A stretch of 37,607 bases of DNA, taken from NCBI GenBank assembly GCA_013791855.1, contig VMTA01000002.1, positions 1 through 37,607 on the forward strand, in the 5' to 3' direction. A program made the translations under genes and the position numbers. The notes beneath the pieces were generated by a model that was not told the DNA's origin, ran no database searches, and worked only from the letters and a program-made list of their open reading frames with translations. Shown in pieces: positions 1 through 37,607 of the stretch; within the stretch, counting starts at the first letter, position 1; each line of letters begins with the position of its first letter. Origin of the DNA: Sideroxydans sp. (lineage in GTDB: Bacteria > Pseudomonadota > Gammaproteobacteria > Burkholderiales > Gallionellaceae).

Positions 1-1516
1 AACTGAACGGTGCCAATGCCGAGTCGAAATTGGGCAATTGCGACTGGTCTCGATAGGGGATGCGAACATAGAACGCGCGCGGCTCCAGCGTCTGCATATA
101 GGCATTCCCAAGGAACGAGTCGTTGCGCTCGAAGATCAGCCCGCTATCCAGACTGAAGATCGGTAAAGTGCGCTGCGTGTTCGGAACATTGCTCGTGTTA
201 TTGGCATCGAGCACATAGCTGCTGTAGTGCAAGCCCAACTTCGGCGTCAAATAATAGCCAGGCTCGCTAAGCAGTGGATAGCTGATCGAGGGATTGAGCA
301 CCAAGCGCTGTCCATTCACCAAGGTCGGATGACGGTAGTCCACATATTCACTCGTGAAATTCAGCGTGCTTTTCGCAACCTGGCGGCTCGTGCTCAAAGC
401 CAGTTGCGGCTGGCGCCGATAAGGTATCGCCACCCGTGCCAGTGGATCCTGCAAGGTCTGGTAGCGCTGCACCCTGGCCGATGCGTTCCAGCCGTACCCC
501 GCATAAGACACGACACCTTCGCGCAGCAGGTTGGCTTGCGACGTGCCGCTGATCGCCCCAGCCAGATCCCGGTAATAGGCATCATCGGACACCACATTCG
601 CATCCACCGAAGCTGAAAAACCATCACCCAGATTGTGCCGATGTTTGATCCCGTAATGGGAGCGGTCTAGATTGCTTACCCGGTCTCCGTCAAGTACATC
701 GGCGTGGAACTCGCCGCTGTAGCGCGGCCGCAGATAGCGGAACTCGTTATTGAACTGGGTGCCGCGCTTGCTGATATATCGCGGCGAGAAGGTCGCATCG
801 AAATTGGGGGCGATATTCCAGAAATAGGGCAGCGTGATCTCGCTACCACCGGAGTTGGTGCTACCGAAAACAGGCCCCAGAAATCCTGAACGCTTGTCAT
901 CGTTCAGCGCGAAATCCATCCACGGGGTGTAAAGAAAGGGCACGCTCTTGAATTCGACCCTGGCGTTGTATGCAACGCCGACCTGTCTGTCGCGGTCGAG
1001 CTCCAGCGTGCTCATGCGGATCAGCCAATCGTCATTCCCGGCAGGACAGGTCGTGTAGACGGCAGAGCGGAAGGTCTGGTGGTTACGGCCTTCCATGTTC
1101 AACATCGCTGCGGTGCCGCGTGCATCGTTCTCACCGATGAAGAACTCCGGCTGCGCCATCTCGCCGACATCGAGATCAAGGTTCATCTTCAGCTTGGGGC
1201 CGCTCATCACCGTTTCACCCTGCACGATGCTCACGTTCCCGTCGGCGTACACATTCTGCTTCTCCTGTTCATAGAGCAGGTGATCGGCCTTCACGACGCG
1301 GCCCTCCTGGCGCAGCTCCACCTTGCCGCTGGCTTCCATTTGGTCGCCCTGCCGCGCTTCAATACGCTCCGCGCTGATGAATGCCACGCCCGGCTCATCC
1401 TGCGCAGGCAGTCGTTTGAAAGTGCGATCCAATTTGAGCGGCAAGGTCTCGGCGACCGCCGGACAGGTCAAGGTGAACAACAAGGAAAGTGCGAACAGGC
1501 GCGAACGGAAAAGCAT
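1..1516 (-). CDS. lptD: LPS-assembly outer-membrane protein LptD, C-terminus cut by window edge
   Basis: Outer-membrane beta-barrel that inserts lipopolysaccharide into the outer leaflet together with LptE. Reading the minus strand from the ATG at 1516 gives 505 codons without a stop up to the left edge. It opens with a signal peptide (MLFRSRLFALSLLF... ending CPAVA), then the N-terminal OstA/LptA-like jellyroll (about residues 45-150: SAERIEARQGDQMEASGKVE, ADGNVSIVQG). The barrel follows, with FLGPVFGSTNSGG and the family hallmark LEPRAFYVRIPYRDQSQLPN near residues 478-497. A Cys in YTTCPAGNDDW is one of the usual disulfide cysteines. The C-terminal barrel strands lie outside the window. It is divergent from amgK with only 59 bp between starts, an arrangement known from other proteobacteria. 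Confidence 0.95.
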   Translation of the reverse strand, partial: MLFRSRLFALSLLFTLTCPAVAETLPLKLDRTFKRLPAQDEPGVAFISAERIEARQGDQMEASGKVELRQEGRVVKADHLLYEQEKQNVYADGNVSIVQGETVMSGPKLKMNLDLDVGEMAQPEFFIGENDARGTAAMLNMEGRNHQTFRSAVYTTCPAGNDDWLIRMSTLELDRDRQVGVAYNARVEFKSVPFLYTPWMDFALNDDKRSGFLGPVFGSTNSGGSEITLPYFWNIAPNFDATFSPRYISKRGTQFNNEFRYLRPRYSGEFHADVLDGDRVSNLDRSHYGIKHRHNLGDGFSASVDANVVSDDAYYRDLAGAISGTSQANLLREGVVSYAGYGWNASARVQRYQTLQDPLARVAIPYRRQPQLALSTSRQVAKSTLNFTSEYVDYRHPTLVNGQRLVLNPSISYPLLSEPGYYLTPKLGLHYSSYVLDANNTSNVPNTQRTLPIFSLDSGLIFERNDSFLGNAYMQTLEPRAFYVRIPYRDQSQLPNFDSALAPFS

Positions 1517-1575
1517 GGGCGGGTCGGTCAAATTAAGGTGCTAAAATCGCACAAAACCCTCATTAAGGCAATCAA

Positions 1576-2559
1576 ATGCAGCGTCAACAACAGCTTACCG
1601 ACTGGCTTTCATCCCTTTTCCCCGATCAACCGTTCACCCTCGCGCCCGCTTCCGCCGACGCCAGCTTCCGCCGCTACTTCCGCGCCACCTTCGCCGATGG
1701 CTCGACCAAAGTGGTGATGGATGCCCCGCCGCAGCACGAGAACTGCGAACCGTTCCTGCACATCGGCAAGCTGTTCGAGCAGGCCGGCACCCATGTTCCT
1801 CATGTGTATGCGCAAGACCTGGCACAGGGTTTCCTGTTGTTGTCCGACCTCGGCAACACCACCTACCTGCAAGCTTTGCAGACTGAAAGTCCCAAGCAAC
1901 TTTACGCTGCGGCAACCGATGCCCTGATCAAGATACAACTCGCCTCGAAGCCGGACGAGCTGCCACCCTACGACCAAGCGCTGCTTCGTCGCGAGCTCGA
2001 CCTGTTCCCCGAGTGGTACATCGGCAAACATCTGGGTGTGACGCTCAACGACAAGCAAAAGGCCAAACTGGAGGAAGTGTTCCAGCGCATCCTCGCCAAC
2101 AACCTTGCACAGCCCTGCGTCTATGTGCACCGCGACTACCATTCGCGCAACCTGATGTTCTCCGAGCCGAATCCGGGAATATTGGATTTTCAGGACGCCG
2201 TGTACGGCCCCATCACCTATGACCTCGCCTCGCTGTTCAAGGATGCCTATGTCAAATGGGAGGAGGCTGACATCATCGACTGGCTGATCCAGTACTGGGA
2301 AAAGGCGCGCAAGGCAGGATTGCCGGTGCGCGAGGACTTCGGTGACTTCTACCGCGACTACGAGATGATGGGCGTGCAACGTCACATCAAGGTGCTGGGT
2401 ATCTTCGCCCGCCTTTATCACCGCGACGGCAAAGACGGCTACCTGAAGGACATGCCGCTGGTGATGGAATACCTGCACAAAGCCTGCGAACGCTACATCG
2501 ACCTCAAACCGCTGCTGAACATCCTGCTCGAACTCAATATGCAGGTCGAGAAGGCCTAA
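1576..2559 (+). CDS. amgK: N-acetylmuramate/N-acetylglucosamine anomeric kinase
   Basis: Aminoglycoside-phosphotransferase-fold sugar kinase of 327 aa. AmgK phosphorylates MurNAc (and GlcNAc) at the anomeric carbon with ATP in the cytoplasmic recycling route that bypasses de novo UDP-MurNAc synthesis. The catalytic loop is HRDYHSRN at 185-192 (D187 base, N192), followed by the metal-binding GILDFQDA at 201-208 (D204). The N-lobe carries ASFRRYFR near 29-36. The start is supported by AAGG seven or so bases upstream of 1576. The stop is three bases before murU, so the pair is translated together; AmgK and MurU are functional partners. By fold alone it could be another APH-family kinase, but the pairing makes AmgK the best call. 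Confidence 0.88.
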   Translation: MQRQQQLTDWLSSLFPDQPFTLAPASADASFRRYFRATFADGSTKVVMDAPPQHENCEPFLHIGKLFEQAGTHVPHVYAQDLAQGFLLLSDLGNTTYLQALQTESPKQLYAAATDALIKIQLASKPDELPPYDQALLRRELDLFPEWYIGKHLGVTLNDKQKAKLEEVFQRILANNLAQPCVYVHRDYHSRNLMFSEPNPGILDFQDAVYGPITYDLASLFKDAYVKWEEADIIDWLIQYWEKARKAGLPVREDFGDFYRDYEMMGVQRHIKVLGIFARLYHRDGKDGYLKDMPLVMEYLHKACERYIDLKPLLNILLELNMQVEKA

Positions 2560-2562
2560 TCC

Positions 2563-3276
2563 ATGCGTGCCATGATCCTGGCTGCCGGTCGCGGCGAACG
2601 CATGCGCCCGCTCACCGACCACACCCCCAAGCCGCTGCTGCAGGCGGGCGGCAAACCGCTCATCGTGTGGCACATCGAGCGGTTGGTAAGCGCGGGCATC
2701 ACCGATCTGGTCATCAACCACGCCCATCTCGGCAAACAGATCGAGCAGGCGCTGGGCGACGGTTCGCAATTCGGCGCACACATCGCATATTCGGATGAAG
2801 GTAGCGCGCTGGAAACGGCGGGCGGCATCGCGTTCGCCCTGCCTCTGCTAGGCGACGGCCCGTTCGCCGTGGTCAACGGCGACATCTGGTGCGATTACGA
2901 CTTCGGCGCGCTGCCCGCCCGTGCCGCCGCACTTTCCGCCAGCGGCGAAATGGCGCATCTGGTGCTGGTGGATAACCCCGGGCACAACCCCAAGGGTGAC
3001 TTCTTTCTCCATGAAGGCCGCCTGACAGGCTCGGCAATAGGCACACAGCATTCTGCCCTGACCTTCTCCGGTATCGGCCTGTACCAACCCGCCCTGTTCG
3101 CCAACATCCCACGCGGCAGCACAGCCCCGCTGGCACCGCTGCTGCGCGAGCAGATCGCGCTGAACAGGATAAGCGGCGAACATCATCGCGGTCTGTGGAT
3201 GGACATCGGCACCCCGCAACGGCTGGATGAACTCGACAAGCAATTGCATGCGTCGCAGAATGCGGGCCATGCCTGA
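2563..3276 (+). CDS. murU: N-acetylmuramate alpha-1-phosphate uridylyltransferase
   Basis: Nucleotidyltransferase of 237 aa that converts MurNAc-1-phosphate and UTP to UDP-MurNAc, the step after AmgK. The N-terminal signature MILAAGRGERMRPLTDHTPK (residues 4-23) binds the nucleotide; PLLQAGGKPLI follows. The sugar-phosphate side carries GSALETAGGI and VVNGDIWCD (about 96-112), with the Asp of NGD as metal ligand. DIGTPQRLDEL near 215 is the usual C-terminal motif. It overlaps the start of pepP by 8 bp. GlmU- or RmlA-type enzymes share the N-terminal motif but are longer, and RmlA has other C-terminal motifs. Confidence 0.88.
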   Translation: MRAMILAAGRGERMRPLTDHTPKPLLQAGGKPLIVWHIERLVSAGITDLVINHAHLGKQIEQALGDGSQFGAHIAYSDEGSALETAGGIAFALPLLGDGPFAVVNGDIWCDYDFGALPARAAALSASGEMAHLVLVDNPGHNPKGDFFLHEGRLTGSAIGTQHSALTFSGIGLYQPALFANIPRGSTAPLAPLLREQIALNRISGEHHRGLWMDIGTPQRLDELDKQLHASQNAGHA

Positions 3277-4573
3277 TCTCGCTCATTTCCAGCAACGTCG
3301 CCGCCGCCTTTCCGAAAGGATGGGACAGGGTATCGCCGTCATTCCGACCGCGCCCGAAGTCGCGCGCAATGCCGATGCACACTATGACTACCGCCACGAC
3401 AGCCACTTCTATTACCTCAGTGGCTTTGCCGAGCCGGAAGCGGTACTGGTGCTGATCGCCGGCAAGGCGATGCAGTCCATCCTGTTCTGTCGCGAGAAGA
3501 ATCCAGAACGCGAGATCTGGGACGGCTTTCGTAACGGCCCGGATGCCGCCGCCGAACATTTCGGTTTCGATGCCGCCTACCCCATCGCGCAACTGGATGA
3601 GAAACTGGCCGAGCTGATGGCCGACCAACCGACCCTGTATTACCCGATGGGTGCGAGCAGCGAGTGGGACGCGCGACTGCTCAAAGTGCGCGAAGCGGTG
3701 AAAGCCAAATCGCGCAGCGGCATCCAGGCACCGTCCCATCTGCGAGACGTGCAGGAGTTGTTGAACGAGATGCGCCTGATCAAGGACTACCTCGAACAGG
3801 GCATCATGCGCCGCGCCGCCACCATCTCCTGCGAGGCCCACCGCCGCGCCATGCGCTTCACGCGACCCGGCCAGTTTGAATATGAGGTGGAAGCCGAACT
3901 GTTGCACGAATTCTGCAGTCATGGCGCCCGTCATCCGGCTTACACCAGTATCGTCGCCGGCGGTGCCAATGCCTGCACGCTGCACTACGTGGGCAACAAC
4001 GCGCCGCTGCATGACGGCGATCTGTTGCTGATAGACGCGGGTTGCGAACTGGAAGGATATGCCGCCGACATCACGCGCACCTTCCCCATCAACGGCAAGT
4101 TCTCTGCCGCGCAGAAGGACGTATACCAGATTGTGCTCGCCTCGCAAGAGGCCGCCATCTCTGCCGCGCGTCCCGGCAATACGTGGGATGCGCCACATCA
4201 GGCGGCGCTGCGTGTGCTGGCACAAGGTTTCATCGACCTCAAGCTCTGTCAGGGTTCGGTGGAATCAGTGCTCGAGACCGAAAGCTACAAACAGTTCTAT
4301 ATGCACCGCACCGGCCACTGGCTGGGCATGGATGTGCATGATGTCGGCGAATACAAAGTGGACGGACAATGGCGCACGCTGCAAAGCGGCATGACGCTGA
4401 CGGTCGAGCCCGGCTGCTACATCCGCCCCGCCGACAATGTGCCGCAGGAACTGTGGAACATCGGTATCCGCATTGAGGACGATGTGCTGATCACGCCGCA
4501 CGGCAACGAGGTACTGACCCAGCAAGCGCCCAAGACTGTAGAACAGATTGAGGAGGAGATGCGCCATGAATGA
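3269..4573 (+). CDS. pepP: Xaa-Pro aminopeptidase P
   Basis: Cytoplasmic M24B metallopeptidase that removes N-terminal residues preceding proline; about 434 aa from the chosen ATG at 3269. The five dinuclear metal ligands are visible: D256 (LLIDAGCEL), D267 (AADITRTFP), H350 (HRTGHWLGMDVHD), E380 (TVEPGCYI) and E403 (GIRIEDDV). The N-terminal AMP_N domain has the hallmark YDYRHDSHFYYLSGFAEPEA. In-frame ATGs at 3227, 3248 and 3260 lie inside murU; 3269 is preferred because homologues begin near PDLAHFQQRR and the overlap with the murU stop is then 8 bp. It overlaps ubiH by ATGAATGA. The pepP-ubiH order is common in proteobacteria. Confidence 0.93.
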   Translation: MPDLAHFQQRRRRLSERMGQGIAVIPTAPEVARNADAHYDYRHDSHFYYLSGFAEPEAVLVLIAGKAMQSILFCREKNPEREIWDGFRNGPDAAAEHFGFDAAYPIAQLDEKLAELMADQPTLYYPMGASSEWDARLLKVREAVKAKSRSGIQAPSHLRDVQELLNEMRLIKDYLEQGIMRRAATISCEAHRRAMRFTRPGQFEYEVEAELLHEFCSHGARHPAYTSIVAGGANACTLHYVGNNAPLHDGDLLLIDAGCELEGYAADITRTFPINGKFSAAQKDVYQIVLASQEAAISAARPGNTWDAPHQAALRVLAQGFIDLKLCQGSVESVLETESYKQFYMHRTGHWLGMDVHDVGEYKVDGQWRTLQSGMTLTVEPGCYIRPADNVPQELWNIGIRIEDDVLITPHGNEVLTQQAPKTVEQIEEEMRHE

Positions 4574-5723
4574 GCATTACGATGTCGCCATCATCGGCGG
4601 CGGCCCGGTCGGTATCGCACTGGCACTGGCCTTGCGCGACAACGACCTCAAAGTGGCATTGCTTGAAGAACGTGAATCGGAGATCAATACCACCGACCCG
4701 CGCGCGCTGGCACTTTCCTATGGTTCGCGCCTGTTGCTGCAGAGACTGGGCGCTTGGCAGACACTGCAGAACATCAGCGGCATCAAGGTGATCGAGGTCA
4801 CGCAGAAAGACAGCTCCGGCCATACAACTTTGCGTGCCGATGATCTGAACGTGCCGGACATGGGTTATGTGCTGCCCTACACCGCGCTGCATGCGGCCCT
4901 GCAACAGGCATTGCATCAGTCCGATGTCGATTGTCTGTATGGCGCTGCCGTCAGCGACCTGTCCGCTAGCCGCGAACAGTCGACCATCCTCTACCAATAC
5001 AAAGGCGCTCAACACACGCTCACTGCAAAACTCGCCGTGGTCGCCGACGGCGGCAAACTGCTGGAAGCCAAGCACCCGCCACAGATCACCGACTACGGAC
5101 AGAGCGGCATCATCGCGCACCTCACCACCGACAGCCCTGACAACGGTGTCGCCTTCGAGCGTTTCACCGCGCAGGGCCCGATGGCCTTGCTGCCCTACAT
5201 GGACGGTTACGAACTAGTGCTGACCGCGACGCACGAACAAGCACAGACCATGTTGAACTGGGATGACACGACCTTCCTGCAATATCTGCAAGGCCACTTC
5301 GGCGAACGAGTTGGCAACTTCATCACCATCGGCAAGCGCAGCAGCTACCCCTTGCGCCTGAAGCGTGCACCCGACATCTCCTTCCCGCACACCGTACTGA
5401 TCGGCAATGCCGCACAGACTTTGCACCCCGTTGCGGGGCAAGGCTTCAACATGGGCATCCGCGACGCCTGGGAACTGGCACAAGCCATCCTCGATCACGC
5501 TCCGGACGGCATCGGCTCCGCCGCCATGTGTGCCGCCTACCGCAAGTCGCGCAATATCGACCGCAACGCGGGCATCCGCTTCACCGACGGGCTGGTGCGT
5601 CTGTTCTCCAACGACCTGCCGCTGATGGGTCCGCTGCGCTCCGCCGCGCTCAACCTGCTCGACCACATCCCGCCCGCCAAGAAGTTCGTGGCAAGGCGCA
5701 TGATGTTCGGTGCCAACGGATAA
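4566..5723 (+). CDS. ubiH: UbiH/UbiF/COQ6-family FAD-dependent ubiquinone hydroxylase
   Basis: Flavoprotein monooxygenase of 385 aa, one of the aromatic-ring hydroxylases of ubiquinone biosynthesis. It has the N-terminal FAD Rossmann motif VAIIGGGPVGIALALAL (about residues 7-23), an internal TDPRALALSYGSRLLLQRLG, and the second FAD motif VLIGNAAQTLHPVAGQGFN (about 277-295). The start at 4566 is chosen because a strong AGGAGG (4551-4556) sits nine bases upstream; an earlier in-frame ATG at 4548 lies inside pepP and has no such site. It overlaps pepP by 8 bp and the following cyclase by one base (TAATG). Neighbour pepP favours UbiH over UbiF, but the ring position it hydroxylates cannot be read from sequence. 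Confidence 0.85.
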   Translation: MNEHYDVAIIGGGPVGIALALALRDNDLKVALLEERESEINTTDPRALALSYGSRLLLQRLGAWQTLQNISGIKVIEVTQKDSSGHTTLRADDLNVPDMGYVLPYTALHAALQQALHQSDVDCLYGAAVSDLSASREQSTILYQYKGAQHTLTAKLAVVADGGKLLEAKHPPQITDYGQSGIIAHLTTDSPDNGVAFERFTAQGPMALLPYMDGYELVLTATHEQAQTMLNWDDTTFLQYLQGHFGERVGNFITIGKRSSYPLRLKRAPDISFPHTVLIGNAAQTLHPVAGQGFNMGIRDAWELAQAILDHAPDGIGSAAMCAAYRKSRNIDRNAGIRFTDGLVRLFSNDLPLMGPLRSAALNLLDHIPPAKKFVARRMMFGANG

Positions 5724-6619
5724 TGGACCACGCGCAACAGAATCTCGCCATTCTGTTCGCCGATATCAGCGGCAGTACCGCGCTGTACGACAAACTGGGC
5801 AACGAGGTCGCGCTGCACATGGTCACCCGCACGCTGACCATCCTCACTCGGGTAGCGCTCGAACATCATGGCAAGCTGATCAAGACCATCGGCGACGAGG
5901 TCATGTGTTCCTTCCCGGATGCCGTGAGCGCCATCAATGCCGCCCGCGCCATGCAGCTGGAAGTCGAACACCAGCGCCCCGGCGGCGATCATCCGATCTA
6001 TATCCGCATCGGCCTGCACTACGGCGATGTTCTGCTGGACCGCAACGATGCTTTCGGCGACACCGTGAATCTGGCGGCACGCATCACCGCCATCACGCGC
6101 GCGCGGCAGATCCTCACTTCGCAGGCCGTGATCGGCGAGCTACCGGACAAGCTGCTCAAATACACGCGTCCCCTGCATCGCACGGCATTTCGCGGCAAGC
6201 AGGAATCGTTCGATGTGTTCCAGGTGTTTTGGGAGCAGGAAGACACGACCAGCACACGCATCGGCACACAGTCGTACCGCAAGCCCGCACTATCCCGCAA
6301 TGAATTGATGCTGCGCTACGAGACCAATGTGTGCACCCTCGGCGAGCAGCGCCGCAGCGCCATACTGGGCCGCTCGGAGGATTCGGATCTGGTGATACTC
6401 GACAACCTCGCCTCGCGCCAGCACGCTCGTATCGAATTCAATTTCGGCAAGTTCCTGCTCACCGACCACAGCGCGAACGGCACTTTCGTGCGCTTCAGCG
6501 ACGGTCAGGTGATCGAGCTGAACCACCAGCAGATCGTGTTGCACGGTGCCGGTGCCATCAGCCTGGGGCGGAATTTCGAAGAAGCTGGCGGGGATGTGAT
6601 CGAGTATCTGGTGCAGTAG
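5723..6619 (+). CDS. Class III adenylate cyclase with C-terminal FHA domain
   Basis: Soluble protein of 298 aa that should make cAMP from ATP and read a phosphothreonine partner. The cyclase domain (about 6-170) has both metal aspartates, D14 (FADISGST) and D58 (KTIGDEVMC). The adenine-selecting pair is K54 and D109, and the transition-state residues are N116 and R120 (GDTVNLAAR). The catalytic set is thus complete and the specificity residues are of adenylate type. The FHA domain (about 213-285) has AILGRSEDSDLVI, SRQHARIEF (S231, R232, H234) and ANGTFV (N252-T254). There is no signal peptide or membrane helix. The ATG overlaps the ubiH stop as TAATG, so it is translated with the ubiquinone hydroxylase. 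Convergent with mpl, 4 bp apart. Confidence 0.9.
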   Translation: MDHAQQNLAILFADISGSTALYDKLGNEVALHMVTRTLTILTRVALEHHGKLIKTIGDEVMCSFPDAVSAINAARAMQLEVEHQRPGGDHPIYIRIGLHYGDVLLDRNDAFGDTVNLAARITAITRARQILTSQAVIGELPDKLLKYTRPLHRTAFRGKQESFDVFQVFWEQEDTTSTRIGTQSYRKPALSRNELMLRYETNVCTLGEQRRSAILGRSEDSDLVILDNLASRQHARIEFNFGKFLLTDHSANGTFVRFSDGQVIELNHQQIVLHGAGAISLGRNFEEAGGDVIEYLVQ

Positions 6620-6623
6620 ACGA

Positions 6624-7961
6624 TCAATCCTGCAGCCGAAGCAGCAGCTTCTCGTGTATCCCGCCGAACCCGCCGTTGCTCATCACCAGTATCTGGTCGC
6701 CTGACTTCGCCACGTTGGCGATGGCATCGATGAGTTCGTTGAGGTCGTCCTTCACCAGCGCCTTGTCGCCCAGCGGTGCCAGTGCACCGCGCGCATCCCA
6801 ACCCAGATTTCCCGCATAGCAGAAAGTCAGATCGGCATCTTTCAGACTGCCGGGCAGCGCATCTTTCATCACGCCCAGCTTCATGGTGTTGGAGCGCGGT
6901 TCCAGCACGGCGAGGATGCGTGCCGCCCCGACTTTGCGGCGCAGACCGGCCACCGTGGTATCGATGGCGGTGGGGTGATGTGCGAAGTCGTCATACACGG
7001 TGATGCCGTTGATCGTACCGCGCACTTCCATGCGGCGCTTCACGTTCTTGAATTCTCCCAAGGCCGCCAAGCCTTGCGCGACCGGCACACCGGCATGCCG
7101 CGCCGCGGCCAGCGCGGCCAGCGCGTTCATGCGGTTGTGCTCACCCATCAGCTCCCATTGCAGCTTGCCTTGCAGTTTGCCGTTGAACGACACCTGTTCT
7201 TGCTCGTCGATGTTCCATCCATCGTCGCTGCCGAACTTCTCCACCGGTGTCCAGCAGCCGCGCTGGATTACACGCTGCAGCGATTCCTCTCGGCCATTGC
7301 TCACCACCAGCCCGTTGCCCGGCACAGTGCGCACCAGATGATGGAACTGCGTTTCGATGGCATTCAGGTCGGCAAAGATGTCGGCGTGGTCGAACTCCAG
7401 ATTGTTCAATACTGCGGTGCGCGGACGGTAGTGCACGAACTTGGAGCGCTTGTCGAAGAAGGCGGTGTCGTATTCGTCCGCCTCGATCACGAAGAACGGC
7501 GACTCGGTGATGCGCGCCGAGATGCCGAAGTTCTGCGGCACGCCGCCGATCAGGAAGCCCGGATTCAGCCCCGCGTATTCCAGTATCCACGCCAGCATGG
7601 ACGTAGTGGTGGTCTTGCCGTGCGTGCCCGCCACACCCAGCACCCACTTGTCGCGCAGCAAAGTATCCGCCAGCCACTGCGGGCCGGAAACATAAGGCAG
7701 TCCGCGATTCAAGATCTCTTCCATCAGCGCATTGCCGCGCGACACCACGTTGCCGATGACGAACACGTCCGGCTTCAGCTCAAGCTGCTCGATGCCGAAA
7801 CCCTCGATCAGCTCGATGCCTTGTTCGATCAGTTGCGTACTCATCGGCGGATAGACGTTCGCATCGCAACCGGTGACGCGATAACCCGATTGCTTGGCGA
7901 TGGCGGCGATGCCGCCCATGAAGGTGCCGCAGATGCCGAGGATATGGATGTGTTTGCTCAT
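6624..7961 (-). CDS. mpl: UDP-N-acetylmuramate:L-alanyl-gamma-D-glutamyl-meso-diaminopimelate ligase
   Basis: Mur-ligase-family enzyme of 445 aa that attaches the recycled murein tripeptide to UDP-MurNAc. The N-terminal domain has HILGICGTFMGGIAAIAK (6-23), the ATP loop is GVAGTHGKTTTTS (109-121), and the middle domain has VIEADEYDTAFFDKRSKF and EFDHADIF; DDFAHHPTAI marks the C-terminal domain. GICGTFMG and the length fit Mpl rather than MurC. It starts 3 bp after the stop of the DUF486 gene, so the two are probably cotranscribed. With amgK and murU on the other strand, this window carries both the sugar and the peptide arms of peptidoglycan recycling. Confidence 0.93.
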   Translation of the reverse strand: MSKHIHILGICGTFMGGIAAIAKQSGYRVTGCDANVYPPMSTQLIEQGIELIEGFGIEQLELKPDVFVIGNVVSRGNALMEEILNRGLPYVSGPQWLADTLLRDKWVLGVAGTHGKTTTTSMLAWILEYAGLNPGFLIGGVPQNFGISARITESPFFVIEADEYDTAFFDKRSKFVHYRPRTAVLNNLEFDHADIFADLNAIETQFHHLVRTVPGNGLVVSNGREESLQRVIQRGCWTPVEKFGSDDGWNIDEQEQVSFNGKLQGKLQWELMGEHNRMNALAALAAARHAGVPVAQGLAALGEFKNVKRRMEVRGTINGITVYDDFAHHPTAIDTTVAGLRRKVGAARILAVLEPRSNTMKLGVMKDALPGSLKDADLTFCYAGNLGWDARGALAPLGDKALVKDDLNELIDAIANVAKSGDQILVMSNGGFGGIHEKLLLRLQD

Positions 7962-7964
7962 GGA

Positions 7965-8318
7965 TTACGTTCTGAAAATAAAATACACCGCGCCCACCAG
8001 GCACAGTCCCGCCCACAGATAGTCCAGCTTCAACGGCTGATTCATATACATCACCGCGAACGGCACGAAGATGGTCAGCGTGATGACTTCCTGCAATATC
8101 TTCAACTGACCCAGACTGAGCTGAGTGTAGCCGATACGGTTGGCCGGCACCTGCAGCAGGTATTCAAAAAGTGCGATGCCCCAACTCACCAACGCTGCCA
8201 CATACCAGGGCGAGGTCGCCATGTTCTTCAGATGGCCGTACCAGGCGAAGGTCATGAACAGGTTGGACACGGCGAGCATCATCGCCGTGATCAGCAACGG
8301 ATTGGATAGATGGTTCAT
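7965..8318 (-). CDS. DMT-superfamily small membrane protein (DUF486)
   Basis: Integral membrane protein of 117 aa with four predicted helices (about 7-27, 37-57, 73-93, 97-115); transport substrate unknown. The pattern NLFMTFAWYGHLKN, SWGIALFEYLLQVPANRIGY, LKILQEVITLTIFV and LWAGLCLVGAVYFIFR is typical of the DUF486 family. Its ATG at 8318 lies only 3 bp from the terminal inverted repeat of the element at 8322-8466. Reading out of that element, AGAGG (8329-8333 complement) sits ten bases before the ATG, so the element's own end appears to supply the ribosome binding site. mpl follows after 3 bp. Confidence 0.85.
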   Translation of the reverse strand: MNHLSNPLLITAMMLAVSNLFMTFAWYGHLKNMATSPWYVAALVSWGIALFEYLLQVPANRIGYTQLSLGQLKILQEVITLTIFVPFAVMYMNQPLKLDYLWAGLCLVGAVYFIFRT

Positions 8319-8321
8319 GTT

Positions 8322-8466
8322 AAGGGTGCCTCTAATAATCCAAACTTCGTTGCAATACTGCGTTACTCACAAAAAATCACTCCTTACATATCAATCATAT
8401 GCTGCGTCGCGATTTTTTGCTCGCGCCTTGTCTTGCTTAGAATTTTGAATTATTAGAGGCACCCTT
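8322..8466. mobile_element. MITE-like element with 26-bp terminal inverted repeats
   Basis: The left end at 8322-8347 and the reverse complement of the right end at 8441-8466 match at 24 of 26 bases (both begin AAGGGTGCCTCTAATAAT). The 93-bp interior is AT-richer than its surroundings and has no coding capacity, so the element is non-autonomous. It occupies nearly the whole gap between two minus-strand genes: 4 bp from the stop at 8471 and 3 bp from the ATG at 8318. No clear target-site duplication is visible (left flank ends TGTT, right flank begins GAGG). The transposase family that mobilises it cannot be named from this window. Confidence 0.85.
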
Positions 8467-8470
8467 GAGG

Positions 8471-10096
8471 TCAGATGTCTTCCGGCACCATCTTGATCGA
8501 ACCGCACGGACACTCGGCCTCGCAGATGCCGCAGCCCTTGCAGTAGTCGTAGTTGAACTCGAAGCCCTTGCCCGGGCCGAGCTTGATCACCGCGTTGTCG
8601 GGGCATACGCCATAGCAGTTGTCACACTCGAAACAATTGCCGCAGGAAAGGCAGCGGCGCGCCTCGAACAGCGCGTTGGTCTCGTCCAGCCCGCCCTGCA
8701 CCTCGTCGAAACTGGTCTGGCGGCGGATGATGTCCAGCATCGGGCGCACCGTCTTGTCGGCGTCGGAGTAGTACCACGGGTTGAGTTTGTCGAAGGTGGC
8801 GATCTCGTGCTTAGGCTCCGGCACGTAGGTGATGCCGCGCAGCCAGGCATCGATGTTGCGCGCCGCCTTCTTGCCGTGGCCCACACCCACGGTGACCGTG
8901 CGCTCCGACGGCACCATGTCGCCGCCCGCGAAGATGCCGGGGAAGCCGGTCATCATGTCGGGCGTGACCTGCACCACGCCATCTTTCACATCCAGCCCCG
9001 GCACGCCTTGCAGCAGCGAAAGGTCGACATCCTGCCCCAGCGCCAGCACCACAGAATCCGCTTCCAGCTTCTCGAACTCGCCAGTCGGTTGCGGGAAACC
9101 CTTGTCGTCCAGCTCCATGCGTTCCACCGTGATCTCGCCTGCTTCCGCCTGCTTGATGGTGGACAGCCACTTGATCATCACGCCTTCCTGCAGCGCTTCC
9201 TCGATCTCGAAATCATGCGCAGGTGCCCGGTCGCGCGTGCGGCGATAGACGATGAGCGGCTCGCCGCCCATGCGTTTCACCGTGCGCGCCACGTCGATCG
9301 CCGTGTTGCCGCCGCCGTACACCACCACCTTGCGGCCCAGCATCGGCTTGTCTTCGCCCTCCATCGAGCGCAGCACCGACACCGCATCCACAATATGCGA
9401 AGCGTCACCCGCCGGGATCATGGCGCGTTTGCCGATGTGCGCACCGACCGCAAGAAAGGCCGCATCAAAAGCACCGAGCTGCATGCTCTGTTCGATGTTC
9501 TCGACCTTGGTATTCAGCTTGAGCGTCACGCCGAGGTCGAGGATGCGCTGCACCTCGGCATCCAGCACGTCGCGCGGCAGACGGTATTTCGGGATGCCGA
9601 AACGCATCATGCCGCCCGCCAGCGGGCCGGCTTCCTGAATCTCGACCTGATGGCCCATGCGCGCCAGATGATAGGCGGCAGACAGGCCCGACGGACCCGC
9701 GCCCACCACCAGCACCTTCTTGCCGGTCGATGCAGCAGGCGCGTCGAATTTCCAGCCGCGCTTGATCGCCTCGTCACCGAGGAAACGTTCCACCGAATTG
9801 ATACCGACCGCTTCATCAAGCTGGCCGCGGTTGCATGAGGTTTCGCAGGGGTGGTAGCACACACGCCCCATCACCGACGGCAGTGGGTTGTCGCGCACCA
9901 GCACGCGCCAGGCCTGTTCGTAATCGCCGCTCTCGGCATGGAACAGCCAACCCTGGATGTTCTCGCCCGCCGGACAAGCGTTGTTGCACGGCGGCAGGCG
10001 GTTGAGATACACCGGCCGCGACGAGCGCCAGGAACCGGTCAAGTTGGCCAACGAAGTGCCCGGCTTGAGCGTGATGGCAAAGGGTTTGTTAGCCAT
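8471..10096 (-). CDS. GltD-like NAD(P)H flavoprotein fused to a 2[4Fe-4S] ferredoxin domain, partner of PorABG
   Basis: Protein of 541 aa that probably passes electrons between NAD(P)H and the pyruvate:ferredoxin oxidoreductase subunits encoded upstream. The N-terminal FeS domain has CNNACPAGENIQGW and CYHPCETSC. The FAD site is VLVVGAGPSGLSAAYHLA, and the NAD(P) site is VVVYGGGNTAIDVARTVKR followed by VYRRTRDRAPA. The last 65 residues are a PorD-like ferredoxin with CLSCGNCFECDNCYGVCP and CKGCGICEAECP. The start at 10096 is chosen because it overlaps the porB stop by 8 bp and homologues begin near the Lys-Pro-Phe segment; a longer reading from 10183 lies inside porB. The direction of electron flow is inferred, not shown. 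Confidence 0.85.
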   Translation of the reverse strand: MANKPFAITLKPGTSLANLTGSWRSSRPVYLNRLPPCNNACPAGENIQGWLFHAESGDYEQAWRVLVRDNPLPSVMGRVCYHPCETSCNRGQLDEAVGINSVERFLGDEAIKRGWKFDAPAASTGKKVLVVGAGPSGLSAAYHLARMGHQVEIQEAGPLAGGMMRFGIPKYRLPRDVLDAEVQRILDLGVTLKLNTKVENIEQSMQLGAFDAAFLAVGAHIGKRAMIPAGDASHIVDAVSVLRSMEGEDKPMLGRKVVVYGGGNTAIDVARTVKRMGGEPLIVYRRTRDRAPAHDFEIEEALQEGVMIKWLSTIKQAEAGEITVERMELDDKGFPQPTGEFEKLEADSVVLALGQDVDLSLLQGVPGLDVKDGVVQVTPDMMTGFPGIFAGGDMVPSERTVTVGVGHGKKAARNIDAWLRGITYVPEPKHEIATFDKLNPWYYSDADKTVRPMLDIIRRQTSFDEVQGGLDETNALFEARRCLSCGNCFECDNCYGVCPDNAVIKLGPGKGFEFNYDYCKGCGICEAECPCGSIKMVPEDI

Positions 10097-11096
10097 GCGC
10101 CTTCTCCTCGTCGAGCAGACCGTACTTGCGAATATTGCGGTCGGCGATAGCTTGCAGGTGCGCCACCATCTCCGGATGGGCATGCTTGCCGAACAGGTGC
10201 GCGAAACGTTTCTGCGGCTTGAGGTAGTCCTCGATGGGCTGCTTGTTGCGGATCTTCAGCACGCCGGTCACTTCGCCATGCTCCGCTTCGAACACCGGGA
10301 ACATGCCAGTCTCCTTCGCCAGCCGCGCCAGGCGGATGGTGTCGTGCGAGGCCGAACCCCAGCCCAGCGGGCAGGGCACGAAGATCTGGATGTAGCGCGC
10401 ACCGTGCATCTTCATCGCCTTGCGCACCTTGTATTCCAAGTCGCGCAGGTCGGCCACGGTCGCGGTCGCCACATAGGGGATGCCGTGTGCCATGGCGATC
10501 TCCGGCACGTTCTTTCCCTGGCCGAACACGTTGCCCGGCTCCGGCCCTACCGGCATGGTGGTCGCGGTGCGCGCCGTCGGCGGCGTGGCGGACGAACGCT
10601 GCACGCCGGTGTTCATGTAGGCCTCGTTGTCGTAACAGATATAGAGCACGTCGTCGTTGCGCTCGAACATGCCGGACAGGCAGCCGAAGCCGATGTCGGT
10701 GGTGCCGCCGTCGCCGCCCTGCGCCACCACGCGCACATTGTTCTTGCCCTTCACCTTCATCGCGGCGGCCACGCCGGTCGCCACCGCCGGTGCGTTGCCG
10801 AACAGCGAGTGTATCCACGGCACCTGCCAGGATGATTCTGGATAGGGCGTGGAGAACACTTCCAGACAGCCCGTCGCGTTCACCGCGATCAGCTGGTTGT
10901 TGCTCTCCGCCATTGCGGCATCGATGGCATAACGCGCACCGAGCGCCTCGCCGCAGCCCTGACAGGCGCGGTGGCCGGAGTTGATCGAGTTGCTGCGCAG
11001 CTCACCGGCCTGCACGCTGCGCGCGTCCGGTGCGAGCAAACGATTGCCCACGGTGTAGGTGCCGGTCTGGTAGAACTTCACAGGTTGAAAACTCAT
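10089..11096 (-). CDS. porB: Pyruvate:ferredoxin oxidoreductase, beta (TPP-binding) subunit
   Basis: Subunit of 335 aa that binds thiamine diphosphate and an FeS cluster in the 2-oxoacid:ferredoxin oxidoreductase complex (pyruvate + CoA + oxidised ferredoxin <-> acetyl-CoA + CO2 + reduced ferredoxin). The N-terminal Cys pair is GHRACQGCGEALG. The TPP/Mg motif is GGDGGTTDIGFGCLSG followed by CYDNEAYMNTG. FVPCPLGWGS supplies a further cluster Cys. The start at 11096 has a GAGGAG seven bases upstream and leaves 10 bp to the porA stop; the upstream in-frame ATG at 11144 lies inside porA. The substrate could be another 2-oxoacid; pyruvate is the best call from the alpha subunit. Confidence 0.9.
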   Translation of the reverse strand: MSFQPVKFYQTGTYTVGNRLLAPDARSVQAGELRSNSINSGHRACQGCGEALGARYAIDAAMAESNNQLIAVNATGCLEVFSTPYPESSWQVPWIHSLFGNAPAVATGVAAAMKVKGKNNVRVVAQGGDGGTTDIGFGCLSGMFERNDDVLYICYDNEAYMNTGVQRSSATPPTARTATTMPVGPEPGNVFGQGKNVPEIAMAHGIPYVATATVADLRDLEYKVRKAMKMHGARYIQIFVPCPLGWGSASHDTIRLARLAKETGMFPVFEAEHGEVTGVLKIRNKQPIEDYLKPQKRFAHLFGKHAHPEMVAHLQAIADRNIRKYGLLDEEKAHG

Positions 11097-11106
11097 CGTG
11101 CTCTCC

Positions 11107-12363
11107 TCAACCGAACTTGGCAGACGAAGACATCCCTTTGTCATACAGGATGTTCTCGGCGATCGGACCGGAGTGGCGGTTCTGTTTCTCGCGCTCCAGT
11201 TGTTTGTTGACGACGTCCCAGTCGAGGTCGACGAAGGTCACCGGCGGCAGCTGCTCTTGCTCCGCTTCGAGGAACAGTTTGTGCAGCGAGGCCTTGGTGA
11301 TGTTGCGTCCGCCCAGCCCGGCGATGGCGGTGTAGCCCTTCAATCCGGTGCCGCTCACCGCCATGCGCACGTCGGTGGCGACGATGCCGCCCATACCAAC
11401 CGCGAGGCTCTTCTCCAGCACCACGAAACGTTTGCAGTTCACCAGTGCGGCGCGCACTTCCTTGAGCGGGAAGGGGCGATAACTGATGATGCCCAGCACC
11501 CCGATCTTGTGGCCCTGTTCGCGCAGCTCGTCCACCGTGTCTTTCACCGTGCCCAGCACCGAGCCCATCGCCACGATCATCGTTTCCGCATCGTCGGCGC
11601 GGTAGGTGCGGACCAGTCCGCCGCTGTCGCGCCCGAACTGCTGCTTGAATTCCGCTGCCAGTTGCGGGATCAGTTCCAGCGCCTGCATCTGCTTGGCGTG
11701 CGCCAGATACTTCACCTCCATGAACGCTTCCGGCCCCACCATCGCGCCGATGGAGACCGGCTCCGCCGGGTCCAGCATCTGGCGCGGATCGAAGGGCGGC
11801 AAGTAACCATCCACCTGCTCCTGAGTCGGGATGTCCACGCGCTCGAAGGCATGGGTGAGGATGAAGCCGTCCATGCACACCATGATGGGCATGGAGAGTT
11901 CTTCGGCAAGTTTGAACGCCTGGATGTGCAGATCGACCGCTTCCTGATTGGTTTCGGCGAACAACTGCATCCAGCCGGAATCGCGTTGCGAGAGCGAATC
12001 GGAGTGGTCGTTCCAGATATTGATGGGCGCGCCGATGGCGCGGTTGGCCACGGTCATCACGATGGGCAGGCCGAGTCCGGCGGCGTTGTAGACCGCTTCC
12101 ACCATGAACAGCAATCCCTGCGAGGCAGTCGCTGTGTAGGAACGCGCACCGGCTGCGGAAGAACCGATGGCCACCGACATCGCGGCGAACTCGCTCTCCA
12201 CGTTGATGAACTCGCACGGCGTCAGATCGCCCGCCTTCACCATTTCGCCCAGCGCCTCGACGATGTGCGTCTGCGGCGAAATCGGGTAAGCGCAGATCAC
12301 TTCCGGGCGGCACAGCGCGATGGCCTCGGCGACGGCCTTCGAACCTTCTATCTGTTTAAGCAT
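11107..12363 (-). CDS. porA: Pyruvate:ferredoxin oxidoreductase, alpha subunit
   Basis: Subunit of 418 aa forming the pyrimidine-binding half of the TPP site and the CoA-related domain. Recognisable motifs are CAYPISPQTHIVEAL, FINVESEFAAMSVAIGS, SYTATASQGL and IGAPINIWNDHSDSL; the last is typical of pyruvate-type rather than 2-oxoglutarate-type enzymes. The domain II region has MGSVLGTVKDTVDEL and GHKIGVLGIISYRPFP. It overlaps the porG stop by 8 bp and has GGAGGAG eight bases before its ATG. Gene order gamma-alpha-beta-flavoprotein, all on one strand, shows one operon. Confidence 0.92.
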   Translation of the reverse strand: MLKQIEGSKAVAEAIALCRPEVICAYPISPQTHIVEALGEMVKAGDLTPCEFINVESEFAAMSVAIGSSAAGARSYTATASQGLLFMVEAVYNAAGLGLPIVMTVANRAIGAPINIWNDHSDSLSQRDSGWMQLFAETNQEAVDLHIQAFKLAEELSMPIMVCMDGFILTHAFERVDIPTQEQVDGYLPPFDPRQMLDPAEPVSIGAMVGPEAFMEVKYLAHAKQMQALELIPQLAAEFKQQFGRDSGGLVRTYRADDAETMIVAMGSVLGTVKDTVDELREQGHKIGVLGIISYRPFPLKEVRAALVNCKRFVVLEKSLAVGMGGIVATDVRMAVSGTGLKGYTAIAGLGGRNITKASLHKLFLEAEQEQLPPVTFVDLDWDVVNKQLEREKQNRHSGPIAENILYDKGMSSSAKFG

Positions 12364-12937
12364 GGGCGCGCTCCTCCATCTGCTTTTTCACCAACTCATA
12401 GGCTTCCGTCGCCGCCGCGATATTGCCTGCCGCGACCTTGCCCGAGAATTTCTCGTTGATCGCCTTGATCACGGATTCGAGTTTGAACATGCCGGACAGC
12501 GCGGCGAAACCCGCGATCAGCGGCACGTTGGGGATGGGGCGGCCGACATGCTTCAGGCCCAGTTCGGACGCGGGCAGCGTACACATTCTGGAAAGACCGC
12601 GCTGCTTCACCAACTCACCTAAACCGATCTGCTCGAAGCTGTGCGCGGAATTTAATAACACATAGCCGTCCGGCTTCAGCCCGGCGAACACATCGATCTG
12701 ATGCAGCAGGGTAGGGTCCTGGATGATGAGCGCGTCCGGCTCCATGATGGGTTCGCGCAGGCGGATCTCCTTGTCGTCGAGGCGGCAGAACGCCACCACC
12801 GGCGCACCCGTGCGCTCCGAACCGAAACTGGGGAAAGCCTGCGCATGGCGACCTTCTTCGAAGGCGGCGACAGACAGCATCTCGGTAGCGGTCACCACGC
12901 CCTGACCACCCCGTCCGTGTACTCGAATCTGGAACAT
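12356..12937 (-). CDS. porG: Pyruvate:ferredoxin oxidoreductase, gamma subunit
   Basis: Subunit of 193 aa; first gene of the por operon. The nucleotide-like loop RVHGRGGQGVVTATEMLS (residues 5-22) and AQAFPSFGSERTGAPVVAF are hallmarks of the gamma chain. The later GRPIPNVPLIAGFAAL is also conserved. AAGGAG stands eight or nine bases before the ATG at 12937. There are 61 bp between the stop of the upstream lipoprotein gene and this start; I see no convincing -35/-10 there, so the promoter position is open. There is no separate delta ferredoxin gene; that function is fused to the fourth gene. Confidence 0.9.
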   Translation of the reverse strand: MFQIRVHGRGGQGVVTATEMLSVAAFEEGRHAQAFPSFGSERTGAPVVAFCRLDDKEIRLREPIMEPDALIIQDPTLLHQIDVFAGLKPDGYVLLNSAHSFEQIGLGELVKQRGLSRMCTLPASELGLKHVGRPIPNVPLIAGFAALSGMFKLESVIKAINEKFSGKVAAGNIAAATEAYELVKKQMEERAHA

Positions 12938-12998
12938 CTGCCGCTCCTTTACTTGCGTACTGTCACATTGGAATGTTACGCCAGTTTAACCAGCATGT

Positions 12999-13451
12999 TC
13001 ATTTGACTTCGAGCAACTCCACATCGAATACCAGCGTCGCGTTAGGCGGGATCACGCCGCCCGCACCACGGGCACCGTAGCCGAATTCCGGGGGAATGAC
13101 CAAAGTTCGCTGACCGCCCACTTTCATGCCTTGCACGCCGACATCCCAACCCTTGATGACTTGACCGGCACCGAGCACAAATTCGAACGGACGGTTGCGA
13201 TCACGCGAACTGTCGAACTTGCTGCCTTTGTAGTCTGGCGCGGCTTCGTCATACAGCCAGCCGGTGTAATGCACCGAAACCTTCTGGCCGGCACTGGCGA
13301 CCGCACCCGCGCCCGCTTTGCCCTCGATCTGCTTCAACTCGGTCACCTTGCTGGCCTTGGCCGCCGGCAACTCCGCTTGGGAACAGGCACTGAACAACAG
13401 ACTGCTCGCGCCGAGCAGTGCGGCGAGCGGAACGAAAGTGAAACGCTTCAT
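12999..13451 (-). CDS. FKBP-type peptidyl-prolyl isomerase, probable lipoprotein
   Basis: Peptidyl-prolyl cis-trans isomerase of 150 aa. The N-terminal export signal [20 protein letters not shown] ends in SAC, which resembles a lipobox although Phe at -3 is unusual, so either a lipoprotein or a secreted form is possible. One FKBP domain (about 45-150) has [55 protein letters not shown] and [15 protein letters not shown], with the active-site Tyr, Phe, Asp, Trp and Tyr residues present. It abuts the stop of the double-FKBP gene with no gap, so the two are cotranscribed and clearly derived from one another. Confidence 0.9.
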
Positions 13452-14138
13452 TTAGTTCACGCCCAGCAGTTCGACTTCGAACACCAGCGTCGCATTGCCG
13501 GGAATCACGCCGCCCGCGCCGCGCGGGCCATAACCCATCTCCGGCGGGATGGTCAGCGTGCGCTGACCGCCAACCTTCATGCCCTGTACGCCCATGTCCC
13601 ACCCCTGGATCACATGGCCCATACCCAGCGGGAATTCGAACGGCTCGTCGCGGTCGCGCGAGCTGTCGAACTTCGTGCCCTTGTTACCTTCCGCATGCTT
13701 GTCGAACAGCCAGCCGGTGTAATGCACGGTCACATGCTGCCCCGCATGCGCCTCGTCGCCCTCGCCGACCTTGGTGTCCACCATCTCGGTGCGGATCACC
13801 TTCAACAGCTTCACGTCGAACACCAGCGTCGCATTCGGCGGGATCACGCCACCCGCACCGCGCGGGCCATAGCCCATCTCGGGCGGGATCACCAAAGTGC
13901 GCGTACCGCCTTCCTTCATGCCCGCCACGCCCTCGTCCCAACCCTTGATGACACGCCCGCCGCCGAGCGGAAAATCGAACGGCTCGTTACGGTCCAACGA
14001 ACTGTCGAACTTCGTGCCCTTGTTGTCTGCTGCGTTTTCGTCGAACAGCCAGCCGGTGTAATGCACGATGACGGTTTGTCCGGCTTGCGCTTCCGCGCCT
14101 TCGCCGAGTTTGGTGTCGGTTTTGATGAGGGTGGTCAT
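13452..14138 (-). CDS. Double-domain FKBP peptidyl-prolyl isomerase, cytoplasmic
   Basis: Protein of 228 aa made of two complete FKBP domains (about 5-113 and 118-227) without a signal peptide. Each repeat has [17 protein letters not shown], a GWD-GV-GMK segment, a [10 protein letters not shown] or [10 protein letters not shown] loop and GAGGVIP-NATLVF. The second repeat is closer to the downstream lipoprotein domain in DRDEPFEF and [10 protein letters not shown]. Conserved binding residues are intact in both domains, so both may be active. AAGGA lies about ten bases before the ATG at 14138. Tandem cytosolic FKBP domains are less common than single ones in proteobacteria. Confidence 0.88.
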
Positions 14139-14164
14139 GTTGCGATTTCCTTAGTGGTTAATTG

Positions 14165-18121
<3,957 letters not shown>

Positions 18122-18148
18122 GGGAATCGGCTCTTGAATCGAGCGCGG

Positions 18149-18157
18149 ATTCTACCA
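18149..18157 (-). promoter_or_regulatory. Extended -10 promoter candidate for metH
   Basis: The minus strand reads TGGTAGAAT here, an extended -10 element (TG-N-TAGAAT) about 28 bases before the metH ATG. No good -35 hexamer stands upstream, as is usual for extended -10 promoters. The predicted leader is about 20 bases and contains no cobalamin riboswitch. Confidence 0.45.
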
Positions 18158-18280
18158 TGCAGCCTTACTTGCTTCGTTTGGCGGGCACCCTGCCGCTCAT
18201 CGTTTTAGTCATGCCGTATGTCGTTCTGTGACGACCGATGGCTTGCTGCCCTCCGCTAATACCACTACTATTCATGTGAC

Positions 18281-18286
18281 TATAAT
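18281..18286 (+). promoter_or_regulatory. -10 box for the hemerythrin pair
   Basis: A perfect TATAAT lies 28 bases before the first hemerythrin ATG at 18314. The matching -35 position (around 18258-18263) is poor, so an activator or the upstream TG pair may help. Position and quality make it the likely promoter of both hemerythrin genes. Confidence 0.5.
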
Positions 18287-18313
18287 ACAGTGCCTGTCGC
18301 ACATTGGAGCATC

Positions 18314-18769
18314 ATGGCTAAGTTCGTATGGACCGATCAGCTCAACGTCGGTATCGATGTCATAGACCAGCAACATCGCCGTATCGTCGAGTACATCAAC
18401 CAACTGGACGACGCCCGCTCGAGCGGTATGTCGAACGACGAGATATCCTGGTTACTCAATGACTTGGTCGATTACACCATCTCCCATTTCGGTTTCGAGG
18501 AAAGTCTGCAGGAAGAGGCTAAATATCCTTTCCTGACCTCGCACAAGAAAGTCCACGAACTGTTCACCAAGCGCATCGCCGATTTTCAGAAGCGCGCCGA
18601 ACAGGGCGAGGATGTCGTCAAGGGCCTGAACAGCCTGCTGGTGACCTGGCTGTTCAACCACATCAAACGTGATGACAACGATTACGTTGAATCCGTTAAG
18701 GCTTATCTGGCGCAGAAACAGGACTTCGTCGAACGCAAACGCGGACTATTCGCCAGACTGTTCGGATAA
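18314..18769 (+). CDS. Bacteriohemerythrin 1
   Basis: Oxygen-binding di-iron protein of 151 aa. All seven iron ligands can be placed: H21 (DQQHRRI), H58 and E62 (SHFGFEE), H77 and H81 (HKKVH), H116 and D121 (FNHIKRDD). Such proteins store, sense or deliver oxygen in the cytoplasm. The ATG at 18314 has GGAG just upstream and homologues begin with the aromatic KFVWTDQLNVGIDVID segment; an in-frame GTG at 18290 is too close to the -10 box. The tail of about 25 residues after the last helix (QKQDFVERKRGLFARLFG) is basic and is absent from the second copy. Confidence 0.93.
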   Translation: MAKFVWTDQLNVGIDVIDQQHRRIVEYINQLDDARSSGMSNDEISWLLNDLVDYTISHFGFEESLQEEAKYPFLTSHKKVHELFTKRIADFQKRAEQGEDVVKGLNSLLVTWLFNHIKRDDNDYVESVKAYLAQKQDFVERKRGLFARLFG

Positions 18770-18811
18770 CAATAACCACTTGCCGTAATCGGCCGATATC
18801 TTGGAGGCAAC

Positions 18812-19213
18812 ATGAAGAATCTGATCTGGACAGAAAATCTGAACACCGGTATCGACGTCATCGACAACCAGCACAAGCGCATCGTCGAATACATCAACAA
18901 GCTCTACGGCGCCCTCAGCAACAAGGCCGATAAAACTGCGGTAAGAGATGTCATCGACGAGCTGGTCGACTACACCATGACGCATTTCGCATTCGAGGAA
19001 GGCATGCTGGATGAATACGACTATGCCCAACTCGACGCACACAAAGCGCTGCACGAACAGTTCACCGCGCAAGTACGCGAACTGCGGGATCGCTTCGATT
19101 CCAGCGAGGATGCATCGGTCGAGCTGAACAACCTGATGGTGACCTGGCTGTTCAACCACATCCTGCACGAGGATGCCAAGTACGTGCCGTTCGTACCCAA
19201 GTCTGTGCACTGA
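18812..19213 (+). CDS. Bacteriohemerythrin 2
   Basis: Oxygen-binding di-iron protein of 133 aa and tandem paralogue of the preceding gene. The ligands fall at exactly the same positions: H21, H58, E62, H77, H81, H116 and D121. GGAGG stands a few bases before the ATG at 18812. The gap to the first copy is 42 bp with no terminator, so both are likely on one transcript. The helices that carry ligands are well conserved between the copies, while helix faces and the C-terminus differ, which suggests different partners or oxygen affinities. Confidence 0.93.
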   Translation: MKNLIWTENLNTGIDVIDNQHKRIVEYINKLYGALSNKADKTAVRDVIDELVDYTMTHFAFEEGMLDEYDYAQLDAHKALHEQFTAQVRELRDRFDSSEDASVELNNLMVTWLFNHILHEDAKYVPFVPKSVH

Positions 19214-19220
19214 TCCCCGC

Positions 19221-19250
19221 CTGAGCGCCCGCTAACGAGCGGACGCTCAG
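19221..19250. terminator. Hairpin between convergent hemerythrin and comM genes
   Basis: CTGAGCG at 19221 pairs with CGCTCAG ending at 19250, and CCGCT pairs with AGCGG around an AACG loop, giving 12 pairs with one mismatch. It overlaps the comM stop codon and lies 8 bp after the hemerythrin stop. There is no strong T-run on either side, so termination strength is uncertain. Confidence 0.55.
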
Positions 19251-20743
19251 TTCGCCTTATCCATCCTCCGATACTGCACCGCTTCGGCGATGTGCACGGT
19301 CTGTATGTCTTTGCTCGCCGCCAGATCGGCGATGCTGCGCGCCACTTTGAGGATGCGATGGTAAGCGCGCGCGGACAGGTTCAGTTTGGTGATGGCCTGC
19401 CGCAGCAACGCTTCGCCTGAAGCATCCGGTGTGCAATGTGCGTCGATCTCGGTCACGGAGAGTTGGGCATTCGGCTTACCCTGCCGCGCGAGCTGACGCT
19501 GCCGGGCGGCTTCGACACGTTGTTGGATAGACGCGCTGTCCTCACTATCCGATTGCCGCATCAGGTCTTCCTGCGGCACTGCCGGTACTTCGATCTGGAT
19601 GTCGATACGGTCCAGCAAGGGGCCAGAGATCTTGCCGCGATAACGCGCCACCTGATCCGGCGTGCAACGACACTTACCGTTGTAGTGGCCCAGATAACCG
19701 CAGGGGCAGGGGTTCATCGCAGCGACCAGCTGGAACTGCGCCTTGAAGTCGGCACGGCGTGCGGCCCGTGAGATGGTGATGCGTCCGCTCTCCAGCGGCT
19801 CGCGCAACACCTCCAGCACACTGCGGTCGAACTCCGGCAGTTCATCAAGGAACAACACACCGTGCATCGCCACCGAGATCTCGCCCGGACGCGGATTACT
19901 GCCACCGCCTACCAGTGCCACGGCGCTGGCTGTATGGTGAGGCGAACGATAGGGGCGCGTCTTCCAGCGGCTCAACTCGAACGCGCCTCCCAGTGACTGC
20001 ATCGCCGCACTTTCCAATGCCTCTTCCTGCGTCATCGCCGGCAGGATGCCGGGGAAGCGCGCGGCCAGCATGCTCTTGCCTGTACCGGGCGGGCCGCTCA
20101 TCAGCACGGAATGGGAGCCGGCCGCAGCGATCTCCAATGCGCGCTTGGACGCGGCCTGGCCTTTCACTTCCTTCATGTCGGGATAGTTAGGCGCGGCACT
20201 TTCCACTTGCGGGATGAAGCGCGCGATCGCTTCGCGACCGGCCAGATGCGCAGCGACCTGCAACAAGGAACGCGCCGGATACACCACCGCATCCTCCACC
20301 AGCGCCGCTTCGGCGGCATTCGCTTCCGGCAAAACAAAGGCACGGCCGCTGTTCGCCGCGCGGTAGGTCATTGCCAGCGCGCCGCGTATCGGGCGCAGCT
20401 CGCCAGTCAGCGCCAGCTCACCGGCGAATTCATATTCATTCAGCTTGTCGGCGGGGATCTGCCCCGAGGCCGCGAGTATGCCCAGCGCAATCGGCAGATC
20501 GAAGCGCCCGCTCTCCTTGGGCAGGTCGGCAGGCGCTAGATTGACGGTGATGCGGCGTGCGGGGAATTCGAACTGGCAGTTCTGCAGCGCGGCGCGCACG
20601 CGGTCCTTGCTCTCTTTAACTTCCGCCTCGGGCAGGCCGACGATGGTGAATTGCGGCAACCCGTTCGCAAGGTGCACTTCGACCGTGACCAGCGCGGCCT
20701 CCATGCCCGACAGACCTCTGCTGTAAAGAACAGCAAGGCTCAT
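19247..20743 (-). CDS. comM: ComM/YifB-family AAA+ ATPase (Mg-chelatase-like)
   Basis: Protein of 498 aa. ComM is a hexameric helicase that promotes branch migration during natural transformation; older annotations call the family Mg-chelatase-like or a protease. The N-terminal domain has VEVHLANGLPQFTIVGLPEA and KESGRFDLPIALGIL. Walker A is GPPGTGKSM at 217-225 and Walker B is VLFLDELPEF (D300, E301). A cysteine cluster follows, MNPCPCGYLGHYNGKCRC (about 343-360), and the C-terminal domain ends YRRMDKAN. It is preceded by ubiK with 6 bp between them, a common pairing. Confidence 0.93.
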   Translation of the reverse strand: MSLAVLYSRGLSGMEAALVTVEVHLANGLPQFTIVGLPEAEVKESKDRVRAALQNCQFEFPARRITVNLAPADLPKESGRFDLPIALGILAASGQIPADKLNEYEFAGELALTGELRPIRGALAMTYRAANSGRAFVLPEANAAEAALVEDAVVYPARSLLQVAAHLAGREAIARFIPQVESAAPNYPDMKEVKGQAASKRALEIAAAGSHSVLMSGPPGTGKSMLAARFPGILPAMTQEEALESAAMQSLGGAFELSRWKTRPYRSPHHTASAVALVGGGSNPRPGEISVAMHGVLFLDELPEFDRSVLEVLREPLESGRITISRAARRADFKAQFQLVAAMNPCPCGYLGHYNGKCRCTPDQVARYRGKISGPLLDRIDIQIEVPAVPQEDLMRQSDSEDSASIQQRVEAARQRQLARQGKPNAQLSVTEIDAHCTPDASGEALLRQAITKLNLSARAYHRILKVARSIADLAASKDIQTVHIAEAVQYRRMDKAN

Positions 20744-20749
20744 GATGGA

Positions 20750-20962
20750 TTACTTGTTCGACTCCAGCGCAGCGAGGCGCGCTTCCAGCTTGTCCACGCG
20801 TTGCGCCAGCACCTCGTATTCCTCGCGCGTCACCAGATCGAGCTTGGAGAAACCCTGTGCCAGCAAAGCCCGTGCGTTCTTCTCGAAATCCTTGGCGGGG
20901 CTGTTGGCCACGGCTTCGTTCAGTTTGGACGACATATCTTCAAAGAACTTCGCGTTCAGCAT
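20750..20962 (-). CDS. ubiK: Ubiquinone biosynthesis accessory factor UbiK (BMFP family)
   Basis: Small protein of 70 aa with an amphipathic N-terminus (MLNAKFFEDMSSKLNEAV) and a C-terminal coiled coil (EEYEVLAQRVDKLEARLAAL), the layout of UbiK/YqiC. UbiK binds UbiJ and membranes in the ubiquinone biosynthesis complex. The start at 20962 has GGGAGAAG just upstream; a longer reading to 21061 would run through the NtrC-like sites and porin promoter region and is not credible. It is the second ubiquinone gene of the window. Confidence 0.9.
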   Translation of the reverse strand: MLNAKFFEDMSSKLNEAVANSPAKDFEKNARALLAQGFSKLDLVTREEYEVLAQRVDKLEARLAALESNK

Positions 20963-21009
20963 GGTGCTTCTCCCTGTTATTCGTGTGGGCGCAGTGTACC
21001 AAAAACCGC

Positions 21010-21026
21010 CGCACCAACACTGTGCA
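21010..21026 (+). promoter_or_regulatory. NtrC-like enhancer site, distal
   Basis: CGCACC-AACAC-TGTGCA matches the NtrC palindrome TGCACC-N5-GGTGCA at 10 of 12 positions. Its centre is about 131 bases before the predicted sigma-54 transcription start at 21149 and 31 bases from the proximal site, three helical turns. Confidence 0.7.
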
Positions 21027-21040
21027 CCGGCCCCGATATC

Positions 21041-21057
21041 CGCGCTTACTCGGTGCA
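21041..21057 (+). promoter_or_regulatory. NtrC-like enhancer site, proximal
   Basis: CGCGCT-TACTC-GGTGCA matches the NtrC palindrome at 9 of 12 positions, with a perfect right half. Its centre is about 100 bases before the predicted start. The two-site spacing and distance resemble the enhancer of E. coli glnA. Confidence 0.65.
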
Positions 21058-21122
21058 CCATCCGCGTGCGCCGCTTTTCACAGAATCCTCACAAACCCCG
21101 CCGTTACAGGGTTCTCAAGGGC

Positions 21123-21138
21123 TGGCACGGTTGCTGCT
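21123..21138 (+). promoter_or_regulatory. Sigma-54 promoter of the porin-glnK-amtB operon
   Basis: TGGCACG-GTTG-CTGCT matches the sigma-54 consensus TGGCACG-N4-TTGCW with one mismatch. GG (-24) and GC (-12) have the required spacing. Transcription should start near 21149, leaving a leader of about 46 bases before the porin ATG. Confidence 0.82.
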
Positions 21139-21194
21139 GTATGGAAGGCGTGGATACTCTTGTCCCGCTTTGAAACTTAATGAAAGGAAATACC

Positions 21195-21956
21195 ATGTTG
21201 AAGAAAAAACTGCTTGTTGCTGCTCTGGCCTCCGCTTTTGCTCTGCCCGCAATGGCAGAAGATTCTCCTGTCTCCTTCAATGTCGGATTTGTGACCGACT
21301 ATCTGGTGCGCGGCATTTCTCAGACTTCTGCCAAGCCCGCACTGCAAGGTGGAGTGGATTATGCGCACGAAAGCGGTTTTTACCTCGGCGCGTGGGGATC
21401 CAACATGAGCTGGATCACTGACTTCGGCGCAACGGGTACTGCCAATATCGAAATCGACACCTACGGTGGCTTCTCCAACTCGATCAATGACGACACCAGC
21501 TACAACGTTGGTTTCATCCGTTACAACTACCTGGGTTCCTACACTCCGGTAACTGGCACCGTCAAAGCTGACACCCAGGAACTGTATGGCGCACTGACCT
21601 ACAAGATGGTCACCGTCAAGTATTCCTACAGCTTGGGCGATTTCCTGACCGTTGCAAACGCGAAGGGCACCAACTACCTTGAAGTCAACCTCAGCCATGA
21701 ACTGGCTGATGCAGGCGTCACGCTGGATGCACACTTCGGCAAGCAGAACTATGTCGGCAGCGATGCTGATGCTCTGGCTGCTGCCGGGTTTAGCGCTTCC
21801 TACTCCGACTATAGCCTGAAAGCTTCCAAGGACTTCAGCGGCTTCACCGTTGGCGCGATGTACAGCAGCACCAACGCTTCTGACTTCTATACAACGCCAG
21901 CCAACAAGAAGCTGGGGCGCAACACCCTGGTACTCTCGGTATCGCGCGGCTTCTAA
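21195..21956 (+). CDS. TorF-family putative outer-membrane porin
   Basis: Exported protein of 253 aa with signal peptide MLKKKLLVAALASAFALPAMA and mature start EDSPVSFNVGFVTDYLVRG. Alternating hydrophobic strands, many Tyr and Gly residues and the terminal Phe (LVLSVSRGF) indicate an outer-membrane beta-barrel. The family is TIGR02001-like (VTDYLVRGISQT, GGVDYAHESGFYLGAWGSN). AAGGA lies eight or so bases before the ATG at 21195; an ATG at 21180 overlaps that site. As the first gene after a sigma-54/NtrC promoter and before glnK-amtB it probably admits small nitrogen compounds or ammonium under starvation; this role is inferred. Confidence 0.85.
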   Translation: MLKKKLLVAALASAFALPAMAEDSPVSFNVGFVTDYLVRGISQTSAKPALQGGVDYAHESGFYLGAWGSNMSWITDFGATGTANIEIDTYGGFSNSINDDTSYNVGFIRYNYLGSYTPVTGTVKADTQELYGALTYKMVTVKYSYSLGDFLTVANAKGTNYLEVNLSHELADAGVTLDAHFGKQNYVGSDADALAAAGFSASYSDYSLKASKDFSGFTVGAMYSSTNASDFYTTPANKKLGRNTLVLSVSRGF

Positions 21957-22343
<387 letters not shown>

Positions 22344-22350
22344 GGAGAGC

Positions 22351-23736
22351 ATGATGAAAAAAGTACTCGCATCTTTCATGCTGCTGGCCGTGTTGTTCGG
22401 CGCAGTCAGCCCCTCGTTCGCCGAGGAAGCGGCACCTGCCGCAGAAGCCGTGATGGCGACGACCGAGGCACCCGCTGCCGAAGCCGCCCCCGCACCGGTT
22501 CCCGATAAAGGCGACACCACATGGATGATGCTGTCCACACTGCTGGTGATCCTGATGATCGTTCCGGGCCTGTCCCTGTTCTACGGTGGCCTGGTGCGCG
22601 CCAAGAACATGCTGTCCGTACTTAGCCAAGTGTTCGGCATCTTCGCGCTGATCTCCATCCTGTGGGTGATCTACGGCTACTCGCTGGCATTCGGCGACGG
22701 CGGCTCGATGAACTGGATGATCGGCGACACCTCGAAGTTCTTCCTGGCCGGCATGACCGGTGACAGCACCGCTGCCACCTTCAGCGACGGCGTGGTGATT
22801 CCCGAGTTCACCTTCGTGGCCTTCCAACTGACCTTCGCGGCGATCACCACCGCGCTGATCATCGGCGGCTTCGCAGAGCGTATCAAGTTCGGTTCGCTGA
22901 TGGTGTTCTCCGCACTGTGGTTCACCTTCGCCTACCTGCCGATCGCACACATGGTATGGGCAACCGGCGGCTACCTGTTCGAGAAGGGCGCGCTGGACTT
23001 CGCCGGCGGCACCGTGGTGCACATCAATGCCGGTATCGCGGCACTGGTGGGCGCGATCGTGATCGGCAAGCGTATAGGTTACGGTAAAGAGCCGATGGCT
23101 CCGCACAACCTGCCGATGACCATGATCGGTGCATCCCTGCTGTGGGTGGGCTGGTTCGGTTTCAACGCCGGTTCCAACCTGGAAGCCACCGGCGGTGCAG
23201 CACTGGCCTTCCTGAACACCATCGTCGCTACCGCAGCTGCGGCACTGGCCTGGATGGGCGCTGAGAAGATGATGCGCGGTAAAGCTTCGATGCTGGGTAT
23301 CGCTTCCGGTGCAGTTGCCGGTCTGGTCGCCGTCACACCGGCTGCCGGTCTGGTCGGCCCGATGGGCGCCATCATCCTCGGCCTGATCGTCGGTCCGGTC
23401 TGCTTGTGGGCTGTTTCCGGACTGAAGAAGTCGCTGGGCTATGACGACTCGCTCGACGTGTTCGGCATCCACGCAGTCGGCGGCATCATCGGCGCGATCG
23501 GCACCGGTATCTTCGTATCGCCTGCACTGGGCGGCGTGGGCATCGACGGCTACGAGATGGGCGCACAAGTGATCACGCAAGCCACCGGCGTGCTGATCAC
23601 CATCGTCTGGTCTGGTGTAGTCGCCTTCGTATGCTTCAAGTTGGTCGACATGGTCATGGGTCTGCGTGTCTCGGAAGAAGACGAGCGCGAAGGTCTGGAC
23701 ACTGCGACTCACGGCGAGCGCGCATACAACGTGTAA
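22351..23736 (+). CDS. amtB: Ammonium transporter
   Basis: Inner-membrane ammonium channel of 461 aa with a cleavable signal (MMKKVLASFMLLAVLFGAVS ending SFA) and an Ala/Pro/Glu-rich linker before the eleven helices. The twin pore histidines are H224 (VVHINAG) and H374 (FGIHAVGG), 150 residues apart as in E. coli AmtB. The motifs SLFYGGLVRAKN and FNAGSNLEATGGAALAF are present. TAAGGAG overlaps the glnK stop just before the ATG; a second ATG at 22354 is equally possible. Two hairpins follow the stop. Confidence 0.96.
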   Translation: MMKKVLASFMLLAVLFGAVSPSFAEEAAPAAEAVMATTEAPAAEAAPAPVPDKGDTTWMMLSTLLVILMIVPGLSLFYGGLVRAKNMLSVLSQVFGIFALISILWVIYGYSLAFGDGGSMNWMIGDTSKFFLAGMTGDSTAATFSDGVVIPEFTFVAFQLTFAAITTALIIGGFAERIKFGSLMVFSALWFTFAYLPIAHMVWATGGYLFEKGALDFAGGTVVHINAGIAALVGAIVIGKRIGYGKEPMAPHNLPMTMIGASLLWVGWFGFNAGSNLEATGGAALAFLNTIVATAAAALAWMGAEKMMRGKASMLGIASGAVAGLVAVTPAAGLVGPMGAIILGLIVGPVCLWAVSGLKKSLGYDDSLDVFGIHAVGGIIGAIGTGIFVSPALGGVGIDGYEMGAQVITQATGVLITIVWSGVVAFVCFKLVDMVMGLRVSEEDEREGLDTATHGERAYNV

Positions 23737-23747
23737 CCTCTCCTCCC

Positions 23748-23765
23748 TGGAGCCTCCCGGCTCCA
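23748..23765 (+). other. Hairpin after amtB
   Basis: TGGAGCC pairs with GGCTCCA around TCCC directly after the amtB stop. It stands just before the stronger terminator and may protect the message from exonucleases. Confidence 0.5.
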
Positions 23766-23770
23766 TTTCA

Positions 23771-23798
23771 AGGGCACCTGCGAAGGTGCCCTTTTTTT
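23771..23798 (+). terminator. Rho-independent terminator after amtB
   Basis: AGGGCACCT pairs perfectly with AGGTGCCCT around a GCGA loop and is followed by a run of seven T. The next gene begins only 30 bases further on without a visible promoter, so it would depend on readthrough of this site. Confidence 0.85.
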
Positions 23799-23828
23799 CT
23801 GGGATGACAAGATAACAAGGAGCAATCA

Positions 23829-24104
23829 ATGGCAGGAGAGATGGAAAAACTGTTCGCTCTGGCCGGACGCATCCACGTCCTGTTGCGACGCGAACACAAC
23901 CGCATCATCGACGTCGAATGGATGTGCACCGATGAATGTTACGCAAAAGAAGTGATCAAGCTAGCACGCTCGGCGGAATCGGAAGAACTGCTTGCATTGG
24001 CTGAACGCGTCGAAGCTGTGCATCCGCTGTTGCCCAAGCCACAGCGTATCGAAGTGCCGATACCCGTGAAGGCCGAGGCGAAATACGTCGCCAGCCTGCG
24101 CTGA
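23829..24104 (+). CDS. Uncharacterised small protein downstream of amtB
   Basis: Protein of 91 aa, not recognised. It looks cytoplasmic and helical (MEKLFALAGRIHVLLRREHN; EELLALAERVEAVHPLLP), with a Cys pair C33 and C37 in MCTDEC and a Pro-rich basic tail. AAGGAG is seven bases before the ATG at 23829. Codon use is like that of its neighbours. The gene sits between two hairpins with the same GGGCACC/GGTGCCC core (23771-23792 and 24126-24161). Its place at the end of the porin-glnK-amtB run suggests a part in nitrogen control, but nothing in the sequence names a function. Confidence 0.75.
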   Translation: MAGEMEKLFALAGRIHVLLRREHNRIIDVEWMCTDECYAKEVIKLARSAESEELLALAERVEAVHPLLPKPQRIEVPIPVKAEAKYVASLR

Positions 24105-24125
24105 GCCTCAGCAACTCATCTCAAC

Positions 24126-24161
24126 AAACACGAAGGGCACCTCGCGGTGCCCTTCGTGTTT
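24126..24161. terminator. Bidirectional terminator with 16-bp perfect stem
   Basis: AAACACGAAGGGCACC pairs without mismatch with GGTGCCCTTCGTGTTT around TCGC. It ends the plus-strand nitrogen operon and the minus-strand hydrolase operon that converges from the right. T and A runs at its ends serve both directions. Confidence 0.85.
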
Positions 24162-24179
24162 CAGTGACAGTGAATCCTG

Positions 24180-24962
24180 CTACTCGTGGAACTTCGGGAA
24201 CTTCTGCAGCGTGCGGAAGAATTCGATGTCGTGGTTCGGCCACAACTGGGCATGCTCTGCCTGCTGCAGATTTTTCAATTTGCGGATACTGTCCAGCGCA
24301 AGGTCTTCGCGATCCTGCCAGCACAATCCCGGCGCGATCTCCTTGGCCAGATTCTCGGACAAGTCGGCCGCGTCACCGCACAACACGACCGGAGAGCCTT
24401 TCGGCAGCTCGATCCACAACGACATATGACCCGCGGTATGCCCGGGTGTAGAGACCGCCCGCACCCCCGGTACCAGATCGTACTCGCCTTGCTGCACCTT
24501 CCATGGATAGTCGCCGGCGAAATCGTCGCTGAAGTAGGCCGGGTCCAGGTCGGTACGTGCCGCTTGCAGCTCATCGTGCTGCACATGCACTTCCTTGCCG
24601 CACACATCGCACAACCCGCCCGCATGGTCGAAATGCAGATGGCTGAGGAACACCACATCCACATCGGCAGGCGTCAGACCCATCTTGGCCAGATGGTTGG
24701 GCAGGCGCTGCTCCTCCTGCATGTCTGGTGCTCCAAATGCGAATGTCTCTGCGTCGTAGTGTTTGGCACGCTGCCGCGGATTGGCGATCTTGCCGTAGTC
24801 GCAACCTACGTCGAACAGGATGCGTCCGTTCGTGGTCTCGATCAGATACGCCAGAATGGGGGCTTCGATGATCTGCCCTTGTCCTTGATTGCGGGTCGAC
24901 AGCGATTTGTCGTAACGATGGGTAGCGGTCAGTAATGGCCACAGTTTTAGTACCTGACTCAT
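24180..24962 (-). CDS. AHL-lactonase-like metallo-beta-lactamase-fold hydrolase
   Basis: Hydrolase of 260 aa with the full dinuclear metal set: H108, H110, D112 and H113 (SHLHFDHAGG), H175 (TPGHTAGH), D197 (LCGDAAD) and H244 (PNHD). The layout matches the AiiA/AttM lactonase family. The start at 24962 has GGAGG seven bases upstream and forms an ATGA overlap with the preceding hydrolase stop; a longer reading to 25103 lies inside that gene. No acyl-homoserine-lactone synthase or receptor is nearby, and it is the last gene of a nitrogen-scavenging operon. A lactam, cyclic amide or imidazolone may be the real substrate; quorum quenching is an alternative. Confidence 0.85.
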   Translation of the reverse strand: MSQVLKLWPLLTATHRYDKSLSTRNQGQGQIIEAPILAYLIETTNGRILFDVGCDYGKIANPRQRAKHYDAETFAFGAPDMQEEQRLPNHLAKMGLTPADVDVVFLSHLHFDHAGGLCDVCGKEVHVQHDELQAARTDLDPAYFSDDFAGDYPWKVQQGEYDLVPGVRAVSTPGHTAGHMSLWIELPKGSPVVLCGDAADLSENLAKEIAPGLCWQDREDLALDSIRKLKNLQQAEHAQLWPNHDIEFFRTLQKFPKFHE

Positions 24963-25597
24963 TGTGCTGCCTCCAATTCTGAGATGACTGTTTGTGCCTC
25001 CGCGACGCGCCCAAAGATGCCGCCCTCGACGGCGACCATCTGCAATGCGGCGGCATGCAGGTGGGGGTGAGCGGAGCCACAGGCATCCGCCACCAGCACG
25101 CATTCAAACCCGCGGTCTGACGCTTCGCGCAGCGTGGAATGCACGCACACCTCGGTGGTGACACCACAGATATACAGTCGGCTGATATCACGCGCTGCCA
25201 ATATCTGCGCCAAGTCCGTCTGGTGAAAAGCGCCGTAGCCGGGCTTGTCCACCACCGGTTCACCGGACAGCGGTTGCAACTCATCGATGAAATCATGTCC
25301 GTACTCGCCGCGTACCAGCAGACGTCCGAGCGGGCCCTGACTGCCGATCTCGGCACCGGCCTCGCGACTACGCGCCAGTTTGGCCGGTGGACAGTCGCTC
25401 AGGTCGGGCCTATGCCCTTCGCGCGTGTGCACCACCAGCATGCCGTGGCGGCGGGCGTGATCGAGCAGCGTACGGACGAAGGGTATGGGCTGGCGCAGGG
25501 CGCTGACATCCATGCCCGCCGTGGCCGCATAGCCGCCGGGATCGAGGAAATCCCGCTGCATGTCGATCACGATCAGCGCGTCATGCCGGCTGTTCAT
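24959..25597 (-). CDS. Isochorismatase-fold cysteine hydrolase related to biuret hydrolase
   Basis: Amidohydrolase of 212 aa with the catalytic triad D12 (VIDMQRDF), K118 (VDKPGYGAF) and C151 (GVTTEVCVHST). HTREGHRPDLSDCP, IGSQGPLGRLLVRGE and STLREASDRGFEC closely follow Rhizobium biuret hydrolase (BiuH) as I recall it. Biuret hydrolase yields allophanate, the substrate of the allophanate hydrolase in this locus. Two positions reported to contact substrate in BiuH differ: Lys145 is Tyr121 and Gln215 is Glu191. An acidic residue there could favour a cationic substrate such as guanylurea. The gene overlaps the EamA gene by 17 bp and the lactonase-like gene by ATGA. Confidence 0.85.
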   Translation of the reverse strand: MNSRHDALIVIDMQRDFLDPGGYAATAGMDVSALRQPIPFVRTLLDHARRHGMLVVHTREGHRPDLSDCPPAKLARSREAGAEIGSQGPLGRLLVRGEYGHDFIDELQPLSGEPVVDKPGYGAFHQTDLAQILAARDISRLYICGVTTEVCVHSTLREASDRGFECVLVADACGSAHPHLHAAALQMVAVEGGIFGRVAEAQTVISELEAAQ

Positions 25598-26486
25598 GTG
25601 CGACCTCGCTGGATTCAGTGCGTGCCTCGATAACGGCGGCGGAGAGGATCAATGCCCCACCGACCGCTTCGCGCCAGGACAGATGTTCACCGCCGATCAG
25701 CACCGCCGAGATCACCGCCACCACCAGTTCACCCAGCAACAGGATGGCGGCACGGCCGGCATCCAGCCGCGCTACGCCGTAGAAGGTGACCAGCGTGCCG
25801 GGCAATATCCACAGCAGACCAAGCGCCAGCATCGCCCCGACCTGCTTGCCATCGAGCGCCTGCACCGGCTGCCCGCCGAACGTCAGGAAGCCCAATGCGA
25901 TCAGCGCGCAGCCGCCTATCATCGCGCTCGCCCGTACCGAGTCGGTCAGATGATGAGCGACCCGCACCGCCACGTTGTTGAGTGCGAACGCCAAACCGGA
26001 CGAAAGCGCCAGCAGGTCGATCATCGACAGCGGCGCGGAGAACAGTTCCGGTCCGCCCAGCGTCGCCACCAAGCCGGCCAGCGCCAGTGCCAGCGAGAGG
26101 AGGCGCAGACGCGTGAACGCCTCGCCGAGAAAGATGCGCGCCGCGATGATGGTCCACACCGGCGCGAGGAAGAACAGCAGCATCACGCGCACCACGCTGC
26201 CTTCGGTGAGCGAGGTGACCAGCGAGGCATTGGCCCAGCCGCCCATCAGCAGGATGATCGCCAGCAGCCCGAGCTGGTCGCGCCATTGTGCATAGCTGCG
26301 CAAGGCGAACGGCAACAGCAGCAGGGCAGCGAGTCCATAGGCGAACACCTGCACGATGCTGCCCGAGACGCCAATCCCGTCCAGCGCTTTCAACGGCCAC
26401 CACAGCATGCCCCAGAACAAGGCACCTACCAATAGCGAGCTGATCGCCATGCCCTCGCGGGGCTGCGGTAGTACGTTCATCGTCAT
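25581..26486 (-). CDS. EamA/DMT-superfamily transporter
   Basis: Inner-membrane protein of 301 aa with two EamA repeats and about ten hydrophobic helices, for example AISSLLVGALFWGMLWWPLK, VVRVMLLFFLAPVWTIIAAR and LLLGELVVAVISAVLIGGE. Substrates of such carriers are mostly unknown; export of metabolites is usual. It begins one base after the desaturase-like stop (second possible ATG at 26480) and overlaps the next gene by 17 bp, so it is firmly part of the operon. In this setting it may carry the substituted guanidine, urea or amide handled by its neighbours; that is inference from position only. Confidence 0.85.
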   Translation of the reverse strand: MTMNVLPQPREGMAISSLLVGALFWGMLWWPLKALDGIGVSGSIVQVFAYGLAALLLLPFALRSYAQWRDQLGLLAIILLMGGWANASLVTSLTEGSVVRVMLLFFLAPVWTIIAARIFLGEAFTRLRLLSLALALAGLVATLGGPELFSAPLSMIDLLALSSGLAFALNNVAVRVAHHLTDSVRASAMIGGCALIALGFLTFGGQPVQALDGKQVGAMLALGLLWILPGTLVTFYGVARLDAGRAAILLLGELVVAVISAVLIGGEHLSWREAVGGALILSAAVIEARTESSEVAHEQPA

Positions 26487-26487
26487 C

Positions 26488-27498
26488 TCACACTGCTGTC
26501 AGAAAGGAGACCGACACCGCGCCGATGAAACCGTCCGCCTTGCCGGCAGTCGTATCGACCACGCCGTAATCGTCGGACAGCACACGCGTCACGCGATGAC
26601 GATGGAACGGCAGCAGCAGCTTCGCCATCGGAATCACTTGTCCGTTGCTGTCGCCGTACAACTTCTGGTGCAGGGCGGGCAGACGGTACCAGGGCACGGC
26701 CAGCTGTTCGTGGTGTGCATTGTGGTAGGGGAAATTGAGGATCAGCAGGTTCAGCCACGGCCAGCGCACGCTGATCAGATTGGAATAGGTGTTGCCCTGC
26801 TCGTAGGGTTTGTCGCGCAGCTTGTCGTCCGGCACCTTGTCGCTCTCCAGAATGGCATACGCGTCATAGGTATGCTGGAAGGCATCGGCGAAGCGCAGCA
26901 CGGTGACCATGATCAGGTAGGCGAGCACATACAGCAGCAGCGCCTGCATCGAGTGATACGCCAGCGCAGCGAACGCGATGCCGCGCAGCAGCAAGATGAG
27001 CGCGACGCGCCTGCGGTCCGCGCGCCGTTCTTCGCGCAGGAACGGCAGAGCGATTACGAAGGCGTGCATCAGCAACTCGACTGCCGGGATGTACAGCCAC
27101 TCCAGCAACAACATGAAGCGGCGGAGTGAAGCAGGCAGAGACTGGATCAGCGCCTTGGTATCCAGACTGATGACGTCGGCGCGATCCACATGATGGCGCA
27201 CATGTTTGTGGCGCAGGTGTTCATAGCGCGCATAGCAGCTGCCGGTGAGCCAGGTCATCAACACACCACCCCGAGAATTCGCGTCATGGCGCGCAAATAT
27301 CGTGTCGTGGGCGAACTCATGAAACAGATAAGCGGAGATGATGAGCGCGTGGGCGAACCACAGCGTGGCCAACGATGCCACTGCAAGGTTGCTGCTCGTC
27401 ATCAACCACAAGCCGACCCCGTAGCCGCTCAGGGAATACGTGATGGCGATCGAATTTGGAATAACGCCATCTGCATGGCGAAAGATGCGCGAACGCAT
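26488..27498 (-). CDS. Fatty-acid-desaturase-family membrane di-iron enzyme
   Basis: Membrane protein of 336 aa with the histidine boxes of the desaturase/hydroxylase superfamily: H60-EFA-H64, H99-VR-HH103 in RHKHVRHH, and H259-NA-HH263. Hydrophobic segments lie about 20-55, 75-90, 125-155 and 165-205. Such enzymes use O2 to desaturate or hydroxylate unactivated carbon. The start at 27498 has AAGGAG about six bases upstream; 27531 is further than needed. A lipid substrate would be the default guess, but the gene is embedded between a binding protein and hydrolases of a guanidine-type locus, with a 1-bp gap to EamA. An N-alkyl group on a nitrogen compound is therefore a reasonable alternative. 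Confidence 0.87.
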   Translation of the reverse strand: MRSRIFRHADGVIPNSIAITYSLSGYGVGLWLMTSSNLAVASLATLWFAHALIISAYLFHEFAHDTIFARHDANSRGGVLMTWLTGSCYARYEHLRHKHVRHHVDRADVISLDTKALIQSLPASLRRFMLLLEWLYIPAVELLMHAFVIALPFLREERRADRRRVALILLLRGIAFAALAYHSMQALLLYVLAYLIMVTVLRFADAFQHTYDAYAILESDKVPDDKLRDKPYEQGNTYSNLISVRWPWLNLLILNFPYHNAHHEQLAVPWYRLPALHQKLYGDSNGQVIPMAKLLLPFHRHRVTRVLSDDYGVVDTTAGKADGFIGAVSVSFLTAV

Positions 27499-27516
27499 GA
27501 GAACTCCTTTGTATGA

Positions 27517-27548
27517 CGCCCTTCCTGCCACAGACGGAAGGAAGGGCG
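27517..27548 (-). other. Intercistronic hairpin after the binding-protein gene
   Basis: CGCCCTTCC pairs with GGAAGGGCG over nine bases with a 14-base loop. It lies between the stop of the ABC binding protein and the ribosome site of the desaturase-like gene. There is no T-run. Such hairpins commonly keep a binding protein's message abundant relative to the genes after it. Confidence 0.5.
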
Positions 27549-27558
27549 ATTCACTTCA

Positions 27559-28539
27559 TTACTTCATCACTGCTTTAACGAAGGTGTCGTCGATGGTGCT
27601 AGCGATCGCGACCGGCTTCTTGATCTGACCGCTCTTCATCAGGATCTCGTTGATCACTTCACCGCTGACAAAATAGGACTTGGTGTCCTTACCCGGCTTG
27701 AACGGCAGCGCCATTTCTTTCAGCGGGATGTTGTACACGCCTTCCAGTTGCTCCAGCACTTCCTTGCCGGACACGCCGATAGCCTTGCCGATGATCTCGG
27801 ACGCCTCTTTCGGATGCGACTTCATGTAGGCCAGACCTTCCAGATAGGCTTTGATCAGCGAAGTGATCTGCTTGCCGTTCTTCTTGATGTAAGCCTCGTC
27901 GAACACCAGCACGTCGGCGATCAGACCGGGAGCTTCTTTCGAGGAATAGATCACGTGGAACTGTTTGCCGTCACCCATACCGAGGATCTGCGACACGTTC
28001 GGCTCATAGGTCGTGCCGGCCGGAACAGCTTTGGAAGCCATCGCGGAAGGGATCGCTTCCGGTGTCATGTTGATCGGGCTGATGTCTTTGTCGCTCATGC
28101 CGTTGATCTTCAGTGCATAAGAGATCAGGAAGTCGGAAGGAGACAACGGTGCATAAGCGACCTTCTTGCCCTTCAGGTCGGTGATCTTGTTGATCGACAT
28201 ATCTGCCAGCACAGCATCGCCGCCGTTGGAGTAGTCGATAGGCATCACCACCTTGAACGCCTGACCTTGTGCAGCAGCACCGATCACTTGGTCATAAGTC
28301 ATCAATGCGCCATCCACTGCCTTGCCGGCAACTGCCGAGGGCAGCATGGCCGGATCTGCAAAAGTCTGCAGTGTGACTTTCAGTCCCTGCTTCTTGTACA
28401 TGTCCATGCCTTCGGCCACGTAGAACGGCGAGTAACCGATCCAGGTAGTCAAAGCGATCTTGACCGGTGTCGCTGCGCCTGCCGAGAATGAAGCAACCAG
28501 CAATGCAACAGCTGCAACGAGTTTCTTGATATCCATCAT
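27559..28539 (-). CDS. ABC transporter substrate-binding protein (NrtA/SsuA/TauA type)
   Basis: Periplasmic binding protein of 326 aa with signal peptide MMDIKKLVAAVALLVASFSA ending AGA. The mature part starts VKIALTTWIGYSPFYVAEG, the family pattern, followed by KKQGLKVTLQTF, VAGKAVDGALMTYDQVI and LKGKKVAYAPLSPSDFLI. AGGAG stands five bases before the ATG at 28539. It is the first gene after the sigma-54-like promoter at 28612-28627. The matching permease and ATPase lie at the right edge, at the head of the same locus. Relatives near urea/guanidine carboxylase genes are labelled urea carboxylase-related transporters; guanidine or a derivative is the likely ligand. Confidence 0.9.
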   Translation of the reverse strand: MMDIKKLVAAVALLVASFSAGAATPVKIALTTWIGYSPFYVAEGMDMYKKQGLKVTLQTFADPAMLPSAVAGKAVDGALMTYDQVIGAAAQGQAFKVVMPIDYSNGGDAVLADMSINKITDLKGKKVAYAPLSPSDFLISYALKINGMSDKDISPINMTPEAIPSAMASKAVPAGTTYEPNVSQILGMGDGKQFHVIYSSKEAPGLIADVLVFDEAYIKKNGKQITSLIKAYLEGLAYMKSHPKEASEIIGKAIGVSGKEVLEQLEGVYNIPLKEMALPFKPGKDTKSYFVSGEVINEILMKSGQIKKPVAIASTIDDTFVKAVMK

Positions 28540-28611
28540 TTAATCTCCTATTAAAATTAACCAACCGTTACGCAAAGGCGTTGATTCCCCTGCTGACTAC
28601 AAACCTTTCAC

Positions 28612-28627
28612 AGCAGATTGCATGCCA
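28612..28627 (-). promoter_or_regulatory. Sigma-54 promoter before the binding-protein unit
   Basis: The minus strand reads TGGCATG-CAAT-CTGCT, matching TGGCAYG-N4-TTGCW with one mismatch and correct -24/-12 spacing. It is the same deviation seen in the porin-glnK promoter (CTGCT). Transcription should start near 28601, giving a leader of about 62 bases to the ATG at 28539. Confidence 0.78.
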
Positions 28628-28690
28628 ACCTTGCTGTGCGGCGATCTGGCCTGTTTCGCCGGTGCTGCCACTTCCTGAAACTGCTATTCG

Positions 28691-28707
28691 TGCACCTACT
28701 TCGGGCA
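28691..28707 (-). promoter_or_regulatory. NtrC-like enhancer site
   Basis: TGCACC-TACTT-CGGGCA (plus strand) matches the NtrC palindrome at 10 of 12 positions. Its centre is about 98 bases before the predicted start, the same distance as the proximal site of the porin-glnK-amtB promoter. Confidence 0.68.
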
Positions 28708-28720
28708 TCTTTACAGCCTA

Positions 28721-28737
28721 TGCACGATGTTGGACTT
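28721..28737 (-). promoter_or_regulatory. Weak second NtrC-like site
   Basis: TGCACG-ATGTT-GGACTT has a good left half but only 7 of 12 matches overall. It is kept because it lies 30 bases from the stronger site, repeating the two-site spacing at 21010-21057. Confidence 0.35.
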
Positions 28738-29583
28738 CTAAAGTGCGATACCCCTTTTCCATGTCTGGAAATGTTCCCGTTCCGTGTCGCCCATCCACGC
28801 ATTGACCTCCCACAGGTCCGCGACAGGCTGTTGCGTGAACGGCAGGGTGTGCAAATAACCGTCCGGTCCGAACTCGGGTGTCATGGTGGAATGCGTTCTG
28901 CCGCCAGCTTGCTGTGCAGCCCAGATCGCTTCCCAGTAGCGCTGGTGCGAAGCCAGTGCGCCTGCATATTCCGGCGCAGCCGGATGCGGCACTTGCGGCC
29001 CCTGGTCATAGCCGACGCGCGCGTGAATGTGTTGCGCATGCTTCGCCACTTCGCACACCGCTTCCCAGTCGTCATCCAGTTGCCGTTCCATCACCACCAC
29101 CCAGTGACTGAAGTCACAGGTGAGTTTTAATTCCGGCAAACGCTCCAGCACCGACAAGGTGATCCACGGATTGAACAGTGAGCGACTGCGATGCGTCTCG
29201 AAGCTGCAAGCGATACCCATGCGCGCCGCGATCTCCTGCGATTCACCGAAGAAACGCACACTCTGTTCCAGCGTCCAGGCATCGCAACCGCCGATCACCG
29301 TCACCCATTGCGGCTCCAGTGAGCGCCCCAGCTGCAACTGTCGTTCCACATCGGCGATGTGCTCCAGCACCGTGTCATGCCGGCGCGGCACATAGTTGCC
29401 ACCGGTCACGATCTCCTGGATGTAAGCGAGGTTGCGCGACTGCAACACTGCACGCAATTCATCGCGCGGCAGATTGTCGGCATTTCCTTCCAGACCGACG
29501 AAGCCTGCGTCGAGCGCTTGACGCGCCGACTCATCCAGCGCGCCCTGATGCCCCCACAGTGTCTTGAACAGTTGCAGTTCCAT
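28738..29583 (-). CDS. Xylose-isomerase-like TIM-barrel protein
   Basis: Cytoplasmic protein of 281 aa from the sugar-phosphate isomerase/epimerase (AP-endonuclease 2) fold. Likely metal ligands are E129 (SFETHRS), D157 and H160 (TCDFSHW), H187 (HIHARVG) and E237 (TPEFGP). The start at 29583 leaves a single base after the allophanate hydrolase stop; an upstream in-frame ATG at 29667 lies inside that gene. Members of this fold isomerise sugars, dehydrate inositols or open rings. Substrate and reaction are not known here, but one-base spacing ties it to allophanate hydrolase. Confidence 0.8.
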   Translation of the reverse strand: MELQLFKTLWGHQGALDESARQALDAGFVGLEGNADNLPRDELRAVLQSRNLAYIQEIVTGGNYVPRRHDTVLEHIADVERQLQLGRSLEPQWVTVIGGCDAWTLEQSVRFFGESQEIAARMGIACSFETHRSRSLFNPWITLSVLERLPELKLTCDFSHWVVVMERQLDDDWEAVCEVAKHAQHIHARVGYDQGPQVPHPAAPEYAGALASHQRYWEAIWAAQQAGGRTHSTMTPEFGPDGYLHTLPFTQQPVADLWEVNAWMGDTEREHFQTWKRGIAL

Positions 29584-29584
29584 C

Positions 29585-31342
29585 TCAGGCTCCGCGCTGT
29601 GCCATATAGGCGCGCCAACCGCCGAAGTGGGTGATGTCTTCCGCGTCCTGCACGGCATACTGCTCACAGATGAAACCTGTCACGGATGAACCGTCTGCCA
29701 GCATCAGCTTGCCGATGCCGAGCGGCGCGGGAATGCTCGCCACGAACGAACCGAACTCGCGGTCTGCCATCTCCCACACTTCCACTTCGATGGCACTGCC
29801 GCCCTGTGGTACGCGCACCATGCCAGGCCGGTGCGGCGGGCCGCCGGGCAAGGCATAGAATTTGTAATCCGGGCTGCTGTGCGTGCGTGCGACCAGATGT
29901 GCACCGCGACTGGTGAGCTGATGATTGAGTGGCAGACCTGCAAGGTGTGCGCCGCACACTGCGACACGCACGCGACCTGCTGCTACCGGCTGCGCATCGC
30001 TAGTCTCACGACGACTCAAACGTTCTGCCAGATGCAGTAACGGGATGTCCTGATGCGCAGGGGCTACCAAGGTGATACCGAACGGTAAACCGTCTTGCTG
30101 GAAACCGGCGGGTACGGCGACCGCTGCACAATCCAACAGGTTCATGAAGTTGGTGTAGTAACCCAGATTCGCATTCAGCTTGATCGGGTCGGCTTCCATC
30201 TCGTCTATGCGATAGATGGTGCCGGCGGTCGGCGTCAGCAGACAGTCGATCCTGCCCCAGGTCAGTGCGGCTTCTGCGCGCAAGGCTTCCAGTTTGTACA
30301 TGCCGTCAAAGGTGTCAGCAGCGGAGAACTTCTTTGCGCCTGCGATGATCTCGCGCACCACGGGATTAATTGCCTCGGCATGCGCATCGAAAAATTCACG
30401 TATGGCGGCATAGCGTTCCGCCACCCATGGTCCTTCGTACAACAACCGCGCCGATTTCAGGAAGGGCAGGAAATCGATCTCCACTTTCTGCCCGCCGATG
30501 GCCTCCATCGCCGCGACACTTTTCTGGAACAGTGCTGCCGCGTCCGGATTGCCGAAGAACTGCAATTGATCCTCACGCGGCACACCAAAGCGGAAGGATT
30601 CGGCACGGCCAAAATCAAAACCGTGCGTGAGCGCCTGACGCGAATAGGCATCCTGTTCGTCCAGCATCGTTGCGACCGACAACACGGTGGATGCATCTTC
30701 TGTGTTCAAAGCAAAGATGGACACGCAATCCAGCGAACGGCAGGCCGGTACCACACCGCGCGTGGAGAGCCAGCCGCGCGTGGGCTTCACGCCGACCAGA
30801 TCGTTGAATGCGGCCGGTACACGGCCCGAACCGGCGGTGTCCGTTCCCAGACTGAAACTCACCTGCCCCAAAGCGACAGCCACCGCCGAACCGGAACTGG
30901 AACCGCCTGAGATGTAATCGGGGTTGATGGCATTGCGACATGCGCCATGCGGTGAACGCGTGCCGTTCAGACCGGTGGCGAACTGGTCGAGATTGGTCTT
31001 GCCGATGGGAATGGCACCGGCGTTGATCAGCTCGCGCACCACCGTCGCATGACGTTGCGGATGATAGGCATACTCGTCACAGCCCGCCGTGGTCGGCGCA
31101 CCGGCCAGATCGATGTTGTCCTTGATCGCGAACGGGATGCCGTACAGCGGAAGTTCAGCAGGGTCTTTGTCCTGCAACGCAGTCACATACTTTTCGATCT
31201 CTTCCAGCGGCAGACGATGGATCCACACATGGTGCGGATCGTCACCGATGCGCGCGACGATGTCCTGCATCAGTTGCATCACTTGCAGTTCGCCGGCCAG
31301 ATAGCGGCGGCGCAGGGTGGCGATGTTCAGGTCGAGTCTCAT
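29585..31342 (-). CDS. atzF: Allophanate hydrolase
   Basis: Amidase-signature enzyme of 585 aa that converts allophanate to ammonia and carbon dioxide. The Ser-cisSer-Lys triad is K74 (AIKDNIDLAG), S148 (YISGGSSSGSA) and S172 (GTDTAGSGRVPA). A C-terminal domain of about 125 residues (about 460-585; GAHLAGLPLNHQLTSRGA, YKFYALPGG, EVWEMADREFGSFV, GFICEQYAV) is the allophanate-hydrolase-specific domain that helps break down the N-carboxycarbamate intermediate; it is complete here. The start is one base after the carboxylase stop. The product path supplies two ammonium ions per allophanate. Confidence 0.95.
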   Translation of the reverse strand: MRLDLNIATLRRRYLAGELQVMQLMQDIVARIGDDPHHVWIHRLPLEEIEKYVTALQDKDPAELPLYGIPFAIKDNIDLAGAPTTAGCDEYAYHPQRHATVVRELINAGAIPIGKTNLDQFATGLNGTRSPHGACRNAINPDYISGGSSSGSAVAVALGQVSFSLGTDTAGSGRVPAAFNDLVGVKPTRGWLSTRGVVPACRSLDCVSIFALNTEDASTVLSVATMLDEQDAYSRQALTHGFDFGRAESFRFGVPREDQLQFFGNPDAAALFQKSVAAMEAIGGQKVEIDFLPFLKSARLLYEGPWVAERYAAIREFFDAHAEAINPVVREIIAGAKKFSAADTFDGMYKLEALRAEAALTWGRIDCLLTPTAGTIYRIDEMEADPIKLNANLGYYTNFMNLLDCAAVAVPAGFQQDGLPFGITLVAPAHQDIPLLHLAERLSRRETSDAQPVAAGRVRVAVCGAHLAGLPLNHQLTSRGAHLVARTHSSPDYKFYALPGGPPHRPGMVRVPQGGSAIEVEVWEMADREFGSFVASIPAPLGIGKLMLADGSSVTGFICEQYAVQDAEDITHFGGWRAYMAQRGA

Positions 31343-31343
31343 C

Positions 31344-34300
31344 TCAGCCCTCCTCGCTTTGGATCACCAGCAGGTCTTGCCCGGCAGATACCTGACCGCC
31401 GGTGCGGCAACTCATCTGGATCACTTCGCCGTCACACGGCGCGACCACCGCGATCTCCATCTTCATCGACTCGATCACCACCAGCGTGTCGCCCGCCTTC
31501 ACCTTGCTGCCGACTTCCGCCGGGATCGCCCACACGTTGCCGGCCACATGCGCGGCGACGGCACGGCTGCCGGGTGGCAGGTCGAGTTCGCTGTCGGCCC
31601 CTGCCTCTGCCACATTGCTGTCGCTCGCATACTCGGCCTGACCGTTAGCCTTCCACATCTCGCGCTCGGCGGCGAACGCCGCACGCTGCGTGTCGCGGAA
31701 CGCGCTGATCTCTTTATCGTTGTCCTGCAGATACTGGTTGTAATCCTTCAGGCTGAAAGTGCTCTCTTCCACCTTGAGCTGGAAACGGCCCGCGATGAAA
31801 TCCTCGCGCATCTTGAGCAACTCCTGCTCCGACACCGGATAGAAACGGATCTGGTCGAAGAAGCGCAGCAGCCAGGGCTTGCCTTCCTTGAAGTCCCGCG
31901 TCTGCTTGTAGCGGTTCCACATCTGGATGGTGCGGCCAACGAACTGGTAACCGCCGGGGCCTTCCATCCCGTACACGCACATGTAAGCGCCGCCGATGCC
32001 GACTGCGTTCTCCGGCGTCCAGGTACGGGCCGGGTTGTATTTGGTGGTGACCAGACGGTGACGCGGATCGAGCGGTGTCGCCACCGGCGCGCCGAGATAC
32101 ACGTCGCCCAGACCCATCACCAGATAGCTGGCTTCGAACACGATGTTCTTCACAGTCTCGATGTCCTCGATACCGTTGATGCGGCGGATGAACTCGATGT
32201 TGCTCGGGCACCAAGGCGCATCCTTGCGCACCGACTGCATGTATTTCTCGATCGCCAGCTTGGTGGATGGATCGTCCCAGGAGAGCGGCAGATGCACGAT
32301 GCGGGTCGGCACGCGCATGTCCTCGATAGGTGGCAGTTTTTTCTCGGCCTTGATCAACATCTTCACCAGCGCATCGCGCGCCAGTTCGCGGCTGTCGAAA
32401 TGGATCTGCAAGGAACGGATGCCCGGTGTCAGATCTAGGATGCCGGGCAACTTGCCGTCGCTCACCGCGCCTTGCACCCATTCCATCAATGCATGCACGC
32501 GGAAACGCAGATTAAGATCGAGCACCAACGGGCCGTATTCGATGAGCAGATTGCGGTCGCCGGATTGGCGATACACCACTTGCACCTGCTCGCCCTTGGC
32601 TGGGACGGTGTGCACGATGGGGCTGCCCATCTCCTGCGCGGCGGGATAGGCCGCCTGCTTCTGCGGCAATCTCAATTGCGCGATGGTCGCGTCCTGCAAT
32701 TGCTCCAGATGGTTGGCTTGCTCCAAAGACATGAAGCGGAAACGCACCGTGTCGCCCGGACGCAGTTGACCCATCTTCCACAACTCGGCATGCACGATGG
32801 TGACCGGGCACACGAAGCCGCCCAAGCTGGGGCCGTCCGGCCCGAGGATGACCGGCATGTCACCGGTGAAATCCACCGCGCCGATGGCATAGGCGTTGTC
32901 GTGGATGTTGGACGGATGCAGACCCGCCTCGCCGCCATCCTGCCGCGCCCATTCCGGTTTAGGACCGATCAAGCGCACGCCGGTACGGCTGGAGTTGTAA
33001 TGCACTTCCCAGTCGGTGGCGAAGAAGGTCTCGATGTCAGCCGGGGTGAAGAAATCAGGCGCACCATGCGGCCCGTACAACACGCCGATCTCCCATTGCT
33101 TGCTGTAGGTCGGCAACAGCTCGGACGGTAGCGCACGCGCCACATACTTTTCAGTGCTCGCACCCAGATGCAGCACGTCACCGGTGCGTAAAGTGCGCCC
33201 GCCGTGACCGCCGAATTGACCCAGGGTGAAGGTTGATTTGCTGCCCAGATAGTCCGGCACATCGAAGCCACCCGCCACCGCCAGATAGCTGCGACAACCG
33301 CCGCCCTGCACCGCGCCCAGACGCAGCACGCTGCCGGCCTTTACTGCGTGGCTCTGCCAGAACGCCAGCGGCGCGCCGTCCAGTTCGGCTTTCATATCCG
33401 CACCAGCCAGCGCAATGACTGTGTCCTTGTTGAATCTCAGCGTCGGGCCGGATACGGTCAGTTCCAGTCCGGCTGCGTCGGCAGCGTTGCCCACCAGTTG
33501 ATTGCTCAAACGGAACGCCAGCGCATCCATCGGGCCCGAAGGCGGGACGCCGATGTTCCAGTAACCGAGACGGCCGGGATGGTCTTGTATGCTGCTCTGC
33601 ACACCGGGCTCCAGCACGTCGATGCTATGCGGCAGATAGTGGAAGCCGTTCAGGTAGCGCGTGGTCTGGCGACCTTCGGCGAACACCTGATCGGCCACGA
33701 TCTGGCGCAGGTAATCGAGATTGGTCTCGATGCCGTCCACGCGCGTCTCGGCCAGTACCGCACTCATCTTCTCCAGCGCGGATTCGCGGTTCATCGCCTT
33801 GACGATGATCTTGGCGATCATCGGGTCGTAGTAGGGCGGCACTTCGCTGCCGCGTTCCACCCAGGTCTCGTTGCGTGCATTGGCGGAGAACTCGACCCCG
33901 CTCAACACGCCGCTGGAAGGCTGGAAGTTCTTATTCGGGTCTTCCGCATACAGGCGCACCTGGATGGACGAACCCTTGGGCTTGATCTCGACACTGTCCA
34001 GTGCAGGCAGCTCGCCCGCGGCCTGCAACACCATCCACTCGACCAGATCGACGCCGGTCACTTCCTCGGTAACGCCGTGCTCCACCTGCAAGCGCGTGTT
34101 CACTTCGAGGAAGTAGAACTCGCCGCTCAAGGCATCGAACACGAACTCCACCGTACCTGCCGACTGGTAGCCCACAGCTTTGCCCAAACGCACGGCGGTA
34201 TCCAGCAGATGCTTTCTGACTTCGGGCGTGATGTTGGGTGCGGGGGTCTCTTCGATCACTTTCTGGTTACGGCGCTGCACCGAACAGTCGCGCTCACCCA

Positions 34301-34967
34301 GCGCGATCACGCCGCCTTTGCCGTCACCGAACAACTGCACTTCGATATGGCGTGCATGCTCGACGTATTTCTCCAGATAGATACCGGCGTCCTTGAAGTT
34401 GGCGCGTGCCAGACGTTCCACCGACTGAAAGGCCTCGCTCAGTTCGTCCGCGCTCCAGCACAGACGCATGCCGATGCCGCCGCCGCCCGCGGTACTCTTG
34501 ATCATCACCGGATAGCCGATGCGCGAAGCCTCGGCATGTGCATGGCCGACATCGCTCAGCAGTCCGCTGCCGGGCAGCAAGGGCACGCCGTTCTGTTCGG
34601 CGATCTCGCGTGCGGTGTGTTTCAGACCGAAACGGCGCATCTGGTCCGGTGTCGGGCCGATGAACGTTACGCCTGCTTGTGCGCACTGTTCGGCGAAACC
34701 CGCGTTCTCGGACAGGAAGCCGTAACCGGGATGGATGGCCTGCGCACCGGTCTTCAGCGCGACTTCGAGGATGTGTTCGCCGCGCAGATAACTGTCGGCC
34801 GCGGCCGCAGTACCGATGCATACAGCTTCGTCCGCCATCTGCACATGCAGTGAACGCGCATCGGCTTCCGAGTAAACCGCCACGGAACGGACACCCATCT
34901 TGTTCAGGGTGCGGATGATGCGGCAGGCGATCGCGCCGCGATTGGCTATCAAGACTTTATCGAACAT
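31344..34967 (-). CDS. Biotin-dependent guanidine (urea-type) carboxylase
   Basis: Enzyme of 1207 aa. The biotin carboxylase part (about 1-450) has [13 protein letters not shown], the ATP loop [25 protein letters not shown] and [17 protein letters not shown]. The KipA/KipI-like carboxyltransferase parts follow: [20 protein letters not shown], then [21 protein letters not shown] and [15 protein letters not shown]. The biotinyl domain carries K1169 in VIESMKMEI. The family was named urea carboxylase, but many members prefer guanidine and work with DUF1989 deiminase subunits. Both DUF1989 genes stand just upstream and a guanidine-II riboswitch precedes the start, so guanidine (to carboxyguanidine) is the likely substrate. 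The ATG at 34967 is preceded by AGGTGAG. Urea may still be a side substrate. Confidence 0.93.
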
Positions 34968-34972
34968 GGTTA

Positions 34973-35029
34973 CTCACCTGAGTCGCAGGTCGTCCTGCGT
35001 GTTGGTCAGGCATCCGGTCGTCCGGATGC
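34973..35029 (-). promoter_or_regulatory. Guanidine-II (mini-ykkC) riboswitch
   Basis: On the minus strand two hairpins with identical ACGA loops closed by G-G/C-C pairs stand in a row. P1 is GCATCCGG-ACGA-CCGGATGC (35029-35010, 8 bp) and P2 is CGCAGG-ACGA-CCTGCG (34999-34984, 6 bp), with a 10-base linker. Twin hairpins with ACGR loops are the diagnostic form of guanidine-II aptamers. The Shine-Dalgarno region CAGGTGAG (34980-34973) lies next to P2. Its CAGGT can pair with ACCTG of the P2 3' arm (34990-34986), so guanidine-stabilised P2 would free the ribosome site: a translational ON switch. It sits inside the operon, between the DUF1989 gene and the carboxylase. Confidence 0.9.
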
Positions 35030-35038
35030 GCGGATTCA

Positions 35039-35686
35039 TCAAGCAGCGGCGTCCCAGATCAGCAGCTGCACCGGCGTCGGGTTGTAGGCGTTGCACGGGT
35101 TGTTCAGTTGCGGGCAGTTGGAGATCAGCACGAACACATTCATCTCGGCGCGCATCTCGACATACTTGCCGGCTGCGGAGATGCCGTCGGCGAAGGTCAG
35201 CTCGCCCTGCGGTGTCACCGGCACGTTCATGAAGAAATTCACGTTGGCGGTGAGGTCGCGCTTGTCCATGCCGCAATCGCAATGGCCCAGCGCGTGCAGG
35301 AAACTGTCGCGGCAGCTGTGCATGTATTTCTTGTCGATGGCGTAACGCACCGAGTTGCTCTCGGCCGCGCAGGCACCACCCAGCGTGTCGTGACGACCAC
35401 AGGTGTCGGCGACGATGGTCATCAGCACATTGCCTTCGGTGGACATCAGCTTGGTGCCGGCAGTGAGATAGATGTTGCCCTGCTCGCGGATGGTGTCCAC
35501 TGCGCTGTAGCGCTCTTCCGGTTCGCGTGCGCTATAGAACAGGGTATCCACAGCCTGATTACCTTCCAGGTCGAGGATGCGGAACACCTGTCCGCGCTTC
35601 ACTTCATGCAGCCAGGATTCACCGGCGGGCAGCACCAGCTCATAGCTGGCCTGTTGCGGGTTCAATTTACTTTCAACGATGCTCAT
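35039..35686 (-). CDS. DUF1989 protein, carboxyguanidine deiminase subunit (UAAP2-type)
   Basis: Protein of 215 aa. Pairs of DUF1989 proteins, formerly urea amidolyase-associated proteins, form carboxyguanidine deiminase (CgdAB), which turns carboxyguanidine into allophanate. The body has [53 protein letters not shown] and [17 protein letters not shown]96, H99, C106 and C191 are candidate metal ligands. The start at 35686 has AGGAG five bases upstream; an ATG at 35704 overlaps the previous gene. The gap to the carboxylase (71 bp) is the only sizeable one in this part of the operon and holds the riboswitch. Confidence 0.88.
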
Positions 35687-35700
35687 GTTCTCTCCTGCGC

Positions 35701-36429
35701 TCAACGGAACAACAGTTCGGTGTTATAGAAGCCGCGCACGTTCTCGGGACGGAAGTTGCGGCACAGGTCTTGTTCGTCCGGCGTGCCGCAGCGCCATGCC
35801 TGCAGCAACACCGGCTTGGGGGCGTACTCGGGGTTCGGGTCGAGCGGATGTTGGGTCGCGCTCAGCACCACCAGCACGTCCATCTCGAAACGCAACTCAA
35901 CGTAGCCGCCCGCTGGGGAGTGGTTCGCTGCGTAGTGCATGGCACCCGCATCGTCGGCGCTCACCTTGCTGAAGAAATTCGCGTTGGGCACGATGTCGCG
36001 CTTGCCCAATCCCCACTTGCCCAGCTCGATCAGCATGCTGTCGCGCGCATTGCGATGCATGTCGTTGCGCGCCTGCTGGTAAGTAGCCTTGCCATATTTC
36101 TTCTCCACCAGCGCCGCATTGCTCATGCCGCTGATGGTGTCGTGCCAGCCCACGCTGTCGCCGATGACCGAAGCCAGCACGCGCCCCATGTCGGAATACA
36201 GCACGAAGCCGGTGGTGAGGTGCGCGGTGTGCTGCGCCTTCAGCGTGTCCGGCATGTTGTAGCGTTCCAGTTTCTCGTCCTTGTTGTAGAACAGTGCGCT
36301 CAGGTTGGCACCGCCTTCCACGTCGGTGAGGCGCAGCGCGGTGCCGCGCTTCATCACGAAGGACCAATGCGCACCGCCGGGAAGCGTCTCTTCCCACAGC
36401 AGATTGGTTTTGGATAAGGGTTCGGTCAT
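35701..36429 (-). CDS. DUF1989 protein, carboxyguanidine deiminase subunit (UAAP1-type)
   Basis: Protein of 242 aa, second member of the DUF1989 pair. It shares [36 protein letters not shown] and [14 protein letters not shown] with the other subunit. At the positions where the partner has C96, C106 and C191 it has no cysteine (H96 is kept), so the metal site is probably complete in only one subunit. The start at 36429 has an AGGA about ten bases upstream and leaves 11 bp to the ATPase stop; the alternative at 36444 overlaps the ATPase gene. It is longer at the C-terminus, ending FYNTELLFR. Confidence 0.88.
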
Positions 36430-36440
36430 TTCTTCATTCC

Positions 36441-37292
36441 TCATTGCATATCGTTCTGTTGTGCGGCCTGCTGGGTCATGCGTTCCAGCAGTTCGAGGTC
36501 GGTGCGCATGCCGGCGGTCTCGCGGATGCGGGTCAGAATGGCTTTCTTCTGCTGCAGGAAGCCGGGCGCCAGCTTCATGTCCTGGTCGCGCTGCTCGGGC
36601 AGGTCGACCGTGTAGATGCTGTCGACACGGCCCGGACGCGGCGCCATCACCACCACACGCTGCCCCAGATAGATAGCTTCTTCCACGTCATGGGTGACGA
36701 ACACGATGGTGGTCTTCTCCAGCTTGGAGACGTGCAGGATCATGTCGTGCATCACTTCACGCGTCTGCGCGTCGAGTGCACCGAACGGCTCGTCCATCAA
36801 CAGGATCTGCGGACGCGGCAACAGGGCACGCGCGATGGCGACGCGCTGCTGCATGCCGCCCGAGAGTTGGTTGGGATAGGCGTCGCGCACATGATTCAGG
36901 CCCATCAGATTGATCAGTGCATCGGCACGCCCAGAGGCGGCTTCGACATCCGATGAAGTGAGGTTCTCGCGCCCGGCACGCAGCTGTCGGCTGAACTTGA
37001 TGTTCTCGGTCACGGTCAGCCACGGGTACAGGCTGTAGTGCTGGAACACCATGGCACGGTCCACGCCGGGTCCGTTGATGTCCACGCCATCCACCTTGAT
37101 GCTGCCGGAAGACAAGGTCTCCAGTCCGCCGATGCAGCGCAATAGCGTGGACTTGCCGCAGCCCGATGCGCCGACGAAGGTGACGAACTCGTTGCTGCCG
37201 ATCTGCAGGTTCACATCCTGCAGCGCGACGATGCCGCGTTCGCCTTCGCCGAAGGTCTTGTGTGCCGCTTGTATGCTGATCTTGGTCGTCAT
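36441..37292 (-). CDS. ABC transporter ATPase (nitrate/sulfonate/taurine type)
   Basis: Cytoplasmic ATPase of 283 aa that drives import with the neighbouring permease. Walker A is VGASGCGKSTLL, the Q-loop is MVFQHYSLYPWLTV, the ABC signature is LSGGMQQRVAIARALL, Walker B is ILLMDEPFGALD and the H-loop is VFVTHDVEEA. A C-terminal extension of about 50 residues (DQDMKLAPGFLQQKKAIL and on) is longer than in many SsuB/TauB proteins. The start at 37292 is 8 bp after the permease stop with AAGG upstream; a longer reading to 37502 lies inside the permease. It belongs with the binding protein at 27559-28539 or one outside the window. Confidence 0.93.
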   Translation of the reverse strand: MTTKISIQAAHKTFGEGERGIVALQDVNLQIGSNEFVTFVGASGCGKSTLLRCIGGLETLSSGSIKVDGVDINGPGVDRAMVFQHYSLYPWLTVTENIKFSRQLRAGRENLTSSDVEAASGRADALINLMGLNHVRDAYPNQLSGGMQQRVAIARALLPRPQILLMDEPFGALDAQTREVMHDMILHVSKLEKTTIVFVTHDVEEAIYLGQRVVVMAPRPGRVDSIYTVDLPEQRDQDMKLAPGFLQQKKAILTRIRETAGMRTDLELLERMTQQAAQQNDMQ

Positions 37293-37300
37293 CGTTCGCC

Positions 37301-37607
37301 TTATTTCTTGTACAGCCAGGGGAAGTTCCTGCGGTGCAGCCAACGGAACAACTGGTCGATGGTCAGGCCGATCAGGCCGATCAAAATGATGCCGGCGAAG
37401 ATCTTGTCGGTCTGCATGAAGCGCTGCGCGCGCAGGATGGAATAGCCGAGGCCGGAGTTCGCGGCGACCAATTCGGCCACCACCAGATAGGTCCACGCCC
37501 AACCCATGGTCACGCGCAAAGTGTCGAGCAGGGCGGGCTTGGCCGACGGTACGATCACCAGCTTCACGATCTCGGCGCGGCTCGCACCCATGGTCTGCGC
37601 GGCTTCG
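37301..37607 (-). CDS. ABC transporter permease, C-terminal part, cut by window edge
   Basis: The last 102 residues of a BPD-type inner-membrane permease. The reading continues upstream to the right edge as EAAQTMGASRAEIVKLVIVP, the cytoplasmic EAA loop that contacts the ATPase. Three hydrophobic segments follow (TLRVTMGWAWTYLVVAELVA, GIILIGLIGLTI and surrounding). The family is SsuC/TauC/NrtB. The start, the earlier helices and any promoter of the operon lie outside the window. Confidence 0.92.
   Translation of the reverse strand, partial: EAAQTMGASRAEIVKLVIVPSAKPALLDTLRVTMGWAWTYLVVAELVAANSGLGYSILRAQRFMQTDKIFAGIILIGLIGLTIDQLFRWLHRRNFPWLYKK

Follow-up and report, generated by a model that had tools for sequence, protein, structure and literature searches.

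In a guanidine-assimilation operon of Sideroxydans sp., the 71 bases that separate cgdB from gca contain a guanidine-II (mini-ykkC) riboswitch aptamer (34985..35029, minus strand). With a probability of roughly 90%, in our estimate, this element controls the translation of gca as the inner layer of the operon, the outer one being most likely formed by a guanidine-I riboswitch. The presence of the guanidine-II element is confirmed: it matches Rfam family RF01068 with 39.1 bits (GA 32; E = 1.6e-4 over the window, which denotes the complete analysed stretch of 37,607 nucleotides), and no other Rfam family exceeds its cut-off within the window. The next-best guanidine-II match in the same genome reaches 14.5 bits, and only the 39.1-bit one lies above the cut-off. 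The original prediction, which had named the mini-ykkC class from the hairpins, thus passes the check with the covariance model.

Architecture of the aptamer

Read on the minus strand, the gap extends from the cgdB stop codon (last base 35039) to the gca ATG (34967). The P1 hairpin (35010..35029) comprises an 8-bp stem (35029-35022 with 35017-35010) and an ACGA loop (35021-35018), followed by a 10-base linker (35000..35009) and the P2 hairpin (34984..34999), which is composed of a 6-bp stem (34999-34994 with 34989-34984) and a second ACGA loop (34993-34990). The end of P2 lies 16 bases ahead of the gca ATG; the Shine-Dalgarno region, CAGGTGA (34974..34980), inferred from its position, precedes the ATG by 6 bases. 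Gap, stems, loops and linker agree in every measured detail with those originally described. Both loops are closed by G-C pairs and, together with the stem lengths, fit the form of the class, in which the loops read ACGR. The predicted pairing probabilities amount to 0.99–1.0 for P1 and 0.82–0.99 for P2.

Both hairpins are also supported by covariation within the family, in a test of related rows that leans towards the structure because these rows were found using the covariance model. Among 20 family sequences, 17 of them distinct, the P1 and P2 stems are paired in 97.2% of the cells versus 87.5% in shuffles, and in the 17 distinct sequences both partners have changed at 7 of 13 stem pairs. 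Any of the five measures was reached by none of 500 shuffles, and sliding the stem partners lowered the pairing down to 28–40%. A comparison of the leader DNA with a plasmid collection gave no match.

Operon context and identity of the carboxylase

The regulated gene gca (31344..34967, minus strand) matches TIGR02712 with 1945 bits (cut-off 1304), a family named urea carboxylase in NCBIfam. Its product is nevertheless assigned as a guanidine carboxylase because of Asp699, which aligns with Asn1330 of the Kluyveromyces lactis urea amidolyase (chain 5i8i_A) and is invariant in a six-member alignment; a true urea carboxylase is ruled out by this guanidine-type aspartate in place of the urea-type asparagine. 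An aspartate at the Asn1330 position marks guanidine carboxylases according to two reports (PMC12186494, PMC11410670). On the same strand, gca is preceded by cgdB (35039..35704; UAAP2, TIGR03424, 342 bits, cut-off 285) and cgdA (35701..36444; UAAP1, TIGR03425, 361 bits, cut-off 206), both encoding carboxyguanidine deiminase subunits, and further upstream by the genes for the ATPase of an ABC transporter (36441..37277), a putative guanidine importer whose matches to the listed ABC ATPase families stay below the curated cut-offs, and for an ABC permease (37301..37607), which is truncated where the contig ends. Outside the window, ahead of the permease gene, a guanidine-I leader is to be expected. 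Downstream of gca follows an allophanate hydrolase gene of the atzF type (29585..31342, minus strand; TIGR02713, 817 bits, cut-off 511). The gene context, of which the original prediction had named transporter, deiminase and carboxylase, is supported for the ABC transporter, the carboxyguanidine deiminase, the guanidine carboxylase and the allophanate hydrolase.

A gene for a xylose-isomerase-like TIM-barrel protein (28738-29667, minus strand) is located between the allophanate hydrolase and substrate-binding protein genes of the guanidine operon; its coding start is uncertain, and in its longest form it reaches into the gene for the allophanate hydrolase. The protein scores 24.4 bits against PF01261, below the cut-off of 31.1, and has no NCBIfam match. 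Homologues are encoded at the same place in five Gallionellaceae loci (L087-L090, L118), whereas in L120, L132, L146 and L160 they lie upstream and on the opposite strand; in total they occur in 9 of the best 80 gca loci (see below), all of which belong to the 50 loci with guanidine-II. To our knowledge, no role of this protein in guanidine metabolism has been described.

Distribution of the intergenic element

The placement of the element was followed in two surveys, one covering 158 genomes of the Gallionellaceae (94 of them at least 90% complete) and the other, based on named records, the best 80 gca loci of 535 confirmed relatives. The surveys are not independent since at least six genomes are shared, with identical coordinates and leaders (L087/G125, L088/G079, L089/G117, L090/G144, L110/G037 and L118/G019). 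Searches spanning more than 40 genomes used stricter filters, by which weak matches were lost. In the best 80 loci guanidine-II was sought both with Rfam (E <= 0.05 per genome) and with a two-hairpin pattern, and the Rfam matches were assigned to gca from their coordinates and strand, contig numbers not being comparable.

A guanidine-II match (E <= 0.001) is present in 26 of the 158 family genomes, in 21 of them above the cut-off, and 20 of the 26 matches, including that of the window's genome, lie between cgdB and gca. For the other six (L003, L004, L006, L009, L010, L019), neither gca nor cgdB is matched in the surroundings; in L003, L009, L010 and L019 the element stands ahead of a start resembling that of an SMR exporter, which was recognised by eye. 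Viewed from the carboxylase, gca is found in 24 of the 158 genomes, and 23 of these provide a readable cgdB-gca gap, that of G062 being cut by the contig. Twenty readable gaps contain a listed match and a further one (G146) an unlisted copy recognised by eye, which gives 21 of 23. The remaining two (G115 and G116) have the same genes and guanidine-I, no guanidine-II, and a cgdB stop that overlaps the gca start (TGATG; L056, L057). Loss of the ACGA loops from relatives that keep the operon, which the original prediction regarded as an argument against itself, is thus seen in 2 of the 23 family genomes with a readable gap, that of the window included in the 23, without overturning the assignment of the element to the guanidine-II family.

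The best 80 loci offer a similar picture. An Rfam match lies within 200 bases before gca in 39 of them, and either such a match or two ACGN hairpins in 50, of which 49 have cgdB upstream; the fiftieth, L124, has 103 bases of upstream sequence before its contig ends. The position between deiminase and carboxylase genes, originally judged unusual, is consequently the majority site, both among the family matches and in the best 80 gca loci, and has been published.

The gca operons of Nitrosomonas, Nitrosospira and Nitrosovibrio (for example L115-L117, L122, L123, L125-L127, L130, L131, L138-L140 and L164) carry guanidine-I but lack guanidine-II hairpins in the 200 bases that precede gca; some of these genomes (L122, L130 and L131) contain guanidine-II elsewhere. 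Whether the operon has one switch or two thus tends to follow the lineage.

The probable guanidine-I partner

In the window's genome, a guanidine-I aptamer was detected on another contig (C36:90275-90387; 83.3 bits, cut-off 63), 1.1 kb from the contig end and followed by a permease gene and the start of an ATPase gene. Within the end of this contig (L029 5276-6499), the last 543 bases are 92% identical to the end of the window (37065-37607), at the junction of the permease and ATPase genes. A predicted stem of 12–13 bp and a U-rich run overlap the end of the aptamer (-33.2 kcal/mol, z -5.0), and by folding have the form of a transcription-terminating platform. Within the family, guanidine-I is found in 20 of the 158 genomes, all of them among the 24 with gca. 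In 19 of the 20 it shares contig and strand with gca and precedes it by 1.6–6.6 kb; the one exception is the genome of the window, owing to its contig breaks. Using a model built from the Gallionellaceae copies, guanidine-I was found upstream of gca on the same strand in 52 of the best 80 loci, and both classes in 25.

By analogy with these relatives, guanidine-I most likely leads the operon of the window. The copy on C36 would represent a strain variant within the assembly or else an additional copy of the transporter; a second complete operon was also considered and rejected, as the genome contains a single gca. The original prediction had suggested to look for a further guanidine-II copy ahead of the permease gene. 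No second guanidine-II above the cut-off is present in the window's genome, and the leader at that place, judged from C36 and the relatives, appears to be guanidine-I.

Proposed mechanism of control

We propose that the front guanidine-I riboswitch would let transcription pass a terminator when guanidine is present, and that in the resulting transcript the binding of guanidinium would cause the ACGA loops of P1 and P2 to kiss, which would free the gca Shine-Dalgarno region and raise gca translation. The allophanate hydrolase would probably be controlled via gca by the same guanidine-II element. Ligand binding, the ON direction and the two-layer logic are those parts of the model which we infer. 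Translational ON control is likely by class. In P. aeruginosa, guanidine-II raises ribosome loading in a guanidine-dependent manner (PMC9561414). A separate tuning of gca, as originally suggested, appears plausible and has already been proposed in print.

The manner in which the ribosome site would be masked without ligand was considered in two versions. The original prediction held that the mechanism can be read directly, in that ACCTG of the 3' arm of P2 (34990-34986) pairs with CAGGT of the Shine-Dalgarno (34980-34976) in the ligand-free state, and that guanidine lets P2 form and thereby frees the ribosome site. The two segments are indeed geometrically pairable across 5 bases, 14 of the 21 family leaders have a 5-bp version, and for G. 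violaceus a stem that overlaps both P2 and the ribosome site has been suggested (PMC5486947). However, when this helix is forced at 37 C in three sequence contexts, the energy rises from -31.8 to -26.0, -51.2 to -46.7 and -86.5 to -80.4 kcal/mol, which corresponds to costs of 5.8, 4.5 and 6.1 kcal/mol relative to the best fold (4.7 kcal/mol at 25 C), and its pairing probability is 0.00. Moreover, 4–30% of the spacer shuffles do equally well in the 14 leaders with the 5-bp helix and 33–100% in the other seven, which reach 2–4 bp. The mean length of the best helix in the family is 4.48 bp compared to 3.67 bp for spacer shuffles, which speaks for the original prediction, although these leaders are closely related; in the survey of the best 80 loci the corresponding values are 3.13 and 3.00 bp (50 leaders tried, 48 parsed, of which six repeat family leaders; L152 and L157 have no parsed P2). 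The helix thus exists on paper, the mechanism is not directly readable from it, and we regard this switch as improbable.

In the predicted ligand-free fold at 37 C, P2 stays intact and CUGACC of the linker (35009-35004) pairs around it with GGUGAG (34978-34973) of the Shine-Dalgarno region. For the leader of the window, this linker helix is the better masking candidate, and the P2-arm helix is not favoured. The predicted pairing is short, comprising 2+3 bp with a G.G mismatch, and its core GGU is unpaired to about one third at 37 C; in the best fold at 25 C it is replaced by a local ACUC:GAGU hairpin over the Shine-Dalgarno. For the window leader, 10% of shuffled linkers pair equally well. The mean linker-spacer energy in the 21 family leaders is -2.86 versus -3.20 kcal/mol for shuffled linkers (p < 0.05 in none), and in 39 leaders parsed out of 42 others -3.01 versus -2.95 kcal/mol (p < 0.05 in one); six repeats of family leaders and two leaders with inserts had been taken out before arriving at these 42, of which L152, L157 and L162 were unparsed. 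The linker pairing was consequently rejected as a conserved mechanism, being generally no better than that of shuffled linkers. For comparison, an anti-Shine-Dalgarno has been proposed in the linker of the E. coli element (PMC9094411) and, for P. aeruginosa, in a putative P0 helix, where the exchange of four cytosines leaves the switch locked ON (PMC9561414), whereas the linker partner in the window is weak and not conserved.

The lack of a conserved anti-Shine-Dalgarno partner gives room to a different route, in which the guanidine-binding element would act mainly via mRNA stability or via Rho-dependent termination inside gca, coupled to translation. The authors of the V. boliviensis study likewise regard a coupling of translational riboswitches to the mRNA level as possible (PMC12508155). 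Against this, the guanidine-II class is reported as translational (PMC12186494), and a terminator-pattern scan of 34900-36450 found no site in the gap, a result that speaks only against an intrinsic terminator there. Altogether we concede this route a small chance. A scan of the same region for promoters found none resembling sigma-70, which says little because 0.5 are expected in shuffles.

The close proximity of P1 to the preceding gene raises a further scenario. The distance from the cgdB stop to P1 is 9 bases in the window, 5–16 bases in 15 of 19 well-parsed family leaders (38, 39, 157 and 259 bases in the other four), and at most 15 bases in 29 of the 48 leaders parsed in the best-80 survey; L024 and L162 (unparsed), L124 (no cgdB) and L020 (misparsed) were dropped from these counts. 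A ribosome finishing cgdB might cover and melt the start of P1 and thereby gate the internal riboswitch. Guanidine sensing for gca would then be confined to the intervals separating one round of cgdB translation from the next, or each round would reset it, and the second switch would form an AND of guanidine and deiminase translation. In G115 and G116 the absence of guanidine-II coincides with the overlap of the cgdB stop and the gca start, and direct translational coupling likely replaces the riboswitch there. Plain packing of the genes accounts for this spacing just as well, and we consider such gating unlikely.

That the element is a degenerate or non-functional relic, as the two relatives without guanidine-II might suggest, is very improbable in view of intact loops and closing pairs, a score above the cut-off, covarying stems and its presence in 21 of the 23 family gaps that are readable, one copy being recognised by eye only.

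Relation to known systems

The preferred reading, guanidine-II as a translational inner layer for gca, places the window beside several described systems. The guanidine-II elements of SMR exporters, such as E. coli SugE and a P. aeruginosa transporter, likewise consist of two ACGR hairpins before the ribosome site of a guanidine gene, and lead single-gene transcripts. The closest counterpart is the operon of Vreelandella boliviensis (PMC12508155), in which guanidine-I stands at the front and guanidine-II in the cgdB-gca gap; RNA class, both flanking genes and the series of importer, deiminase, carboxylase and allophanate hydrolase are the same as here. Its guanidine-I element binds guanidine with an apparent KD of 44 uM and did not bind methylguanidine in the tested range, while in-line probing of its guanidine-II element yielded apparent KD values of 93 uM for guanidine and 83 uM for methylguanidine, and the operon is induced in the proteome (PMC12508155). 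The operons differ in gene content: according to the same paper, mgdH and mgdL are inserted between gca and atzF in V. boliviensis, while in the window the allophanate hydrolase gene directly follows gca, and is itself followed by the xylose-isomerase-like and the substrate-binding protein genes, unlike in V. boliviensis.

In Raoultella terrigena, Erwinia rhapontici and Klebsiella michiganensis, guanidine-I precedes importer and deiminase genes and guanidine-II those of carboxylase and allophanate hydrolase, as in the window; these are enterobacteria, and the second gene group is given as immediately downstream of the first in a review (PMC12186494). Placement and two-layer idea are therefore already in print, in the V. 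boliviensis paper and this enterobacterial review.

The element is accordingly a real, well-conserved and ordinary guanidine-II switch with a common and published internal position, and the window instance alone leaves the known picture unchanged. In the open-licence literature, we found no paper joining a guanidine-II riboswitch with Gallionella or Sideroxydans, and its occurrence in the Gallionellaceae may therefore be undescribed. The wider result is that this family, relatives of iron oxidisers, would be added to those bacteria whose guanidine-nitrogen operon combines two classes of guanidine riboswitch, the first acting on transcription and the second, internal to the operon, serving the carboxylase. 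The surveyed operons with, without, or with a split-open guanidine-II element provide natural comparisons for the purpose of the second switch.

Variant guanidine-II forms

The split-open form was observed in L108 and L109 (records titled Hydrogenophilales and Thiobacillus denitrificans, respectively; each at ~7801-8000), where guanidine-II before gca is interrupted by an insert. P1 (ACGG loop, 9 bp) is located about 190 bases and P2 (ACGA loop, 5–6 bp) 19 bases before gca, and the Rfam guanidine-II search missed both copies. The insert of about 145 bases has terminal inverted repeats, folds largely into a single long stem and gives a minus-strand match to Rfam sX9 with 45 bits (cut-off 44); two diverged copies of it (76 and 79%) are present at other sites of the L109 genome. 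P1 and P2 might be held near each other by the inserted stem, and the split element offers a natural test of the linker requirements.

Two further loci at contig edges (L098, L141) contain the P2 side only. Finally, one loop reads ACGC or ACGT, not ACGR, before gca in L091, L092, L095-L097, L099, L101, L103-L107, L110, L128, L135 and L163, and also in the family loci L025 and L027, the latter being the same locus as L110. Many of these records are titled Thiobacillus or Hydrogenophilales, and the last base of the loop lies outside the consensus of the class.
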